Origin: Microbacterium sp. VKM Ac-2870
GTDB lineage: Bacteria > Actinomycetota > Actinomycetes > Actinomycetales > Microbacteriaceae
Length of the DNA stretch: 64,000 nucleotides
Direction of reading: 5' to 3'
Assembly (NCBI RefSeq): GCF_015350795.1
Contig: NZ_JADKSH010000002.1
Coordinates: 496,001-560,000, forward strand
Positions 1-64,000 of the stretch are shown here, one piece after another. The notes below the pieces were generated by a model. That model ran no database searches. It worked only from the letters and a program-made list of their open reading frames with translations, and was not told the origin of the DNA. The first letter of the stretch is position 1. Each line of letters opens with the position of its first letter. Made by a program: the position numbers and the translations under genes.

Positions 1-669
1 GATGCCGAGGTTGATGTGCGCGGGTGCGACGACCGACGGCTTCCCGTCGATCTCGGCGTAGGAGACGTTCTGGCTGGGGAACGCCTTGATCGCCTGGATG
101 AGAGCCCAGCCGATGAGGTGCGTGAAGCTGACCTTGCCGCCGCGCGTGCGAGACATGTGGTTGTTGATCACGATGCGGTTGTCGATCATGAGCTTCGCCG
201 GCACCGTGCGAACGCTCGTCGCGGTCGGGACGGTGAGCGACTCGTCCATGTTCGCCGCGAGTGTCTTGGGCATGCCGCGCAGAGGGGTGACCACGTCTTC
301 GCGAGCGGCGGCCACCGGCGTCGCCTGATCGGCGCTCGGCGCCTGGGCGGGCACCGGCTGCGGCGAGGCCGGGCGGGTCGTCGTGCGGGCGACGGGCTGG
401 GATCCGACCACGGGGATGGGAGCGGTCATCGGTCGGGGCTCCGCACTGGCCTGCGGTGTCGGGGTGGATGCGGGGGCGGATGCCGGGGTGGTTGCGCTGG
501 AGGCGGCATCCTGATGCGTCTTCTCGTACGCCTCCAGAACCGGCCACCAGGCCCGGTCGACCGCGTTGCGGTCCTTCGCGAACTGGTCGTACATCTCAGC
601 GACGAGCCATTCGTTGGCCCCGAACTCGCCGTCGCTCGAAGTCCCCACGCCGGTCACCTGACTGGACAC
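1..669 (-). CDS. kgd: Multifunctional 2-oxoglutarate metabolism enzyme, N-terminal part
   Basis: Only the first 223 codons lie in the window; the gene runs off the left edge. The start is GTG at 669, giving VSSQVTGVGTSSDGEFG and then ANEWLVAEMYDQF, the conserved lead of actinobacterial Kgd (2-oxoglutarate decarboxylase/dehydrogenase E1o fused to an E2-like domain). An Ala/Pro/Thr-rich linker (residues about 50-105) precedes TPLRGMPKTLAANMDES and RIVINNHMSRTRGGKVSFTH, the start of the E2-type acyltransferase domain. In this family the enzyme feeds the TCA cycle and is controlled by GarA/OdhI; that part is family knowledge. It is divergent from guaB1, with a 121-bp gap. Confidence 0.93.
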   Translation of the reverse strand, partial: MSSQVTGVGTSSDGEFGANEWLVAEMYDQFAKDRNAVDRAWWPVLEAYEKTHQDAASSATTPASAPASTPTPQASAEPRPMTAPIPVVGSQPVARTTTRPASPQPVPAQAPSADQATPVAAAREDVVTPLRGMPKTLAANMDESLTVPTATSVRTVPAKLMIDNRIVINNHMSRTRGGKVSFTHLIGWALIQAIKAFPSQNVSYAEIDGKPSVVAPAHINLGI

Positions 670-778
670 GGTTGCGCCTGCTTTCTTCGATGAAGTTCAG
701 ATCGTGCGAGGCCCGCCGCTGTGCATGACGCGGCCCACACGCACACGTTCATCAAGGGTATCCCAGGTTTTCTCTCGG

Positions 779-784
779 TACCGT
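779..784 (+). promoter_or_regulatory. -10 box of leaderless guaB1 promoter
   Basis: TACCGT is followed by six bases and then ATG at 791, with no purine-rich ribosome-binding site between. This spacing puts the transcription start at or next to the start codon, and supports ATG 791 over the longer upstream reading frame beginning at 704. Confidence 0.55.
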
Positions 785-790
785 GGACTC

Positions 791-2248
791 ATGCAGTTCT
801 CCGGCGCTCAGCCCACCGTCGATCTCACCTACTCCGACGTGTTCCTCGTTCCGCGACGATCTGACATCACGAGCCGGCTGGACGTCGACCTCTCGCCGCA
901 GGACGGCACCTCGGCCACGATTCCGCTCGTCGCCTCGAACATGAACTCGGTGACCGGTCCGCGTCTGGCGGCCGCGCTCGCCCGTCGCGGCGGTCTCGGC
1001 GTGTTGCCCCAGGACATGCCGCTGCAGGACATCGATGCGGCGATCCGGTGGGTGAAGGAGCAGCCCGTGCCGTGGGATACGCCGCTCGTGCTCTCGGCCG
1101 GCGCGACCGTCGCCGAGGCGGCGGCGCTGCTGCCGGCGGCGGAGGGCCACGGCATCGTCGTGGTGTCCGGCGACCCGTCGCGAGTGCACGTCGACGACAT
1201 CCGGGGAGTCGTTCCCGCGACCCGCCTGGGAACGGCGCTGCCGGATGCGCGTCTCGGTGACATCGCGCGCGGGCGCACCGCATCGATCGATGCCGACGAC
1301 GTCACCGACGCCCGGCACGCGTTCGATCTGCTCGTCGCCACCGGCGCCGAGACGGTGTGCGTGCTGCACCACGGGTACCTCGTCGGAACGCTGTCGCAGC
1401 GGACGGCGCTGCGCTCGACCCTGTATCGTCCCGCCGTCGACGCCCAAGGGCGACTCATCGTCGCGGCCGCCGTGGGCATCAACGGCGACGTGGCCGCCAA
1501 GGCATCCGCGCTCGCCGCCGCCGGGGTGGACGTCCTCGTCGTCGATACCGCGCACGGGCACCAGGAAGGGATGCTGCGCGCGCTGCAGACCGTCTCGAGT
1601 CTGGGACTCGGCATCCCGATCGCCGCCGGGAACATCGTCACCGCCGAGGGCGCGCGCGATCTCGTGCAGGCGGGCGCTTCGATCCTGAAGGTCGGTGTGG
1701 GACCGGGCGCCATGTGCACCACCCGCATGATGACCGCCGTCGGCAGGCCGCAGTTCTCGGCGGTGCTCGAGACCGCTCAGGCCGCGGCCGAACTCGGCGC
1801 CCATGTGTGGGCCGACGGCGGTGTGCGCTACCCGCGCGACGTGGCCCTGGCGCTGGCCGCCGGCGCGGCATCCGTGATGATCGGCTCGTGGTTCGCCGGC
1901 ACGATCGAAGCTCCCGGCCCGTTGCAGAGCGACGCGGCCGGCCGTGTGTACAAGGAGTCGTGGGGCATGGCATCCACGAAGGCCGTGCAGGGACGCTTCG
2001 GACGCCTCGACGCCTACGACCGTGCGCGCAAGGAGCTGTTCGCCGAGGGCATCTCGTCGTCGAAGATCTACCTCGACCCGCTGCGTCCGTCGGTGGAGGA
2101 CCTCGTCGACATGATCACATCGGGCGTCCGGTCGTCGTTCACGTACGCCGGCGCCGCGACCGTGCCCGAGTTCCACGAGCGCGCCACGGTCGGCCTGCAG
2201 TCCGCGGCGGGCTACGAGGAGGGCAAGGCGCTGCCCGTCAGCTGGTGA
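791..2248 (+). CDS. guaB1: GuaB1 family IMP dehydrogenase-related protein
   Basis: A 485-aa IMPDH/GMPR-family TIM barrel beginning MQFSGAQPTVDLTYSDVF. A CBS-domain pair is inserted near residues 95-205. The catalytic loop is GVGPGAMCTTRMMT with the nucleophile at Cys309, followed by WADGGVRYPRD for phosphate binding. Actinobacterial GuaB1 is distinct from the main IMP dehydrogenase GuaB2; the mycobacterial protein has been reported to act as a GMP reductase, so purine salvage is more likely than de novo IMP oxidation. The 704 start is rejected because a leaderless promoter sits directly before 791. The 3' end overlaps the convergent acetyltransferase gene by 11 bp. Confidence 0.92.
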   Translation: MQFSGAQPTVDLTYSDVFLVPRRSDITSRLDVDLSPQDGTSATIPLVASNMNSVTGPRLAAALARRGGLGVLPQDMPLQDIDAAIRWVKEQPVPWDTPLVLSAGATVAEAAALLPAAEGHGIVVVSGDPSRVHVDDIRGVVPATRLGTALPDARLGDIARGRTASIDADDVTDARHAFDLLVATGAETVCVLHHGYLVGTLSQRTALRSTLYRPAVDAQGRLIVAAAVGINGDVAAKASALAAAGVDVLVVDTAHGHQEGMLRALQTVSSLGLGIPIAAGNIVTAEGARDLVQAGASILKVGVGPGAMCTTRMMTAVGRPQFSAVLETAQAAAELGAHVWADGGVRYPRDVALALAAGAASVMIGSWFAGTIEAPGPLQSDAAGRVYKESWGMASTKAVQGRFGRLDAYDRARKELFAEGISSSKIYLDPLRPSVEDLVDMITSGVRSSFTYAGAATVPEFHERATVGLQSAAGYEEGKALPVSW

Positions 2249-2834
2249 GCGCCTGCCATTCTCGTCGGAGCACCCCCATGACCACCGAGTCGTAGCGCTC
2301 GCCACGCACCTCACGGGCGTCTCGGAAGCGGGCCTCCTCGGTGAATCCGAGGCGGCGGCCCACCGCCAGCATCCGTTCGTTGCCCGACCATGTCGAGTAG
2401 TCGAGGCGGACCGCGTCGGTCGTGCGGAAGAGATAGCCGGTCCAGATCCGCAACGCCTCGGTGCCGATACCCCGGCCGCGCAGCGCGGGGTCGTAGACCG
2501 TGAGACCCATGCGCCGCCAGTCGGACTCCTCCGATTCCCAATGCCACGACACGCTGCCCAGCATCGTGTCGTCATCGTCGGCGTCGACGACGACACCCCG
2601 CGGCAGCGGCACCTGGGCCGCGTACGACCCGTCGGCAAGTGCCGCGCCGAGCCGGGCACAGACCGCGTCGATCTGCGCAGCGTCGAGCTTCGCGAAGTAG
2701 GGGCCGTCCCAGCGGTGCCAGTCCTGATCGGGCTGCAGCCAGCGTCGATACGTATCGAGGTCGGAGGGCCGGAACGCCCGCACGCGGATGCCGCGGCTCT
2801 CGCCGATGATGTCGTCGCCGGTCGCCGTGGTCAT
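2238..2834 (-). CDS. GNAT family N-acetyltransferase (RimJ/RimL-like)
   Basis: A 198-aa protein starting MTTATGDDIIGESRG. It carries the N-terminal strand IRVRAFRPSDLDTYRRWL, the central DPALRGRGIGTEALRIW (acetyl-CoA pyrophosphate loop, R/QxxGxG/A form) and RLDYSTWSGNERMLAVGRRLGFTEEARFR near the end, the usual layout of RimJ/RimL-type acetyltransferases. The substrate cannot be told from sequence. It converges on guaB1 and overlaps its stop by 11 bp. No operon partner is visible. Confidence 0.85.
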   Translation of the reverse strand: MTTATGDDIIGESRGIRVRAFRPSDLDTYRRWLQPDQDWHRWDGPYFAKLDAAQIDAVCARLGAALADGSYAAQVPLPRGVVVDADDDDTMLGSVSWHWESEESDWRRMGLTVYDPALRGRGIGTEALRIWTGYLFRTTDAVRLDYSTWSGNERMLAVGRRLGFTEEARFRDAREVRGERYDSVVMGVLRREWQALTS

Positions 2835-2942
2835 CGTCCCATTGTGCCCGCGGCTTCCAGCCCCGCCCCACAGTGCGGTGCCGTAAACTCTTCTGCACCA
2901 TGGACGACCCTCCCAGTTGCAGACGATCGCCCCACCGACCCT

Positions 2943-2960
2943 CCCCGAGCATGATCGGGG
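2943..2960 (+). promoter_or_regulatory. Hairpin touching the ribosome-binding site of the first CNNM gene
   Basis: CCCCGA (2943-2948) pairs with TCGGGG (2955-2960) around a 6-nt loop. The 3' arm shares its G-run with the GGGGGTGA ribosome-binding site (2957-2964), so the fold could hide it. This could be a simple [13 protein letters not shown] control or chance in GC-rich DNA. No known Mg2+ riboswitch core was recognised. Confidence 0.3.
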
Positions 2961-2970
2961 GTGACGCGTG

Positions 2971-4314
2971 ATGGATTACGTCATGTTGGGCGTGGGGCTT
3001 CTGCTCACCATCGGGACCGGACTGTTCGTTGCGAGCGAGTTCGCCCTGGTCAACCTGGACCGCGCCGACCTCGAAGCGCGTCAATCCGCAGGCGAATCCC
3101 GGCTGTCGCTGACCATCAGCGCGCTGCGCATCACCTCGACGCACCTGTCCAGCGCGCAGCTGGGCATCACCCTGACGACGCTGCTCACCGGTTACACGAT
3201 GGAGCCGGCGCTGACGAACCTCCTGAGCCCGGTGCTGTCGAGCTGGGCACTGCCGGAGCCGGTGGTCCGCGTGATCGGCACGACGGTCGCGATCGCGATC
3301 GCGACGACGTTCTCGATGATCATCGGCGAGCTCGTGCCGAAGAACTTCGCCCTCGCCATCCCGCGGCAGACGGCGAAGCTCGTCATGCCCTTCCAAATCG
3401 CGTTCACCATGGTCTTCCGCCCCGCCGTCACCGTGCTCAACGGCAGCGCCAACGGGGTGCTGCGGAGCATGGGCATCGAACCGAAGGAAGAACTGTCGGG
3501 AGCGCGCACCGCCGAGGAACTCTCGAGCCTCGTCCGCCGCTCCGCGAGCGCGGGGATGCTCGAAGAAGACACGGCCTCCCTGCTCGATCGCACCCTCACC
3601 TTCGCGCGCCTGACCACGGCCGACGTGATGACGCCGCGCCCCAGCATCCACGCGGTTGCCGCCGGTGACAGCGTCGAAGACGTCATCCAACTCGCTCGGC
3701 GCACCGGCCACAGCCGCTTCCCGGTCTACGACGAATCCATGGACGACATCACCGGCATCGTGCACCTCAAGCAGGCCGTCAGCGTTCCCCGAGAGCGGCG
3801 CGGCGATGTGCCGGCCGCCGCGATCGCCGAGGAGCCTCTCCGTGTGCCCGAAGCGGTGCACCTGGATGCCGTCATGTCGGAGCTGCGCTCGCGCGGCTAC
3901 CAGATGGCCATCGTCGTCGACGAGTACGGCGGCACGGCGGGTGTCGTGACCCTGGAAGACCTCGTCGAGGAGATCGTCGGCGAAGTGCTCGACGAGCACG
4001 ATCGCAGCCGGGCGGGCGTGGTCCGCATCGCGGGCTCCGTGACGTTCCCGGCCGAACTGCGCCCCGACGAGGTGCTCGACCGCACCGGCATCCGAGTGCC
4101 GGAGGGCGACGTCTACGACACCGTCGGCGGATTCTTCATGTCGACGCTCGAACGCATTCCCGTCGTGGGCGACCGCATCGATCTCGAGGACGGCACGCTC
4201 GAAGTGCAACGGATGGACGGCAGACGCGTCGACCGCGTCAGGTTCACCCCCCGCCCCGTGCCGGATGGCGCCGAAGAGTCGGGGACGACATCCGAGAGGG
4301 GTGAGCGTCGATGA
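2971..4314 (+). CDS. Hemolysin family CNNM/CBS-domain transporter (CorC/TlyC-like)
   Basis: A 447-aa protein with four N-terminal membrane segments (CNNM/DUF21 domain, about residues 1-190) that includes [17 protein letters not shown] and [23 protein letters not shown] pair follows (about 205-335: [55 protein letters not shown]), then a C-terminal CorC_HlyC transporter-associated domain. Such proteins act in Mg2+/Co2+ handling at the cytoplasmic membrane. ATG 2971 has GGGGGTGA 6 nt upstream; GTG 2968 is possible but would sit only 3 nt from it. The gene overlaps the next, related gene by 4 bp. Confidence 0.92.
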
Positions 4315-5366
4315 ACGACTGGGCCGGAATCGCATGGTTGGTCGTCCTGCTGGTGTTCAACGCCTTCTTCGTCGGCGCCGAGTTCGCGGTCATCTCCGCG
4401 CGCCGCTCGCAGATCGAGCCCCTCGCCGAAAAGGGCTCGAAGACGGCGAAGACGGCGCTCTACGCGATGGAGCACGCGACGCTCATGCTGGCGACCAGCC
4501 AGCTCGGCATCACGATCTGCTCGCTGCTGATCCTGAACGTCTCCGAACCAGCGATCCACCACCTGCTCGAGGTGCCGCTCGGCCTCACGGGCTGGAGCGA
4601 AGCCGTGATCGGCGGTGTCGCGTTCGCCATCGCCCTGATCGTCGTCTCGTACCTGCACGTCGTTTTCGGCGAGATGGTGCCGAAGAACCTCGCGTTCTCC
4701 GTTCCCGACCGCGCGGTGCTGATGCTCGCGACACCCCTCGTCTGGGTGTCGAAGGTGTTCTACCCGGTGATCGCCGTCCTCAACTGGCTCGCGAACCACA
4801 CGGTGCGCCTGTTCGGCGTGGAGCCGAAGGACGAGGCCGCCTCGACCTTCACGCTCGATGAGGTCGCCACGATCGTGAACCAGTCACGCATCGAAGGCGT
4901 GCTCGACGACGCGTCAGGCGCCGTGACGGCAGCGGTCGAGTTCACCGACAAGAAGGCCCGCGACATCGCGGTGCCGCTGTCGGAGCTTGTCACTCTGCCG
5001 GAGACCACGACGCCCGACGAGATCGAGCGCGCGGTCGCCAAGCACGGTTTCTCGCGCTATGTGATCGTGGATGGCGAGGGAGCGCCGATCGGCTACGTGC
5101 ATCTGAAGGATGTGCTGCGGGCGGCGGAGGGTGCCGATGCAGAGCGCCGCATCTCGGCTCCCATCAAGCCGAAGCGCATCCACCACATGGTTCCGGTCGC
5201 CGAGACCACCGATCTCGAGGATGCGCTGGCGCTCATGCGCCGAACGAGCCGCCACCTGGCGCAGGTGCGCAACACGCACGGGGAGACGACGGCGGTGCTG
5301 TTCCTCGAGGACATCATCGAAGAGCTCGTCGGCGAAGTGCACGACGCGACCCGTCGCGGGTTCTGA
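4311..5366 (+). CDS. Hemolysin family CNNM/CBS-domain protein, second of pair
   Basis: A 351-aa paralogue of the preceding gene, joined by an ATGA overlap. It has the same CNNM membrane domain (FNAFFVGAEFAVISARRSQI, FGEMVPKNLAFSVPDRAVL) and a CBS pair (GFSRYVIVDGEGAPIGYVHL, LAQVRNTHGETTAVLFLEDI), but ends shortly after GEVHDATRRGF and so lacks the CorC_HlyC tail of its partner. Paired tandem CNNM genes of unequal length are common in Actinomycetota, which suggests a heteromeric cation transporter; this is inference. A palindromic repeat lies just after the stop. Confidence 0.9.
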   Translation: MNDWAGIAWLVVLLVFNAFFVGAEFAVISARRSQIEPLAEKGSKTAKTALYAMEHATLMLATSQLGITICSLLILNVSEPAIHHLLEVPLGLTGWSEAVIGGVAFAIALIVVSYLHVVFGEMVPKNLAFSVPDRAVLMLATPLVWVSKVFYPVIAVLNWLANHTVRLFGVEPKDEAASTFTLDEVATIVNQSRIEGVLDDASGAVTAAVEFTDKKARDIAVPLSELVTLPETTTPDEIERAVAKHGFSRYVIVDGEGAPIGYVHLKDVLRAAEGADAERRISAPIKPKRIHHMVPVAETTDLEDALALMRRTSRHLAQVRNTHGETTAVLFLEDIIEELVGEVHDATRRGF

Positions 5367-5380
5367 GGCCACAGGGTCGG

Positions 5381-5428
5381 GGCGTTTCGACTCGGCCCTG
5401 CGGGCCGGGCGCAGCGAGTCGAAACGCC
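5381..5428. repeat. Dispersed GTTTCGACTCG palindrome, copy A
   Basis: Perfect 14-bp arms GGCGTTTCGACTCG (5381-5394) and CGAGTCGAAACGCC (5415-5428) around a 20-nt GC-rich loop. It lies between two convergent genes, so it could serve as a bidirectional terminator. The same core recurs at 6541, 29748 and 63169, always between genes. Confidence 0.8.
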
Positions 5429-5436
5429 TCGCGCCG

Positions 5437-6513
5437 TCAGTGCGTCCGCGGGCGGGCGCGCTCGTACTGCGGCGGCCAGAGGCCCTCGTCGCTGTCGCCG
5501 AGTTCGACCTGGGCGCGCAGCGCGAAGTGCGGGTCGCGCAGCCATTCGCGCGCCGCGAGGATGACATCGGCGGCGCCCGACTGCAGGATCTCCTCGGCCT
5601 GCGTGCCGGAGGTGATCTCGCCCACCGCCGCCACCGCCACGCCGCCGTCGCGACGCACCTCGGCTGCGAGGGGAACCTGGTAGCCCGGGCCGGTCGTGAT
5701 GCGCTGGTGCGACACCAGGCCGCCGCTGGAAATGTCGAAGAAGTCGGCGCCGCGCTGCGCAGCCCAGGCGGCGACGGTCGCCGTCTGCTCGGCATCCCAC
5801 CCGCCCTCGGCCCAATCGGACGCCGAGAAACGCACGAGGAGGGCGGCGTCCGGCGCGGCGGCACGGACCGCTTCGACGATCTCGAGCAGCAGCCGGGCGC
5901 GGTTCTCGAGGCTGCCGCCGTACCGGTCTTCGCGGAGGTTCGACAGCGGCGACAAGAACTGGTGCAGCAGGTAGCCGTGGGCGGCGTGCACCTCGAGAAC
6001 CTCGAAGCCCGCCGCGACGGCGCGGACGGCGGCCGCGGCGAACGCCGCGACGATCCGCTCGATGCCTGCATCATCCAGGGCGTCGGGAGTGGCGAAGCCC
6101 TCGTATGCGACCGCCGACGGTGCCACCGTCGTCCAGCCCCCCTCGGTCTCGGGCACCGATCCGCGGTTGCCGGCGAACGGCGACCAGGTCGACGCCTTGC
6201 GGCCGGCGTGCGCGAGCTGCACGCCCGGAATCGCGCCGCGGTCACGGATGGCGGCGACGATGGGAGCCCAGGCGTCACGCTGCTCGTCGTTCCACAGACC
6301 GACGTCCTCGGGGGAGATGCGCCCCTCGGGCACGACCGCCGTCGCTTCGGCGATCACCACGCCGGCGCCGCCGGAGGCGAACTGCGCGAGGTGCACGTGA
6401 TGCCAGTCGTTCGGCATCCCGTCCTTCGCCGAGTACTGGCACATCGGCGCGACCCAGAGGCGGTTGCGCACGGTGCGTCCGGCGAGCTCGTAGGGCGTGA
6501 ACAGCAGACTCAT
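5437..6513 (-). CDS. NADH:flavin oxidoreductase / Old Yellow Enzyme family (YqjM-like)
   Basis: A 358-aa FMN-dependent TIM barrel starting MSLLFTPYELAGRTVRNRLW, then VAPMCQYSAKDGMPNDWHH, whose Cys and the downstream HAGRKAS are hallmarks of the YqjM class of ene-reductases. FEVLEVHAAHGYLLHQFLSP and NLREDRYGGSLENRAR complete the active-site and substrate-binding elements. The family reduces activated C=C bonds of enones or nitro compounds with NADPH; the physiological substrate is unknown. The longer frame up to 7395 is an antisense artefact over nnrD. No partner gene is visible. Confidence 0.92.
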   Translation of the reverse strand: MSLLFTPYELAGRTVRNRLWVAPMCQYSAKDGMPNDWHHVHLAQFASGGAGVVIAEATAVVPEGRISPEDVGLWNDEQRDAWAPIVAAIRDRGAIPGVQLAHAGRKASTWSPFAGNRGSVPETEGGWTTVAPSAVAYEGFATPDALDDAGIERIVAAFAAAAVRAVAAGFEVLEVHAAHGYLLHQFLSPLSNLREDRYGGSLENRARLLLEIVEAVRAAAPDAALLVRFSASDWAEGGWDAEQTATVAAWAAQRGADFFDISSGGLVSHQRITTGPGYQVPLAAEVRRDGGVAVAAVGEITSGTQAEEILQSGAADVILAAREWLRDPHFALRAQVELGDSDEGLWPPQYERARPRTH

Positions 6514-6540
6514 GGTGGGGGCTCTCCGTTGCGGATCAGG

Positions 6541-6582
6541 GCGTTTCGACTCGGCCCGGTGGGCCTCGCTCAACGACCGGGG
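6541..6582. repeat. Dispersed GTTTCGACTCG element, copy B
   Basis: Starts GCGTTTCGACTCG and ends CTCAACGACCGGGG. It lies between the divergent OYE and nnrD genes, so here it is not a terminator for both sides and is more likely a mobile or REP-like sequence. Confidence 0.7.
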
Positions 6583-6593
6583 AAGCGGACGGG

Positions 6594-6599
6594 TACAGT
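6594..6599 (+). promoter_or_regulatory. -10 box of leaderless nnrD promoter
   Basis: TACAGT lies seven bases before ATG 6607, and no Shine-Dalgarno sequence intervenes. Confidence 0.5.
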
Positions 6600-6606
6600 G
6601 GCGCGC

Positions 6607-7437
6607 ATGAGCGCTTCCCGGCCGTGGTCGGCGGCGGAGTCCGCCGCACTTCTGAGGGTGCCAACCGCCGCCGACGACAAGTATTCCCGCGGAGTGGTCG
6701 GGCTGCGTACCGGCTCGGACGCCTACCCCGGGGCCGCAGTCCTCGGCGTCGAAGCCGCGTGGCGGACCGGGGTGGGCATGGTGCGCTACCTCGGTCCGCG
6801 CCGCGCCGCCGACCTCGTGCTCCAGCGCCGCCCCGAGACGGTCACCGCCGACGGGCGCGTGCAGGCGTGGGTCGTCGGCTCGGGTACCTCGCCCGACAGT
6901 CGCAGCGACGCCGACACGGCCGCGGTGCGCGGCATCCTCGCAGGCAGTGTGCCCGTGGTGGTGGATGCCGGTGCCCTCGACCTCGTCGAGCGGGCGGCAG
7001 ACCGGGGCGATGATCACCCGCCGCTGGTGCTGACACCGCACGACCGCGAGCACGCGGCGCTGCGGCGGCGCCTGGGACTGGCCGAGCCGACCGACCGGGA
7101 GGCCGGCGTCGCCGAGACGGCCGCCGTCACCGGAGCCACCGTTCTCCTCAAGGGGGGCACGACCCTGATCGCCACCCCCGACGGCGAACTGCGCTCCGTC
7201 ACCGCGGGGGTCGGCTGGCTCGCGACGGCGGGAACGGGTGACGTGCTCGCCGGCATTCTCGGTGCCCTGCTCGCCGCGAACCCCGACCGTCCGGCCGGCG
7301 CCGCGTCGACCGCGGCGTGGCTGCACGGTCGTGCCGGCGCCGCGGCGTCCGACGCGCATGCCGGTGGACCCCTTGTCGCGCTCGATGTCGCGCACGCCGT
7401 GGCATCCGTCGTGGGGGAACTGATCTCGTCGCGCTGA
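6607..7437 (+). CDS. nnrD: ADP/ATP-dependent NAD(P)H-hydrate dehydratase
   Basis: A 276-aa ribokinase-fold carbohydrate-kinase-like protein. It shows KYSRGVVGLRTGSDAYPGAA at the start, TVLLKGGTTLIATPDGE in the middle and the signature ATAGTGDVLAGILGALLA near the C-terminus, where the Asp is the catalytic residue of the family. The enzyme repairs hydrated NAD(P)H (NADHX, NADPHX). In many bacteria the dehydratase is fused to an NnrE epimerase; here the epimerase half is absent and no separate epimerase is seen nearby. A leaderless promoter supports ATG 6607. Confidence 0.9.
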   Translation: MSASRPWSAAESAALLRVPTAADDKYSRGVVGLRTGSDAYPGAAVLGVEAAWRTGVGMVRYLGPRRAADLVLQRRPETVTADGRVQAWVVGSGTSPDSRSDADTAAVRGILAGSVPVVVDAGALDLVERAADRGDDHPPLVLTPHDREHAALRRRLGLAEPTDREAGVAETAAVTGATVLLKGGTTLIATPDGELRSVTAGVGWLATAGTGDVLAGILGALLAANPDRPAGAASTAAWLHGRAGAAASDAHAGGPLVALDVAHAVASVVGELISSR

Positions 7438-7459
7438 CGGGCATCCCTAGGATGGAGGG

Positions 7460-8710
7460 ATGACGAGGCGGAGCGTGCTGTGGGCCGCCTTCCTCCTCGT
7501 GCATCTCGGTGTCGCTTGGCTCGGCTTCCTCATGCCGAATGAACCCATGGGCGACGTATACCGGGTGTACGAGCCCTGGTCGACGAACGCGCTCGAAGGG
7601 CACGGCATCGTCGGCATCGACCAATCGTGGGTGTACCCGCAGCTGGCGCTGCTGCCCATGCTGCTCGCCCACGCGTTCGCGTGGATCGCCGGCTACACCG
7701 TCGGCTGGGCGATCGTGGTGATCGCGGCGGATGCCGTGGCCTTCGCCGTGCTGATCGGGCGTGCGCGGTCGACCGGTCGCGTCACCGCCGCGTGGTTCTG
7801 GCTCTCCTACATCGCGCTGCTCGGACCGGTGGGCCTCTATCGCCTCGACGGCTTCACCGTGGCGATCGTGCTGCTCGGATGCCTGTGGCTGGTGGGCCGA
7901 CCCTGGCTGGCGTCGGTGCTGCTGTCCGTCGCGACCTGGATGAAAGTGTGGCCGGCCGCGATCGTCGCCGCGGCGGTCATCGCCGTCCGCCGGCGCGGGG
8001 CACTTCTCGGTGGTGCGGTGCTGGTGAGCGCGGCGACACTGCTGATGGTGGCCATTCTCGGCGGTGGGGCGAACGCGTTCGGGTTCATCGGCGACCAGAC
8101 CACGCGTGGCCTGCAGGTCGAAGCACCGATCAGCATGCCGTATCTCTGGGGAGCGTTACTGCACACTCCCGGATTCTTCGTCTACTACGACCAGCACCTG
8201 CTCACTTTCCAGGTGACCGGAACGCAGATCGATCCGGTCATCGCCGCCATGACGCCGGCCCTGGTCGTCGGAATGCTCGCCATCGCGGGGCTGGGGGCCG
8301 CCGCTCTCCTGCGCGGTGCGCGCTACGCGACGCTGTTTCCGACGCTGTCGCTGGCGCTCGTGCTCGGCTTCATCGTCTTCAACAAGGTCGGCTCGCCGCA
8401 GTACCTGTGCTGGCTGGTGCCGTCGGTCGCCATCGGGTTGGTGGTCGACCGCCGCCGATGGGTGACGCCGGCATCCGCCGCCCTGTTCTCGGCGTTGCTG
8501 ACCCAGCTCGTCTACCCGCTGACCTACAACGGCGTCCTCTACCCGCAGGTCGTGCCCGTGAGCCTGCTGACTCTGCGCAACCTCGTGCTCTGCGCCCTGT
8601 TCGTCTGGATGGTCGCCCGGCTGATCGTGCTCGTCCGTCGCCCGCGTCGCGCTACCCTGCCTCTGCCCGTCGCGCCCGCGCCCGCCGTCGCCCTGCCCGA
8701 CCTGATCTGA
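7460..8710 (+). CDS. Glycosyltransferase 87 family membrane protein
   Basis: A 416-aa polytopic protein of about 10-11 membrane segments. After the first segment an outside loop reads NEPMGDVYRVYEPWS; an acidic residue in this first loop is the catalytic hallmark of GT-C fold, polyprenyl-phosphate-mannose-dependent enzymes such as PimE. Its length and the late segment NKVGSPQYLCWLVP fit GT87. The likely role is mannosylation of a lipid or lipoglycan on the outer membrane face. TAGGAT followed by GGAGGG sits before ATG 7460, so both a -10 box and a Shine-Dalgarno reading are possible. The C-terminal tail is Pro/Ala-rich. Confidence 0.78.
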   Translation: MTRRSVLWAAFLLVHLGVAWLGFLMPNEPMGDVYRVYEPWSTNALEGHGIVGIDQSWVYPQLALLPMLLAHAFAWIAGYTVGWAIVVIAADAVAFAVLIGRARSTGRVTAAWFWLSYIALLGPVGLYRLDGFTVAIVLLGCLWLVGRPWLASVLLSVATWMKVWPAAIVAAAVIAVRRRGALLGGAVLVSAATLLMVAILGGGANAFGFIGDQTTRGLQVEAPISMPYLWGALLHTPGFFVYYDQHLLTFQVTGTQIDPVIAAMTPALVVGMLAIAGLGAAALLRGARYATLFPTLSLALVLGFIVFNKVGSPQYLCWLVPSVAIGLVVDRRRWVTPASAALFSALLTQLVYPLTYNGVLYPQVVPVSLLTLRNLVLCALFVWMVARLIVLVRRPRRATLPLPVAPAPAVALPDLI

Positions 8711-8729
8711 CCTCACCGAAGGAGCCCCC

Positions 8730-9068
8730 ATGATCGTCGCGTTCTCCGTCGCCCCCAGTGGCACGCCGCAGGAACATTCCGCCGCCGCCGACGGATCGGT
8801 GCACGACGCCGTCGCCGCCGCCGTCAAGGTCGTCCGCGAGTCGGGGCTGCCCCACCGCACCAGCTCGATGTTCACCGAGATCGAGGGGGAGTGGGACGAG
8901 GTGTTCGCGGTCGTGAAAGCGGCGACGGATGCCGTCATGCCGTTCGGCTCGCGCGTCTCGCTGGTGCTGAAGGCCGACATCCGGCCCGGACACACCGGCG
9001 AACTCGACGGCAAGCTCGAGCGCTTGGAGCAGGCGATCTCGGCGCTGGAGGCCGACACCGACCGGTAA
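8730..9068 (+). CDS. MTH1187/YkoF family thiamine-binding protein
   Basis: A 112-aa protein starting MIVAFSVAPSG after a clear AAGGAG site. It has the ferredoxin-like fold pattern of the MTH1187 family: ESGLPHRTSSMFTEIEGEWDEVF, a long helix, and RVSLVLKADIRPGHTGEL. Members bind thiamine or its precursors as small cytoplasmic proteins. It follows the GT87 gene by 19 bp and precedes the MFS gene by 9 bp, so it may be transcribed with either; a functional link to the MFS gene is only a guess. Confidence 0.8.
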   Translation: MIVAFSVAPSGTPQEHSAAADGSVHDAVAAAVKVVRESGLPHRTSSMFTEIEGEWDEVFAVVKAATDAVMPFGSRVSLVLKADIRPGHTGELDGKLERLEQAISALEADTDR

Positions 9069-9071
9069 TAT
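9066..9071 (+). promoter_or_regulatory. -10 box before MFS gene
   Basis: TAATAT, six bases before the GTG start at 9078 and overlapping the stop of the preceding gene. It is one of the best -10 matches in the window and suggests a separate leaderless transcript. Confidence 0.5.
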
Positions 9072-9077
9072 TGCCGG

Positions 9078-10301
9078 GTGATCTCCTCGACCCCGTCGAG
9101 GGGTGCGGCGATGTGGGCGCTCCTCTCGCTCGCCGTCGGCTCGTTCGGCATCGGCATGACCGAATTCGTCGTGATGGGCCTGCTTCCCAACATCGCCGCC
9201 GACCTCCTGCCCGCGACGTGGGCGTCCTCTCCCGAGGATGCCGTCGCCCAGGCGGGCTGGCTCATCACCCTCTACGCCCTCGGCGTCGTGGTCGGTGCGC
9301 CGACGATCGCCGCCGCTGTCGCCAAGTACCCGCGTCACCGCGTGATGCTCGGACTGGCGGCGGCGCTGACCATCGGCAACGCCCTCACCTTCGTGCTGCC
9401 GAGCTTCGGGCTCGTCGCGGCATCCCGTGTACTGGCCGGCCTGCCGCACGGCGCCTACTTCGGCATCGGAGCGCTCGTCGCCGCCGACGTGATGGGGCCG
9501 GGAAACCGTGCGAAGGGGATCGCCTTCGTGTTGACCGGGCTGACGGTCGCCAACGTCGTGGGCGTGCCGTTCGGCACCTTCCTCGGCCAGCAGTTCGGGT
9601 GGCGCGTCGCCTTCCTGGTGGTCGCGCTCATCTTCGCCCTCGCGACCGTGATGATCGCTCTGACCGTGCCCGCCCACGCCGGTGACCCGGGGCGCACCCT
9701 GCGGGCAGAACTGAGCGCTCTGCGTGTCGGGCAGGTCTGGCTCACGCTCGGCGTGGGCGCGATCGGGTTCGGCGGATTCTTCGCCGCCTACAGCTACGTG
9801 GCTTCGATCGTGACGAACGTCGCCGGTGAGCCGAGCACCATCGTGCCGATCGTCCTCATCGTGATGGGGCTCGGAATGACCGTCGGCAACCTCGTCGGCG
9901 GCCACCTCGCCGACCGCGACCTGCGCCGTACGCTGATCGGGGGGCTCGCGGCGTTGATCGTCGTGCAGGTGCTGCTCGCACTCACGGCGGGGTGGATCGT
10001 CGCGCTCGGCGTGTTCCTCTTCGCCGTCGGTTTCGTTTCGGCGGTGCTGAGCCCCACGATCCAGTCGCGGCTGATGGACGTCGCCGGCGACAATCAGTCG
10101 ATCGCTGCCGCACTCAACCACTCGGCGCTGAACATAGGCAACGCGACCGGGGCCTTCCTCGGCGGTGTGGTGATCGCCGCCGGCTTCGGTTTCGTCGCAC
10201 CTGTCTGGGTGGGAGCGGTGCTCGCGGCATCCGGGTTGCTGCTCGCGATCGTCAGCCTGCGACTCGAGACGCGCAGTTCCCTAAGCCGCGCGCTTTCCTG
10301 A
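9078..10301 (+). CDS. MFS transporter (AraJ/DHA1-like efflux)
   Basis: A 407-aa protein with about 12 membrane segments. It carries the DHA1 motif near the N-terminus (LAVGSFGIGMTEFVVMGLLP), the loop A-type sequence VVVGAPTIAAAVAKYPRHRVM, and motif C-like FVLTGLTVANVVGVPFG. TEFVxMGLLP is typical of the AraJ/YdhP sugar or drug efflux group. The substrate is unknown. GTG 9078 is chosen for the -10 box 6 nt upstream; ATG 9111 (MWALLSL) is the alternative. It ends 134 bp before the giant GH43 gene, which has its own promoter. Confidence 0.85.
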   Translation: MISSTPSRGAAMWALLSLAVGSFGIGMTEFVVMGLLPNIAADLLPATWASSPEDAVAQAGWLITLYALGVVVGAPTIAAAVAKYPRHRVMLGLAAALTIGNALTFVLPSFGLVAASRVLAGLPHGAYFGIGALVAADVMGPGNRAKGIAFVLTGLTVANVVGVPFGTFLGQQFGWRVAFLVVALIFALATVMIALTVPAHAGDPGRTLRAELSALRVGQVWLTLGVGAIGFGGFFAAYSYVASIVTNVAGEPSTIVPIVLIVMGLGMTVGNLVGGHLADRDLRRTLIGGLAALIVVQVLLALTAGWIVALGVFLFAVGFVSAVLSPTIQSRLMDVAGDNQSIAAALNHSALNIGNATGAFLGGVVIAAGFGFVAPVWVGAVLAASGLLLAIVSLRLETRSSLSRALS

Positions 10302-10344
10302 GCGCCGGTGGGACCGCTCCCGCCACATCGACGAAATTCCGTGC

Positions 10345-10374
10345 GTGACATCCGCGCGAAGTGAGCGCTAACAT
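10345..10374 (+). promoter_or_regulatory. Promoter with LacI-family operator before the GH43 gene
   Basis: GTGACA (10345-10350) and TAACAT (10369-10374), spaced by 18 bp, form a plausible -35/-10 pair. Overlapping the spacer and -10 is GTGAGCGCTAAC (10361-10372), a near-perfect palindrome with the central AGCGCT of LacI-family operators that control glycoside hydrolase genes in Actinomycetota. A repressor there would block polymerase until a sugar inducer arrives. The regulator gene is not in the window. Confidence 0.6.
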
Positions 10375-10435
10375 TGCCACGCTGACATCGACGTCGGCAG
10401 CAGCGATGAAGCTCGTTCGGAAGGATCCCCGCACC

Positions 10436-13400
10436 GTGTCGAACCCGCGCACGCAAGCGCCGCCGCGCCCCCGCACCCCCTGGCTCGCCCTCGCGGCGGC
10501 GGCCGCATTGATCGCAGGCCCGCTGGCGGTGCCGGCCATCGCCGCGGCCGACACCGGACTGGTTGCCCACTATGAGCTCGATGAGACCGGCGCCGCCACT
10601 GTCGCCGCGGACTCGTCGGGCAACCACCGCGATGCCACCTACGTCGGCGGTCCCGCGCTGGCCGGCGGCGAAGGTGTGCGGCTCGACGGTACCGACGACT
10701 ACATCAAGCTTCCCGACAATCTCATGGCCGGTCTCACCTCGATCACGGTCAGCACGGAGGCTCTCGTGCGGCCCGAGCAGGGTGGTTCCTACTTCATCTG
10801 GGGCTTCGGCAACACGGCCGGCGACGGCACCGGCAACGGGTATCTCTTCACGACGGGAAACGGCTACCGCGCCGCGATCTCCGACCGCAACTGGACCGGC
10901 GAGCAGGGCGTGAACAGCCGTGCCGACCTGCCGCGGGGCGTGTGGAAGACGCTCACGTACACGCTGGACTCGGCATCGAAGACGAGTCGCCTCTACCTCG
11001 ACGGCATCGAGGTCGCCAGCAATACAAACACGACGCTGACGCCGGGGGCCATCGGTAACGGGGTCACCACCGCCGACTACATCGGGCGTTCTCTCTACAA
11101 CGCCGACGCGCGCCTGGCGGGCAGCATCCGCGATTTCCGTGTGTACGACCGTGCGTTGAGCGCCAACGACGTCGCCGCGCTCGTGCCCACGTCTTCGGAT
11201 CGGACGACACGCGACGCCGCCCAGCTCAGCCTCGGCGAGCTCGACGCGGTGACGGCCGATCTCACTCTGCCGACATCGGCGCCGAACGGCTCGACGGTGT
11301 CGTGGACGACATCCGATGCAGCCGTTGTCACCGCGGCCGGCACCGTCACCCGTCCTGCTGCCGCTCAGAGCGATGCCTCTGCGGTGTTGACGGCGACGCT
11401 CTCGCTCAACGGGTCTACGCAGCAGAAGACGTTCGATGTCACGGTGAAGGCGCTGCCGGACGACCTGGGTGTTGTCACCGCCGCCCTCGGCACGATTTCG
11501 ATCCCGAACGCCGACGACGTCCGCGGCAACATCACGGTGCCGGCGTCGTCGGGTGACGTCGCTTTCAGCTGGGTGTCGAGCGACCCGTCGGCGGTCTCGA
11601 CATCGGGTGTGGTGGTTCGCGGCGACGCAGATCGCGCCGTGACGCTTACCGTGACGGCTACGCGCGGCACAGTGACCCGCACGCGTGACATCGAGATCAC
11701 TGTGCGCGCGGCGGCGAACATCGGCCCCTTCACGGGGTACACGTTCTCGTACTTCACGGGCAACAGCGTCGAGGGGGAGAACATCTACTTCGCTGCCAGC
11801 AACGGCAACAACGCCCTGTCCTGGAGCGACCTCAACGGCGGTCGCCCGGTGCTGACCTCGACATACGGCGAGAAGGGTCTGCGTGACCCGTTCATCCTCC
11901 GCTCGCCCGAGGGCGACACGTTCTACCTGATCGCGACCGACCTCTCGATCGGCCGCAACGGAGACTGGGGGCGTGCGCAGCGACAGGGCTCGAAGTACAT
12001 CGAGGTATGGGAGTCGCACGACCTCGTGAACTGGAGCGCTCAGCGCCACGTCGAGATCGGCCCGGACAACGCGGGCAACACGTGGGCGCCCGAGGCGTAC
12101 TACGACGACCAGCTCGGGGCCTACGTCGTCTTCTGGGCGGCATCGCTGTTCGGTGCCAACGACCCCGGTCACACCGGCGGCTTCTACCAGACGATGATGT
12201 ACGCCACGACGCGTGACTTCGTCACCTTCAGCGAGCCCAAGGTCTGGCAGGACTTCGGCTCGTCGCGCATCGACTCGACCGTGCTGAAGGTCGGGGACAC
12301 CTACCAGCGCTTCACGAAGGACGAGGGCAGCGTCACCGGCTGCACGGACATCATCCAGGAGTCCTCGAACAGCCTCACCGACACCGATGACCGCTCTCAG
12401 TCGGGCTGGAGCGCCACGAACCCGAACTGGAAGCTGGTCGACAGCTGCATCGGCCGCGACGCCGGCGTGCGCGGCGCCGTCGAGGGTCCGACGATCTTCG
12501 CCGCGAACCCCGGCGACACCTCGCCCTACACGTACTACCTCTTCGTCGACGAGTACGGCGGGCAGGGGTATATCCCGTTGGGGACGAACGACATCACCGC
12601 CCCGGATTGGAAGGTCGCGGGCGGAGCGAGCCTGCCGCGCAGCCCGCGCCACGGAACAGTCATGCCGGTGACGGCGAGCGAGCTCGAAGCATTGCGCGCA
12701 CACCTGCCGGCCGGACCGGCCCCGGTGCAGGCGAACGACAAGGGCGAGGTGCTCCGCTACGACTTCACCGACGGTTCCGGCACCACCCTCCACGATCGCT
12801 CCGGCGCAGGCCGCGACGCGACGATCATGGGGGATGCCGCGTGGTCCAACGGCGCCCTGACGTTCGACGGGGCCAACGACTACGTCGACCTGCCGGACAA
12901 CGTGCTGGCCGGCGTCAAAGATGTGACGGTGGATGCCGAGTTGCGCATCGACCCCGCGCAGGCGAACCCGTACTTCCTCTACGGGTTCGGCAACACCTCG
13001 GGCAACGAGGGCAGCGGCTATCTGTTCGCCACCGGCGACGGAACGTATCGGAGCGCGATCGCGCGTGGAAACTACACGACCGAACAGAACGCCCAGGCGG
13101 GCTCCGCGCTCCCGCGCGATCGCTGGGTGCACCTGACCTATACCCTCAGCGGCGGTACGGCGCGTCTCTACCTGGACGGCGTACAGGTGGCCGTGAACAC
13201 CAACGTGACGGTCACTCCCGCCGACCTCGGCGGCGGCTACACGGCGGCGAATTTCATCGGCAAGTCGCTGTACGCCCCGGACAACCTGTTCCGCGGTCAG
13301 TATCGCGAGTTCTCTGTGTACAACCGAGCCCTCTCGCCGCAGGAGGTGCTCGATCAGTCGGGCAACCAGGAAGTCCTGGGAGCTGTGAGTCTTGCCGACG

Positions 13401-15031
13401 AGAGCGCTCTGAAGATGTCGCCGATCGTCGACAGCTCCACCCGCACGGTGACCTTCCCGGTCGTGCGCGGCACCGATCTGTCGAGGCTGCAGCCGGTGTA
13501 TGCCACGGCATCCGGGGTCACCGCCTCGCCCGCGTCGGGGGGTGCTCGTGATCTCCGCTCGCCGTCGACCGTCACACTCAAGCGCGACGGCAAGGACGAC
13601 GTGGTCTGGACGCTGAAAGCCGTCGAGGTGAAGAGCCCGGTGCTGACCGGTCTCTACGCCGACCCGAACATCGCGGTCTTCGGGGACACCTACTACATCT
13701 ACGCGACGAGCGACGGCGTACCGGGCTGGGGTGGCAACACCTTCTATGTCTGGAGTTCCAAGAACCTCGTCGACTGGACGCGGTCGCAGCAGCCGTTCCT
13801 CACGCTCGACGGCCAGGCCGGCAACGTCCCGTGGGCTAGCGGCAACGCATGGGCGCCGACCATCATCGAGCGCGGCGGGAAGTACTACTTCTACTTCAGT
13901 GGCCATTCGCCCGAGCTCAATCGCAAGGTCATCGGGGTCGCTGTCGCCGACAGCCCCACCGGACCGTTCACGGCACAGCCGCAGCCGATGATCCGCAACG
14001 ACGAGTCGGTGCAGACAGGGCAGGCGATCGACCCGGCGGCGTTCGAGGACCCGAAGACCGGGAAGTACTACCTCCTCTGGGGCAACGGCAGCCCGGTGTA
14101 CGCCGAGCTTTCCGACGACATGACGAGCACCGTGCCGAACACGATCCGTTCGATCAGCGGGCTCCCGGACTTCCGGGAGGGCATCTTCATGAACTACCGC
14201 GATGGGCTCTATCACCTCACCTACTCGATCGACGACACGGGGTCTGCGGACTACCGCGTCGGCTATGCGACATCGACGAGCATGGACGGACCGTGGCAGT
14301 ACCGAGGCGTGATCTTGCAGAAGGATGCGTCGCTCGGCATCCTGGGCACGGGTCACAGCTCGATCATCAATGTCCCCGGCACCGATGACTGGTACATCGC
14401 GTACCACCGCTTCGCCATCCCCGGTGGCGACGGAACCCATCGCGAGACGACGATCGATCGCCTCACGATCGGCTCTGACGGCACGTTCCAGTCCGTCACT
14501 CCGACGCTCTCGAGCGTCGACCCGGAGACCGTTCCGTCCGGACCGACGCCGACGCCGACGCCGACACCGACACCGGAGCCGACGCCGACACCGCAGCCGA
14601 CGGCATCCGCGACGGCATCCCCGTCTCCGACCGTGTCCGCGTCGCCCTCTGCGTCGGTGGTGGTGTCGGCGTCGTCGGTGGAGCGTGGGGGGTCGGTGCG
14701 CGTGAGCGTGTCGGGGTTGCGTGCGGGGGAGCAGGTGTCGGCGGAGTTGCACAGTGATCCGATTCGGATCGGTGGTATTCCGGTGGCGGATGCATCGGGT
14801 CGTGTGGTGTTCGATGTGCAGGTGCCGTCGTCGCTGCCGGTAGGCGCGCACACGATCTTCGTGTGGGACGGCTCGGGTGCGCTGATCGCTCAGGTGACGC
14901 TGCAGGTGCTCCCCGACGGGCAGCTTGCGGTGACGGGTGCGCAGGTGCCGTGGGCGTTCGCGCTGTTCGCGGCGCTGCTGCTGATCGTCGGCGTCACCCT
15001 GCGCACGCTGCGACGTCGCGTGGCCGACTGA
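10436..15031 (+). CDS. Cell-wall-anchored double GH43 glycoside hydrolase with LamG domains
   Basis: A secreted protein of 1531 aa. The signal peptide is at 1-38 (WLALAAAAALIAGPLAVPA core), followed by LamG/concanavalin-like domain 1 (about 40-255) and two bacterial Ig-like repeats (about 265-425). GH43 domain 1 (about 440-760) has Asp of RDPFI (about 483), Asp of RIDST (about 611) and Glu of VEGPTIF (about 683). LamG 2 spans about 775-965. GH43 domain 2 (about 1065-1360) has ADP, IDP and REG (about 1075, 1197, 1247). A Pro/Thr linker and a small domain follow, then LAVTG (about 1496-1500), a membrane helix and Arg-rich tail: an LAXTG signal of class E sortases. The likely substrates are arabinan or arabinoxylan side chains. 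GTG 10436 has AAGGA 10 nt upstream; the earlier GTG 10361 lies inside the operator. Confidence 0.88.
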   Translation: MSNPRTQAPPRPRTPWLALAAAAALIAGPLAVPAIAAADTGLVAHYELDETGAATVAADSSGNHRDATYVGGPALAGGEGVRLDGTDDYIKLPDNLMAGLTSITVSTEALVRPEQGGSYFIWGFGNTAGDGTGNGYLFTTGNGYRAAISDRNWTGEQGVNSRADLPRGVWKTLTYTLDSASKTSRLYLDGIEVASNTNTTLTPGAIGNGVTTADYIGRSLYNADARLAGSIRDFRVYDRALSANDVAALVPTSSDRTTRDAAQLSLGELDAVTADLTLPTSAPNGSTVSWTTSDAAVVTAAGTVTRPAAAQSDASAVLTATLSLNGSTQQKTFDVTVKALPDDLGVVTAALGTISIPNADDVRGNITVPASSGDVAFSWVSSDPSAVSTSGVVVRGDADRAVTLTVTATRGTVTRTRDIEITVRAAANIGPFTGYTFSYFTGNSVEGENIYFAASNGNNALSWSDLNGGRPVLTSTYGEKGLRDPFILRSPEGDTFYLIATDLSIGRNGDWGRAQRQGSKYIEVWESHDLVNWSAQRHVEIGPDNAGNTWAPEAYYDDQLGAYVVFWAASLFGANDPGHTGGFYQTMMYATTRDFVTFSEPKVWQDFGSSRIDSTVLKVGDTYQRFTKDEGSVTGCTDIIQESSNSLTDTDDRSQSGWSATNPNWKLVDSCIGRDAGVRGAVEGPTIFAANPGDTSPYTYYLFVDEYGGQGYIPLGTNDITAPDWKVAGGASLPRSPRHGTVMPVTASELEALRAHLPAGPAPVQANDKGEVLRYDFTDGSGTTLHDRSGAGRDATIMGDAAWSNGALTFDGANDYVDLPDNVLAGVKDVTVDAELRIDPAQANPYFLYGFGNTSGNEGSGYLFATGDGTYRSAIARGNYTTEQNAQAGSALPRDRWVHLTYTLSGGTARLYLDGVQVAVNTNVTVTPADLGGGYTAANFIGKSLYAPDNLFRGQYREFSVYNRALSPQEVLDQSGNQEVLGAVSLADESALKMSPIVDSSTRTVTFPVVRGTDLSRLQPVYATASGVTASPASGGARDLRSPSTVTLKRDGKDDVVWTLKAVEVKSPVLTGLYADPNIAVFGDTYYIYATSDGVPGWGGNTFYVWSSKNLVDWTRSQQPFLTLDGQAGNVPWASGNAWAPTIIERGGKYYFYFSGHSPELNRKVIGVAVADSPTGPFTAQPQPMIRNDESVQTGQAIDPAAFEDPKTGKYYLLWGNGSPVYAELSDDMTSTVPNTIRSISGLPDFREGIFMNYRDGLYHLTYSIDDTGSADYRVGYATSTSMDGPWQYRGVILQKDASLGILGTGHSSIINVPGTDDWYIAYHRFAIPGGDGTHRETTIDRLTIGSDGTFQSVTPTLSSVDPETVPSGPTPTPTPTPTPEPTPTPQPTASATASPSPTVSASPSASVVVSASSVERGGSVRVSVSGLRAGEQVSAELHSDPIRIGGIPVADASGRVVFDVQVPSSLPVGAHTIFVWDGSGALIAQVTLQVLPDGQLAVTGAQVPWAFALFAALLLIVGVTLRTLRRRVAD

Positions 15032-15037
15032 CGGATG

Positions 15038-15070
15038 CGGTGGGGGTGGCCGTCGTCACCGCTCCCACCG
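15038..15070. terminator. Possible bidirectional terminator hairpin
   Basis: CGGTGGG (15038-15044) pairs with CCCACCG (15064-15070), with an inner GGTG/CACC pairing. It sits between the convergent GH43 and metX genes. There is no T-run, so it is only a candidate. Confidence 0.35.
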
Positions 15071-15088
15071 GCTCCGCGCTGTGCCGGC

Positions 15089-16300
15089 TCAGCTCTGCAG
15101 CAGTCGCCGCAGGTGCGCGCCGACGGCGGCCGTCTCGATGAGGAAGCCGTCGTGGCCGAAGTCGCTGGAGAGCACGATCGCGCCGTCGTCGATGGTCGTT
15201 CGGATGCCGCGGGCGATGCGATGCTGTCCGTCGATCGGGAACAAGCGGTCGCTGTCGGTGCCGAGCACGAGGGTCGTCGCCGTCACGCGGGCAAGGGCAT
15301 CTTCGACGCCGCCGCGGTCACGTCCCACGTCGTGCGAGTTCATCGCTTCGACGAGCGTGATGTACGTGTTCGCGTCGAAGCGTCGCGTGAACTTGTTGCC
15401 GTGGAAGTCGAGGTAGCTCTCGACCGCGAAACGTCCGCCGTGACCCAGCGGGCTCTTGCCCGACTGCCACGACCGCTGGAAACGCTGGTTGAGTTCGGTG
15501 GGGCTGCGGTAGTTGAGCAGGGCCATGCGCCGCGCGAGCGCCAGGCCGCGGTGGGGGCCCTCGCCGTCGGGGGCGTCGTAGTACTCGCCGTCGGCGAAGC
15601 GCGGGTCGATCTGGATCGCCTCGAGTTGCACGCCGTTGAGCGCGATCTGGTCGGCGGTGGTCGTCGGCGGCGACGACAGTACCGCGAGCCGCTCCACGCG
15701 CTCGGGCCATCCGACGCCCCACTCCAGGGCGTGCATGCCGCCCATCGACCCGCCGACGACGCCCGCCCAGACCTCGATGCCGAGGGCGTCCGCCAGTCGC
15801 ACCTGCGCGGCCACCTGGTCGCGGATCGTGAGATACGGGAAGCGTCCCGCCCACTCGTAGCCGTCGGGCGCGATCGAGGACGGGCCGGTTGAGCCCTGGC
15901 ATCCGCCCAGCATGTTCGGCGCGACCACGAACCAGCGGTCGGTGTCGATAGGCGCGCCCGGGCCGACGATGTCGTCCCACCATCCCGCCGTGGGATGCCC
16001 CGGCCCGGCCGGTCCACGCAGGTGGCTGTCGCCGGTCAGAGCGTGCAGCACCAGCACCGCATTGTCGCGGGCGGGGGAGAGCTCGCCCCACGTCTCGTAG
16101 GCGAGGCGGATGCCGGGGAGCTCTCGACCGCCCTCGGTCGTGAACGCGCCGAACGCGGCGAAGCGGCGGTCACCGGACGGGTCGCCGTCTCGCCACGCAC
16201 CCGTCGCCGGCGGGCGGCCGCGCAGCAGGCGCGCGTCGGCCTCCGTGATCGGTGCGCTGGGCACCGTGTCTTCGGAGGTCTGCCAGTCCATGGCATCCAT
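15089..16300 (-). CDS. metX: Homoserine O-acetyltransferase
   Basis: A 403-aa alpha/beta hydrolase-fold acyltransferase. It has LAYETWGELSPARDNAVLVLHALTG, then the oxyanion and substrate segment PNMLGGCQGSTGPSS, the nucleophile elbow VVGGSMGGMHALEW, and the late Asp (VLGTDSDRLFPI) and His (SSDFGHDGF) of the triad. It makes O-acetyl-L-homoserine for methionine synthesis and pairs with MetY immediately upstream on the same strand. ATG 16300 is used; ATG 16291 (MDWQTSED) is a close alternative. The 142-bp gap to metY holds a strong palindrome that may tune expression between them. Confidence 0.95.
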   Translation of the reverse strand: MDAMDWQTSEDTVPSAPITEADARLLRGRPPATGAWRDGDPSGDRRFAAFGAFTTEGGRELPGIRLAYETWGELSPARDNAVLVLHALTGDSHLRGPAGPGHPTAGWWDDIVGPGAPIDTDRWFVVAPNMLGGCQGSTGPSSIAPDGYEWAGRFPYLTIRDQVAAQVRLADALGIEVWAGVVGGSMGGMHALEWGVGWPERVERLAVLSSPPTTTADQIALNGVQLEAIQIDPRFADGEYYDAPDGEGPHRGLALARRMALLNYRSPTELNQRFQRSWQSGKSPLGHGGRFAVESYLDFHGNKFTRRFDANTYITLVEAMNSHDVGRDRGGVEDALARVTATTLVLGTDSDRLFPIDGQHRIARGIRTTIDDGAIVLSSDFGHDGFLIETAAVGAHLRRLLQS

Positions 16301-16341
16301 TCTTCTGGGTCGCGGCTAGCCGTGCCGCACTGTTACGGGCG

Positions 16342-16417
16342 CGAACTCCGCACAAATGCACGAACTCCGCATCCGGAAGCGGTTCCGGATGCGGAGTTCG
16401 CGGCATCCTGCGGAGTT
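16342..16417. repeat. Clustered GAACTCCGCA palindromic repeats between metY and metX
   Basis: CGAACTCCGCA occurs directly at 16342 and 16361, and inverted at 16390-16400 and (shorter) 16409-16417. The central pair forms perfect 18-bp arms (16361-16378 and 16383-16400) around GCGG. It is a REP-like element or an intercistronic mRNA hairpin, placed within a likely metYX transcript. Confidence 0.75.
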
Positions 16418-16442
16418 GGCTCACTCCGGAGGCGTGGTGTAC

Positions 16443-17765
16443 TCAGGCGCGCGCGGCCTCGGAGACCTTTCGCGCGGCGGCCAGCGCCTGCTCCAGGTCG
16501 GCCTTGAGGTCCGCGACGTTCTCCAGGCCCACCGACAGGCGGACGAGGCCCGGCGTGACGCCGGTGGTGAGCTGCTGCTCGGGCGTCAACTGCGAGTGGG
16601 TCGTGGATGCCGGGTGGATGACGAGTGAGCGGACGTCGCCGATGTTGGCGAGGTGGCTGAACAACTCCAGCGAGTTGACGAACTCGCGGCCGGCCGCCAC
16701 GCCGCCCTTCAGCTCGAACGACAACACCGCGCCGACGCCCTTCGGGGCGTACCGGTTGGCGGCCGCGTACCAGGGCGAGGTGGGAAGGCCCGAATAGTTG
16801 ACCGAGGCGATGTCGTCGTGGTTCTCGAGCCACTCGGCGATCTCCTGCGCGTTCTGCACGTGACGCTCGATGCGCAGCGACAGCGTCTCGATCCCCTGAA
16901 TGAGAAGCCATGCGCTCTGGGGCGAGATCGCGGCACCCAGGTCGCGCAGCAGCTGCACGCGGGCCTTGATGACGTAGGCGAGGCCGTCGCCGACCGCCTG
17001 GGTGTATACCGCACCGTGGTACGAGGGGTCGGGCGTCGTCAGGCCGGGGAAGCGGTCGGCGTGCTGCGTCCAGGGGAACGTACCGCCGTCGACGATGGCG
17101 CCGCCGATGACCGTGCCGTGGCCGCCGAGGAATTTCGTGGCCGAGTGCACGACGATGTCGGCGCCGTGCTCGAACGGGCGGATCAGGTAAGGGGTGGCGA
17201 TCGTGTTGTCGACGATGAGCGGCACACCGGCCTCGTGGGCGACATCGGCGACCGTGCGGATGTCGAGCACGTTGATCTGCGGGTTGCCGATCGTCTCGGC
17301 GAAGAACAGCTTGGTGTTGGGACGGACGGCGCGGCGCCACTCTTCGGGATCGTCCTGGTTCTCGACGAAGGTGACCTCGATGCCGAGCTTGCCCAGCGTG
17401 TACTTGAACAGGTTGTACGTGCCGCCGTAGATCGAACTCGACGAGACGATGTGGTCGCCGGCCTCGGCGATGTTGAGCACCGCGAAGGTCTCCGCGGCCT
17501 GACCCGACGCGACCACGAGGGCACCGGTGCCGCCCTCGAGCGCGGCGATGCGCTGCTCGACGACGTCCTGCGTGGGGTTCTGGATGCGCGTGTAGATGTT
17601 GCCGAACTCGGCCAGCGCGAACAGGTTCGCCGCGTGGTCGGCGTTGTCGAACACGTACGAGGTGGTCTGGTAGATCGGCGTGGCGCGCGCCTTGGTGACC
17701 GGGTCGGGCTGCGCGCCCGCGTGGATCTGCGTGGTTTCGAAACGCCAGTTCTCGGGTGCGGACAT
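16443..17765 (-). CDS. metY: O-acetylhomoserine sulfhydrylase (aminocarboxypropyltransferase)
   Basis: A 440-aa PLP-dependent Cys/Met metabolism enzyme starting [19 protein letters not shown]. The family signature [32 protein letters not shown], and the PLP-lysine segment [16 protein letters not shown] are all present. It replaces the acetyl group of O-acetylhomoserine with sulfide to give homocysteine. The start at 17765 is preceded by GGAG at 6 nt; the longer frame to 17831 adds unrelated residues. It is upstream of metX on the same strand. No SAM riboswitch core was recognised in the leader, which contains a TTGACA-like -35. Confidence 0.95.
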
Positions 17766-17931
17766 GTCGGGCTCCATCCGGGTGGTCGTGCAGGAGGTCG
17801 AGGGGCCGGGCGTGGATGCCGCGGCCACCACTGACAGTAGGGTTCGGCGTCGTTGTCAACAATGCGTGGGAAATGTGACGTAACGAAGGGGCTCGCGGCG
17901 GCATCCGCGACCGGTGACGTAGCGTGGAGGC

Positions 17932-18741
17932 ATGACTTCACCGCAGGACGCTTCTTCGTCGCAGGGGACCGGTCGACGTGCCGTCGTGACGGGAGCAAGC
18001 TCCGGGATCGGAGCGGCGACCGTGCGAGCCCTCCGGGCGGCGGGGTGGGACGTCGTCGGCGTCGCCCGACGCGCAGAGCGACTGGCGGCTCTGGATGCCG
18101 AGGTCGGCTCAGCCTCGTTCGCGGCCGATCTGACGCACCCGGCCGACGTTGCGGCGCTCGCCGAACACCTCGCCGCGACCGGACCGCTGCACGCTCTCGT
18201 GCACATCGCGGGCGGCGCGCGCGGCACGCACCGCATCGAGGACGGCGACCCCGACGACTGGCGGTGGATGTTCGAGGCGAACGTGCTGTCCGCGCAGTTG
18301 GTCACCGCCGCGCTGCTGCCGCTGCTGCGAGCCGGCATCGGCGCGGACGGCCACGCCGACACGCTGTACGTGACCTCGACGGCCGCGCAGACCGCCTACC
18401 CCGGCGGGGCGGGCTACAACGCGGCGAAGGCGGGCGAGGCGATGCTGGTGCACGCGCTGCGCCTCGAGCTGAACGGCGAGCCGATCCGCGTCACCGAGGT
18501 CGCGCCGGGCATGGTCTACACCGAGGAGTTCACCCTCAACCGCCTCGGCGGCGACCGCGAGAACGCCGAAAAGGTCTACGAAGGCGTCGAGAATCCGCTG
18601 ACCGCCGACGATGTGGCCGACGTGATCGCCTACGCGCTGAACGCGCCCGGCCACGTCAACCTCGACCTGGTGACGATGCGACCGGTCGCCCAGTCGGCGC
18701 AGCACCTGCTCGCCCGCGGCCACCTGCGCCCCCGAGGCTGA
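17932..18741 (+). CDS. SDR family oxidoreductase (YdfG-like)
   Basis: A 269-aa Rossmann-fold short-chain dehydrogenase. It has the nucleotide-binding TGASSGIG, the NAG-like segment HIAGGARGTH, the catalytic Ser in YVTSTAAQTAYPGG, and YNAAKAGE (Tyr and Lys of YxxxK). EVAPGMVYTEEFTLNRLGG and the ending are typical of YdfG-type NADP-dependent 3-hydroxy acid or serine dehydrogenases. The substrate is not determined. It is divergent from metY, with GGAGG and a TAGCGT box immediately before ATG 17932. A 23-bp inverted repeat lies after its stop. Confidence 0.87.
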   Translation: MTSPQDASSSQGTGRRAVVTGASSGIGAATVRALRAAGWDVVGVARRAERLAALDAEVGSASFAADLTHPADVAALAEHLAATGPLHALVHIAGGARGTHRIEDGDPDDWRWMFEANVLSAQLVTAALLPLLRAGIGADGHADTLYVTSTAAQTAYPGGAGYNAAKAGEAMLVHALRLELNGEPIRVTEVAPGMVYTEEFTLNRLGGDRENAEKVYEGVENPLTADDVADVIAYALNAPGHVNLDLVTMRPVAQSAQHLLARGHLRPRG

Positions 18742-18750
18742 CGTCCCCCT

Positions 18751-18814
18751 CGCCGAGACACGACCTGGCGCCCCAGACGACCACGCGTTTCGGGCGCCAG
18801 GTCGTGTCTCGGCG
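18751..18814. repeat. Perfect 23-bp inverted repeat, bidirectional terminator candidate
   Basis: Arms at 18751-18773 and 18792-18814 are perfectly complementary (core CGAGACACGACCTGGCGCCC) around an 18-nt loop. It lies between the convergent SDR and MFS genes. It looks like a dispersed palindromic element used as a terminator. Confidence 0.75.
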
Positions 18815-18837
18815 GGCGGGAGCGGGGAGCGGTCGGG

Positions 18838-20349
18838 TCAGGACTCCGGGCCGTCGGCGAAGGCCACCTTGGGCACGAAGACCAGCAGCACGGCGGCGAG
18901 GAAGCCGCCGCCGGCGCAGATCGCCCACACCGTGAGGTATCCGCCGAGGGATGCCGCGGTCTGGCTGGCCACCGCGCCCGCACCGGCCGCGAGCACGACG
19001 CCGAACACGGCCGACGAGAACGATCCGCCGATGGTCTTGGTCGTATTGGTCAGCGCCGTCGCGATGCCGGTCTGACCGCGGGGAGCCGCCGCGGCGGCGG
19101 CTGCCGGGAGCGCCCCGACGAGCGCGCCGCAGCCGAGACCCGCGATCGACAGGTTGAGCAGCACCTGCCACAGTCCCAGGTGGAATGGCAGGAAGAGCAG
19201 ATACCCGACGCCGACGAGCAGTGACGCCGCGATCAGCACCACCCGCGGGCTCGCCCGTCGTGAGGTGACCGCGAAGAGCACCGCACCGACGATGAGCGAC
19301 ACCAGGTAGACGCCGATGATGTTCGAGCGGTCCGTGGCATCCAATCCGAGCCCGTACCCGAGCGATGGATCGGTGCCGGCGTAGGTCGACAGGGGCCCCT
19401 GCGCTCCCAACAGGCTGATGCCGATGAGGAACGCGGTTGCCTGCACCGGCCACATCTCCGGCCTCCGCAGCACGCGGATGTCGACCGCGGGGTCGTCTTG
19501 ACGCAGCTCGAATCGCACGAACCAGACGAAAACGCCCACACCGCCCACCAGCAAAGCGATGACCCATACCCACGCTCCCGCGCCGAGCGCGAGCTCGCCG
19601 ATCATGCGCATCCAGGCGAGGCCCCCGGTGACCAGCAGCAGCGCCCACGCGAGCAGCACGAAGCCCCACGTGTCGAGGCGGCGCCCGCCCTCGGGCACCG
19701 ATTCGGGCACGCCGATCCAGATGACGAACGCGATGATCGTCACGGCTACCGCGGGCACCACGAGTGTGGTCGTGAGGTTCTGGCCGGTCGCCGCGAAGAT
19801 GCGTCCGGCGGCGAGGGCGCCGAGGATCGCCCCGACTTCGAGTCCGACGACCAGCAGGCCCGCCGCACGGCGGGTGGTGGAGACACCGCGCTGCTGCACG
19901 CGCCCGCGTTCGAAGATGAGGGCGATCTCCAGCGGCAGCCACACGACGTAGAAGCCCTGCAGGGCCCACGCGATCAGGAAGCTCCAGAAGGAGGTCGCGA
20001 ACACGAGCCACCAGGTGGCTCCGGCCGTCAGAATCGCGGCGATGAGCAGGATGCGCTTGTGGCCGTACATGTCGCCCAGCTTGGCGAGCACGGGCACCAC
20101 GAGTGCCGACAGCAGCAGCTGCGCGGCCTCGAACCAGTTGACGTCCGAATCATGGATGCCGAGAGAGACGACGATGTCGCTGAACAGCGGCACGTAGTAG
20201 CCCTGCAGGATGCCGCTGACGATCTCGACCAGGATGAACCAGCCGATGAGACCGGCGGTGATGCCGAGGGCACCCGGAAGGCGCGGGGACGGCACGCGGG
20301 CGGCACTCGTCGTCGAGGAACCTGTGCGTCGTGAGGTCACGGCGTTCAC
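18838..20349 (-). CDS. MFS transporter
   Basis: A protein of about 503 aa with 12-14 membrane segments. The first segments (GLIGWFILVEIVSGILQGYY) are followed by the MFS motif A loop VVPVLAKLGDMYGHKRILL, then ALQGFYVVWLPLEIALIFERGR and a late MGQTGIATALTNTTKTIGGS-like exchange segment (seen as RGQTGIATALTNTTKTIGGS). The length suggests a DHA2-like drug or metabolite exporter; the substrate is unknown. GTG 20349 is chosen because the longer ATG 20379 start would leave only 21 bp for the divergent promoter; no strong ribosome-binding site decides it. Confidence 0.82.
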   Translation of the reverse strand: MNAVTSRRTGSSTTSAARVPSPRLPGALGITAGLIGWFILVEIVSGILQGYYVPLFSDIVVSLGIHDSDVNWFEAAQLLLSALVVPVLAKLGDMYGHKRILLIAAILTAGATWWLVFATSFWSFLIAWALQGFYVVWLPLEIALIFERGRVQQRGVSTTRRAAGLLVVGLEVGAILGALAAGRIFAATGQNLTTTLVVPAVAVTIIAFVIWIGVPESVPEGGRRLDTWGFVLLAWALLLVTGGLAWMRMIGELALGAGAWVWVIALLVGGVGVFVWFVRFELRQDDPAVDIRVLRRPEMWPVQATAFLIGISLLGAQGPLSTYAGTDPSLGYGLGLDATDRSNIIGVYLVSLIVGAVLFAVTSRRASPRVVLIAASLLVGVGYLLFLPFHLGLWQVLLNLSIAGLGCGALVGALPAAAAAAAPRGQTGIATALTNTTKTIGGSFSSAVFGVVLAAGAGAVASQTAASLGGYLTVWAICAGGGFLAAVLLVFVPKVAFADGPES

Positions 20350-20387
20350 TCTAGCCACGCGTGGCGGCCGGTGGCGCACGCGACGCC

Positions 20388-20393
20388 TAGGCT
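20388..20393 (+). promoter_or_regulatory. -10 box of leaderless phosphoribosyltransferase promoter
   Basis: TAGGCT lies seven bases before GTG 20401, with no Shine-Dalgarno sequence between. This decides the start over the upstream ATG at 20371. Confidence 0.5.
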
Positions 20394-20400
20394 TGAGGCC

Positions 20401-20901
20401 GTGACCAGCGAGCGCGAAGTGTTGACATGGGACGGTTTCGGCGAGGCGACACGGACCCTGTCGCGGCAGATCGTCGCCGATGAGTTCGTTCCCGACGTCG
20501 TGGTGGCCATCGCCCGCGGCGGTCTGCTGCCGGCCGGAGCGATCGCGTACGGTCTCGGCGTCAAGAGCTGCGGTGCCCTGAATGTCGAGTTCTACACCGG
20601 CATCGGCACGGTGCTCGAAGCTCCCGCGCTGCTACCGCCCGACCTCGACCTCGGCTACCTTCCGGGCAAGCGCGTGCTGCTGGTCGACGACGTCGCCGAC
20701 AGCGGCCGCACGCTCGCCCTCGCCGTGCAGATGCTGCGCGACGCGGATGCCGATGTCCGCTCGGTCTGCATCTACTCCAAGCCGGGCACGATCGCGAACC
20801 CCGACTATGTGTGGCGTCAGACCGACCTGTGGATCGACTTCCCGTGGTCGGCGGCTGGATCCGTCCTCGAGGAGGATTCCGGAGCCGAGGCCAGCGCCTG
20901 A
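20401..20901 (+). CDS. Phosphoribosyltransferase (purine salvage type)
   Basis: A 166-aa type I PRTase starting [17 protein letters not shown]. It contains the first-shell loop [20 protein letters not shown] and the PRPP-binding signature [30 protein letters not shown] near the end, with the conserved aromatic and Asp for the base, resembles the xanthine/hypoxanthine-guanine group (Gpt-like), but the exact base is not certain. Its stop overlaps the start of ung as TGATG, so the two are [15 protein letters not shown] coupled. Confidence 0.85.
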
Positions 20902-21590
20902 TGGCGATGACGCTCGACGAGCTGGCCGACGCCGAGCTCATCGACGCGGAATGGGCCCGGGCGCTGACGCCGGTGTCGCCGGACATCGCGGCCCTGGGTG
21001 AGCGTCTGCGCGCCGAGACGGCGGCGGGCCGTCACTATCTGCCCGCCGGCGACAAGGTGCTGCGCGCGTTCGCGCGACCGCTGTCGGAGGTGAAGGTCCT
21101 CATCGTCGGGCAGGACCCCTATCCGACCCCCGGGCATCCGATCGGGCTGTCGTTTGCGGTCGACGCGCAGGTGCGGCCCCTCCCGCGCAGCCTCGCCAAC
21201 ATCTACCAGGAACTCGAGACCGATCTCGGCATCCCTCGTGCTGCGCACGGCGACCTGTCGGCGTGGAGCGATCAGGGTGTCATGCTCCTGAACCGCGTCC
21301 TCACCGTCGCGCCGGGCGCGCCGGCTTCGCATCGTGGGTGGGGTTGGGAGAAGGTGACCGAGCATGCGATCCGCACGCTCGTCGCCCGCGACCGGCCTCT
21401 CGTCGCGGTGCTGTGGGGGCGGGATGCCGCGAGCCTCCGCCCGCTGTTGGGTGACACGCCCATCGTCGAGTCCGCCCATCCGTCGCCATTGTCGGCCCAC
21501 CGAGGGTTCTTCGGCTCACGTCCCTTCTCGCGCGTCAACGATCTGCTGGAAAAGCAGGGTGCGGCCGCGGTCGACTGGCGCCTAGGCTGA
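20901..21590 (+). CDS. ung: Uracil-DNA glycosylase
   Basis: A 229-aa family 1 UDG starting [13 protein letters not shown]. The water-activating loop [17 protein letters not shown] and the DNA-intercalation motif [18 protein letters not shown] are intact, and [13 protein letters not shown] and AVLWGRDA are the usual supporting strands. It removes uracil from DNA in base excision repair. ATG 20901 overlaps the stop of the upstream gene, and the longer frame from 20811 is out of keeping with the family start. Confidence 0.95.
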
Positions 21591-21595
21591 GCGCC

Positions 21596-22216
21596 ATGCT
21601 GGAGGAGGAATACGACAAGAGCCGGCGTCGGCTGCCCGCGCATTTGCGGCGGGCGGAGCAGGAGCGACCGTTCGCGTACGAGATCCGTCCGGTCCGTGAG
21701 GACGACATCCCCGACATCCGTGAGATCTACAACCACTACGTGACCAACTCCGTGGTCACCTTCGATGAGAAGAAGTGGTCGCTGTCGCAGTGGCGAGAAA
21801 AGGTCGGCTACCTCGCCAAGCTCGGCATGCCGTTCATCGTCGCCCAGTCGCCGAGCGGGCAGGTCCTCGGTTACGCGCTGGTTCAGCCGATGTCGGCGAA
21901 GTCGGCGTATCGGTACAGCGTGGAGAACTCGATCTACCTCGGTCAGGCGGCGACCGGCAAGGGTCTGGGTCGTGCGCTGCTGGAGGCGCTCATTGCGGCC
22001 AGCGAAGCCGCCGGCATCCATCAGATGGTTGCCGTGATCAGCGACAAAGGCGCGGAAGCGTCGGTCGCCCTGCACGAGAAAATGGGATTCGTCGAGGTCG
22101 GACGCATGGGGCGGGTCGGCTTCAAGTTCGGCCGCTGGCTCGGCACGATCTATCTGCAGAAGCAGCTGTCTCCCTCCAAGAAGAAGCGGTCGCTGTTCTC
22201 GCGCTCCGAACGCTGA
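21596..22216 (+). CDS. GNAT N-acetyltransferase (phosphinothricin acetyltransferase-like)
   Basis: A 206-aa protein. After a charged lead of about 25 residues comes YEIRPVREDDIPDIREIYNHYVTNSVVTFDEK, then GYALVQPMSAKSAYRYSVENSIYLGQAATGKGLGRALLEALI and VAVISDKGAEASVALHEKMGFVEVGRMGRVGFKFGRWL. This is the Pat/YncA layout with the Q/RxxGxG/A acetyl-CoA loop. These enzymes acetylate phosphinothricin, methionine sulfoximine or related amines. TAGGCT lies seven bases before ATG 21596, giving a leaderless reading just after ung. Confidence 0.87.
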   Translation: MLEEEYDKSRRRLPAHLRRAEQERPFAYEIRPVREDDIPDIREIYNHYVTNSVVTFDEKKWSLSQWREKVGYLAKLGMPFIVAQSPSGQVLGYALVQPMSAKSAYRYSVENSIYLGQAATGKGLGRALLEALIAASEAAGIHQMVAVISDKGAEASVALHEKMGFVEVGRMGRVGFKFGRWLGTIYLQKQLSPSKKKRSLFSRSER

Positions 22217-22250
22217 TCGCGGGTCGCCGCGTTCGCGAGCGGGCGAAACG

Positions 22251-22625
22251 TCAGTGTGCGCGGCTACCCTCGCCGCCGCCGGCGTCGGTCGCACGGACCG
22301 CGTCGATCAGCGCGCGCCACGGCCCGTGAGCCCGCGATTCCGCGACGACCGCGCGGTGTGAGCGTCCCGCCAGGTCGGCCTCGATTGTCCACGTGAAGCG
22401 GTCGGCGCCGTCCGGAGCGGCCGACACCCCGGCGGCCAGAGCGTCCACCGCCTCCCACGGGCAGCTGTCGACGAGTTCGATCCACATCTCGCGCTCGCGC
22501 GGGGGAGCCGTGACGCACCAGCGGCGGGTGAGCCCCGCGATGCCGCCGGAGCGCGCTACCGTCACCCGCACCGCGGGATCGGATGCGGGCTCAGACGGAA
22601 CGGGAAGATCGGCTCGGCTCGGCAC
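22251..22625 (-). CDS. Emfourin-like protease inhibitor
   Basis: A 124-aa protein with VRVTVARSGGIAGLTRRWCV, a central acidic ELVDSCPWEAVDAL stretch, and FTWTIEADLAGRSHRAVV ending in WRALIDAVRAT. This matches the emfourin family, tight inhibitors of protealysin-type M4 peptidases usually encoded beside their target. Here it starts inside the 3' end of the M4 gene (35-bp overlap), a strong contextual support. It probably keeps the cytoplasmic protease in check until release. Confidence 0.8.
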   Translation of the reverse strand: MPSRADLPVPSEPASDPAVRVTVARSGGIAGLTRRWCVTAPPREREMWIELVDSCPWEAVDALAAGVSAAPDGADRFTWTIEADLAGRSHRAVVAESRAHGPWRALIDAVRATDAGGGEGSRAH

Positions 22626-23676
22626 GGTCGGTTACGCCGACGGCCTTCCACGCGGTGCGGACGGCGGCGGCTTCCTCCGACTCCTCACCGTACTCCCGCG
22701 CCGCCGTGGCGGTCGTGGCGGCGGCGAAGTCGGCGAAATCAGCGGCGCTGTCGAGCCCGCCCGCCGTGACCGTCAGATACCAGATGCGCCCCGCGCGCTC
22801 CCAGGCGAGGCCGCCGAGGCGCGTCGCGACGAGATGGAAGGCTTTGTTCGGGATGCCGGAGTTGATGTGCACGCCGCCGTTGTCTTCGGTCGTCTGCACG
22901 TAGTCGCGCATGTGCGCCGGCTGCGGGTCGCGGCCGAGCACATCGTCGTCGTAGGCCGTTCCCGGGGCGCTCAGAGAGCGCAGCGCGACCCCCTGCACCG
23001 CGTCGGTGAAGATGCCGGCGCCGATCAGCCATGATGCGTGATCGGCGGTCTGGCCGGCGAGATGCTGCTCGGTAAGTGCGCCGAAGACGTCGGCGATCGA
23101 TTCGTTGAGCGCGCCCGACTGGCCGTGATAGGCCAAGCCGCCGCCGTACTCGATCACGCCGTGCCCGAGCTCGTGCCCGATGACGCTGACCGAAGCGGTG
23201 AACCCGCGGAAGACCTCGCCGTCGCCGTCCCCGAACACCATGCGCTCGCCGTTCCAGAAGGCGTTGTCGTAGCGATCGCCGTAGTGCACGCTCGCCTCGA
23301 GCGCTCCGCCCCCGCCATCGATCGATCGGCGGGCGAAGGCATCCCAGAACAACTCGAAGCTCGCCCCGAGCCCGGCGAACGCCTCATCGACCGCCGGGTC
23401 GCCGGTCGGCCCGTCATCCTCGCCGCGCACGCGCACGCCCGGCAGCTGCTCGCGATGCTGCGCGTCGCAGATCAGTCGCTCCGGCGCAGGCTCGCCGCTG
23501 ACGACGAGCGCATCGCCGTCGACCGACAGATCCAGGCGGGCGCGGTCGCGGCGGGGCGGATGGTAGGTGCGTCCCAGCGCGAGCGTTGCGCGCGCGGCCT
23601 CGGCCGCGGTCGCGAGATGCGGAGCGTCGGTCGCGGCCAGGCGCGACAGCAGGTACGGGGGGACGATGGCGAACAT
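22591..23676 (-). CDS. Protealysin-like M4 family metallopeptidase
   Basis: A 361-aa protein. It opens with FAIVPPYLLSRLA, the short propeptide signature of protealysins, and has no signal peptide. Zinc ligands are in SVIGHELGHGVIEY (HExxH) and the distal Glu of ALNESIADVFGAL; HINSGIPNKAFHLVAT carries the late active-site His region. This architecture differs from thermolysins, which have long FTP/PepSY propeptides. The emfourin inhibitor gene follows with an overlap, so the pair is probably [12 protein letters not shown]. The role of actinobacterial protealysins is not established. Confidence 0.9.
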   Translation of the reverse strand: MFAIVPPYLLSRLAATDAPHLATAAEAARATLALGRTYHPPRRDRARLDLSVDGDALVVSGEPAPERLICDAQHREQLPGVRVRGEDDGPTGDPAVDEAFAGLGASFELFWDAFARRSIDGGGGALEASVHYGDRYDNAFWNGERMVFGDGDGEVFRGFTASVSVIGHELGHGVIEYGGGLAYHGQSGALNESIADVFGALTEQHLAGQTADHASWLIGAGIFTDAVQGVALRSLSAPGTAYDDDVLGRDPQPAHMRDYVQTTEDNGGVHINSGIPNKAFHLVATRLGGLAWERAGRIWYLTVTAGGLDSAADFADFAAATTATAAREYGEESEEAAAVRTAWKAVGVTDRAEPSRSSRSV

Positions 23677-23710
23677 GGCGTCACCCTATGCCCGGCATCC
23701 GACGCCCGTG

Positions 23711-24517
23711 TCAGTTCCGTGGCGCTTCGATCACGGGGATCGAGGCGAGCAGCCGTCGCGTGTAGCCGACCTGCGGGGCCAGCAGCACCTTCTCGGTGGG
23801 GCCTTCCTCGACGATGCGGCCGTCCTTCATGACGACGACCTCGTCGCACAGGTTCTGCACGACGCCGATGTCGTGCGACACCATCACAAGCGTGAGGTTC
23901 TCTTTCGCGCGCAGCTCGCGCAGCACGTCGAGGATCTGCGCACGCACGGTCACATCGAGCGCCGATAGGGGCTCGTCGCCGACGAGGATGCGCGGACGAT
24001 GCACGATGGCGCGCGCGAGCGCGATCCGCTGGCGCTGACCGCCCGAGAACTCGTGCGGGTAGCGGTCGGTCATCGCCGCTTCCAGGCCCACCGACTGCAG
24101 GACGTCGCGCACCCTGGCGCGGCGGTCGCCCGGGATGCCGAGCGCCCACAGCGGCTCGCCGATGATGCGACCGACGCTCATCCGCGGGTCGAGCGAGGCG
24201 TAGGGATCTTGGAAGACGATGCCGGTCTCGCGGCGCAGCCAATGCAGCGACCGCGCGGAGGCGCGGGCGTCGACGGCCCGTCCCGCGACGGTGACGCTGC
24301 CCGAGGTCGGAGCGTCGAGGCCGAGCAGCAGACGCACGAGGGTGGACTTGCCCGATCCCGATTCTCCGATGATGCCGACGGCCGATCCTTCGAACACGTC
24401 GATGTCGGCGTCGTCGAGGGCCGTCGTCCATCGCCTCGCCTCGAGCAGGCGGGTGCCGCCCTGGCGGAACCGTCGCCCGAGTCCCCGCCCGCTCATCAGC
24501 GGTTGCACCTCGCTCAT
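23711..24517 (-). CDS. Peptide-type ABC transporter ATP-binding protein (DppF/OppF-like)
   Basis: A 268-aa ABC ATPase with Walker A GESGSGKSTLVRLL, signature HEFSGGQRQRIALARAI and Walker B ILVGDEPLSALDVT. The C-terminal PQVGYTRRLLASIPVIE is the oligopeptide-ATPase tail type. It is last in a five-gene operon and overlaps the previous ATPase by 4 bp. Confidence 0.93.
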   Translation of the reverse strand: MSEVQPLMSGRGLGRRFRQGGTRLLEARRWTTALDDADIDVFEGSAVGIIGESGSGKSTLVRLLLGLDAPTSGSVTVAGRAVDARASARSLHWLRRETGIVFQDPYASLDPRMSVGRIIGEPLWALGIPGDRRARVRDVLQSVGLEAAMTDRYPHEFSGGQRQRIALARAIVHRPRILVGDEPLSALDVTVRAQILDVLRELRAKENLTLVMVSHDIGVVQNLCDEVVVMKDGRIVEEGPTEKVLLAPQVGYTRRLLASIPVIEAPRN

Positions 24518-25302
24518 ACGTCACCGCCCGGTCGCCAGACTGTCGCGGTCGCGTCGCGCAGCAGGCCCCGTGTCACGGGGGACTCGGGCGCGGTGAGCAG
24601 CCGCGAGAGTGCGCCGTACTCGACCACGCGGCCGTCATCGAGTACCACGGCGTGCGTCGCGATCCGCGACAACACGGCGAGGTCGTGCGTGATGAACACG
24701 AGCGACATGCCATCGCGCGTCACCAGACCGGCGAGCAGATCGAGCACCTCCGCTTGGATCGTCACGTCGAGCGCCGTCGTGGGTTCGTCGGCGATGAGCA
24801 GCCGCGGTCGACAGGCGAGCGCCATCGCGATCGCGACGCGCTGTCGCTGGCCGCCGGAGAGCTGGTGGGGATAGCGCCGGACGATCTGCGCCGGATCGGG
24901 CAGTCGCACCCGCTGCGCCTCGGCGATCGCGCGGACTGCGGCCTCGCGGCGGCCGAGGCCTTCATGGATGCGCACCGACTCGGCGATCTGCCGGCCGACG
25001 GTGCGGATGGGGTTCAGAGCGGTGCGGGGTTCTTGGAAGACGATGCCGATCTCGTCGCCGCGCAGGCGCGCCAGCTCGCGGTCGGGAAGGCCGATCAGCT
25101 CGCGGTCGTTCCAGCGGATGCTGCCGGTCGCCGTCGCGGCATCCGGAAGCAGGCCGAGCACGGCCAGAGCGGTGAGCGATTTGCCCGAGCCGGATTCGCC
25201 AATCAGCCCCACGCGTGCGCCGTCGGGAACGTCGAACGAGATGCCGTCGACGACGCGCCGACCATCGATCTCGACGACGAGGTCTCGGACCACGAGGCTC
25301 AT
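24514..25302 (-). CDS. Peptide-type ABC transporter ATP-binding protein (DppD/OppD-like)
   Basis: A 262-aa ATPase starting MSLVVRDLVVEIDGRRVVDG. Walker A is GESGSGKSLTALAVLGLLPD, signature HQLSGGQRQRVAIAMALA, Walker B LLIADEPTTALDVT and H-loop FITHDLAVLS. The start at 25302 fits the family length and makes a 4-bp overlap with the upstream permease; a frame reaching 26163 is an artefact. Together with the second ATPase it should form the heterodimeric motor of the importer. Confidence 0.93.
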   Translation of the reverse strand: MSLVVRDLVVEIDGRRVVDGISFDVPDGARVGLIGESGSGKSLTALAVLGLLPDAATATGSIRWNDRELIGLPDRELARLRGDEIGIVFQEPRTALNPIRTVGRQIAESVRIHEGLGRREAAVRAIAEAQRVRLPDPAQIVRRYPHQLSGGQRQRVAIAMALACRPRLLIADEPTTALDVTIQAEVLDLLAGLVTRDGMSLVFITHDLAVLSRIATHAVVLDDGRVVEYGALSRLLTAPESPVTRGLLRDATATVWRPGGDV

Positions 25303-26177
25303 GCGATCACCGCCGTGGTGTGGGTCTGCGCGAGCGAGCGGCGCCGCGACAGGGTGGGATCCGTCGCTTCGCGGAGGGCATCGCCGAGGAGGTTCAGCCC
25401 GAGAACGGTGAGTGTGATCGCGAGGCCCGGCCACACAACGCTCAGCGGGTGGACCGAGATGTACTGCTGCAGGTCTTTCAACAACAGCCCCCAACTGGGC
25501 TCGGTGAGCGGCGCCCCGAAGCCGAGGTAGCTGAGGCCCGCCTCGGCGAGGACGGCGACGGCCATGCCCCACGACAGCTGCACGATGAAGACGGGTGCGA
25601 CGTTCGGCAGCAGGTGGCGGTACAGGTTCTGCAGCGGCGTGAGACCCGATGCTCGGCCCGCGAGCACGAAGTCGCTGTGCAGCACGCGCCGCAACTCGGG
25701 GCGGGTGACGCGGGCGATGTTCACGCCGAAACCGATGCCGACAGAGACGATCACCACCCACAGCGATCCGCCCCACACCGACGAGATCATCATCGCGATC
25801 AGCAGCACGGGGAAGGCGATGAGGATGTCGACGAGCACCGCCACGGTTTCGCGGATCCATCGTGCGGTCAGCGAGCCGAGTGCGGCGAGGGCGACGCCGA
25901 TGATGGTGGCGACCACGCCCGCTCCGAGCGCGACCCACACCGTTGTCCGCGCGCCCGCCATGAGCAGGCTGAGGATGTCGCGACCGGAGCCGTCGGTGCC
26001 GAGCAGGTGGGGCCACCCCGGGGGAGCCCAGCGGCCGTCGACGTCGACGGTCTGGGGATCGAACGGCAGCCAGAACCGGGCGACGAGCGCGACGACACCG
26101 ATGGCGAGCACGACGATCAGGCCGAACCGTCCGGTCGACAGTGCCCACAGCCGCCGAAGCCACGCGAACCTGCTCAC
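25299..26177 (-). CDS. Peptide-type ABC transporter permease (DppC-like)
   Basis: A 292-aa permease with about six membrane segments. After the first segment comes HLLGTDGSGRDILSLLMAGAR, the hallmark of DppC/OppC, and the EAA-like coupling loop ASGLTPLQNLYRHLLPNVAP followed by EAGLSYLGFGAPLTEPSWG. GTG 26177 is chosen because it overlaps the upstream permease stop by 4 bp; the longer frame to 26612 is antisense noise. Confidence 0.92.
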   Translation of the reverse strand: MSRFAWLRRLWALSTGRFGLIVVLAIGVVALVARFWLPFDPQTVDVDGRWAPPGWPHLLGTDGSGRDILSLLMAGARTTVWVALGAGVVATIIGVALAALGSLTARWIRETVAVLVDILIAFPVLLIAMMISSVWGGSLWVVIVSVGIGFGVNIARVTRPELRRVLHSDFVLAGRASGLTPLQNLYRHLLPNVAPVFIVQLSWGMAVAVLAEAGLSYLGFGAPLTEPSWGLLLKDLQQYISVHPLSVVWPGLAITLTVLGLNLLGDALREATDPTLSRRRSLAQTHTTAVIA

Positions 26178-27124
26178 TCGGCCTCCCGCTGTCGGGGATC
26201 GATGATCCGGTGCACGAGGTCGACGACGAAGCCGACGACCAGGACGAACCCGGTGAGCACCAACAGCTCGCCCTGTACCTTCAGCAGGTCGCGCTTTCCG
26301 ACGTCCTCCACGAGCATCCGCCCGATGCCCGGGAGGCTGAACAGCTGTTCGATCACGACCGCGCCGACGATGATCCCGGCGACCTGCAGACCAAGCACCG
26401 TGATGATCGACAGTCCCACCGTCGGCAGACCGTGACGGATCAGGGCCTGGGTGCGGGTGAGTCCCTTGGCTGCGGCGGTGCGGACGAAGTCCTGCCCGGT
26501 CGCCTGCAGCGTGGCGGAGCGGACGAAGCGCATCAGCATCGCGCCTTCCACCACCCCGATCGTGATCGCCGGCAGCAGCAGGGCGCGCAGCGCGGCGGCG
26601 GGATCGCTCCACCCTCCCCGGGGGAATCCCTGCGCGGGCAACCAGCCCAGCCAGACCGCGAAGACGAGGACGAGCATCATTCCGGCCCAGACGACGGGGA
26701 CGGCGGCGATCGCTTGCGCGCCGACCGACAGCGCCGTGCCGTCCCGGCGTCCGCGACGCAGGGCCGACACGACACCGAACGGCAGGGCGATGAGCAGGGC
26801 GACGGTCATCGCCATCAGGCCGAGCGGAATGGTGACCTGTGCCTTCTCCGCAAGCTGTGTCGCCACCGGGGCCCCCGTCAGCAGCGACGTGCCGAGGTCA
26901 CCGCGCAACACTCCGCCGATCCACGAGAGGTACTGCACGGGCAGCGGCTGGCCGAGGCCCAGGTGCTCGCGGATCGCGGCGACCTGTTCCGGGCTGGAGT
27001 CGATCCCGGCGATGAGCTGGGCCACATCGCCGGGAAGCACCCGCAGCGTGAGGAAGATCAGCGCACTGGCGACGAACAGACCCAGCAGCAGCAGGGCCAG
27101 TCGTGTCAGTGCGTAGCGGATCAC
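26174..27124 (-). CDS. Peptide-type ABC transporter permease (DppB-like)
   Basis: A 316-aa permease starting VIRYALTRLALLLLGLFVAS. It has the DppB lead LRVLPGDVAQLIAG, the loop GLGQPLPVQYLSWIGGVLRGDLG, and the coupling loop TAAAKGLTRTQALIRHGLP before EQLFSLPGIGRMLVEDVGKRD. GTG 27124 overlaps the stop of the binding-protein gene by 4 bp (GTGA). It forms the transmembrane pore with the DppC-like partner. Confidence 0.92.
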   Translation of the reverse strand: MIRYALTRLALLLLGLFVASALIFLTLRVLPGDVAQLIAGIDSSPEQVAAIREHLGLGQPLPVQYLSWIGGVLRGDLGTSLLTGAPVATQLAEKAQVTIPLGLMAMTVALLIALPFGVVSALRRGRRDGTALSVGAQAIAAVPVVWAGMMLVLVFAVWLGWLPAQGFPRGGWSDPAAALRALLLPAITIGVVEGAMLMRFVRSATLQATGQDFVRTAAAKGLTRTQALIRHGLPTVGLSIITVLGLQVAGIIVGAVVIEQLFSLPGIGRMLVEDVGKRDLLKVQGELLVLTGFVLVVGFVVDLVHRIIDPRQREAE

Positions 27125-28632
27125 CCCTTGCTCTTGGCCAGGTCGGCGAGGTTGATGCGCTCGTTCACGTTGACCGAGGGGAACCCGCTCACGTCGGTGC
27201 CGACGGCGACGATCGAGGCGCCGTTGTAGAGCCAGTCGGCGGCCTGGTCGTCGGCGACGATCTTCGCGGCTTGCTTCAGCAGGTCGGCGGCGGTCTGATC
27301 GTCGGTCGCGCTGAGCGACTGCTGGTAGAGCTTCTGCACCTCGGGGTTGTCGTAGGTGAAGTAGTAGTCGGGGTTGGCCCAGTTCTCGAAGTCGCGCGCC
27401 TCGGTGTGCAGCACGAAGCTCAGCTGGTAGTTCTTGTTGACGTACACGTCGTTGAGCCACGTCGGGAACTCGACGGACTTCACCTTCAGCGTGATGCCCA
27501 CGTCGTTCAGGTTGGACACCAAGATCTGCGACACCGTCGTCCCGTAGAACGACGGAATCGTCAGGGTGAGCGTGAGATCGCTCACGCCGGCCTCGGCGAG
27601 GAGCTTCTTCGCGGCATCCGGGTCGAACGGCGCGGTGGACGACAAGTCTTCGTAGCCGGGGTCGAGCTGCGGAATGGGGCCGTACTGCGTCGAGCCGGCG
27701 CCCAGCGCCTTCACGATCGCGTCGTGGTTGATGGCCTGGCGGATCGCCTGACGCACGCGCTTGTCGGCCAACGGGCCGGTTGTGGAGTTCATCGCGAGCG
27801 TGCCCTTGTCCGTGGACTTGCCGAGCACGAGCGCGAAGTCGCCATTCGCCTCGATCTGATCCTTCAGGTTGGCGTCGAAGCCGGTCACGACGTCGAGCTC
27901 GTGCGCCAAGGCGCCGTTGAGGGCGGCCTGATTGTCGGGGATGTAGGCGAAGACGACCTGCTTCACCTTGGCCTTGTCGCCCCAGTAGGCGTCGTTGCGG
28001 GCGAAGGTGATCGAGTCGCCCTGCTTCCAACTCGTCAGGGTGAAGGGACCGGTGCCGTTGGCCTTCGTCTTGCGGTCGGTCGTGTCGTCCTTCTTTAGAA
28101 TGAGACCGGCGCGTCCGGTGAGGTTCCAGAGCAGACTCGAGTCGGGCTGGCTGAGCGTGAGGACGATGTCCTTGCCGTTGGCGGCGATGGACTGCACGCG
28201 GGCGAGGCGCTCGGAGTCGCTGTACGACGCGTTGGACTTCACCTGCTGCAGCGACCACACGACGTCGTCCGCCGTGAGCGGCGTGCCGTCATGGAAGGTC
28301 ACGCCATCGCGCAGGGTGAACGTGTACGTGAGCTTGTCGTCGGACACCTTGTGGCTCGAGGCGAGGGTGTCGACGATCTGCTGGTCGGGCGTGCGCGAGA
28401 CCAGGCCCTGGTAGACGTTGTCGATGAGGATCTGGTCGAGCGCAGCACCCGCCGTCTGGCGGATGTCGAGGTTGCTCGGCTCGGAGACCAGGCGCACCGT
28501 GACCACCGCATCGGGGTCGGGCGTGACAGTCGTGGGGGAGGTGGTGGTGGGTGCGCCGCCGGAGCAGGCGCTGAGCAGAAGGGCGCCGGCCGCGAGAAGC
28601 GCGGCGACGGCGAGAGAGGTGCGGCGATGCAT
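27121..28632 (-). CDS. ABC transporter substrate-binding lipoprotein, family 5
   Basis: A 503-aa protein whose signal peptide ends in the lipobox LLSACSGG, so it is a lipoprotein on the outer membrane face. The family 5 (SBP_bac_5) pattern follows: RTPDQQIVDTLASS, YTFTLRDGVTFHDGTPLTADDVVWSL and KRVRQAIRQAINHDAIV. It would capture a peptide, nickel chelate or similar ligand for the four downstream genes; the ligand cannot be inferred. ATG 28632 has AAAGGA about 10 nt upstream; the longer 28689 frame would place 19 extra residues before the signal peptide. Confidence 0.92.
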   Translation of the reverse strand: MHRRTSLAVAALLAAGALLLSACSGGAPTTTSPTTVTPDPDAVVTVRLVSEPSNLDIRQTAGAALDQILIDNVYQGLVSRTPDQQIVDTLASSHKVSDDKLTYTFTLRDGVTFHDGTPLTADDVVWSLQQVKSNASYSDSERLARVQSIAANGKDIVLTLSQPDSSLLWNLTGRAGLILKKDDTTDRKTKANGTGPFTLTSWKQGDSITFARNDAYWGDKAKVKQVVFAYIPDNQAALNGALAHELDVVTGFDANLKDQIEANGDFALVLGKSTDKGTLAMNSTTGPLADKRVRQAIRQAINHDAIVKALGAGSTQYGPIPQLDPGYEDLSSTAPFDPDAAKKLLAEAGVSDLTLTLTIPSFYGTTVSQILVSNLNDVGITLKVKSVEFPTWLNDVYVNKNYQLSFVLHTEARDFENWANPDYYFTYDNPEVQKLYQQSLSATDDQTAADLLKQAAKIVADDQAADWLYNGASIVAVGTDVSGFPSVNVNERINLADLAKSKG

Positions 28633-28794
28633 GTGAGGAGTGTCCTTTCGCAAGCGCGGGCCCGCGTCTTTGCTGTTCGCACGGCCCACGATCTCGGGTG
28701 CGCGTTACAGCCTAGGCTTTGCGACGCCGGTCGCGGTCATCGGGCCGCGGCCGCCGACACCGGGCGTCACGCGGGCACGCGTTCCGTTCCGGCG

Positions 28795-29733
28795 TCAGCC
28801 GCGAGCGATCTGCGCGATCAGGCGGGCGAGCTCGACGGGCTGCTCTTCTTGCACGTTGTGCCCCGAAGGAATCTCAACGAGGGATGCCGTCGGGACCCGC
28901 TCCTGGAACTGCTCGGCATCTGCGGGCGTGACGAACCCGCGCTCTCCGCGGACGAGTGTGATCGGGGCGGAGACGGCGACCAGATCGTCCCAGCCGCTCG
29001 CGGCCAGCGCCCCGCGAAGGGCGGTGCGCTGGGCCTGTGCGCTCGCTGCGGCATCCGCGTCGCCCGCCAGAGCGTTCGCAAGGTGCGCGAAGTGGTGCTT
29101 CCACTCGACACGACCGTCGGCGCGCACGCGGGAATTGAGGGCGACGCCGCGCACCGCGGACTCACGCGATCCGCCGAGCCCGAACGCGACGGCGCGCTCG
29201 ACGAGCTCGTCGCGGCTCGCCCAGTCGGTGGGGCCTGCGAAGAAAGCGGCGATCTGCGCGGCATCCCCGTCGGGATCGATGCCGGGAGTGATGTCGACGA
29301 CGATCAGCTCGCGCACCCGTTCGGGGTGGCGTGCCGCGAGTGCGGCAGCGGTGAGTCCGCCGAGCGACTGGCCGACGAGCACCTGCGGCGATGGGGCCCA
29401 GGCCGCGAGGGCGGGGGTGATGTCCGCGGCGAGGATGCTGCCGGTGTAAGTGGCGTCGGCACGCCACGACGAGTCGCCGTGGCCGGGCAGATCGAGAGCC
29501 AGGGCGGGCAGGCCGAGCGCGAGGATGGTCGTGTCCCACGTATGCGCGTTCAGTCCGGCTCCATGCAGGAGCGTCACCTGCGGGGCGGCGAAATCTCCGC
29601 TGGTCGGATCGCCGTACTGCAGGGCGCTCACGGTGCGTCCGTCCGGCAGCGTGTGCGAGAGGCGCCGCACGGGCGGAACAGCGTCGATTCCCAGGTCGGC
29701 GGCTTGGGCGGCGAGGAAGGAGAACTCATCCAT
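28795..29733 (-). CDS. Alpha/beta hydrolase
   Basis: A 312-aa alpha/beta hydrolase-fold protein. It has the oxyanion loop VTLLHGAGLNAHTWD, LDLPGHGDSSW, the nucleophile elbow LVGQSLGGLTAAAL, and a C-terminal His in IPSGHNVQEEQP. A cap region (about 165-225) lies between core strands, typical of esterases or C-C hydrolases with small-molecule substrates. The true substrate is unknown. It is a single gene, upstream of which lies a dispersed repeat and the divergent AhpD-like gene. Confidence 0.85.
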   Translation of the reverse strand: MDEFSFLAAQAADLGIDAVPPVRRLSHTLPDGRTVSALQYGDPTSGDFAAPQVTLLHGAGLNAHTWDTTILALGLPALALDLPGHGDSSWRADATYTGSILAADITPALAAWAPSPQVLVGQSLGGLTAAALAARHPERVRELIVVDITPGIDPDGDAAQIAAFFAGPTDWASRDELVERAVAFGLGGSRESAVRGVALNSRVRADGRVEWKHHFAHLANALAGDADAAASAQAQRTALRGALAASGWDDLVAVSAPITLVRGERGFVTPADAEQFQERVPTASLVEIPSGHNVQEEQPVELARLIAQIARG

Positions 29734-29747
29734 CCGGCCATTGTGCC

Positions 29748-29790
29748 GCGTTTCGACTCGCGCCTGTGGCGCGCGCTCAACGACCGGGGC
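29748..29790. repeat. Dispersed GTTTCGACTCG element, copy C
   Basis: Starts GCGTTTCGACTCG and ends GCTCAACGACCGGGG(C). It lies between divergent genes, as copy B does. Confidence 0.7.
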
Positions 29791-29864
29791 GGAGGGATGC
29801 AGGGTCCCGATCGTTGGGCGAGCGGGGTGGGGCGAAACGCAGCGTCATCGTGGCGCGGCGGCTC

Positions 29865-29870
29865 TAGGCT
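29865..29870 (+). promoter_or_regulatory. -10 box of leaderless AhpD-like gene promoter
   Basis: TAGGCT lies six bases before ATG 29877, with no Shine-Dalgarno sequence. Confidence 0.5.
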
Positions 29871-29876
29871 GGGCGC

Positions 29877-30380
29877 ATGAGCACGGAGCGTCGCGTCCAT
29901 CTGTCCCGGTCGGCCCGTCCGGCCTACGACGCTCTCGAGGCGTTCTCGCAGACGGTCGGCACGATCGCGGCCGACGCCGGCATCGATGCCCGCCTGCGTG
30001 AGCTCGTGCTCATCCATGCCTCGCAGCTCAACGGCTGTGCCTACTGCGTGCGCGTGCACGTCGATCGCGCTGTCGCGGCCGGTCTGACGGCCGATGACAT
30101 CGCCCAATTGGCGACCTGGCGTGAATCGGGCATCTTCACTGCGCGTGAGCGTGCGGCACTCGAACTCGCCGAGTGCTATGTCTTCATCCACGAAGAGGGG
30201 GTGCCCGACGAGGTGTACGACCGCGTCGGCGGCATCCTGTCCGAGAAGGAGTACGTCGCCGTCAGCTGGCTGCTCATCTCCATCAACGCGTTCAATCGCC
30301 TCACGATCGCCGGCAAGTACCCCGTACCGCCGCGGTCGGGTGAGAAGACGGACGGAGGCGCGGGGAGCGGTACCGCATGA
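29877..30380 (+). CDS. Carboxymuconolactone decarboxylase / AhpD-like protein
   Basis: A 167-aa all-helical protein with LRELVLIHASQLNGCAYCVRVHVDRAVAAGL, the CxxCxxxH redox motif of the AhpD group, where the Cys pair works as a peroxidase or reductant partner. Helical FTARERAALELAECYVFI matches the second half of the domain. Such proteins act in peroxide defence or as small thiol oxidoreductases; here the partner is not known. Its stop overlaps the start of the phosphatase gene by 4 bp, so the two form an operon. Confidence 0.87.
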   Translation: MSTERRVHLSRSARPAYDALEAFSQTVGTIAADAGIDARLRELVLIHASQLNGCAYCVRVHVDRAVAAGLTADDIAQLATWRESGIFTARERAALELAECYVFIHEEGVPDEVYDRVGGILSEKEYVAVSWLLISINAFNRLTIAGKYPVPPRSGEKTDGGAGSGTA

Positions 30381-31087
30381 GTATCGTTCCCGGAGCCCTC
30401 AACTTCCGCGACGTCGGCGGTCTGCCTGCCGGCGCGTCCCGCACCCGGCAGAACGTGCTCTTCCGCTCGGGCCACCTCGCCGGACTCGGCGACGACGGGC
30501 GCCGCGCGCTCGCCGGGCTCGGCATACGTCGCATCGTCGACCTGCGTGCCGACGAGGAGGTGGCCTCCGAGCCGAGCCGCCTGGCGGATCTCGATATCGA
30601 GACCGTCCGGATTCCGCTCTTCCTCGGCTCGGCGGCCTCGTTCTTCGTCGATGACCTGTCGCTGGGCGAGATGTACCGCGGCCTCGTCGACGACTCCGCC
30701 GACCGGCTCGTCGCGGCCGCGCGTGCCGTGGTGTCGGCTCAGCCGGTGCTCGTGCACTGCAGTGTGGGCAAGGATCGCACCGGAGTCACCGTGGGGCTGC
30801 TGCTGGCGGCGGCAGGGGTCGACGAGGAGGCGATCATCGACGACTATGCGCGCACCGAGGCGATGCTGCCGCCCGAGCGCAACGCGCGCGTACTGGCGTA
30901 CCTGCGCGCCATCCATCCGCATGCCCGCCACCTCGACGATCTCGCCACCCGCTCGCCGGCATCGGTGATGCGCGACCTCTTGATCTCCGTGCGGGAACGC
31001 TACGGGTCGGCGGCCGGATATCTCCGCGCGCACGGCCTCGACGCCGCCGACATAGATCGGTGGGAGGACGCTCTCATCGCACGCTGA
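30377..31087 (+). CDS. Tyrosine-protein phosphatase (IphP/PtpB type)
   Basis: A 236-aa dual-specificity-type phosphatase. It starts SIVPGALNFRDVGGLPAG (family lead) and has the active-site P-loop VLVHCSVGKDRTGVTVGLLL, the CX5R motif with Cys nucleophile, preceded by ADEEVASEPSRLADL. PtpB relatives act on phosphotyrosine or phosphoinositides. It is coupled to the AhpD-like gene by ATGA. The stop codon is the first part of the iron box controlling the next gene. Confidence 0.9.
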   Translation: MSIVPGALNFRDVGGLPAGASRTRQNVLFRSGHLAGLGDDGRRALAGLGIRRIVDLRADEEVASEPSRLADLDIETVRIPLFLGSAASFFVDDLSLGEMYRGLVDDSADRLVAAARAVVSAQPVLVHCSVGKDRTGVTVGLLLAAAGVDEEAIIDDYARTEAMLPPERNARVLAYLRAIHPHARHLDDLATRSPASVMRDLLISVRERYGSAAGYLRAHGLDAADIDRWEDALIAR

Positions 31088-31103
31088 GGTAAGGCTCGCC
31101 TTA
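31085..31103 (+). promoter_or_regulatory. IdeR/DtxR-type iron box
   Basis: TGAGGTAAGGCTCGCCTTA is a 19-bp near-palindrome close to the DtxR/IdeR consensus TTAGGTTAGGCTAACCTAA. It overlaps the expected -35 position of the promoter whose -10 box is TATGCT at 31111-31116. Iron-loaded repressor should shut off the SIP gene. Confidence 0.75.
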
Positions 31104-31125
31104 ACGAGAGTATGCTGGGATCATC

Positions 31126-31632
31126 ATGACGACCTCCGCGACCCGTGCCGTGCACGACGAGACCGTCTGCAAGGCGTCTCGGCACGCGCGCGTGCAGCAC
31201 CTGATCACGGCGGACGAGGACTCGCTGGCCGAGCTCGAGGCGCTCATTGCGACGCTGCCCATCTGCTCGACCGGTCGCGTGTTCATCGAGGTGCCCGACG
31301 AGACGTGGGTTGCTCCGCTGACGGTGCCGGCCCGCATGGTGGTCACGTGGCTCGACCGTTCGCGTCGCAGCGGCGCCCCCGGCACGAGCCGCGCCTGCGC
31401 CCCCGGTTTGGCGCTCAGCAGGGCCGTGACGGCCTGGGCTGACGAGATGCTCTGCGCAGACACCTCCGACGGCGATGTGGATGCCGCGGCGTGCGTCGAC
31501 GGCACCCGCATCTTCCTCTTGGGCGGCTTTCTCGGCACGGCCGACATCTTCGATCACCTGACCGAGCGCCTCGGCGTTGCGCCCTCGTCAGTGCACACGC
31601 CCGAGCGTTTCGGCCTCGTCAGCGTGCGCTGA
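31126..31632 (+). CDS. SIP-domain protein (siderophore-interacting family, short form)
   Basis: A 168-aa protein. The sequence RHARVQHLITADEDSLAELEALIATLPICSTGRVFIEVPDE, with a later RIFLLGGFLGTADIFDHL, matches the C-terminal NAD(P)H-side SIP domain of siderophore-interacting flavin reductases. The N-terminal FAD-binding half present in full-length proteins (about 280 aa) is absent, so iron-siderophore reduction would need a partner flavoprotein or another role. The iron box upstream strongly links it to iron supply. The 3' end overlaps the convergent peptidase-like gene by 14 bp. Confidence 0.8.
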   Translation: MTTSATRAVHDETVCKASRHARVQHLITADEDSLAELEALIATLPICSTGRVFIEVPDETWVAPLTVPARMVVTWLDRSRRSGAPGTSRACAPGLALSRAVTAWADEMLCADTSDGDVDAAACVDGTRIFLLGGFLGTADIFDHLTERLGVAPSSVHTPERFGLVSVR

Positions 31633-32107
31633 CCCCGGCCCGCGGCGCCGGCGGTGCCGACGAACCGCGTGGTACATAGTTGCCGTCTTCGAGACCCGCG
31701 AGGATCTCGAATCTGTTCGTCAACGGGTTGCGTCCCGCGATGAGGTACAGCAGCGGCATCAGGAACCCGTATCGCCGCCACTGCCGCGCGTGCACCGCTT
31801 CGTGGCGCAGCACGGCGTCGTCGATGCGCGGCGAATCGGTGAGGAAGCATCCCCCCACACACACGCCGCCGCGTCCGAACGTCCACGACGGCATGCCCGT
31901 GAAGATCCAGAGTCCTTCGCGGCGTTCGATGCGCCCCGTCGACCAGAGCGAGCCCCACAGCCAGCCGACGGTCGTACCCCACAGGTAGCCGGCGACGCTG
32001 ACAGGGGAATCCAGGAGGAGGCCGGGGATGGCCCTGTCGAGGCGCCGCCCGCGCGCGACGGCGCGCGCGGCCCGCTGCTGCCAGCCGGCCGGAGGCGTCG
32101 CGATCAC
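31619..32107 (-). CDS. Hypothetical membrane-associated protein with HEAVHARQW motif
   Basis: A 162-aa protein with LLLDSPVSVAGYLWGTTVGWLWGSLW near the N-terminus (a probable membrane or hairpin segment), and DAVLRHEAVHARQWRRYGF, an HExxH-like metal-binding motif also seen in DUF4157-like and BlaR/M56-related proteins. It may be a small metal-binding protein rather than a full peptidase. GTG 32107 overlaps the arginase stop by 4 bp, so the two are an operon. Function unknown. Confidence 0.75.
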   Translation of the reverse strand: MIATPPAGWQQRAARAVARGRRLDRAIPGLLLDSPVSVAGYLWGTTVGWLWGSLWSTGRIERREGLWIFTGMPSWTFGRGGVCVGGCFLTDSPRIDDAVLRHEAVHARQWRRYGFLMPLLYLIAGRNPLTNRFEILAGLEDGNYVPRGSSAPPAPRAGVSAR

Positions 32108-32916
32108 GCGAGGGCTCCGACGATGCGCAGGATGGTGCCGAGATCGTCGGCGGCGGCCGCGGGCGACGCCGGCACGAAGCCGGAGATCGAGGAACCGACG
32201 AGCGGCAGACGGGCTCGCGCCGCGGCGATCGCGGCGGTCAGCTGCTCGAGGGTGAGCCCGAACGGGGTGGGGAGGGCGACCGCGGTGAGCACGGCGGGAT
32301 CGAGAACGTCGAGGTCGACGTGGATGTAGATCGCCTCGGCGCCGGTGGCGGCGACCGCCTCGACGAGCGCGGCGGGGTCGGCCGCGGCATCCACGTCGAT
32401 GGTGTGCAGGCCGCTGGTCGCGAGGTACGCGGCTTCGGCGACGTCGAGGTCGCGGGCGCCCACGAGCACCGCGCGGTCGAGCGCGAGTGCGCCGCTGCCG
32501 GGCACCGGGGTGGCCGCCCACGTGGCGCGCAGCGCCATGCCGCCGAAGGCTCCGGACGGCGAGGTCTCGGGGGTGTGCAGATCACCGTGGGCGTCGAACC
32601 ACACGACGGCGAGCGTCGGGTGTGCGGCGGCCGCGTGCGCGATCGCGGGCACCGCGACGCCGCAGTCGCCACCGATGACGAGCGCGGGCTCGTCATCGGT
32701 GGCGAGCACCGCGGTCAGCGCATCGGCGACCCGCGTCAGCGCGCTGAAACGGCGGATGCCGGTCTCGAGCGATTCACCGGCCTCGGCCGGCACCTCCACG
32801 CGCGTGGTCGCGGTGCGGGGCAGGTCGCCGGCGATCGCGTCGGCGCCGTCGACCAGCAGCATCGCGCGGGCAGCGGGGGAGCCCTGCCACTGGGGGACCA
32901 CCACGAAACGGGTCAT
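32104..32916 (-). CDS. Arginase/agmatinase family protein
   Basis: A 270-aa ureohydrolase-fold protein. The manganese-binding motifs are present in modified form: VIGGDCGVAVPA (usual GGDHS), VVWFDAHGDLHTPE (DAHxD) and IYIHVDLDVLDPA (DxDxxDP). The Cys in place of His in the first motif departs from classic arginase and is common in formiminoglutamase-like and uncharacterised members. The substrate is therefore uncertain. ATG 32916 has GAAGG six bases upstream; the longer 32946 frame is not supported. It is followed, overlapping, by the HEAVH gene. Confidence 0.85.
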   Translation of the reverse strand: MTRFVVVPQWQGSPAARAMLLVDGADAIAGDLPRTATTRVEVPAEAGESLETGIRRFSALTRVADALTAVLATDDEPALVIGGDCGVAVPAIAHAAAAHPTLAVVWFDAHGDLHTPETSPSGAFGGMALRATWAATPVPGSGALALDRAVLVGARDLDVAEAAYLATSGLHTIDVDAAADPAALVEAVAATGAEAIYIHVDLDVLDPAVLTAVALPTPFGLTLEQLTAAIAAARARLPLVGSSISGFVPASPAAAADDLGTILRIVGALA

Positions 32917-32976
32917 GACGCCTTCTTTCCATCGCGAAACACCCACCGCGGCGCAACGTTCCGCGGTGACACCCCT

Positions 32977-33016
32977 CGTCCCGAGAGAACGGCAGCAGCC
33001 GGGATCTCTCGGGACG
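32977..33016 (-). terminator. Terminator hairpin after pspA
   Basis: CGTCCCGAGAGA (32977-32988) and TCTCTCGGGACG (33005-33016) are perfectly complementary 12-bp arms. It lies between the end of pspA and the arginase gene on the same strand. No T-run is visible. Confidence 0.6.
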
Positions 33017-33029
33017 GCGGGCGGTGGTC

Positions 33030-33767
33030 TTACTGCTCGATTGCGGGCGACGCGGTGCCGCCGGTCTTCAGAGCGGCCAGGCGTGCCTCGACCTCGGTGA
33101 GCTCACCGACGTCTTCGAGCTCGTTGAACTGGGCATCCAGGCTGGATGCCGCGAGCTCCGCCTTGCCGGCGGCGAGCGCCTCCTGGCGGCGCACCTTGTC
33201 CTCGAAGCGGCCGAGCTCGCTCGTCGGGTCGAGGACGTCGATCGACTTCACGGCGTCGTGCACCTTGGTCTGCGCTTCGGCGGTCTTGGCACGCGCGAGC
33301 AGTTCGCTGCGCTTGGCCTTCAGCTGCTCGAGCTTCTGCTTCATGCCGTTGAGACCGTCTTTGAGCTTGTCGACGACCTCGGTCTGCGACGTGATCGTGG
33401 GCTGCACGGCCCGCGCTTCGTTCTCCTCACCGATCTGGCGCTGCAGCGCGATCTTGGCGAGGTTGTCGAACTTGTCGGCATCCGTCGCGTTTCCGGCCGC
33501 GCGCAGCTCGTCGGCCTTGCGGCTGGCGGCGAGGGCCTTGTTTCCCCACTCGGCCGCCGCGCGGACGTCCTCTTCATGGTCGCGCTCGAGCAGACGCAGG
33601 TTGCCGATGGTCTCGGCGATCGCCGACTCCGCATCAGCGATCGAGTTGGTGTAGTCGCGCACCAGCTGGTCGAGCATCTTCTGCGGGTCTTCGGCGGAAT
33701 CGAGCATCGCGTTGATGTTCGCCTTCATGAGGGTCGAGATGCGGCCGAAGATGGACTGCTTTGCCAT
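33030..33767 (-). CDS. pspA: PspA/IM30 family envelope stress protein
   Basis: A 245-aa mostly helical coiled-coil protein starting MAKQSIFGRISTLMKANINAMLDSAEDPQKMLDQLVRDYTNS, the canonical PspA amphipathic helix and hairpin start. Heptad-rich segments (LRLLERDHEEDVRAAAEWGNKAL, MKQKLEQLKAKRSELLARA) run to about residue 220. PspA/IM30/Vipp1 proteins assemble as ESCRT-III-like scaffolds on damaged membranes. The gene lies just downstream of a TPM-domain gene on the same strand (78-bp gap), and the two are likely one unit. Confidence 0.93.
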   Translation of the reverse strand: MAKQSIFGRISTLMKANINAMLDSAEDPQKMLDQLVRDYTNSIADAESAIAETIGNLRLLERDHEEDVRAAAEWGNKALAASRKADELRAAGNATDADKFDNLAKIALQRQIGEENEARAVQPTITSQTEVVDKLKDGLNGMKQKLEQLKAKRSELLARAKTAEAQTKVHDAVKSIDVLDPTSELGRFEDKVRRQEALAAGKAELAASSLDAQFNELEDVGELTEVEARLAALKTGGTASPAIEQ

Positions 33768-33845
33768 CGTTTTTCCTTTCCTAACGGGAAACTGCGGGGA
33801 CTGCGTGCGAGGTCGTGCGTGTGCGGCGGTCGATCGGATGCCGAG

Positions 33846-35852
33846 TCAGAAGCGTCCACCTCCACGGCGGGAGCGGCTGCCGGCGCCGCCGAAGCCACCG
33901 GGGGAGATGCCGCCGCCGAATCCACCGCCGCCGAAGCCGCCTCCGCGGCTTCCGCCGCCACGGCCGCCTCCGCCGAGGAGCGAGTTGATGACGATCCCGC
34001 CGAGTATGGCGCCCATCATGTCGCCTCCGCCTCCGCGCTGCGGGGCCGACCCGCCGAACATGCCGCCCTGGAAGACGCCCACGTCGTTCTGGGCGGCCTG
34101 CATGGCGCGCGTCGCCAACTCGTGTGCGCGCTGGGCAGCGGGCAGCGCCTGTGCGGGGTCGCTCTGCTCGAGCTGGCGGGCCTGCACCAGCGATGCCCCC
34201 GCCTCGGCCAGTCGCGTGCGCGCTTCGGCGCCGACCGCGCCGCGGCGCGAGGAGATGAAGTCCTCTGCGGCGGAGATCTCGCCCCGCGCCTGTGCGATTA
34301 TCGCGCCCAGCTGCTGGGCGGCTCGGGCGGCCTGCTGCTGGGCATCGCGAACGCCCGCGAGCACCGCGTCGATCTGGGCGTTGGCGCGGTCGAGGCTGTC
34401 GCGTGCGAACAACGGCCGCTTGGCGGTTCCCATGGTGAGAGCCCGTGCGGCATCCACCTGCTCACGGGTGGCGGCGATCACCGGCGCGAGACGTCCGTCG
34501 GCATCCGGCAGCGCCGTGGCCGCCGCGATATCGGACTCGAGTTCGCCAATGAGGGCGGCCGCGTCGGTCTCGGCCTGCGCGAGGTCGGCGCCGAGCCGGC
34601 CGATCGCGCTCTGCAGAACCTGGGCTTGGCCGACGGCATCCTCGGCGGCGCGAATGCTCACCGCGGCTGCGGAGGCCTTTCCGGCGCCGATCTGCTCCTG
34701 CGCGGCGCGCACCTGCGTGTCGGCGAAGTCGAGCCGCTGCTGCGCCTGCTCGGGGTTGTCGGCGATCGGTGCAAGCGCACGCGGGTCATAGGAGCCCTGC
34801 AGACCTGCGAGGGCGGCCGCCGCAGCGTCGTGTTCGGCGCCGACGGTGGCACGCAGCTGCTGGATGCGCACGAGCGCCTCGGGAGCGTTCTGCTCCAGCT
34901 GGCGCAGTTCGGCGAAGTCGGCGGCCTTCTCATCGAGCTGCGCGTTGGCGGCGTCGCAGAGTTCGATGATGCGGGTGGTCCAGGTGCGGACATCGCTCTC
35001 GCTGTCGGGCTCGGCGTCATCGAGCCGCTGCTTCAGTGAGAATGCCTCGTCGAGCTGAGTCTTCGCGCTCGCGAGCGCGGTCTCGAACTCGCGGGCGGCG
35101 TCGTCGCCGAACTGGGCGCGTGCGAAGCCCAGCTCCTGTTCGCTGGTCTTCACGGCATCGTCTGTCTGCACGAGCGCGGACGAGGCCCGGCGCGAGAGAT
35201 CGTCGATACTCTCCTGCGGTGCGTCCGCCGAGCCTCCGCTCGCGTCGTTGGTCTGACGCCCCCGACGGCGCGAGCGCAGGACGATCCAGACCACGAGGGC
35301 GGCCAGAGCCACGAGCACCACGATGAGCAGAATCGGCACGAGCAGCGCGCCGCCGGGCGTGGTCGCCGCCCCCGTGCCTCCCGCGATCGCGTCGGCCAAG
35401 CCGTCGGCGGCGGATGTGGCCGCGCCGACCCAGTTGCCTGAGCTGAGGGCGGGCTGCACCCGCTGCTGTTCGATGGTGGTCAGCTCATCACCGGTGACGG
35501 GACCGGCCGAATAGCCCGACAGGTAGTACTGACGACCGTCGGTCGAAATCGCCAGAAGATACTGATGCGGGCCGAGCCCATTGTTCTGCGCGGTCTGGTT
35601 CGCCCATTCCTCTGGAGACGACGGATCGGTGAACTGAGGCACGTAGGCGACCCACATGTCGACGCCGGAGCTGGCGGTGAGCGCGCGCAGCCGGGTGTCG
35701 ACTTCGGAGATCTGGGCGCCGGAGAGAACTCCCGACTGATCGACGACGCGCGACGAACTGAGCGCGACCGGCCCCGTTGCGACAGCGACGGCGGCGCCTC
35801 CGAGGACGATCGCCGCTGCCGCCGTCAGAGCCAGCCACAGACGCGCACGCAT
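33846..35852 (-). CDS. TPM-domain membrane protein with coiled-coil and Gly-rich tail
   Basis: A 668-aa protein. A signal peptide (WLALTAAAAIVLGGAAVAVA) leads to a TPM domain (about 30-150: RVVDQSGVLSGAQISEVDTRLRAL, YLLAISTDGRQYYLSG). A membrane helix (about 168-192) is followed by a long Ala/Gln/Glu-rich coiled-coil region (200-600) and a C-terminal stretch of Gly-Gly-Gly/Phe repeats ending SRRGGGRF. TPM proteins with Psp partners are found in envelope-stress loci of Actinomycetota. The TPM domain is predicted outside, and the coiled-coil part inside. It precedes pspA. Confidence 0.85.
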   Translation of the reverse strand: MRARLWLALTAAAAIVLGGAAVAVATGPVALSSSRVVDQSGVLSGAQISEVDTRLRALTASSGVDMWVAYVPQFTDPSSPEEWANQTAQNNGLGPHQYLLAISTDGRQYYLSGYSAGPVTGDELTTIEQQRVQPALSSGNWVGAATSAADGLADAIAGGTGAATTPGGALLVPILLIVVLVALAALVVWIVLRSRRRGRQTNDASGGSADAPQESIDDLSRRASSALVQTDDAVKTSEQELGFARAQFGDDAAREFETALASAKTQLDEAFSLKQRLDDAEPDSESDVRTWTTRIIELCDAANAQLDEKAADFAELRQLEQNAPEALVRIQQLRATVGAEHDAAAAALAGLQGSYDPRALAPIADNPEQAQQRLDFADTQVRAAQEQIGAGKASAAAVSIRAAEDAVGQAQVLQSAIGRLGADLAQAETDAAALIGELESDIAAATALPDADGRLAPVIAATREQVDAARALTMGTAKRPLFARDSLDRANAQIDAVLAGVRDAQQQAARAAQQLGAIIAQARGEISAAEDFISSRRGAVGAEARTRLAEAGASLVQARQLEQSDPAQALPAAQRAHELATRAMQAAQNDVGVFQGGMFGGSAPQRGGGGDMMGAILGGIVINSLLGGGGRGGGSRGGGFGGGGFGGGISPGGFGGAGSRSRRGGGRF

Positions 35853-36026
35853 GCGTGTTCCTCCCCTGCGCGAGGTGCGGGTTCCTCGCGCCCTCCCGCC
35901 GATCCTATGCCCCGAAACTGAGCAGAGGATAGGCGGCCTGCGGGCTCGCCGTGGGTCTCAGCGCCCGCGGCTCGGCGTGCTCGCCCTGCCCCGTCGGCCC
36001 GGTAAGGTGTCGCCTTCGGAGGAACC

Positions 36027-36878
36027 ATGATCGACGAAGGATTCGGCCCCGACCGGTACGGGGCGGATGTGCTGGCTACCGGCTGGAAGGATGCCGGGCG
36101 CACGGCCGTGCCCAGAGTGGCAGCGACCGGCGACCTCGTCGTGGAGGTGGCCGGCGACGGCTTCTGCGGTGCCGTCACCAGCGTGCAGTCCGGGCACGTC
36201 GAACTCGAGGACCGCCACGGACGTCGGCGCCTCTTCCCACTCGGCGGCGGGTTCCTCGTCGACGGCGCCGCCGTCGTGCTCGAAGCGCCCAAAGCCGCCG
36301 CGCCGACGGGCCCACGACGCACGGCATCGGGCTCGTTTGCTGCCGACACCTCACGAGCACGGGTGGCCCGCGCCTCCCGCATCCTCGTCGAGGGCCGCCA
36401 CGACGCCGAGCTGGTGGAGAAGGTGTGGGGCGACGACCTGCGCGTCGAGGGCGTCGTCGTCGAGTATCTGCAGGGCGTCGACCTGCTCGAGTCGGTGCTC
36501 CGCGACGAACCGCCGGGGCCGGGACGGCGTTACGGCGTGCTCGTCGACCATCTTGTGCCGGGCTCGAAGGAGTCGCGTATCGCCGACGCGGTGGCGCGTG
36601 GTCCGCACGGTGCGCACGTGCGCATCGTCGGCCACCCCCACATCGACGTCTGGCAGTGCGTCCGGCCGCAAGCCCTCGGCATCCCATCGTGGCCCGACGT
36701 GCCGCGGGGCATCGAGTGGAAAGTCGGCGTCAGCCACGCGCTCGGCTGGCCGGCGCACGATCAGGCCGACATCGCCCGCACCTGGCAGCGGATCCTCGGC
36801 GCCGTGCACACCTATCGCGACCTCGATCCGTCCCTGCTCGGCCGCGTCGAAGAACTCATCGACTTCGTCACGACCTGA
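36027..36878 (+). CDS. DUF3097 family protein
   Basis: A 283-aa protein that follows GGAGGAACC before ATG 36027. It starts MIDEGFGPDRYGADVLATGWK, has a central ARASRILVEGRHDAELVEKVWGDDLRVEGVVVEYL segment reminiscent of a Toprim-like nucleotide-metal fold (Glu in VEGRHDAE), and VLVDHLVPGSKESRIADAV. This is the DUF3097 pattern, conserved across Actinomycetota with no established function. The Toprim resemblance is an inference. It precedes trmB by 75 bp. Confidence 0.85.
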   Translation: MIDEGFGPDRYGADVLATGWKDAGRTAVPRVAATGDLVVEVAGDGFCGAVTSVQSGHVELEDRHGRRRLFPLGGGFLVDGAAVVLEAPKAAAPTGPRRTASGSFAADTSRARVARASRILVEGRHDAELVEKVWGDDLRVEGVVVEYLQGVDLLESVLRDEPPGPGRRYGVLVDHLVPGSKESRIADAVARGPHGAHVRIVGHPHIDVWQCVRPQALGIPSWPDVPRGIEWKVGVSHALGWPAHDQADIARTWQRILGAVHTYRDLDPSLLGRVEELIDFVTT

Positions 36879-36941
36879 TCGGGCGTCCCGGGTCGACACC
36901 GGGCATCCGCGGGCTGACCAGGCGCGTCTGTGAGGCCCGGG

Positions 36942-36947
36942 TAGCCT
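36942..36947 (+). promoter_or_regulatory. -10 box of leaderless trmB promoter
   Basis: TAGCCT, six bases before ATG 36954. No Shine-Dalgarno sequence lies between. Confidence 0.5.
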
Positions 36948-36953
36948 GGTCGG

Positions 36954-37706
36954 ATGCCGCACGAGCCAGAGACTGCCCCGCGCTTTCGCGACAAGCCCGT
37001 CTCATTCGTCCGCCGCGGCGGACGAATGAGTGACGGCCAGGAGCGTGCCTGGGCCGAGCTGTCGCCGGTGTTCCTGTTGGATGTGCCGCGCGATGAGGCC
37101 GAGACGAGCATTCTGCCGGGCGCGTCGATCACCCCGACGGCCGTGTTCGGCCGTACGACGCCGCTCGTCGTGGAGATCGGCTCGGGACAGGGCCACGCGA
37201 TCGTCGAGGCCGCCGCTCGCACGCCCGACACCGACTTCCTCGCGGTCGAGGTGTTCCGGGCGGGCCTGGCGCGCACCATGCTCGACGCGCATCGTGCCGG
37301 CATCAGCAATCTGCGGCTCGTGGAGGCGAACGCTCCCGAGGTGCTGGAGCATCTGCTGCCCGCGGGCAGCGTGGACGAGATCTGGGTGTTCTTCCCCGAT
37401 CCGTGGCACAAGTCCAAGCACAACAAGCGGCGTCTGATCGCGCCGCCGTTTCTGCCGCTCGCCGCGCAGGCGCTCCGCGACGGCGGCCTGCTGCGCTTGG
37501 CGACCGACTGGGAGGACTACGCCAAGCAGATGCGTGACGTCCTCCGCGCCGCCGATGCCTTCGCCCCCGCGTTCGAGGGGGAGTGGGCGCCGCGGTTCGA
37601 CGGGCGCGTCATGACCGCGTTCGAGCGCAAGGGTCTCGCGAAGGGGCGCGCGATCCGCGACCTCGTCTACCGCCGCATGCCGCGATCCGCGGATGCCGGG
37701 ACGTGA
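36954..37706 (+). CDS. trmB: tRNA (guanine-N7-)-methyltransferase
   Basis: A 250-aa Rossmann-fold methyltransferase with the SAM loop PLVVEIGSGQGHAIVEAA, EVFRAGLARTMLDA and the TrmB signature IWVFFPDPWHKSKHNKRRLI, where the Asp of PDPW and the Lys residues act in catalysis and tRNA binding. It makes m7G46 in the variable loop of tRNAs. The gene ends in TGA that overlaps the GTG of the next MFS gene by 4 bp. A leaderless promoter supports the ATG. Confidence 0.95.
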   Translation: MPHEPETAPRFRDKPVSFVRRGGRMSDGQERAWAELSPVFLLDVPRDEAETSILPGASITPTAVFGRTTPLVVEIGSGQGHAIVEAAARTPDTDFLAVEVFRAGLARTMLDAHRAGISNLRLVEANAPEVLEHLLPAGSVDEIWVFFPDPWHKSKHNKRRLIAPPFLPLAAQALRDGGLLRLATDWEDYAKQMRDVLRAADAFAPAFEGEWAPRFDGRVMTAFERKGLAKGRAIRDLVYRRMPRSADAGT

Positions 37707-39016
37707 ACACCGTGCCGCCCTCGCCTGAGCGCGACCGGTGGCGGGCGCTTCGCCCGCTCGTGCACCGCGACTTCCGCATCCTGTTCGGTGCGGTCGTCCT
37801 GTCGATCTCGGCCGCCGGGATGTGGGCGGTCGTCATGGTCTATGCCGTCATCCGCATCAGCGACGATCCGGTGCAGTTGTCGATCGTCGCGGCCGCCAAT
37901 GCTGTCGGGCTGCTGGCCTGCGCCATCCCGGGCGGCATCGCCGCCGACCGGCTGCCGCGTCGGTTGATCCTGCGCGCCGTGGAGACGGCGAACGTGCTCG
38001 CGATCGGGTCGGTGATCATCGCCGGGCAGCTCGGTGCGCTCACGATCGGACACCTCGCCCTCGTCTCGCTCGTGCTGGGCGCGGGCGCGGGGTTCTTCTT
38101 CCCCTCGTACAGCGCGATCCTGCCCCGCATCCTGCCGACGGAGCACCTGCTGCCGGCCAACGGCCTCGAAGGGGCAGTACGCCCCGCGCTGCAGCAGGCC
38201 GCCGGACCCGCGATGGCGGGGCTGTTGCTGGCCGCCCTCATTCCGAGCCAGGCGGCGATCGCCGTGCTCGTCGCGCACGCACTTGCGCTGGTGTTGCTGT
38301 TGTTCCTGCGCCCCGAGCCCGCCGCGATGTCTGCGGATGCCGGCGGCGACGTCTCGGCGACGGCACGCAGCATCCGTCACGACCTCGTCGAAGCCGTCTC
38401 CTTCACCGTGCGGACGCCGTGGCTGCTGTGGACCCTGCTGTTCGCGACGATCTGGGTGCTGGTCACGATGGGGCCCGAGGAGGTGTTGCTGCCGTTCGTT
38501 ACGCGCGAGCGCTTCGGCGCCGATCCGCGGTTGTTCGGCTTCCTGCTCGCGTGTTTCGGTGTCGGCGGGGTCGTCGGGTCGATCGTGGTCTCATCGCTGC
38601 GGATGCCGCGGCGCTACCTCACCGCGATGACCCTCGTCTGGGGTGTCAGCACGCTGCCGTTCGTGGTGATCGGCCTCACCCATCAATACTGGCTGATGGC
38701 GGTCAGCGGCTTCGCCTGCGGATTCGGCTTCAGCTACGGAAACGTCATCTGGGGGACGCTCCTGCAGCGGCGGGTTCCCCGGCACATGCTCGGGCGCATC
38801 TCCAGCCTGGACTTCTTCGTCTCGCTCGCTCTGATGCCGATCTCGATGGCGCTCGCAGGGCCTCTGTCGACCGTGGTGCCGATCCCGGTGATCTTTGTCG
38901 TCGCCGGAGTCGTCCCGTTCGTCCTCTCGCTGGTGGTGATCTGGCTCGCGCGCATGCCCCATGACGAGATCGCCCATCCCCTCGAAGAGCACCATCGCAC
39001 GGACGTGACGCCGTGA
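37703..39016 (+). CDS. MFS transporter (EntS-like/MFS_3 type)
   Basis: A 437-aa protein with about 12 membrane segments, starting MNTVPPSPERDRWRALRPLVHRDFRILFGAVVLS, a typical MFS_3 lead. The motif A loop IPGGIAADRLPRRLILRAVETAN and the later LLQRRVPRHMLGRISSLDFF fit exporters of the EntS/lincomycin-resistance group. The substrate is unknown. GTG 37703 is coupled to the trmB stop, and its own stop is coupled to the next gene (39013), so trmB, this gene and the CPBP-like gene form a three-gene chain. Confidence 0.87.
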   Translation: MNTVPPSPERDRWRALRPLVHRDFRILFGAVVLSISAAGMWAVVMVYAVIRISDDPVQLSIVAAANAVGLLACAIPGGIAADRLPRRLILRAVETANVLAIGSVIIAGQLGALTIGHLALVSLVLGAGAGFFFPSYSAILPRILPTEHLLPANGLEGAVRPALQQAAGPAMAGLLLAALIPSQAAIAVLVAHALALVLLLFLRPEPAAMSADAGGDVSATARSIRHDLVEAVSFTVRTPWLLWTLLFATIWVLVTMGPEEVLLPFVTRERFGADPRLFGFLLACFGVGGVVGSIVVSSLRMPRRYLTAMTLVWGVSTLPFVVIGLTHQYWLMAVSGFACGFGFSYGNVIWGTLLQRRVPRHMLGRISSLDFFVSLALMPISMALAGPLSTVVPIPVIFVVAGVVPFVLSLVVIWLARMPHDEIAHPLEEHHRTDVTP

Positions 39017-39867
39017 GTTCCCACGCCGCACCCGTGGCGGCCCCTGTGGCGGCGCGATGGACGCGCGCCGTCGTGCCCGCCCTGCTGGTCTGCCTCGCGG
39101 CGCCCGCGTACTTCGTGTTGCTGCAGCCGCTGCTGGGCGCGGCTCTGCTCGCGGTCGGCGTCGGGAGCGCGTTCGCCCTGGAGCGCGGCCGCGTCGCGGC
39201 ATCGGCGCCCTCACTCACGCGCGATCTGTCACTCATCGCGCTCGGCATGGTGATCGTCAGCACCATCTCGCTGGCCGCGAAGCTCGATGACCTCTCGATG
39301 GTGCGCTTCACCCTCGCGCTCGGCGGCGCGGTCGCCGTTCCCTACGCGGTGTCGCGATGGGTCTACCGCGACCACGCGATCCGTTTCCCGTGGCGCGGGG
39401 GCGGCCGGTGGAAGACCTGGCAGTGGGCGTGGCTCGGTGGAGTGATCGTGCTGGGGTGGGTACTGCTGCCGTTCTACTTCATCACCTCCGGCGTGTACCA
39501 GAACTGGCCGGTCGTCGATACGCCGAACCTCATCGCGCGGCTCTTCGTCGGCGTCGGCGCGGTGGGGATCTGGGACGAGCTCTTCTTCATCTGCACTGTC
39601 TTCGTCCTGCTGCGCCGTCACCTGCACGTCGCGCTGGCCACCGTGCTGCAGGCGATCGTGTTCGTCTCGTTCCTGTGGGAACTCGGCTACCGAGCCTGGG
39701 GGCCGGGGCTCACGATTCCGTTCGCACTGCTGCAGGCGGTCATCTTCCTCAAGACGCGCTCGCTGGCCTACGTCGTGACGGTGCACCTGCTTTTCGACGC
39801 GGTCGTGTTCGCGGTGCTCGTGCACGCGCACAACCCCGGTCTGCTCGACGGGATCTTCCTGGTCTGA
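39013..39867 (+). CDS. CPBP-like intramembrane protease homologue, divergent motif
   Basis: A 284-aa protein with about eight membrane segments. The region GIWDELFFICTVFVLLRRHLHVALA aligns with motif 1 (EExxxR) of the CPBP/Abi/Rce1 intramembrane peptidases, but the first Glu is Asp and the Arg is replaced by Ile. A later TVHLLFDAVVFAVLV supplies the motif 3-like His. With these substitutions catalytic activity is uncertain; it may be a non-proteolytic membrane relative. GTG 39013 overlaps the stop of the MFS gene by 4 bp. Confidence 0.75.
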   Translation: MSSHAAPVAAPVAARWTRAVVPALLVCLAAPAYFVLLQPLLGAALLAVGVGSAFALERGRVAASAPSLTRDLSLIALGMVIVSTISLAAKLDDLSMVRFTLALGGAVAVPYAVSRWVYRDHAIRFPWRGGGRWKTWQWAWLGGVIVLGWVLLPFYFITSGVYQNWPVVDTPNLIARLFVGVGAVGIWDELFFICTVFVLLRRHLHVALATVLQAIVFVSFLWELGYRAWGPGLTIPFALLQAVIFLKTRSLAYVVTVHLLFDAVVFAVLVHAHNPGLLDGIFLV

Positions 39868-39882
39868 CGGTGCCGGCTGTCG

Positions 39883-42000
39883 CTAGCGTTCCCCGCGCAG
39901 CAGCTCGAGGCCGGCGCTCGCGAACTGGCGGGTCGTCGCCGAGGGGAGGAAGGCGCGGGTGAGTCCGGCACCGATGCGGGGCAGATCCGCCTCGTCGCGA
40001 AACAGCAGGTACATCGTCTCGTAGCGGGGGTGGAACTTGCTCTTGAAGCGGTGCAGCGACTGGAACCCGTACACCGGCTCGAGCGCGTCGGACAGGCGGG
40101 TGCTCAGTGCGGAGAGGCCCTGCGCCTCCGGTGGGTATTCGTGCGCCAGGGGCGCGCCCGACAGCGACATGAACTCGGCGCCCTCGTCGCGGAAGGCGGT
40201 CGCGGAGCTGCCGATCAGGTACTCCATCACGGGGCCGAAGCTGTGGTCGCGCCGCCGCATCAGGTCGAGCGTCCAGCCGCGCACAGCACCTTCGCCGTAC
40301 ACCGGCATCCACGAGAGGAATCCGTGCACGTCGCCGCGCGGGTCGACGGCGAGGGCGATGCGCACCTCGGGGTCGTCGGCCTCGGCCAGGGTGCCGAGGG
40401 TGAAGCGCATCTCGGGCAGCTGCTTCTCGCCCACCCACTGGTTCGAGATCGCCTGCAGCTGGGTGCGGATTCCCCACGACTCGTCGCGCAGGTGGCTCAG
40501 GCGGAAGGTCATGCCCTCACGCTCGGCGCGGTTGAGGGTCGTGCGCACGGAATTCCAGCGCTTGCCCGTGTACGCGAGCCCGGGCAGATCGACGATCGTG
40601 TCGTCGGCGACGACGAGCGAGCGCCAGGTGGGCGGCACGGCGTCGAGGGAGGCGGTTCCGGCGCTGAAGAAGCAGGGGGCAAGCCCCGCCTCTTCGGATG
40701 CCGCGATGAACTCCGCCACCGAATCGGCGCGTCCGCTTTCCGGTCCGAGCGGGTCGGCGAGGGCGATGGCGGCGCCTGCGCGGATCTGGTAGGTGATGAG
40801 GCCGGTACTCGTGCGGAAGTAGCTGTTGCCCTCCCACGTGGTCATCCAGGAGAGGGTGCCGCCGCCGTGGGCACGGATGAGTTCTGCGGCATCCTGTGCG
40901 GTGGGCTCGGCGCCGGCGATGCCGAGCGCGGTGCGGCGGGCGCCCGAGAAGGCGCCGCGCACGACGATGAGGTAGATGAGGAGGACCAGCGCGATGAGTC
41001 CGCTGCCGATCTCGATCGCCGTCTCGCCGTCGATCGGAACGCCGAGGTCGAAGCGCACGTCGAGGGTCACGATGAGTGCGAGCAGTGTGGCCGCGAGGAT
41101 GTTGAGGGCGAGGAGGATCAGCGCGCAGATCCAGGCCCAGCGCCGCGCTCGCCGCAGCCCTTGCGCGATCACGAGAACGACGACGACGTCGACGGCGGTC
41201 GTGGTCCAGTCGCTCGAGAGCGGGTCGGTGGTCCCGAAGGGTCCGTAGGTGGGGATGAGCGTCAGGATCACCTCGATGCCGACGAACGACACCATGCCGA
41301 GGAACGCGATGAGTCGCTGCTCGCGGATCGTCGCGCGGCGGGGACGCAGGGTGCGATCGAAGATCAGCACGACGAGCACGGCGATGAGGTGCGAGAGGTC
41401 GGCCACGGTGCCGAGCACCAGCACGCCGACGATGACGACGGCGATGAGTACGAGCCAGGCGCGCAAGCGCCAGGGCGAGGCGAGCAGACCGATGACGGCG
41501 GCGATGCAGGCGAAGGTGCCGCCGCTGGCTCCGACGTCGAGGGTGGCGCCGGTGTCTTGCACCCATTCCCAGCCCGAGAACACGCTGAGGGCGGCGAGCA
41601 GAAGCGACGTGGCGAGCACGGCGACGATCTGACCGATCCAGAAGTAGGCGAGCACGACGCGAGTGCCGCGGGCGTATTCGAGGGCGCCCATGCCGATGAA
41701 CCCGATGATCGTCGGGACGAACAGCCAGGGTTCGGCGACGAAGAAGGTGCCCGTGACGGGGGTCCACCAGCGGCCCGCCTCGAGAGCCGGCAGGCCGTAG
41801 GCCCAGATGTCCATGCCGGAGCTCTCGTCGAAGGGCTCCCAGAGACCCTGCGACAGCACGCCGATGACGAGCACGGCGAGCACCGTGATCAGTGTGGCCG
41901 GCAGGTGCCGCGCGACGTGCAGGATGACGTGCGCCCGATCGGCGACGGCGACCGATGCGGCGGCGGGGTCGGGGGAGGCGGCAGGGGCTGTCTCCGTCAT
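39883..42000 (-). CDS. Rhomboid-like domain fused to DUF2156 (lysyl-PG synthase-like) domain
   Basis: A 705-aa protein starting MTETAPAASPDPAAASV. The N-terminal half is a polytopic region with a rhomboid-like arrangement (GASGGTFACIAAVIGL with a possible catalytic Ser, and DLSHLIAVLVV with a His). Further membrane segments follow to about residue 370. The C-terminal half (about 375-700) is DUF2156, the GNAT-type aminoacyl-transferase fold of MprF (FLSWMPVYGEGAVRGWTLDLMRRRD, LAHEYPPEAQGLSAL). It could modify membrane lipids or lipoproteins. The start at 42000 has TACGGT seven bases before it. Confidence 0.82.
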   Translation of the reverse strand: MTETAPAASPDPAAASVAVADRAHVILHVARHLPATLITVLAVLVIGVLSQGLWEPFDESSGMDIWAYGLPALEAGRWWTPVTGTFFVAEPWLFVPTIIGFIGMGALEYARGTRVVLAYFWIGQIVAVLATSLLLAALSVFSGWEWVQDTGATLDVGASGGTFACIAAVIGLLASPWRLRAWLVLIAVVIVGVLVLGTVADLSHLIAVLVVLIFDRTLRPRRATIREQRLIAFLGMVSFVGIEVILTLIPTYGPFGTTDPLSSDWTTTAVDVVVVLVIAQGLRRARRWAWICALILLALNILAATLLALIVTLDVRFDLGVPIDGETAIEIGSGLIALVLLIYLIVVRGAFSGARRTALGIAGAEPTAQDAAELIRAHGGGTLSWMTTWEGNSYFRTSTGLITYQIRAGAAIALADPLGPESGRADSVAEFIAASEEAGLAPCFFSAGTASLDAVPPTWRSLVVADDTIVDLPGLAYTGKRWNSVRTTLNRAEREGMTFRLSHLRDESWGIRTQLQAISNQWVGEKQLPEMRFTLGTLAEADDPEVRIALAVDPRGDVHGFLSWMPVYGEGAVRGWTLDLMRRRDHSFGPVMEYLIGSSATAFRDEGAEFMSLSGAPLAHEYPPEAQGLSALSTRLSDALEPVYGFQSLHRFKSKFHPRYETMYLLFRDEADLPRIGAGLTRAFLPSATTRQFASAGLELLRGER

Positions 42001-42039
42001 TCCTTCACCGTACCGGGAGCCGCCTCGCGCAGTCATCGA

Positions 42040-42255
42040 TCAGAACCGCGCGAGCAGCGCCGGACCGAACACGACGATGGCCGCGACCGGCACGACCAGC
42101 AGCCCGAGCGCGGCGATGCCGATCGCGATCATGCTCCCGAGAATCGACAGCACTGCCGCGCCGAGCGATGACACCCCCGCCACGCGCGGCGTACGCGGCG
42201 TCGGCGCGAGACCGCGGCGGGCTGCGGCGGGGAGGGTGATGCTCGAGGTGGTCAT
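42040..42255 (-). CDS. Small membrane protein
   Basis: A 71-aa protein with one or two hydrophobic segments (VSSLGAAVLSILGSMIAIGI, LGLLVVPVAAIVVFGPALL) after a Thr/Pro-rich lead. It is not recognised as a known family. TAACGT lies six bases before ATG 42255 and supports a leaderless start. It ends 40 bp before the rhomboid-DUF2156 gene on the same strand and may share its transcript. Confidence 0.5.
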   Translation of the reverse strand: MTTSSITLPAAARRGLAPTPRTPRVAGVSSLGAAVLSILGSMIAIGIAALGLLVVPVAAIVVFGPALLARF

Positions 42256-42396
42256 GCTTCGACGTTACGAAGCGGATGCCGCGCCCACATCGCACCGCGG
42301 ATGCACCGGCATCCGTCTTCAGGATGATTCCTGAGAGGTGGCCTCTCCCCGGCGGTTCACACCCCGGGGATAGGTTCGTCCTGTCAGCATCGATCG

Positions 42397-43653
42397 GTGT
42401 CTGATTCGTCTCGTCCCGTGTCGCGCCGCGTGAAGATCCGGCGTCGCCGCATCGTGGTGGGGATACTCGCGGCTCTCGTCGCGGTGGTCATCGCCGTCGT
42501 GGCCGTGGTGGCCTCCGATCTGAACGGCATCCATCGCTCCGACATCGCGATGCCCTCCGCCAGCCCCGGCGTTCCGCAGAACACCGGGGAGGTCAACATC
42601 CTCGTGATGGGCCTCGACAGCCGTGTCGATCAGGATGGCAAGCCCTACCCGCAGGAGATCTACGACGCGATCCACGCGGAGGACGAGAGCGTCGGCGGCT
42701 ACAACACCAACGTGCTCATCTACATCCACATCCCCGCCGGCGGAGGCCAGGCCGTGGGCGTGTCGATTCCGCGAGACGACTACGTCGACTATTCGAACTC
42801 TCCCGATGGGGTCTCGAAGGGCAAGATCAAGGAAGACTACGGCCGCACCTTCTCGGCGACGTACGACGAGTTGACGGCGAAGGGCACCGACGACGCGACG
42901 GCCTATCAGCAGGCCCGCGACGCGGCACGTCAGGCGCAGATCCAGACGGTGTCGTCGTTTCTGGGCGGCGTTCCCATCGACCACTTCGTCGAGGTGACGA
43001 TGGCGGCTTTCTACCGGGTGGCGCAGGCGGTGCAGCCGATCACGGTGTGCCTCAACCACGCGACCGCTGACACGTATTCGGGGGCGAACTTCGCTGCCGG
43101 TGTGCAGCAGATCGACGCCGCGCAGGCGATGGCCTTTGTCCGCCAGCGCCGCGACACCCAGTACGACGACTTCGACCTGACCGACCTCGACCGCACGCGT
43201 CGCCAGCAGGCGTTCATGGTGTCGCTGGCCGTCAAGCTCAAGGATGCGCAGACGTTCACCAACTTCGGCACGATGCGTTCGCTGATCGACACCGCGAAGC
43301 AGTACGTCGCGATCGATCAGGGCTTCGACCTGCTGAGCCTGGCCAGCACCGCGCAGCGCCTCGCCGGTGGTGCCATCACCTTCCAGACGCTTCCGGTCGA
43401 GCGGTTCGGTATGAAGGACGGCGAGAGTGTCAACATCGTCGATCAGGACAAGGTCGCGCAGATCATGCGCGACCTGATGAACCCTCCGACGCCGACGGCC
43501 GCGCCTAGCGATGCCCCCACGGATGCCGCGACCGACGCGCCCGTCTCCCCCTCCGACGGGTCGTCGCCCGCACCGTCCGGCTCGCCGACACCGCAGACCT
43601 ATACCGACTCGCAGCAGCCGATGATCTCGGGCGCGATACCCTGCGTGAACTGA
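42397..43653 (+). CDS. LytR-CpsA-Psr (LCP) family phosphotransferase
   Basis: A 418-aa protein with a short basic lead, one membrane anchor (RRIVVGILAALVAVVIAVVAVV) and an extracellular LCP domain: VNILVMGLDSRVD, NTNVLIYIHIPAGGGQAVGVSIPRDDYV (the conserved Arg and Asp) and later FVRQRRDTQYDDFDLTDLDRTRRQQAFM. LCP enzymes attach wall polymers from lipid carriers onto peptidoglycan. The tail is Pro/Ser/Thr-rich and disordered. GTG 42397 is the only clear start; its ribosome-binding site is weak. Confidence 0.92.
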   Translation: MSDSSRPVSRRVKIRRRRIVVGILAALVAVVIAVVAVVASDLNGIHRSDIAMPSASPGVPQNTGEVNILVMGLDSRVDQDGKPYPQEIYDAIHAEDESVGGYNTNVLIYIHIPAGGGQAVGVSIPRDDYVDYSNSPDGVSKGKIKEDYGRTFSATYDELTAKGTDDATAYQQARDAARQAQIQTVSSFLGGVPIDHFVEVTMAAFYRVAQAVQPITVCLNHATADTYSGANFAAGVQQIDAAQAMAFVRQRRDTQYDDFDLTDLDRTRRQQAFMVSLAVKLKDAQTFTNFGTMRSLIDTAKQYVAIDQGFDLLSLASTAQRLAGGAITFQTLPVERFGMKDGESVNIVDQDKVAQIMRDLMNPPTPTAAPSDAPTDAATDAPVSPSDGSSPAPSGSPTPQTYTDSQQPMISGAIPCVN

Positions 43654-43680
43654 CTCGCGCCATCGCCCCCTGGAGAAATC

Positions 43681-44082
43681 GTGACCGATCCCAATCCCGC
43701 CGTCCTCTTCGTCTGTGTGCACAACGCGGGTCGCTCGCAGATGGCTGCGGGCTACCTGCGAGAGCTCGCCGGCGACCGCATCGACGTGTTCTCCGCCGGC
43801 AGTGAGCCGGGCAACGCGGTCAACCCCGCAGCTGTGGCGGTGATGGCCGAGGAAGGCATCGACCTGTCGGCCGCGACGCCCCAGATTCTGACGACGGATG
43901 CCGTACGTCAGGCCGACGTCGTCATCACGATGGGCTGCGGCGATGCGTGCCCGATCTTCCCCGGAAAGCGGTACGAGGACTGGCAGCTCGACGACCCGGC
44001 GGGCCAACCGATCGGGGTGGTCCGCGGCATCCGCGACGACATCAAGCGGCGGGTGCAGGAGCTGATTTCGAGCCTGGCGTGA
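43681..44082 (+). CDS. Arsenate reductase / low-molecular-weight tyrosine phosphatase family
   Basis: A 133-aa protein with the P-loop VCVHNAGRSQMAAG (CX5R) and a second Cys region MGCGDACPIFPGKRYEDWQLDDPAG. The Cys pair of CGDAC is the redox relay of ArsC-type reductases, which argues for arsenate reduction rather than a plain phosphatase. In actinobacteria these enzymes are often coupled to mycothiol/mycoredoxin; family knowledge only. GTG 43681 has GGAG about 7 nt upstream. No ars operon genes adjoin it. Confidence 0.87.
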   Translation: MTDPNPAVLFVCVHNAGRSQMAAGYLRELAGDRIDVFSAGSEPGNAVNPAAVAVMAEEGIDLSAATPQILTTDAVRQADVVITMGCGDACPIFPGKRYEDWQLDDPAGQPIGVVRGIRDDIKRRVQELISSLA

Positions 44083-44190
44083 CGCTCGACTGATCCATAG
44101 GTATGCATGCTTCCGGTCGTGCGGTGATCGGCGTAGCGTCGGAACGACAGCGACGATCCGGCCGCTGCCGTTGCGTGCGAAGGAGCAGCC

Positions 44191-44943
44191 ATGGAACAGG
44201 CGTCGGGATTCGCAGGACAGACGATCATCGTCACCGGGGCGGGATCGGGGATCGGTAGGGCGACCGCGCTGCGGCTGCATCGGGAGGGCGCCCGCGTCGT
44301 CGGCGCCGATGTCTCGGTCGAGCGGCTCGAAGCGTTGCACGCCGAAACGCCGGACGATCAGTTGGTGACGGTGGCGGGCGACATCGCCGACGCCGCGACG
44401 ATCGAGCAGATCATGGATGCCGCGGGTGCGAGCATCGACGGGCTGGCGAACGTGGCCGGCATCATGGACGCCTTTCTCCCGCCGGCCGAGGTCGACGACG
44501 AGACGTGGGACCGGGTCTTCCGGGTGAACCTGACGGCGCCGATGCGTCTCACTCGGGCGGTGCTTCCCGGCATGATCGCGCGCGGCAAAGGCGCAATCGT
44601 CAACGTCGCGTCGGAGGCGTCGCTGCGAGCGTCGGCGTCGGGCGTCGCGTACACATCGTCGAAGCATGCGCTCGTCGGATTCACGAAGAGCGTGGCGTTC
44701 TTCTACGGCCCGCAGGGCATCCGCGCGAATGCGGTGGCTCCGGGGGCCGTCGCGACCAACATCGAGGCGCCGATGAAGAGCGAGTACGCCGCAGGGCGGA
44801 TCGGACCGATCATGCAGGCGCTGATGACGCCCGTCGCGACCGCCGAGCAGTTGGCGTCGGCGATCGTCTGGCTGCTGAGCGACCAATCCGCGAACATCAA
44901 CGGCGTGGTACTGCCGAGCGACGGCGGGTGGTCGACGGTCTGA
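44191..44943 (+). CDS. SDR family oxidoreductase (FabG-like)
   Basis: A 250-aa short-chain dehydrogenase with TGAGSGIGRATALRL, NVAGIMDAFLPP, Ser in VNVASEASLRAS and YTSSKHALVGF (Tyr, Lys). The final AIVWLLSDQSANINGVVLPSDGG is typical of FabG-like or glucose/alcohol dehydrogenases. The exact substrate is not known. AGGAGCAGCC sits just before ATG 44191. It is the last core gene before the island. Confidence 0.87.
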   Translation: MEQASGFAGQTIIVTGAGSGIGRATALRLHREGARVVGADVSVERLEALHAETPDDQLVTVAGDIADAATIEQIMDAAGASIDGLANVAGIMDAFLPPAEVDDETWDRVFRVNLTAPMRLTRAVLPGMIARGKGAIVNVASEASLRASASGVAYTSSKHALVGFTKSVAFFYGPQGIRANAVAPGAVATNIEAPMKSEYAAGRIGPIMQALMTPVATAEQLASAIVWLLSDQSANINGVVLPSDGGWSTV

Positions 44944-44960
44944 GTTGGGTCGAGCGCCGG

Positions 44961-44982
44961 GACGGGCGGGAGCGGGCCCGTC
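44961..44982 (+). terminator. Terminator hairpin after SDR gene
   Basis: GACGGGC (44961-44967) pairs with GCCCGTC (44976-44982) across an 8-nt loop, 18 bp after the SDR stop. No T-run follows. Confidence 0.4.
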
Positions 44983-45115
44983 CGGCCCGTCGTCGTTACG
45001 CGTCGCCGCCGGCGGTGATCTGGAAGACGAGAGCGGCGGTGAACGTGTCCATGCCGCTGAAACTATCGCTCGAGTGGTTGGCCGGCACTGACGCTGAGGC
45101 CTGAGAGACAGAAAA

Positions 45116-45135
45116 GCGGGGCCCGAAGGCCCCGC
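45116..45135 (-). terminator. Displaced native terminator of tRNA-Arg
   Basis: GCGGGGCC (45116-45123) and GGCCCCGC (45128-45135) pair around CGAA; on the minus strand they are followed by TTTT. The near-identical hairpin beside the intact tRNA at 59266 shows that this was the downstream region of the tRNA before integration. Confidence 0.75.
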
Positions 45136-45154
45136 GATCCCCGTGTCTTGCACG

Positions 45155-45199
45155 TGCCCCCGACAGGAATCGAACCTGCGACCTTTGGTACCGGAAACC
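45155..45199 (-). repeat. Left attachment-site copy (tRNA-Arg 3' fragment)
   Basis: 45 bp matching the 3' part of tRNA-Arg(CCG) at 59306-59350, 43 of 45 identical. The two differences (45165 and 45176) are partners in the T stem, so base pairing is kept. The last 20 bp (45180-45199, anticodon region) are identical and are the likely crossover core. No 5' half of a tRNA follows. Confidence 0.9.
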
Positions 45200-45234
45200 T
45201 AAACCGTCTCCGACGACCGTCTGCAATCTTCGAC

Positions 45235-45260
45235 AAAATCCGCGTAATTACGCGGATTTT
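45235..45260. repeat. Perfect 26-bp palindrome by the left attachment site
   Basis: 13-bp arms with no loop (centre TAATTA, flanked by CCGCG and CGCGG, ends AAAAT/ATTTT). It is AT-edged and lies 36 bp inside the tRNA fragment. It could be a terminator or a binding site for a recombination factor. Confidence 0.8.
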
Positions 45261-45311
45261 CGGGGGTCATGGCGACACGCGAATGCATACGGATTCAGCC
45301 ATATTCACGTG

Positions 45312-45336
45312 AAATGTTGTCAGAATGTTGTCACGG
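45312..45336 (+). repeat. Left arm-type repeat, two ATGTTGTCA units
   Basis: Two ATGTTGTCA units spaced 12 bp start to start, then CGG. 23 of 25 bases match the copy at 59232-59256, in the same orientation. Candidate integrase arm-binding sites. Confidence 0.75.
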
Positions 45337-45363
45337 ACGCCCGCGGAACGAGCGGCGAGATCC

Positions 45364-46215
45364 CTACCGAGGACCGCGAGTGAAGACCGGGTCGAGGTAG
45401 GACGCGACGAGGGCGACCTGGTCCTCGAGATTCTCCTCGCATACACCCTGCAGACCTTCGCGACGTCGCCAGGCAGCCCACTTGGCTTGCCCCAGGTCGG
45501 CATAGCCTTCCAGGTGAGGGGAGACGGGCTCGAGTACGACACCTCGGTATGCGGCGACGGCGCGGGACGAGCGCAGAAGCTCGTCATCGTCGATGCCTCG
45601 GCGCGCGAGCTGGACGATGTCCACGTAGTCTCGCCACCTCGTGCTCGCGATGCCACGCTCGAGGATGGTCACGCCCTTCTCCGCGATTGTCGTCTCCGGG
45701 GCGTAGCCGAGCAGCTCGACCGGTTCCCCCAGCACCCGGTCGATCCGCACCAGCTGCGGCGCCGGCACGATGGGGTCGCCGGTGGTGACATCCCAGGCAA
45801 GAACTCCCCGCCATGGCCCGATGCTCGCCTTCACCCGAACTCTGAGGCCCGGGTAGTCGGCGTGCTCCCGGATGTCCTGCGCGGTGGTCGATGCGATGTC
45901 GAAGACGACCCCGTCATCGACGACAACCCGTGCGACATCGCCGATGACGTCACGGAGCTGCTCGGCAGTTACATCGACAGAGATGGCGTTGGAGTCGGCG
46001 TCCTTGGTCGGCCGGCGCACTCCGTACGCCGCGAGCAGGATGCCGCCCTTGAGGACGAAATCCGTGCCATGAACCGTGCGCGTCAGCCGCTCGAGGAAGG
46101 ACTCGATCAGGTGCCGGTTCAGGTATTCCTGGGTGGGCGTGGCGACGCCCGTTTTCGCAGACACCGATCGTGCGGCCGTCTGGAGGCGTCGGAAGATCTC
46201 CTCGCCATTGCTCAT
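45364..46215 (-). CDS. AbiEii-type nucleotidyltransferase toxin
   Basis: A 283-aa protein with the nucleotidyltransferase motif FVLKGGILLAAYGVRRPTKDADS, the GG...RPTxDxD form of AbiEii/AbiGii toxins, and the later EKGVTILERG and STRWRDYVDIVQLA motif. AbiEii uses nucleotides to modify cellular targets (for MenT relatives, tRNA) and causes bacteriostasis in phage abortive infection; family knowledge. It overlaps the AbiEi-like gene by 4 bp, the antitoxin coming first, as in characterised type IV systems. It is the first gene inside the left end of the island. Confidence 0.87.
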   Translation of the reverse strand: MSNGEEIFRRLQTAARSVSAKTGVATPTQEYLNRHLIESFLERLTRTVHGTDFVLKGGILLAAYGVRRPTKDADSNAISVDVTAEQLRDVIGDVARVVVDDGVVFDIASTTAQDIREHADYPGLRVRVKASIGPWRGVLAWDVTTGDPIVPAPQLVRIDRVLGEPVELLGYAPETTIAEKGVTILERGIASTRWRDYVDIVQLARRGIDDDELLRSSRAVAAYRGVVLEPVSPHLEGYADLGQAKWAAWRRREGLQGVCEENLEDQVALVASYLDPVFTRGPR

Positions 46216-46814
46216 GTGAGGTAGTCCAGCGCCTGCATGATCGGACGCTTTGCCCTCGGCAGACGCGTCGCCATCTCGATCAGGTCAGCGGCTTTGCCGC
46301 CACGACGGAGCCACTCCCTGAGGGCATCCCGGGCCAGCTCGTACCCGAGGTCGCCTCGCAATCGGAAGGCATCCGCGATCGACCGCTCCGCCGAGTACAG
46401 ACCGATTGTGAGGTCAGTGCCGGGGATCGACACTTGGTCGCGCCCAAGTTCGAACGTGCTGCGGTCGAAAGAGTGCCAGGCGATCGCCGCCGCTGTTGCA
46501 GGGAGGCGGGATCCGCGGGGGATGGCGACATCCAGCGCCGTCGGAACCGCGTCGGTCAGATCATGGTGCGCGAGCGCCGACATGAGGCAGATCGTCGACT
46601 CAGGGCGACGGGATGCCGCCTCGATCCAATCCCAGTCGGATGCCTCCGCATCGGCGGGGAGATAGATGCCTCGACCGATGCGTTCGTAGCGACCCTCACT
46701 CGCGGCCCGATAGAACGCGCTCCGCGACAGACCGTCCTGCGTGGTCGCGCGAGGTGGTATCGCCTTCACCCTCCACCGCCGATCTCCTGGGACAAAACGT
46801 CTACAGCTGAGCAT
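46212..46814 (-). CDS. AbiEi-type antitoxin
   Basis: A 200-aa protein with a winged helix N-terminus (ATTQDGLSRSAFYRAASEGRYERIGRGIYL) and the AbiEi C-terminal pattern (STICLMSALAHHDLTDAVP, DLTIGLYSAERSIADAFRLRGDLGYELARDAL). AbiEi represses its own promoter and neutralises AbiEii. The longest start is ATG 46814, but a near-perfect inverted repeat flanks a TATGCT -10 box at 46811-46816, so the real start may be GTG 46769 (VKAIPPRATTQ). It is transcribed ahead of the toxin with a 4-bp overlap. Confidence 0.85.
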   Translation of the reverse strand: MLSCRRFVPGDRRWRVKAIPPRATTQDGLSRSAFYRAASEGRYERIGRGIYLPADAEASDWDWIEAASRRPESTICLMSALAHHDLTDAVPTALDVAIPRGSRLPATAAAIAWHSFDRSTFELGRDQVSIPGTDLTIGLYSAERSIADAFRLRGDLGYELARDALREWLRRGGKAADLIEMATRLPRAKRPIMQALDYLT

Positions 46815-46834
46815 ATCTGATAACGTTTCGTCCC
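46789..46834 (-). promoter_or_regulatory. Inverted-repeat operator of the AbiE promoter
   Basis: GGGACAAAACGT (46789-46800) and ACGTTTCGTCCC (46823-46834) pair at 11 of 12 positions and flank a TATGCT -10 box read on the minus strand. Known AbiEi proteins bind inverted repeats at their own promoter, which fits. Confidence 0.6.
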
Positions 46835-46854
46835 AGCCTCTAGATGCATGCCGA

Positions 46855-47322
46855 TTAGCTCGTTCTCTTGCTCAGGGCCTGCCGACTGAGCCCGGTGCGC
46901 GAGGACAGCGATGCCCACGATTCCCCTTCGCTGCGCAACTGCTTAATGAGCCGGTCGCGTTCACGGAGGAGGGCGTGCTCCTGTCGGTGAAGCTTCTCGA
47001 GCTCCCGCGATAGGGCCTTCAGGCGCTGAAGGCCGGCTGGCCTCGAATCGTGTTGTCTCCCCAACCGCGACGCGGGCCTAAGGGCAGGTGCGGGGGAGGG
47101 CTTCACGGGCTGACTCGGAGAGCGATCGTCGACGTCAGGATCGACTGGCGCGGGAGATAGCTCTTGGTCGACACGACCCGCCCCGGACAAGCCGAACGCG
47201 GATCCCTGCGTAGCGTCGGGTTGTCGCGTCGACACGTCGGGTCGGCTCGCGCCGGCGTTTGTGCTCAATGCGTGCGCGCCGCTATTTGCTGCAGTTTGCT
47301 TCGCCTTGCGACGCTTGGTCAT
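46855..47322 (-). CDS. Coiled-coil and helix-turn-helix protein
   Basis: A 155-aa protein of unknown family. Residues 1-95 are Ser/Pro/Ala/Gln-rich and probably disordered (TKRRKAKQTAANSG start). Residues about 96-135 form a heptad-rich helix (LQRLKALSRELEKLHRQEHALLRERDRLIKQL). The end, GESWASLSSRTGLSRQALSKRTS, is a clear helix-turn-helix like sigma region 4 or a transposase-type HTH. It is divergent from the giant ATPase gene with a 423-bp gap holding a hexamer tract, so it could regulate that gene. This is inference. Confidence 0.7.
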   Translation of the reverse strand: MTKRRKAKQTAANSGAHALSTNAGASRPDVSTRQPDATQGSAFGLSGAGRVDQELSPAPVDPDVDDRSPSQPVKPSPAPALRPASRLGRQHDSRPAGLQRLKALSRELEKLHRQEHALLRERDRLIKQLRSEGESWASLSSRTGLSRQALSKRTS

Positions 47323-47745
47323 GCAACAAAGTTGACGCGTGATCGCAGTATTTTCAACGCCCTCAGGACACCCACTTCAAAGTGCCTGCGTGCGTTGCTT
47401 CTCTTGTCTCTCTATCGACTCTTGGTCTTGGTCTTGGTCTTGGTCTTGGTCTTGGTCTCGTCGCGGTCGACCTCTCTTCCGGAGGCTCGATCGCGACGGT
47501 GGGGGCTTCAGTAGACGCGCGCTGATCGTTCATTCCCTCGGGCGGGCTAAACGAGCGGCGCGAAGTCAGGGCGAGCGACGTACGCGGGCGGGGTACATCG
47601 ATGCACGGATGGGGACCGGCCTACGGGCACAACACGAACGACGCCTTATCGCGCCAACATGGGTTGTGGTGTCGTGGCGCCTGCGCCCCCCGAGGTGGCT
47701 AGCGTAGGCATCGGATACGGATACGGAGAATCAAGGGGACAGCGG
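47323..47745. other. Divergent intergenic region between HTH protein and STAND-type ATPase
   Basis: 423 bp with no supported gene. It carries the hexamer tract at 47421-47456, a TTGAAA-like element near 47350 on the minus side and a purine-rich AAGGGGA site before ATG 47746. Several frames cross it, but none has coding bias or a family match. Confidence 0.6.
47421..47456 (+). repeat. (CTTGGT)6 hexanucleotide tandem repeat
   Basis: Six exact tandem copies of CTTGGT, unusual in a high-GC genome. It lies in the promoter region shared by the HTH gene and the STAND-type gene. Copy number change would alter spacing of regulatory elements rather than a reading frame. Confidence 0.9.
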
Positions 47746-50700
47746 ATGTCAAAGAGCGTCAATGGCCGCGACGCTGCTCCTCCTTTGGATGTGGGCGATT
47801 TGAATGTCGGTCAGGTCGGATCAAGCCCGTACGCGACGGGCGGCGGGGGGACCTCGTTTGCGCATCGGGTCGCTGCCGCGTATCTCGCAAGTTTGCTCAC
47901 GCGCAGTCGACGGGCTGAACTGGAACAGCAGGCGGCAGACTGCATCTCGTTTCAAACCGGGCCTACGCACCCGGTCGACGATCTGCTGGTCGCGTACTCG
48001 AGCGGAACTGTCGTCAGCACGTTGGCCATTGCCTGCAGGGCGACGCCGAACTGGGTTCGAAGCCACCAAGCCACTGTTGACCTCGTAAGATCCTTGCTGT
48101 CCGAGCTCGCAACTCATGATCGTGAGACTCATCGGGTCGCCGTCGCGATGTCCGGACGTTCGAGCCAGAGCGATCAACTCGCGAGGGTGTGCGAAATTGC
48201 TCGCGCGCACGCCGACGCGGATGCGTTCCATGCGTCTTTCGACGTCGACGGACGCTGGTCCGCGCCAGTCAGACGTCGCTACTCGCAGTTCTTGGACATG
48301 GTCGAGCTGGCTGTGGGAGCCCCACCGTCCGACCCTTCGATCGCGCAACGTGCGTGGCACTTGCTTTCGCGGTTGCGGGTTCTCCCATTTAGGGTTCAGG
48401 GTCACGACGACGCAGATCGGGCGTCTCTCGCGACATCTCTGGACGCTGTGGCATCGCAACAGAGCGACGGCGTTACTGTCAGGGACCGGCTCGAAGTTGA
48501 GGCCACTCGGTACGACGCGACCGGCGCGACCGTAGACCGGAACCTTCTCCGACGCGACCTTCATTCTGTCTTGGCCTCGCCGCTCACCCGAAGCACCGTC
48601 GCATGGGGTGTACTGGCCGAGCATCGAAGAGTAGCTACCGCCAGCGTGCGAAGCACCATTGGAGACGACACTTCTCCGAATGAGCCGTTGACGTTGGGCT
48701 TCTCCGATCGTCGCTCCCAGCTGGCCGCGCGGCTGGAGGCGAGCGCCGCGTCTGGCGGTGCCCTGCTGGTCGTCGGAGACTCAGGTGCAGGCAAGAGCGC
48801 GTTGGTGTTAACAACGGTCGCCAACCTCGAGGAGGCGAACGCCGACGAGTTCGAGGCGCTCGTCATCAACTTTCGCAGCTTGCCCGATACCGGGATGGAA
48901 CTTCGCGCCGCGCTCGGCATGTCCGTGCAGGACCTACTCGGCGAGCTGTCCGCACCCCGCCGACTTCTCGTCATCGACGCTGCAGACGCCGCGCTGGAGA
49001 GATCTTCGGGGCTTCTGAACGAGCTTGTCCACGCCGCCCGATCCGCAGGTGTCGGGGCTGTTGCGGTTACCGCTGCACCCGCCGCCGATTACGTGCAGGA
49101 ACAGCTCGCCACCGCTTACTCATCCGACGTTGACACCTTCGAGGTGGCGCCGCTCAGCGACGAGGACATGCGAGAGGTGTCTGAGCACTTTCCGCTGCTA
49201 CGGAATGTCCTGCGCGACCTGCCGGCGTCCTCATTGCTGCGACGGCCGGTGGTCCTCGATCTCCTCGCGCGAACCGAACTGCAGGTTGAACGCTCGCTGG
49301 GGGAATGGGAATGCCTTGAACTTGTGTGGCGCAAGATCGTGCGCGGAGAGGGGCGCATCGGGGCCGGCTCTTCAGAAGCGCGCGAACAGACCCTACTCGC
49401 GACCGCTGCTGCCGCACTGAACCTGCCCGCCCAGTCGCGCCCGGAGCTCGCCTTCGATTCAGCCGCTGTGGACCAGCTTCGCCGAGACCACCTCCTTGCC
49501 CCAGCCAGCCCGTATCGTCATCGACCCGAGTTTGCACACGACGAGATACGCCGCTACGCCACCGCGATCCTCCTCGTCCGTGCCGACACGCTCACCGACA
49601 CCCTTGAATCGGCAAACGCGCCGAGATGGGCGCTGTCCGCGGCCACGCTGGCTCTCAAGGGGCAGCTCGTGGCGCCCGGCGCACAGCCAGCCCAAGTCTT
49701 CAACGAGGCGGTGTGCCGCTTCCAAGGATTCGCCGACCGCCACGGTGCACGATGGGCGGACGTGCCCATCGAAGCTGTCACCCAGACTCCACGGGCCTAC
49801 GACTGTCTCAAGGCCGCCCTCACGGCCGACGCCCCTCTCTTATCGCTCACGGACGTCGTGCGAGTCATTCAACAACGCCATCAAGTCGCGGGACGGCTCG
49901 ACGCCGTAGCAGCGACGCCTGTGGTGCGGGTTCTTCTGGACGAGGAACAACCCTGGGATGTCTCGAAGGACTCGTTCCAGCTTCTCGTCAGCTGGCTGCA
50001 AGCACTGGTTCTCGCACAACTCCCGTCCGGGAATCTTCTCCGCGCGACACTCCGCGACCGGCTGCTCGCCTTCTGGGAACTTTATCCATCCCGTCAGGTG
50101 CCCGCACCCGATCCCAGCACCTACCTCGGTGCGCATCATCGTCGTCGGCGGCGAGCACTCGATTACCACGTCACCTCCGAGCAGTTTGTCGAGTCGCTGG
50201 CTCTCCTCGGCCCGGACGTGGACGAACGCGTCGAGGCGTGCCTAGTGGCCATCGCCGCCGACGCCCCCGCATTCCTTGCTCCAGCGGTGGACGAACCATT
50301 GAGCGCGAGGGCTCTTGCTCTTCACGACCCGGGGCTGCTCGCCGACCTGATCGAGGCGTACTACATCGACGACGACACGGAGGACTGGCACCTCGACCAC
50401 GGCGTACGACGCCACCACGGCCGCTGGACGGGCTTCGGGGGTCCGATGTTCGCCTACTACCTCGGGGGATTCTGGCCGCTGTTTCAGACGGCTCCATTCA
50501 CGACCTCGATCCGGGTGCTCAACAGAATCCTGAACCACGGCGCTGCGACGCGCGTCCAGACCCTCGCACGTCACCGCACGCACGGCGAGACTGACGAGGA
50601 CGACCGAGGCGTAATCATGAACCTGGACGGCGTCCAACGAACCTACGTCGGAGATAGCCACGTTTGGAGTTGGTATCGCGGCACTTCGGTCGGCCCGTAT

Positions 50701-52749
50701 CCGGGGATGAGCGCCCTTCTGGCAATGGAGCGGGTCGCCGAAGGGTGGCTCGATCAGGGGATACCACCAGGCCGAGTAGTCGATGTGTTGCTCGTGGGGT
50801 GTGACAACCTTGCCGTCCCTGGAATGCTCTATGGGCTCCTCGTGCGGCACATCGACAAGGTCGGTTCCGAACTCGACGCCTTCTTGGCCGAACCTGCGGT
50901 ATGGCAACTCGAGTTCGGACGAGTAACCAACGAGTATTCGGGACTGCGGGCGAAGACAGATGACCTCGCGAACAATGACCGCCGCCAATGGTCGCCCCGA
51001 GACGTCAGCGCTTGGCTGATCACCCACGGTGGGGAAGAGCGCGTAGCTGCCCTTAAGGCGCTCGGAGAGACGCTGATCCGAACCGGCGAGCGGCTCGGTC
51101 TCGCGGACGAGCGAACAAAAGGCTGGGCTGCCAGTCTCGACGCATCCCGCTACCAGATCACCCAGCAGGGGGATCAGTACTTTCTGCAGGTTGTACCACC
51201 TCCGGAAGTCATCGCGGCACAGCGGGAGATGGCTGCCTACCAAGAAGAAGTGCAGACGACGCTCCGACTCCAAAATCGCTACTGGGGTTCCGCGAAACAC
51301 GACCCTCACTTTCAGCCCCCGACCGTCGCCGAGATCGCCGATGACCTGAAGACAGCCAGAGAGCTACTGAAGGCCGACGGCCAACAACTGCCCAGCGACC
51401 GAATCGATGTCGTCGCCCAGGTTGTGAAGACCGCCGTCGCTCGCGCCGCAGAAGGTGAGGCAGCGGCGTTCGGGGATGAGTCGAAGTTCGCCACTCAAGT
51501 CGTGCTCGATGTGGCGCTTTCGTTTCGCACGTCGCGCAGCCAGCGTCACGAAGGGCAGTACTTCGACTTGGGCGCAGACCGCGCTGTCGCACTATCTCTT
51601 CCCGCATATCTGACCACCCCGCTCAGACCTCTTCTTCGCGAGGTTGGCGCAACCGATAGCGACGTCGCCGCAGCGGGACTGGCGATGGCGTCACGTGCAG
51701 CATCGGAGACCAGACTCTATCTCGCCAGAGGTTGCGACTCCGTCTGGAAGGCGCCGTGCGCGGGTAACCCGTGCGCACACGTGACAGCGGTGGGCTGGCT
51801 TCTAGAGAGCGCCCGCGATGCTGAGATCGGACCATGGAGCCAAAAGAAGCAACGCCCAACTCACAAGCGCATCAAGGGTGACGTGATCGCCCGCCTGCAG
51901 CGCATACCCGGCGATTCCGTACGCATCGAAGCACTCGACCCGGCAATCCGGGGTTTCGGCGCCGCCGCTCGATGGCAGCACTGCCGATCCGATGAGGCCG
52001 CAGCGGCACTGAGCGCTCTTCTTCACATTCAGCGGCACGCGATGATCGTTCATGAAGAAAAGGGTTGGACCGCCGACGATCGGGGTAGCCACACCCTCAT
52101 CGCCGCGCGCGCTCTCCTCGACGCCACTTCCGCAGCAACCGATGCAACGGCTGTTCTCGAATACCTCGACACGATTCGAGTCGACGCGGGCCTGATGACC
52201 AACTTCCTACACGGTCTCGCCGCGGCTGGCGCCGAAACCCAAGCCCGCGCCGACACCGTTGGCGAACTGTGGCCGCCGCTGTTCGCTCACGCGTCGGGCT
52301 ATACCAACGACGACAAGCGGACATTCCAAGACAGACATTGGGGCGACTGGGCGGCCGCCGCGTTACTACCGGACCCACTGACGTGGACGCAGGGCCTGTA
52401 CAACGAGGTATCTGGGGCGGCGATCGATTGGGTTCGGGCTGACGACCTCACAGGCCTGATCGACGGGTGGCTTCCAGCCGCCCGCGGGAGCATCAAGTGC
52501 GTTGACGCCCTGATCCGCATCCTTCGTCGGATGCCCGAACGCGATCAGGTGATCCGCGGCCTTCCGTGGGTGAGCGAACTCTGCGTTCAAGACAACCGCG
52601 CAAGCGTGAAGCAGACGTGGACATCGGACGAATGGCTGAAAGACGTACGAAGCGCCGCCGAAAAGCACGGGCTACTCGACCAGTGGCAAATGCTGGTCGA
52701 CGCGATGGTCGTCGCCGGCAACGAAGGCCTCGCCCCCTACAGCCGGTAG
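47746..52749 (+). CDS. Large STAND-type P-loop ATPase, candidate defence protein
   Basis: A 1667-aa protein with AAGGGGA 6 nt before ATG 47746 (the 47659 ATG adds 29 unsupported residues). N-terminus: GGGGTSFAHRVAAAYLASLL (about 32-51) and ISFQTGPTHPVDDLLVAYSS (about 68-87), which resemble the nuclease-like domain (Cap4/Mrr-type) found at the start of such giant NTPases; the usual QxK is ACR here. Walker A is GDSGAGKS (344-351), Walker B LLVIDAAD (407-414). A long helical C-terminus (about 600-1667) with Cys/His-rich CAGNPCAHV near 1385 has no known name and may sense phage. It contains TTA codons. The next gene is a TIR protein, 133 bp downstream. Confidence 0.8.
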   Translation: MSKSVNGRDAAPPLDVGDLNVGQVGSSPYATGGGGTSFAHRVAAAYLASLLTRSRRAELEQQAADCISFQTGPTHPVDDLLVAYSSGTVVSTLAIACRATPNWVRSHQATVDLVRSLLSELATHDRETHRVAVAMSGRSSQSDQLARVCEIARAHADADAFHASFDVDGRWSAPVRRRYSQFLDMVELAVGAPPSDPSIAQRAWHLLSRLRVLPFRVQGHDDADRASLATSLDAVASQQSDGVTVRDRLEVEATRYDATGATVDRNLLRRDLHSVLASPLTRSTVAWGVLAEHRRVATASVRSTIGDDTSPNEPLTLGFSDRRSQLAARLEASAASGGALLVVGDSGAGKSALVLTTVANLEEANADEFEALVINFRSLPDTGMELRAALGMSVQDLLGELSAPRRLLVIDAADAALERSSGLLNELVHAARSAGVGAVAVTAAPAADYVQEQLATAYSSDVDTFEVAPLSDEDMREVSEHFPLLRNVLRDLPASSLLRRPVVLDLLARTELQVERSLGEWECLELVWRKIVRGEGRIGAGSSEAREQTLLATAAAALNLPAQSRPELAFDSAAVDQLRRDHLLAPASPYRHRPEFAHDEIRRYATAILLVRADTLTDTLESANAPRWALSAATLALKGQLVAPGAQPAQVFNEAVCRFQGFADRHGARWADVPIEAVTQTPRAYDCLKAALTADAPLLSLTDVVRVIQQRHQVAGRLDAVAATPVVRVLLDEEQPWDVSKDSFQLLVSWLQALVLAQLPSGNLLRATLRDRLLAFWELYPSRQVPAPDPSTYLGAHHRRRRRALDYHVTSEQFVESLALLGPDVDERVEACLVAIAADAPAFLAPAVDEPLSARALALHDPGLLADLIEAYYIDDDTEDWHLDHGVRRHHGRWTGFGGPMFAYYLGGFWPLFQTAPFTTSIRVLNRILNHGAATRVQTLARHRTHGETDEDDRGVIMNLDGVQRTYVGDSHVWSWYRGTSVGPYPGMSALLAMERVAEGWLDQGIPPGRVVDVLLVGCDNLAVPGMLYGLLVRHIDKVGSELDAFLAEPAVWQLEFGRVTNEYSGLRAKTDDLANNDRRQWSPRDVSAWLITHGGEERVAALKALGETLIRTGERLGLADERTKGWAASLDASRYQITQQGDQYFLQVVPPPEVIAAQREMAAYQEEVQTTLRLQNRYWGSAKHDPHFQPPTVAEIADDLKTARELLKADGQQLPSDRIDVVAQVVKTAVARAAEGEAAAFGDESKFATQVVLDVALSFRTSRSQRHEGQYFDLGADRAVALSLPAYLTTPLRPLLREVGATDSDVAAAGLAMASRAASETRLYLARGCDSVWKAPCAGNPCAHVTAVGWLLESARDAEIGPWSQKKQRPTHKRIKGDVIARLQRIPGDSVRIEALDPAIRGFGAAARWQHCRSDEAAAALSALLHIQRHAMIVHEEKGWTADDRGSHTLIAARALLDATSAATDATAVLEYLDTIRVDAGLMTNFLHGLAAAGAETQARADTVGELWPPLFAHASGYTNDDKRTFQDRHWGDWAAAALLPDPLTWTQGLYNEVSGAAIDWVRADDLTGLIDGWLPAARGSIKCVDALIRILRRMPERDQVIRGLPWVSELCVQDNRASVKQTWTSDEWLKDVRSAAEKHGLLDQWQMLVDAMVVAGNEGLAPYSR

Positions 52750-52882
52750 CTTCCACTTCACCTATTCCGGCGCCGCCTCCGGCCGAGCTCATGGCGCCTG
52801 AAGACGTTGCGCGAGTGAGGATCGAGTGATTCGGCGGGCTGGCTAGTCGGCCGATACATTGAGGCACGGAGTTAGGAGAGGC

Positions 52883-53584
52883 ATGAACCAAGCCGAGGTC
52901 GAGGCGCTGCTCACCCAGCGTGGCATTGAGTACGACATCAAGGAGCAGGAACACTGCACGCAGATTCGCGCCAAGTCCGGAGAGGTCGTCAACTTCTTCC
53001 ACACGGGGACAGTTCAAACGCAGGGGAAGAGGACGCCGCTTCTCGATGAGCTGCAGGCATGGAAAGACGGCGCACAGCCGGAACTCGGCGTCGGCGAACA
53101 GGTCGGTATTCAACCGACGCCTGGTCCCAACAAGAATGTCTTTGTCGTGTACGGCCACGACGCTGCGGCTACGGACGCGTTGGAACTGCTCCTCCGCAAG
53201 ATGGGGTTGAAGCCGATTATCCTGGCGAACCTGCCGGCGGCAGGCGACACAGTCATCGAGAAGCTTGAGCGGTACCTTCGGCAGTCCGGCGACGTCGGGT
53301 ACGCCTGCGTCCTCTTGACCCCCGACGACATCGGGCATGTGAAGTCTGATGCGTCAAGGGCGCAGGCCCGCGCACGACAAAATGTCATCCTGGAACTGGG
53401 GATGGTCCTCGCGAACCTTGGACGGAAGCGTGTCGCGATTCTCTATCAAGAGTCGGTTGAGAAGCCCAGCGATATCCACGGTCTGCTTTACCTTCCTTTC
53501 AAGGATAAAATCGACGAAGTGAAGGCGAAGCTGTTCAAAGAACTTCAAGCCGCGGGATATACGCCGGACCCTGAAGCGCTCTAG
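52883..53584 (+). CDS. TIR-like nucleotide-binding protein (CAP12/PycTIR type)
   Basis: A 233-aa protein with AGGAGAG just before ATG 52883. Residues 1-70 are a small alpha/beta domain (MNQAEVEALLTQRGIEYDI, NFFHTGTVQTQGKR). The C-terminal part, NVFVVYGHDAAATDAL (about 85-100), VLLTPDDIGH (143-152) and RARQNVILELGMVLANLGRKRV (163-184) is the PF10137-type TIR. The Glu in VILELG (about 171) matches the NADase catalytic position. Such domains degrade NAD or signal in CBASS, Pycsar and related defence. The N-terminal domain may bind nucleic acid or ligand. It follows the STAND-type gene with a 133-bp gap. Confidence 0.87.
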   Translation: MNQAEVEALLTQRGIEYDIKEQEHCTQIRAKSGEVVNFFHTGTVQTQGKRTPLLDELQAWKDGAQPELGVGEQVGIQPTPGPNKNVFVVYGHDAAATDALELLLRKMGLKPIILANLPAAGDTVIEKLERYLRQSGDVGYACVLLTPDDIGHVKSDASRAQARARQNVILELGMVLANLGRKRVAILYQESVEKPSDIHGLLYLPFKDKIDEVKAKLFKELQAAGYTPDPEAL

Positions 53585-53889
53585 CTAGATGCTCGACGAC
53601 TCTCCACACGCCGCTTTACATGAGCGATGCTGGCATCCGCGCCGTCATTGCTGCTGATTCCACCTAGACCGAGCGACTCCAAGCCCGGGTCGCAGGGACA
53701 GGTGGGCCGTTCGCGTAGCGGTCTCGTGATGTATCCCTGACGCACGAAATGGACCCTTGTGCGGGCAGTGCCCGTATAGGGATCCCTATCCCGACAGTTC
53801 GCGGTGCTTTCCGGGGGCCCGGCGGTGATGTCGATTACTTACGGTCGTGGGGAGCGTTCCCGCTATCAGGGCGGCGTACGGTCAGTTTC
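53585..53889. other. Intergenic region with two adjacent palindromes
   Basis: 305 bp with no supported gene. ATAGGGATCCCTAT (53776-53789) is a perfect 14-bp palindrome, next to CGGGCAGTGCCCG (53762-53774), an odd palindrome. Both lie about 100 bp upstream of the membrane protein gene and could be operators. TACGGT at 53877-53882 is a leaderless -10 box for that gene. Confidence 0.55.
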
Positions 53890-54315
53890 ATGCGCGGTTC
53901 CGGGCACCGATTGCTCCGCTTCTTGCTGAATGTCTCGGCGTGGTTCAACCTCCTCTCGGCGATGGTCGGGGCGGTGGGTCTGGTCGTCTTTGAGGGGATG
54001 GGGATCCCAGCACGGTGGCTGAACGGTACTCCGTTCGACAGTTTCCTTTGGCCGGGCTTACTCCTGGGGGTTGTCGTCGGGGGGCCCCAGGCGCTGGCGC
54101 TTTTCGCGCTGTGCGGGCACTTTCGACTTGCCCCTGGGATGAGCGTTGCTGCCGGGCTGGTCATGATGACGTGGATTTTTGCAGAGATCGCGATGATGCT
54201 CGTCTGGTCCCCTTTACACGGGGTGTTCTTTGCTTCGGGGCTGGCGCAGGTTGTTGTGGGGGTGCTCGCGCTCGACGCGTGGCCCTCGCCTCTCCTCGCT
54301 CGAGATCGGCTATGA
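53890..54315 (+). CDS. Hypothetical four-helix membrane protein
   Basis: A 141-aa protein starting MRGSGHRLLRFLLNVSAWFNLLSAMVGAVGLVVF, with about four membrane segments (later FLWPGLLLGVVVGGPQALALFALCGH, SVAAGLVMMTWIFAEIAMMLV and GVFFASGLAQVVVGVLAL). No family is recognised. The frame from 53749 begins earlier, but TACGGT seven bases before ATG 53890 favours the shorter form. Function and link to the neighbouring defence genes are unknown. Confidence 0.6.
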   Translation: MRGSGHRLLRFLLNVSAWFNLLSAMVGAVGLVVFEGMGIPARWLNGTPFDSFLWPGLLLGVVVGGPQALALFALCGHFRLAPGMSVAAGLVMMTWIFAEIAMMLVWSPLHGVFFASGLAQVVVGVLALDAWPSPLLARDRL

Positions 54316-54473
54316 CACACAGTGGACGCCGACGCGTGGTCCGTGGGGTTCGAGAGCCTGGGTGAGAGAGATTGGGTTCCCTAATCGGTGGCCTCACCGC
54401 CCGGACAGCAACCGGCCCGCGTTCGTGCGGGGACCGAACAGTGTGTGTTGAGGGCGGGCTTCGCGCCGTCGGG

Positions 54474-54479
54474 TAATCT
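54474..54479 (+). promoter_or_regulatory. -10 box of leaderless Nudix gene promoter
   Basis: TAATCT, six bases before GTG 54486. No Shine-Dalgarno sequence lies between. Confidence 0.5.
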
Positions 54480-54485
54480 TCGAAA

Positions 54486-54926
54486 GTGGCCTCGCGCGTG
54501 GTTGACAAGGTCGTCTGCTACGTCGTCGACGGGCAGCGCCTTCTCGTGTTTACTCACCTTTCACATGCCCTGACGGTGACGGGGGTGCAGGTACCGGCAG
54601 GCACCATCGAGGTGGGCGAGGCCCCCGCTGCCGCTGCGATACGGGAGACTCTCGAGGAGACCGGCCACTTAGCCCGTGTGATCCGTGAGCTCGGCTCCGC
54701 CACCTACGATCTCTCGCCGATGAGGGACGAGATAGCGCGGCGCACGTTCTTCCAGCTTGAGCTGGTTGAGAAGGCCCCCGAGCGATGGACCTCCGGAGAG
54801 ATGAACCCTTCGACGGCTGGGCCTGTAGAGGAATGGGAGTGCTGGTGGATGCCCGTGACGCAAGCTCATGTCTTGGCCGCCGGGCTCGGCGCTCTCAGCG
54901 GGCGAATCGTCCCTCCGCCCGCATAG
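54486..54926 (+). CDS. Nudix hydrolase
   Basis: A 146-aa protein with the Nudix box GTIEVGEAPAAAAIRETLEE followed by TG (GX5EX7REUXEEXGU satisfied). The remainder has VVDGQRLLVFTHL and RRTFFQLELVEKAPERWTSGE. Nudix enzymes hydrolyse nucleoside diphosphates linked to other groups; the substrate is unknown. A leaderless promoter supports GTG 54486. Confidence 0.87.
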   Translation: MASRVVDKVVCYVVDGQRLLVFTHLSHALTVTGVQVPAGTIEVGEAPAAAAIRETLEETGHLARVIRELGSATYDLSPMRDEIARRTFFQLELVEKAPERWTSGEMNPSTAGPVEEWECWWMPVTQAHVLAAGLGALSGRIVPPPA

Positions 54927-54986
54927 AGACCGCTCGACGGATTCCGAGCGTGTCGCGCCCGAGGGTGGCCGTGGAATCATGAGCGC

Positions 54987-55481
54987 ATGAGCTTCGTGAT
55001 CCGGAATCCATCGGCGGCTGACGCCTCGGCACTCGCGGATCTCCACGTCGCTACGTGGAGAGAGGCATACTCTCACTTGCTCCCTGATGACTACTTTTCG
55101 GAGGAGTACGTGTCGCGTCGCCACCGAATGTGGGACCAAGTGCTGACCGAAACACGCCCGGACATGCGGGTGCGGGTGGCGGTCAACGAAGGATCGATCA
55201 TCGGCTTCGCCTGGGCAGGTCCGGGGATCGGCGTCGATGCTGACGAGCCACCCAGAGACCGTCAGCTTTACGCGATCTACGTGTTGTCAGCTCACTACGG
55301 AAGCGGCGTCGGCCAGGCCCTCCTCGACGCGGCACTCGAAGACGGGCCCGCGATGTTGTGGGTGGCGAAAGAGAACCCCAGGGCGACCGCGTTCTATCGG
55401 CGCAACGGCTTCATCTTCGACGGCGCCGAACAGACCGACCCACATGCGCCGCTCATCACCGACGCACGCATGATCCGCTAA
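54987..55481 (+). CDS. GNAT family N-acetyltransferase
   Basis: A 164-aa acetyltransferase. It starts MSFVIRNPSAADASALADLHVATWREAYSHLLPDDYFS and contains the acetyl-CoA loop LSAHYGSGVGQALLDAAL (RxxGxG/A-like) and VAKENPRATAFYRRNGFIFDGA. The substrate is not determined. ATG 54987 is the natural start for the family, and the gene follows the Nudix gene by 60 bp. No further clue to its role in the island. Confidence 0.87.
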   Translation: MSFVIRNPSAADASALADLHVATWREAYSHLLPDDYFSEEYVSRRHRMWDQVLTETRPDMRVRVAVNEGSIIGFAWAGPGIGVDADEPPRDRQLYAIYVLSAHYGSGVGQALLDAALEDGPAMLWVAKENPRATAFYRRNGFIFDGAEQTDPHAPLITDARMIR

Positions 55482-55954
55482 GGAGGTAGCGCCCCCCGCC
55501 CGGAAGGCGGTGAGTCGACCGACCGGGGGTCAACGACCGTCAGCGCCGCGCGCCCATCTACTCCTGCAAGCCAGTACGCATCACCACCGACACCGCCCTC
55601 CGGCTTTCCCGCGCCTTCGGTCTCTCGGAGCGCTTCTGGCTCAACGTTCAGAACGACTACGACATCGAGCTCGAGCACGACAAACGCGACCCTGACCTCG
55701 CACGAGTCGAGCGCCTCATTCCCGCCTGACTTTCACAGTGGATGGTGCGCCACGGCCCCTCAACGCGCGGCGCTAGATTCCGGCAGACGCTCGTCGAAGA
55801 TCAGCGCGCGATCGAACTGCATGCACCGCTGAAGCGCGCCCGCAGGCGGACCCCGTTAAGAGTCGCATCTCGCACCTGCGAGCGAACCGGCTAGGCACGC
55901 GCGTCTCACCGGCAACTCCTGGCGCGTAGAACACCGACAACTACAATCGAGTAG
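55482..55954. other. Intergenic region with antitoxin remnant
   Basis: 473 bp. Apart from the HigA-like remnant at 55574-55729, no coding region or strong structure is seen. The frame 55510-55695 is an out-of-frame shadow of the remnant. Confidence 0.6.
55574..55729 (+). pseudogene. HigA-like antitoxin C-terminal remnant
   Basis: Reading from 55574 gives VRITTDTALRLSRAFG, then LSERFWLNVQNDYDIELEHD and on to a TGA at 55729. This is the end of the HigA/XRE antitoxin family (compare the usual xRRxTxDTALRLxRxFG...FWLNLQxxYDL). The helix-turn-helix part and a start codon are missing upstream, so it is a broken gene. It hints that toxin-antitoxin genes have been lost from this island. Confidence 0.75.
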
Positions 55955-56287
55955 GTGAGCACGAGGGGCAACACGAGCGCGGCAGGTGCGGTAGTTGCCG
56001 TCGCGGTCTTGCAGCTGGTGGTGCTCGGCATCAGCACCGCGGTGTGGATTACGAGCACCATGTTCGCGGGGAACGCGTGCGATCCGAACTGCGATTGGAG
56101 CGGCGCGGATCGCGCGGGCATTCTGTACTTCGTCGTATGCGTGGCCATGTCCCTGTGCACGGCGGCCGCCGTGATGCACGCCTTGCGGACCGGTAGGGAT
56201 GCCGGATGGGTCCCGCTAGCGGGGAGCGCTGGCATCGTTGTCGGATTGCTGGTTTCTCTGGCTTTTTTCCACGAGGCGATGAGCTGA
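55955..56287 (+). CDS. Small membrane protein with CX4CD motif, copy 1
   Basis: A 110-aa protein with three or four membrane segments (AAGAVVAVAVLQLVVLGISTA, GILYFVVCVAMSLCTAAAVM, WVPLAGSAGIVVGLLVSLAFF) and the loop ACDPNCDWSG after the first. It shares C-x4-CD and WVPLxG with the convergent gene at 56500-56856, so the two are related. No function is known. GTG 55955 is the start. Confidence 0.65.
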   Translation: MSTRGNTSAAGAVVAVAVLQLVVLGISTAVWITSTMFAGNACDPNCDWSGADRAGILYFVVCVAMSLCTAAAVMHALRTGRDAGWVPLAGSAGIVVGLLVSLAFFHEAMS

Positions 56288-56499
56288 CAGCGGACCTACT
56301 GTCGATCGGTTGAGCGCCCCGCGAGTCGTCGACGGTGTCGCCGGTCTTGAATCTCCGACCACCGCGTCATCAGGGTAGCCGCGCGCACGGTGCGGTCCCT
56401 TCACCGTCGACTGCGCGCGAGGGGGTCACGACGGCGCGAAAGTTGGCACCGTTAGGGGTCGATGCGCGACTCGTAAATGCGGGCGGCGCGTCGCCGCGA

Positions 56500-56856
56500 T
56501 CACACCCGATCGCCGAAAAGCGGGAGCTCGAGGGCGGCTCGACTCCAGGGGTATGCAACTGCAATCAGCACAGTGGCGACGATGATCCCCAGGAGGGGGA
56601 CCCACATGGCCCACCGCCCACGCCGCCTTAGCGCGTATATGCCGACGGCAGACGCTACAAGCGTCGCCGCCAGGCCGAAGTTGAAGACCTGCATGATGCT
56701 GGCGAATAGCGAGTAGTCGCACGACGTCGCCGTGCAACTTGCAATGCTGAACTGCGAGAGAAACATATGGGCGAAGTAGAAAGCACTGAGCCCTAGCTGA
56801 GCAAGCCACACCACGCTTGCCTCACCAACGCGGCTTTGAGTGTCCATAGACGGCAC
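56500..56856 (-). CDS. Small membrane protein with CX4CD motif, copy 2
   Basis: A 118-aa protein with membrane segments LAQLGLSAFYFAHMFLS, QVFNFGLAATLVASAVGIYAL and WVPLLGIIVATVLIAVAYPW, plus the loop ASCTATSCDYS. Its C-x4-CD and WVPLxG elements and overall size match the protein at 55955-56287, which it faces. It starts MPSMDTQSRVG; ATG 56847 is an alternative. Function unknown. Confidence 0.65.
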   Translation of the reverse strand: MPSMDTQSRVGEASVVWLAQLGLSAFYFAHMFLSQFSIASCTATSCDYSLFASIMQVFNFGLAATLVASAVGIYALRRRGRWAMWVPLLGIIVATVLIAVAYPWSRAALELPLFGDRV

Positions 56857-56978
56857 ATTACAGCTGGTCTTTGATCATTCTGGCGGCGCCCGCTCTCGCG
56901 CGCGCCGGGATCGTGCTGGGTAACGATCCGTGCGCGTAGCGTCTGGCCGGCAACCGCTATCTGCGGGAAAGTAGCAAA

Positions 56979-57629
56979 GTGAATTCCTATACGCGGCCGT
57001 CTGTCGATTCACCGGTGTTTCGAGACACTGATGGTCAGGTCATTGACTACGGCAACCGTTGGGATGGGTCGCCGCCGGACGATACCTACTCTGTGGATAC
57101 TCACCTGGAGCGTTTCGCGCCGGTCCACGTCATCGCTGAGGCTCTTATCGCGTACCTTCGTGAGAACTACGACGTTGCTGTCGAGGAAGGGGAGGCTGTA
57201 GCGGGTGATCTTCTACATCCCGCGTACCACGACGTGGTGCGCGCGGTTCGGGTGAGACCGAATGATCCCGCGTGCGCGTCCCTGACGATGGTTTTCACGG
57301 CGTACCCGGGGATCTACCTGCACGCTGGACTCCTCAACGACTTCCACTATCCGGTCTGTGGTTGCGACGCTTGCGACTCGAACTGGCAAGCGGAAGCGGA
57401 TGACCTGGAGCGGCAAGTGCTCGCCGTCGCGGCGGGGAATTATCGCGAGACGCTCGAGCGGCGAGAGGGAGACCCGTGGGTGGGATACGCGTTCACGCAC
57501 ACCGACGGTGCGAGCTCGGGAGGAGCCCGCGAGCCCGGCATATCGAGCGAGCGTTTCGACGCCGCGGAGTCGATCCTGAAGGCGTCGCCAGGATGGTCGA
57601 GGTGGCCCTCACCTGCGTCGACATCGTGA
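56979..57629 (+). CDS. DUF6226-like protein
   Basis: A 216-aa protein starting MNSYTRPSVDSPVFRDTDGQ. It has DDTYSVDTHLERFAPVHVIAEALIAYLRENYDV and a central LTMVFTAYPGIYLHAGLLNDFHYPVCGCDACD, then a long helix and a low-complexity end. The layout (a YSxxxxPERFxPL-type start and a CxCDxC cluster) recalls DUF6226, found in Actinomycetota without a known function. The Cys cluster could bind metal. GTG 56979 is the start. Confidence 0.65.
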   Translation: MNSYTRPSVDSPVFRDTDGQVIDYGNRWDGSPPDDTYSVDTHLERFAPVHVIAEALIAYLRENYDVAVEEGEAVAGDLLHPAYHDVVRAVRVRPNDPACASLTMVFTAYPGIYLHAGLLNDFHYPVCGCDACDSNWQAEADDLERQVLAVAAGNYRETLERREGDPWVGYAFTHTDGASSGGAREPGISSERFDAAESILKASPGWSRWPSPASTS

Positions 57630-57758
57630 TCAACGCAGCGCGGACCACACGCTGATCAGGTTGAGACGCGTGCGCCTCGGTCCGTTCAGCATGAATCCGC
57701 GCGCAATGCTCCTGAGATCCCGTAGAAAGGGCAGGGGTTCCGGCGTACCGTCTGCGTT

Positions 57759-58118
57759 ATGGCTGAACGTTCCGCAGACCGCGTCACGGTGCCCGACGTG
57801 GTCGGACTGCCCTTCCACGTCGGTCGCGATGTCGCCTCCGACGCGGGCGTCGTGCTCGCAAACCCTGACCCGGACGGTCCGCCCATTGCGGCACTCACGT
57901 GGCCGGGACTGTTCTACATCACGTCCCAGAGCCCCGCGGCCGGCTCCTCCGTCTACCGCTGGGAATCCGTCGGCGTGGAGACCGTGCCCTACGGCGAGGC
58001 CGCGTCCAATGCCGAGCGCGCCGCGCCGAAGTCGCCCCTCACGGACACCGGACATGCGGCGCCTCACCGCGAGTCGTTTCTCGACGTCGCCGACGAGGGC
58101 ACACAGAGCATCTCGTGA
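57759..58118 (+). CDS. Single PASTA-domain protein
   Basis: A 119-aa protein starting MAERSADRV. Residues about 9-78 form one PASTA domain: VTVPDVVGLPFHVGRDVASDAGV, and SQSPAAGSSVYRWESVGVETV at the end. No signal peptide, kinase or transpeptidase part is present, unlike typical PASTA proteins. The C-terminal 40 residues are disordered. TACCGT seven bases before ATG 57759 supports a leaderless start. It lies just upstream of the integrase gene. Confidence 0.75.
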   Translation: MAERSADRVTVPDVVGLPFHVGRDVASDAGVVLANPDPDGPPIAALTWPGLFYITSQSPAAGSSVYRWESVGVETVPYGEAASNAERAAPKSPLTDTGHAAPHRESFLDVADEGTQSIS

Positions 58119-58152
58119 CCATGATTCGCAACGGTCGCGGGGAGCAGTGCTG

Positions 58153-59262
58153 ATGGGCAGCGTCTACCCCTACACGACGGCCGGCGGCGCGAAGCGGTAC
58201 CGGATCAGCTATCGGCGGCCCGACAGGGGGCAAACCACCGAGCGTGGGTTCACGACGAAGCGCGATGCGGAAGCACGTCTCGCGGAAGTCGAAGTATCGA
58301 AGAACCGCGGCGAGTACGTCGACCCGGCCAGCGCGGAAGTCACGATCGCGACGCTCGGCAAAGAGTGGTTGCGGCAGCGCGAGGGTGTCTTGAAGCCGTC
58401 GTCGATACGGCCGCTGCAGTCGGCGTGGTCGAAGCACGTGGAGCCGAGGTGGGGTGCCCGGAAGATCGGCGGCATCCGTCACTCGGAGGTCCAGACGTGG
58501 GTGTCGACGATCACCGGCGGGTCCACGACCATCCGGCGTGCCCACGGAGTCCTCGCCGGCATCCTCGACACTGCCGTCCAGGACCGCCGCTTGGTACGCA
58601 ACGTCGCCCGCGACATCTCTTTCCCGCCGAAAGTCCGCACCGCGCGCAGGCACTACCTCGATCACGCGCAGGTGCAAGCGCTCGCCGACCACGCCCGGCA
58701 CTCCACCCTCGTTCTCTTCCTCGCCTACACGGGTCTCCGGTGGGGCGAGGCGACCGCGCTCCGCGTCCGCCACGTCGACACGCTCAGGCGGCGCGTGAAG
58801 GTGGAAGAGAACGCCGTCCTCGTCTCGGCGGAAGTCCACGTCGGGTCGCCGAAGACCCACCGATCGAGGTCTGTCCCGTACCCGGAGTTCCTCGCCCTCC
58901 CACTCGCGCAACTCGCCGAAGGAAAGACGCGTGACGAGCTGCTGTTCGGCGACGGCACCAGCCACGTCAAGATCCCCGCGTCACGCAACGGATGGTTCAC
59001 CGCGGCGGTCCTCGCCGCGCAGACCGCCGACCCCGACTTTCCGAGGATCACCCCGCACGACCTCCGCCACACGGCCGCGTCGCTCGCGGTGCAGGCCGGC
59101 GCGCATGTGAAATCGGTGCAGCGAATGCTCGGTCACGCGTCCGCCGCGATGACTCTCGACGTCTACGCGGACCTCTTCGAGGACGATCTCGACGCCGTCG
59201 CTGCCGCCCTCGATCAGGCGAAGCGCTCCGCAAATGTTGTCAATATGTTGTCACGGGACTAA
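58153..59262 (+). CDS. int: Tyrosine recombinase, island integrase
   Basis: A 369-aa phage-type integrase starting MGSVYPYTTAGGAKRYRISYRR (AP2-like arm-binding domain), with a SAM-like core-binding domain (VTIATLGKEWLRQREGVLKPSS). Its catalytic domain carries R in TGLRWGEATALR, HDLRHTAASLAV (HxxR), LGHASAAMTLDVYADLF (His and Tyr nucleophile). ATG 58153 is preceded by GGGGAGCAG; the frame from 57661 is not supported. It sits beside tRNA-Arg and ends with the arm-like repeat coding NVVNMLSRD. No excisionase is visible. Confidence 0.93.
   Translation: MGSVYPYTTAGGAKRYRISYRRPDRGQTTERGFTTKRDAEARLAEVEVSKNRGEYVDPASAEVTIATLGKEWLRQREGVLKPSSIRPLQSAWSKHVEPRWGARKIGGIRHSEVQTWVSTITGGSTTIRRAHGVLAGILDTAVQDRRLVRNVARDISFPPKVRTARRHYLDHAQVQALADHARHSTLVLFLAYTGLRWGEATALRVRHVDTLRRRVKVEENAVLVSAEVHVGSPKTHRSRSVPYPEFLALPLAQLAEGKTRDELLFGDGTSHVKIPASRNGWFTAAVLAAQTADPDFPRITPHDLRHTAASLAVQAGAHVKSVQRMLGHASAAMTLDVYADLFEDDLDAVAAALDQAKRSANVVNMLSRD
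59232..59256 (+). repeat. Right arm-type repeat within the end of int
   Basis: The two ATGTTGTCA units are also the last codons of the integrase gene. They match the left copy at 45312-45336 at 23 of 25 bases, in the same orientation. Confidence 0.75.
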
Positions 59263-59265
59263 AGA

Positions 59266-59287
59266 GGCGGGGCCCGAAGGCCCCGCC
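59266..59287 (-). terminator. Bidirectional terminator between int and tRNA-Arg
   Basis: GGCGGGGCC (59266-59274) and GGCCCCGCC (59279-59287) pair around CGAA. It lies directly after the int stop and after the 3' end of the minus-strand tRNA, and mirrors the hairpin at 45116-45135. Confidence 0.75.
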
Positions 59288-59305
59288 ATCCCAGTGTTTT
59301 CTAGG

Positions 59306-59378
59306 TGCCCCCGACTGGAATCGAACCAGCGACCTTTGGTACCGGAAACCAACGCTCTATCCCCTGAGCTACGGAGGC
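59306..59378 (-). tRNA. tRNA-Arg (anticodon CCG)
   Basis: 73 nt that fold into a full cloverleaf: acceptor GCCTCCG with CGGGGGC plus discriminator A, D arm GCTC/GAGC, anticodon stem TTGGT/ACCAA around TTCCGGT (anticodon CCG), T arm GCTGG-TTCGATT-CCAGT (with one G-T closing pair). CCA is not encoded. It is intact because the island supplies the 3' half. Confidence 0.95.
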
Positions 59379-59537
59379 GTACCGATCGAGAGTATCACCG
59401 ACGGAGAGTCGCGACCGCCGCGCACGGCTGCCAGAGTGGCCCCGAAGAACACGCCCAAGGGGGCGGCCGCGCCATCCGTCTGGAGGGCGGAAACAGGCGT
59501 GCACGCAGCGGACTTCTGGGCATGCGAGGATACTCCG

Positions 59538-60383
59538 GTGCAACGCCTCGTGACCGCCGAACTGGACCTCGATCTCGGGGCCTCCGTCGACCTCATCTTC
59601 CAGATCGCCGCGGCCCAACCGGCACCCGTTCTGCGCGAGGAGCTGACGTTCACCCAGGGTGATCGCGTGTACACGCCGACCGAGATCATCGACCAGTCCG
59701 GAAGCCGTCTGCACCGCCTGCACGGCGAGGCCGGACGCCTCGAAGTCCGCTACGAAGCGCTCATCGACGCAAACGTCGCCCAGCGCGCCACGAGCGACCT
59801 CGAAGCCATCACCTACCTGCGTCCGAGCCGCTACTGCCAGTCCGACGAGGTGTTCTCTCAGGCGCGTCGCCAGTTCCGCGGATTGCAGGGCCTCGAGCTC
59901 ATCACTGCGGTCAGCGAGTTCGTCGCCTCCAGCACGACCTACACACCCGGGCTGAGCCAGGGCACCGACTCGGCCGTCACCACGCTCATGACCGGTCAGG
60001 GTGTCTGCCGCGACTACGCCCACGTCGTCATCGCCCTGCTGCGCGCCATGGACATGCCGGCCCGCTACGCCGCCTGCTTCGCCCCGGGCCTTCGCCCCAT
60101 GGACTTCCACGCCGTGGCCGAGGCCTACCTCGACGGCAGCTGGTACGTCATCGACGCGACCCGCCTCGCCAACCGCCGCTCGCTCGTGCGCATCGCCACC
60201 GGCCGCGACGCCGCAGACTGCGCCTTCCTCAGCTACCACGGCGGCTATGTCGGCCTTCAGCGCATGCGCGTCGACGCGTGCGTCCTCCCCGACGACACCT
60301 CCGACGTCGACGCCCAGGATGCCGCCGCCGCGGCATCCGACCCCGCCCTCGACGACTTCGCCGAACTCATCCAGCTCGCCTGA
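59538..60383 (+). CDS. Transglutaminase-like cysteine protease family protein
   Basis: A 281-aa protein. An N-terminal beta-rich domain (about 1-115, Bact_transglu_N-like, LREELTFTQGDRVYTP) is followed by the transglutaminase core with the Cys in GQGVCRDYAHVVIALLRAMDMPARY, the His in MDFHAVAEAYLDGSWYVID and the Asp of VIDATRLANRRS, a complete triad. Such proteins hydrolyse or crosslink peptide amide bonds; many in actinobacteria act on unknown substrates. GTG 59538 is used; GTG 59550 (VTAELDLDLG) is possible. Longer frames run through the tRNA and are rejected. Confidence 0.85.
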   Translation: MQRLVTAELDLDLGASVDLIFQIAAAQPAPVLREELTFTQGDRVYTPTEIIDQSGSRLHRLHGEAGRLEVRYEALIDANVAQRATSDLEAITYLRPSRYCQSDEVFSQARRQFRGLQGLELITAVSEFVASSTTYTPGLSQGTDSAVTTLMTGQGVCRDYAHVVIALLRAMDMPARYAACFAPGLRPMDFHAVAEAYLDGSWYVIDATRLANRRSLVRIATGRDAADCAFLSYHGGYVGLQRMRVDACVLPDDTSDVDAQDAAAAASDPALDDFAELIQLA

Positions 60384-60634
60384 GTCGCCGCCGCGGCGTG
60401 CTCTGCGGCAGACCTCGGCCGAGAACCGTGTGCCGTATTCAGTCTGTCGCGCTGCGCCCCGGGACGATACGGGCGTGATTGCGGGGATACCGTGTCGCGC
60501 GCGGACCGCAGAGACTGAATTCGAAACAGGAGGAGGCGTGCGCCGTCGAGCTCGACCGCGCACGGCACCCCACGGCGGATGGTGAGCCGGGCGCGCAGGT
60601 GGGGGACAGCACCCGCCCGTAGACTTGACGCGCT
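60384..60634. other. Upstream region of argS with spaced inverted repeat
   Basis: No gene is supported. ATTCAGTCT (60437-60445) and AGACTGAAT (60512-60520) form an inverted repeat with a 66-bp spacer that is GC-rich. TAGACT at 60620-60625 lies nine bases before ATG 60635 and is a leaderless-type -10 box. No T-box features were recognised. Confidence 0.45.
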
Positions 60635-62302
60635 ATGAATCCCGATGCCCTCTCCGCCGCCCTCCTCGCCGTCATCGCCCCGCTCGCCGAGGCGCGACGC
60701 CCCGGTTCGAGCGACGGTCTGACCGCAGCCGACCTCCCCCTGGAGCGCCCGCGCAACCGCGACCACGGCGACTGGGCATCGAACGCCGCCCTCAAGCTCG
60801 GCAAGGCCGTCGGGGTCAACCCGCGCGAGTTCGCCCAGGACATCGCCGATGCGCTCGCCGCGACAGACGGTGTCGCCAGCGTCGACGTCGCCGGTCCCGG
60901 GTTCATCAACATCCGCCTCGAAGCCGGCGCCGCCGGCGCCCTCGCGAAGACGATCGTCGAGACCGGCGCCGCCTACGGCACCAACGACACCCAGCGCGGG
61001 CAGAGCATCAACCTCGAGTTCGTCAGTGCCAACCCCACCGGCCCCATGCACATCGGGCACACCCGGTGGGCGGCCCTCGGTGACGCGATCGCCCGCGTGC
61101 TGCTGGCCAGCGGCGCGACGCTCGTGCGCGAGTTCTACATCAACGACGCGGGTGCGCAGATGGACCGTTTCGGACGGTCGGTGCTCGCCGCCATCAAGGG
61201 CGAGCCCACGCCGGAGGACGGCTACCCCGGTTCGTACATCGGTGACCTCGCGAGCCGTGTGCTCGCGGAGCTGCCCGGAATCCTCCAGCTCTCCGACGAC
61301 GAGCAGCTGCTGCAGGCGCGCGACCGCGCCTACGCGCTGCAGCTCGCCGACCTGCAGGCATCGCTGGAGAAGTTCAACGTGCACTTCGATGTCTTCTTCA
61401 GCGAGCGCACGCTCCACGCCCACGGTCCCAACGGCGAGCCCAGCCTCGTCGACGAGGCCGTCGACCGCCTGCGCGCGCAGGGGCACGTCTTCGAGCAGGA
61501 CGACGCCATCTGGGTGCGCACGACCGACTTCGGCGACGACAAAGACCGAGTCATCCGCCGCTCGAACGGCGAGTACACCTACTTCGCCGCAGACGCCGCG
61601 TACTACCTCAACAAGAGCGACCGCGGCTTCGCCCACAAGATCTACCTGCTCGGCGCCGACCATCACGGGTACGTACACCGCCTCAAGGCGCTCGCCGGTG
61701 CTGCCGGCGACGACCCCGACAAGGACATCGAGGTGCTCATCGGCCAGCTCGTGTCGGTGAACGGCGCGCGCCTGTCGAAGCGCGCCGGCAACATCATCGA
61801 GCTCGATGACCTGCGCGACTGGCTCGGTACCGACGCGCTGCGCTACTCGCTGGCCCGCTACCCGGCCGACTCGCCGTTGACGCTCGACCCCGAGATCCTC
61901 ACCAAGCGCACGAACGACAACCCCGTCTTCTATGTGCAGTACGCGCACGCGCGCACCCACAACGTCGCCCGCAACGCGGCCGACTCCGGTGTGGACCGCA
62001 GCGCCTTCGCGCCCGAACTGCTCGAGCACGACACCGAATCGGCCCTGCTCGGCGCCCTGCAGGAGTTCCCGCGTATCGTCGCGTACGCCGCCGAGGTGCG
62101 CGAGCCCCACCGCGTCGCGCGCTACCTCGAAGAGCTCGCCAGCCTCTACCACCGCTGGTACGACAACTGCCGCGTCACCCCGCTGGGCGACGAACCGGTC
62201 ACCGATCTGCACCGCACCCGCCTGTGGCTCAACGACGCCACCGGTCAGGTGCTGCGCAACGGACTCGATCTTCTCGGAGTGAGCGCCCCGGAGCGGATGT
62301 GA
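60635..62302 (+). CDS. argS: Arginyl-tRNA synthetase
   Basis: A 555-aa class I synthetase. The N-terminal Add-1 domain is followed by [19 protein letters not shown] (HIGH motif), and a KMSKS-like [17 protein letters not shown] (SKRAGN), then the DALRD-type C-terminal domain ([19 protein letters not shown]). It charges all tRNA-Arg isoacceptors. Together with the following lysA-linked genes it fits the argS-lysA order of Actinomycetota. Its close distance to tRNA-Arg(CCG) is worth noting but is probably chance. Confidence 0.96.
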
Positions 62303-62303
62303 C

Positions 62304-63143
62304 ATGAGCGACCAGCACCCCACCCCACCGCTTCCCGATTCGACGGCGAGCAGGGTGCTGTCGACGGATGCCGCGGCATCCGCCCCTCGCCGACGCTCCC
62401 GTCGCTGGCCCTGGCTGATCGCGCTGCTCGCGGTGCTGGCGCTCGCTGTCGGCGCCTGGTTCGCGGGGGAGTACATCGCCCGCGGCATCGTGGAGCGCAG
62501 CATCCGCGACCAGATCGTCTCGCGCCTCGACGTGCCCGCCGACCAGCACATCGACGTCGCGGTGCGCGGCCAGGTGCTGCCGCAGCTCATCTCCGGCCAC
62601 CTCGACGACGTCACCGTATCGGCGAACGACGTGAGCTTCGGCCCGCTCAGCGGCGACGTCGAGGTGCACGCGGCGGGCATCCCCATTCGCGGAAACGCGC
62701 CGCTGCAGAGTGCGTCGGCCACCGTGCGGCTCGACCAATCGCAGGTGCGTGCGCTCCTGTCGACCGTCGAGGGCTTTCCCGCCGACGCGGTGACCCTCGA
62801 GGCCCCCGACGTCGTGATGTCTACGTCGCTGCAGCTGTTCGCCCTGTCGGTGCCGGTGGGCGTGAGCTTGACGCCGTCCGCCTCCGACGGCGACCTCGTG
62901 CTCACGCCACGCACCCTGCGCGTGTCGGGTGCCGAGGTGTCGGCCGATGTGCTCGTCGATCAGTTCGGCGCCGTCGCCCGCACCGTCGTGCGTGACTGGA
63001 AGGTGTGCGTCGCGCAGTACTTCCCCGCAGGGCTCACCCTGTCGGGTGTGCGCGTCGACGGGCAGCAGGTCGTCGCGGACATCACGGTCAACCCTGCGAT
63101 CACGGTGGATGCCGCGTTGCAGCAGAAGGGGTCGTGCGCCTGA
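62304..63143 (+). CDS. LmeA-like DUF2993 phospholipid-binding protein
   Basis: A 279-aa protein with one membrane anchor near residues 34-56 (WPWLIALLAVLALAVGAWFAG) and a beta-rich extracellular domain: ERSIRDQIVSRLDVPADQHIDVAVRGQVLPQLISGHLDDVTVSANDV, the start typical of DUF2993/LmeA. In mycobacteria LmeA binds phosphoinositides and helps lipomannan extension; family knowledge. The end contains a Cys pair (WKVCVAQYFP, KGSCA). It starts 1 bp after the argS stop and is probably co-transcribed with it. Confidence 0.85.
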   Translation: MSDQHPTPPLPDSTASRVLSTDAAASAPRRRSRRWPWLIALLAVLALAVGAWFAGEYIARGIVERSIRDQIVSRLDVPADQHIDVAVRGQVLPQLISGHLDDVTVSANDVSFGPLSGDVEVHAAGIPIRGNAPLQSASATVRLDQSQVRALLSTVEGFPADAVTLEAPDVVMSTSLQLFALSVPVGVSLTPSASDGDLVLTPRTLRVSGAEVSADVLVDQFGAVARTVVRDWKVCVAQYFPAGLTLSGVRVDGQQVVADITVNPAITVDAALQQKGSCA

Positions 63144-63168
63144 GCGCGGGTGGCGGCTGAGGCGCGCG

Positions 63169-63206
63169 GCGTTTCGACTCGCTGCGCGCGCTCACCGACC
63201 GGGGCG
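63169..63206. repeat. Dispersed GTTTCGACTCG element, copy D
   Basis: Starts GCGTTTCGACTCG and ends GCTCACCGACCGGGG(CG). It lies between the DUF2993 gene and lysA on the same strand. Confidence 0.7.
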
Positions 63207-63317
63207 TGACCGGACCGTCACATGCACGGGGCGGTATGCGGGGGTGCCCTAGACTTCTATGACTGCCGGGCGTGCCGTGTCCGACGGCAGCCCGACTCCA
63301 CACGATTGGTACCGCAC

Positions 63318-64000
63318 GTGTCCGCCTCCGACCGCCCGCTCGTGCCCGCGTGGCTCTCCGTCCCGGCCGACGCGAACGCTCTCGCCTCCGCCGTGTGGCC
63401 CGCCTCGGCATCCCGTGACGATGACGGCCGATTGCACGTCGGCGGAGTCGGCGTCGATGAGCTGCGTGCCCGTTTCGGCACGCCGCTGTACATCCTCGAC
63501 GAGGATGCCGTGCGTCTGCGTGCCCGCGAAGTGCGCGACGCTTTCGTGTCGGCCGCCGCGCGCCACGGCGTGCAGGCGCGGGTCTACTACGCCGGTAAGG
63601 CGTTCCTGTCGACCGAGGTCGTGCGCTGGGTGAGCGAAGAGGGCCTCGCGGTCGACGTCGCCACCGGCGGCGAGCTCGCCGTCGCGCTGGCCGCCGGAGC
63701 GAAACCTGCTCGCCTCGGCCTGCACGGCAACAACAAGTCGGTCGCCGAACTCGAACGCGCGGTCGAGATCGGCATCGGCTCGATCGTGATCGACTCCCGC
63801 GTCGAACTCGAACGCCTCGCCGCGATCGTCGAGCGCCGCGTCACCGAGGGGGCGCCGCCGCAAGCGGTGCTCGTGCGCGTCAACAGCGGCGTGCATGCCG
63901 AGACGCATGACTTCCTCGCCACGGCGCACGAAGACCAGAAGTTCGGCTTCGCCCTCGCCGACGCTCCTGCGGTCGTCGCGCGGATCCGCGAACTTCCGGG
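63318..64000 (+). CDS. lysA: Diaminopimelate decarboxylase, N-terminal part
   Basis: 227 codons are visible before the window ends. It starts VSASDRPLVPAWLSVPADAN, typical of actinobacterial LysA. The PLP-binding segment VYYAGKAFLSTEVVRWV (Lys) is followed by AVDVATGGELAVALAAGA and LGLHGNNKSVAELERAV. The enzyme makes L-lysine from meso-diaminopimelate. TAGACT at 63250-63255 suggests a transcription start near 63262, giving a leader of about 55 nt. Confidence 0.95.
   Translation, partial: MSASDRPLVPAWLSVPADANALASAVWPASASRDDDGRLHVGGVGVDELRARFGTPLYILDEDAVRLRAREVRDAFVSAAARHGVQARVYYAGKAFLSTEVVRWVSEEGLAVDVATGGELAVALAAGAKPARLGLHGNNKSVAELERAVEIGIGSIVIDSRVELERLAAIVERRVTEGAPPQAVLVRVNSGVHAETHDFLATAHEDQKFGFALADAPAVVARIRELP

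Follow-up and report, generated by a model that had tools for sequence, protein, structure and literature searches.

Results

The three genes lie on an island at a tRNA-Arg gene

The window analyzed here is a 64,000-nt stretch of the genome of Microbacterium sp. VKM Ac-2870, a bacterium of the soil type, and all coordinates are positions within it (Table 1). A sequence-only reading of this window had proposed an undescribed defense cluster consisting of a coiled-coil/HTH protein, a giant STAND ATPase with a nuclease-like N-terminus, and a TIR effector. The three ORFs and their coordinates were borne out, as were the co-orientation of the ATPase and TIR genes and the 133 bp between the ATPase stop codon and the TIR ATG. 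All three genes lie in a 14.2-kb element that is flanked by 84-nt repeats at tRNA-Arg and encodes a tyrosine integrase. Positions 45154-45199 of attL are identical to the 3' part of tRNA-Arg in three relatives (46-47 bp), and the shorter ATGTTGTCA-type repeat found near either end is a possible integrase arm site. An island of about 5.3 kb in genome G174 occupies the same tRNA-Arg and has an 86% identical integrase region; it carries the HTH gene and the hairpin motif discussed below, together with other cargo.

Table 1. Features of the island and their positions in the 64,000-nt window
Feature	Position	Strand	Remarks
attL (left attachment-site repeat)	45116-45199	.	84-nt direct repeat with 59267-59350, 90%
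ATGTTGTCA-type direct repeat near attL	45312-45336	+	25-nt repeat with 59232-59256, 92%
AbiEii-type nucleotidyltransferase toxin (cargo)	45364-46215	-	Pfam AbiEii 3.3e-29; PADLOC AbiEii 5.5e-70
AbiEi-type antitoxin (cargo)	46212-46814	-	PADLOC AbiEi 1.6e-46
Small coiled-coil/HTH-like protein	46855-47322	-	155 aa; relatives in 28/295 Microbacterium genomes
Putative origin of transfer: GCAACGCACGCAGG + hairpin CACTTTGAAGTG	47372-47398	-	first base 76 nt before HTH start codon
ATPase module (DNA homology block common to G277 and M. hibisci)	47613-52748	+	88% and 86% identity; flanks unrelated
STAND-like ATPase	47746-52749	+	1667 aa; nuclease-like domain with altered motif at the N-terminus (residues about 25-275), P-loop at about 344-351, then a long C-terminal part
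Stand-alone TIR protein (PDC-S35 kind)	52883-53584	+	233 aa; small N-terminal alpha-beta domain 1-61; TIR about 82-233; conserved RxRQNVxLE motif
NUDIX hydrolase (cargo)	54486-54926	+	Pfam scan
GNAT acetyltransferase (cargo)	54987-55481	+	Pfam scan
DUF6226 protein (cargo)	56979-57629	+	Pfam scan
Tyrosine integrase	58153-59262	+	Pfam Phage_integrase 7.9e-21
Partner of ATGTTGTCA-type repeat, near attR	59232-59256	+	25 nt, 92%
attR (right attachment-site repeat)	59267-59350	.	overlaps tRNA-Arg(ccg)
tRNA-Arg(ccg)	59304-59378	-	overlapped by attR

The ATPase carries an exchangeable N-terminal domain with an altered nuclease-like motif

The ATPase is 1667 aa long when read from the ATG at 47746, and 1696 aa if an upstream ATG is used. 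Its P-loop was confirmed, but its Pfam matches all fell under the curated cut-offs (NACHT, 19 bits; cut-off, 26.7), and the resemblance of the N-terminus to a nuclease is one of motif only. The N-terminal domain matched neither Pfam nor any nuclease family; profile searches of PDB sequences with this domain and with the whole ATPase returned no relevant match and no Avs structure; and the AlphaFold model of the N-terminus (2 sequences) was of unusable quality, with pLDDT 34. Among 14 aligned N-terminal domains, the motif D..QxK was retained in 2, both from distant relatives (G341 and G384); in the other 12 Q-x-K had become A/G-x-R, and the window domain reads D..AxR. An aspartate pair, D78 and D79, was invariant. 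On one Streptomyces plasmid a trypsin-like protease replaces residues 1-281, while the remainder of the ATPase is 60% identical. Because Q-x-K is altered in most of the domains and a trypsin has been exchanged for the domain in Streptomyces, we regard the N-terminus as an exchangeable effector slot.

In this slot, its P-loop NTPase and its very long C-terminal part, the protein shares the architecture of Avs (AVAST) systems, which are STAND NTPases with an exchangeable N-terminal effector. It differs from them in its altered nuclease motif, in matching no Avs structure, and in scoring far under the Avs4 cut-off (NCBIfam, 16 bits against 1500; PADLOC, 9.9 bits, with no further Avs model matched at E<=0.1). 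These weak Avs4 matches lie in the NTPase region, and further on in the relative L050. The PADLOC model PDC-M54A also matched (residues 59-445, E=1.4e-11), as it did in 3 of the 5 ATPase relatives scanned, but over the first quarter of the protein only; its partner PDC-M54B was found in 0/7 genomes, a result made uninformative by 14 control genomes that likewise lack it. A standard Avs-like suicide nuclease, its PD-(D/E)xK domain functional, would fit the position of the domain, the invariant D78 and D79 and the Q-x-K kept by the two distant relatives, yet we consider it rather unlikely given the A/G-x-R of the window and most other domains and the lack of a match to any nuclease family. ATPase relatives were found neither in viral contigs (tblastn) nor in phage records.

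The TIR protein matches a candidate single-gene system

The assignment of a CAP12/PycTIR-type TIR domain held firmly (Pfam CAP12-PCTIR_TIR, E=4.7e-33). The PADLOC model PDC-S35, a candidate single-gene TIR, matched at E=3e-76 over residues 11-240 of the 241-aa ORF and profile positions 8-239 of 245, placing the protein in this family at near full length and with no difference seen; a search of papers other than preprints found none naming PDC-S35. E171 of the RxRQNVxLE motif, a glutamate that we take to be the catalytic residue, was invariant in 7/7 aligned sequences (two of them near-identical viral rows), and the region aligns with RDNVVFEFG of Cap12. The model of the protein matched 7un8 with Z 15.1 over 128 residues, and SPARTA entries with Z of about 11-12. 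It thus shares the TIR fold with TIR-STING (Cap12) and SPARTA TIR-APAZ, but has a small N-terminal domain in place of a STING or APAZ part. The 50 matches listed by VIA-align span only residues from 79 on; Foldseek included RNase H3 among its matches (E=1.6e-3, rmsd 17), a hint from modeled structure that the N-terminal domain might be TBP-like.

Neither a nucleotide cyclase of the CBASS or Pycsar kind nor a ThsA partner (SIR2/TM-SLOG) of Thoeris was present among the 10 island ORFs scanned, a set that leaves out the smallest ORFs.

A hairpin motif precedes both HTH and relaxase genes

The HTH gene was found as predicted, but its product had no Pfam match above cut-off, and it is called HTH from the appearance of its C-terminus. 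The gene is present once in its own genome, and relatives were absent from plasmid records at E<=1e-3. Its leader, conserved right up to the ATG, contains a motif that may resemble known MOBF nic sites. This motif was present at 23/25 distinct HTH places and missing from 2/25; the 25 were examined out of 35 places found in 295 genomes, with L085 counted as a repeat of L042 and L031, which has only a spurious near-match, scored as a miss. No TrwC-type relaxase was found in 21 HTH loci. A relative of the integrase lay within 5 kb of 7/22 HTH genes, a figure that has no control and was set aside.

Across 198 Microbacterium genomes the motif occurred at 75 places in 56 genomes, compared with 0 for the pattern read backwards. 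It preceded a TrwC-type relaxase gene at 50 places, an HTH gene at 19 and neither at 6 (two inside an integrase gene, one before a broken HTH frame and three orphans). For 70 of the 75 places (49 relaxase, 15 HTH, 6 neither), classing rested on a same-strand tblastn match no more than 900 nt downstream; the remaining 5 were read separately as 4 HTH and 1 relaxase, apparently split. The 72 classed rows comprise these 70 places, one repeat (L201 = L156) and G277, which is outside the 198 genomes. The downstream relaxase was TrwC in the two cases scanned (8.4e-30 and 1e-27). Stem CAC/GTG was present in 62/67 distinct motif sequences, against GTG in 15/67 at like offsets 60 nt on; the fourth pair among the 62 stems was C-G in 16, T-A in 15, T-T in 24, C-A in 2, T-C in 1 and unscored in 4. 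Exact matches over 15 nt occurred in 4/297 genomes of the order, all four Microbacterium.

Relaxase genes (E<=1e-100, a threshold picked after the list was seen) were found in 17/23 HTH genomes, 6/23 having no match at that level, compared with 43/175 others (Fisher p=5e-6, relatedness ignored); leaving out the genome studied here gave 16/22 (p=1.3e-5, relatedness likewise ignored), and the threshold of the search itself, 1e-20, gave 18/23 versus 62/175 (p=1e-4). The motif was present in 34/43 genomes that have the relaxase but no HTH gene, compared with 2/132 that have neither. The other 9/43 lack it at up to one mismatch, and divergent copies exist, such as that on contig C11 of the same genome (two mismatches).

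We conclude from these sequence associations that the motif is probably an origin of transfer, letting the island be moved by the conjugation machinery of another element. Since it precedes a start codon by roughly 43-127 nt and has the same orientation as the gene, it could instead act as promoter, operator or RNA leader for relaxase and HTH genes alike, in which case the island may not be mobilizable; conservation of the HTH leader up to the ATG would suit such a role. We judge this unlikely. The motif is kept in most relaxase genomes that have no HTH gene, and is therefore not retained there as the operator of the HTH protein, and it stands at differing distances from the relaxase start (about 43, 67 and 115-127 nt). 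An invariant block and hairpin beside a relaxase gene is, moreover, the usual anatomy of an oriT.

The HTH protein is read here as a partner of the putative oriT rather than as a defense subunit. The view that its gene shares a control region with the ATPase was not confirmed: DNA homologous to the two nearest ATPase loci is found from about 47613 on, leaving the HTH gene and its leader outside, and the HTH gene has a conserved leader of its own. Beyond the ATPase module, nothing in window positions 38-62 kb is in common with G277 or M. hibisci. A role as ATPase regulator was rejected, the leader motif elsewhere mostly preceding relaxase genes and lying outside the homology block. An HTH gene adjoins the ATPase in 2/5 full-length loci of the genus (the window and G277), in opposite relative orientations; the idea that the ATPase enters a recipient first as part of a leading region was dropped because the motif-to-ATPase orientation is opposite in these two.

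A possible helper resides in the same genome

A TrwC-type query found no relaxase in the window (best E=0.41), nor was any relaxase found among the 10 Pfam-scanned island ORFs; the negative covers the whole window for the TrwC type and those 10 ORFs for other relaxase classes. Contig C11 encodes a TrwC relaxase with the motif just before it, a VirB4-like ATPase, a VirD4-type coupling protein and ParA. Its Pfam TrwC and TraG-D_C matches exceed their cut-offs, while its VirB4-like match (45.8 bits; NCBIfam cut-off, 325) and MobF match (92.6 bits; cut-off, 100) do not. C11 has no HTH gene, since the genome holds no second copy. A named circular plasmid, NZ_CP049254.1, shows the same arrangement. 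Be it a plasmid or an integrated element, C11 is by its gene content a possible helper for the island.

The ATPase and TIR genes occur apart

DNA held in common with near relatives consists of the ATPase gene alone (2 loci) or the TIR gene alone (1 locus). Among 295 genomes of the genus, a TIR match was present in 0/5 other ATPase genomes (one of them G288, an E=9e-4 fragment with stops) and an ATPase match in 0/16 other TIR genomes. A relative of the window TIR was likewise found in 0/12 other loci in which the ATPase, or the core of it, is encoded (L047-L050, L061-L064, L067 and L070-L072). These covered some 6-8 kb of flanking DNA, contig ends permitting, and L072 stops shortly past the gene. 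Outside these 12 are G288, L065 and L066 (N-terminal domain only) and the hit H6. Conversely, the ATPase was absent from the six TIR loci tested (G255 and five viral contigs). TIR relatives are carried by 1130 plasmid records, by 4 phage records and by 5 viral contigs, and the gene occurs by itself on plasmids and phages; the ATPase or its N-terminal domain was found in 8 plasmid records.

The sequence-only reading had itself said that its cluster would be refuted if either the TIR or the ATPase gene consistently occurred alone, and both the genus genomes and the 12 ATPase loci show this pattern. Two credible defense genes in an island are what is left of the proposal; a three-gene system was rejected by occurrence across genus genomes, ATPase loci and DNA homology. 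A true two- or three-gene system, in which the ATPase senses phage, the TIR protein acts as effector in trans and the HTH protein regulates, would draw on the co-orientation and 133-bp gap, on the presence of all three genes in this strain and on an altered nuclease-like motif that could call for an effector from elsewhere, but is highly improbable given that ATPase and TIR genomes never overlap elsewhere in the genus search, that either gene is found without the other at the loci above, that TIR relatives are far more numerous in plasmid, phage and viral records and that the HTH gene associates with a transfer motif. The ATPase and TIR genes are probably independent anti-virus genes.

Discussion

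The explanation we favor, with fair confidence, is that the island is a relaxase-less mobilizable hitchhiker of the iOriT kind in tRNA-Arg, with a putative oriT, an HTH gene and independent cargo genes. Mimicry of oriT by mobilizable islands, and integrative mobilizable elements with oriT only, are described in PMC11389934. Like those elements, the island has an integrase, lies between att sites beside a tRNA gene and lacks a TrwC-type relaxase, and its oriT-like site probably matches that of a conjugative helper. It differs from them in its link to an HTH gene and in a motif that, within the order genomes searched, turned up in Microbacterium alone.

Mobilization would be in trans, through the MOBF (TrwC-type) conjugative elements found in the genus, and a possible helper of this kind resides in the island's own genome. 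Given the observed linkage of motif and relaxase, a helper relaxase would nick the island, once excised, at the hairpin site, and the type IV secretion system of the helper would export it, with the HTH protein binding beside the hairpin as an accessory factor or autoregulator. The cargo genes would be independent of one another, comprising an AbiE toxin-antitoxin pair, a STAND sensor-effector encoded by a single gene and a TIR effector that is likewise a single gene. The C-terminal part of the STAND protein may sense a phage component, upon which the protein would oligomerize with NTP and activate the N-terminal domain, whose exchange is observed. The TIR protein, by its fold and conserved motif, is predicted to cleave NAD once triggered.

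The case shows that neighbors on an island can pass for a system. The claim that replaces the cluster is testable: a short DNA signal, known here from this genus only, lies beside MOBF relaxase genes and beside HTH genes of relaxase-less islands. In the ATPase, domains have been swapped in nature, a trypsin and an altered nuclease each being joined to a core of 60% identity, and this offers a way to probe the demands that a STAND sensor places on its effector. If the motif is an oriT, searching for 15 nt could suffice to recognize relaxase-less islands of the genus and to name their helpers. More tentatively, and short of being probable, such hijacking may be Microbacterium-wide, with relaxase-less islands copying a MOBF oriT, encoding in a dedicated HTH gene their own relaxosome adaptor, and serving as vehicles for defense genes that protect the host of the helper.

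Occurrence of the ATPase and TIR genes

The sequence-only reading had proposed the HTH, STAND ATPase and TIR genes as one undescribed defence cluster. All 3 open reading frames are present as described, but outside their own genome none of the genus genomes (n=295) had matches to both the ATPase and the TIR protein. With the own genome included, the ATPase was found in 6 of the 295, one of these a fragment (E=9e-4), TIR relatives in 17, with a close relative in G255 only, and HTH relatives in 28. The ATPase was likewise found in 4 of 347 order genomes, own genome included, while a search of plasmids returned 8 records, 5 of them among the 12 other loci bearing the ATPase or its core that genus, order and plasmid searches yielded. 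None of these 12 loci contained a TIR relative, and the TIR gene was in turn found without the ATPase, findings that speak against a single defence cluster.

Window 38-62 kb was compared by blastn with 5 relative loci (G277, G102, G255, G024 and G142). Homology was limited to 47613-52748 in G277 (88%) and to 47614-52778 in M. hibisci genome G102 (86%), whose ATPase is 87% identical to that of the window, while in G255 it was limited to 52875-53582 (78% for DNA, 90% for the TIR protein). The G142 locus shared a single 89-nt stretch, and the G024 locus displayed no homology to this interval. The ATPase frame is open for 29 more codons 5' of the ATG used (47659-47745), and the shared homology block begins further 5', at 47613.

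Among plasmid records, 1130 contained TIR relatives, of which 6 matched 80% or more of the query's length; neighbourhoods were viewed for a minority of these records. Relatives were also present in 4 phage records and 5 viral contigs, 2 of which were near-identical. As judged by eye, the TIR gene of one viral contig lies between HsdM-like and HsdR-like genes; that of one E. coli phage adjoins a DNA polymerase gene.

Architecture of the STAND ATPase

Pfam matches of the window ATPase to P-loop families were weak, its score against the Avs4 model was far under the cut-off, and its match to the PADLOC candidate defence model PDC-M54A was confined to residues 59-445. A relative in Streptomyces sp. 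NBC_00525 (L062:5290-10206) is 60% identical to residues 282-1667, but a trypsin-like protease stands where the window protein has its N-terminal domain, and a trypco2 gene lies upstream. PMC7159879 lists Trypco2 among the neighbours of trypsin-like peptidases in conflict systems of bacteria, and PMC12799240 describes trypsin fusions as recurrent in Avs and other systems. The N-terminal domain (residues 25-275) also occurs on other proteins (L065:7947-9641 and L066:7017-8951), one of which bears the annotation PQQ-binding-like beta-propeller repeat protein. Because the trypsin-like protease is swapped onto a 60% identical core and the N-terminal domain appears on other proteins, this domain is, as judged from sequence comparison, an exchangeable slot.

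An Asp pair was invariant in an alignment of 14 N-terminal domains. Q-x-K is a nuclease motif; at the corresponding position 2 distant members have QVK and QIK, and the other 12 of 14, including that of the window, have A/G-x-R. We infer that the domain is nuclease-derived, its active site probably lost or changed, although the nuclease fold was unconfirmed by profile search or predicted model. ATPase relatives in loci L050 and L063 bear an extra N-terminal extension before the nuclease-like domain; in L063 the extension has a Csa3 match (E=5e-5). A SIR2-type-looking gene, judged by eye, is convergent to the ATPase relative of genome G341 (L071:5230-7029).

The TIR protein

The TIR protein matched PADLOC model PDC-S35 over nearly its full length; we take the 'S' to denote a single-gene candidate. 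Neither PDC-S35 nor PDC-M54 was named in the literature searched, whose scope excluded subscription papers and preprints. The best structural match of the predicted TIR model (pLDDT 73) was TIR-STING 7un8 (Z 15.1, rmsd 2.4, 128 residues), followed by SPARTA TIR-APAZ. The Glu of RxRQNVxLE, which aligns with Cap12, was invariant in 7/7 aligned TIR sequences, 2 of the viral ones being near-identical. Residues 1-61 are predicted to form a small alpha-beta domain.

The island and its boundaries

The contig that contains the window is 743 kb long and comes from a Microbacterium. The island is bounded by direct repeats at a tRNA-Arg gene.

Features of the island, in window positions
Feature	Position	Strand	Description
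Left direct repeat	45116-45199		84 nt; 90% identical to right repeat
HTH gene	46855-47322	-	
Motif and hairpin	47372-47398	-	putative origin of transfer
ATPase gene	47746-52749	+	1667 aa
TIR gene	52883-53584	+	
Tyrosine integrase	58153-59262		inside element bounded by the 84-nt repeats
Right direct repeat	59267-59350		84 nt; overlaps 3' part of tRNA-Arg(ccg)

Three relatives have the tRNA-Arg without the island, and in these the left repeat was matched over 46-47 bp at 100%. In genome G174 the same tRNA-Arg is occupied by another island of ~5.3 kb (L073:7105-12409), 86% identical in the integrase region, which carries an HTH gene of the window's family and the motif; the genus genome searches gave no ATPase or TIR match in this genome. 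One gene of this small island resembles a nucleotidyltransferase, as judged by eye.

A motif shared by HTH genes and relaxase genes

The motif GCAATGCACGCAGGCACT and a short hairpin precede, with some variation, the HTH gene at 23 of 25 distinct places examined, themselves part of the 35 places from the genus HTH search. Just upstream of it in the window lies a tandem repeat of the TCTTGG type (47420-47461) whose HTH strand is rich in purines, and purine-rich tracts occupy the corresponding position in several other HTH loci.

In a pattern search allowing at most 1 mismatch, 56 of 198 genus genomes had the motif, at 75 places in all, and the reversed pattern, serving as control, had no match in the same 198. 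The exact 15-nt core occurred in 4 of 297 order genomes, all 4 Microbacterium. Of the 75 places, 50 precede a TrwC-type (MOBF) relaxase gene, 19 an HTH gene and 6 neither, TrwC identity having been confirmed on 2 relaxases ahead of which the motif lies and for the copy on contig C11 of the own genome. The stem CAC/GTG was present in 62 of 67 distinct motif sequences, compared to 15 of 67 with GTG at like offsets 60 nt on. The pair that follows was C-G in 16, T-A in 15, T-T in 24, C-A in 2 and T-C in 1, and 4 sequences had a three-pair stem.

The 21 HTH loci searched, most of them 20 kb long, contained no TrwC-type relaxase, yet genomes with an HTH gene carried this relaxase elsewhere more often than the others. 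With E<=1e-100 as threshold, chosen once the list had been seen, it was present in 17 of 23 HTH genomes versus 43 of 175 others, and at the search's own 1e-20 in 18 of 23 versus 62 of 175, both comparisons ignoring relatedness. Among genomes with neither relaxase nor HTH gene, 2 of 132 had the motif. Contig C11 carries a relaxase, a VirB4-like ATPase (under cut-off), a VirD4-type coupling protein and a ParA protein, with a motif copy bearing 2 mismatches directly before the relaxase. The same set is found on the circular M. amylolyticum plasmid NZ_CP049254.1 (L216, 1-1661), with TrwC-type relaxase, T4SS genes and motif; PLSDB types this plasmid as non-mobilizable and lists no gene over the relaxase match. 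In genome G024, an apparently split relaxase gene with the motif lies ~5.4-6.2 kb past the ATPase gene (L049:18115-18908).

In the simplest reading, the motif would be a putative origin of transfer common to relaxase-less islands and conjugative helpers. Relaxase-less elements that share the origin of transfer of a helper are a known kind (PMC11389934). The motif may instead act as a general promoter or RNA leader. That it is the operator of the HTH protein is argued against by its persistence in 34 of 43 genomes with a relaxase but without the HTH gene. The literature searched, with subscription papers and preprints outside its scope, yielded no earlier description of the motif; PMC11104534 was the one paper to match Microbacterium, oriT and TrwC together.

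The island, which is without a TrwC-type relaxase, is probably mobilizable through such a putative origin of transfer, and among its cargo are the toxin-antitoxin pair AbiE, the PDC-S35 TIR protein and a STAND protein whose family has been little described. We conclude that the HTH, ATPase and TIR genes are together through transport, not function.
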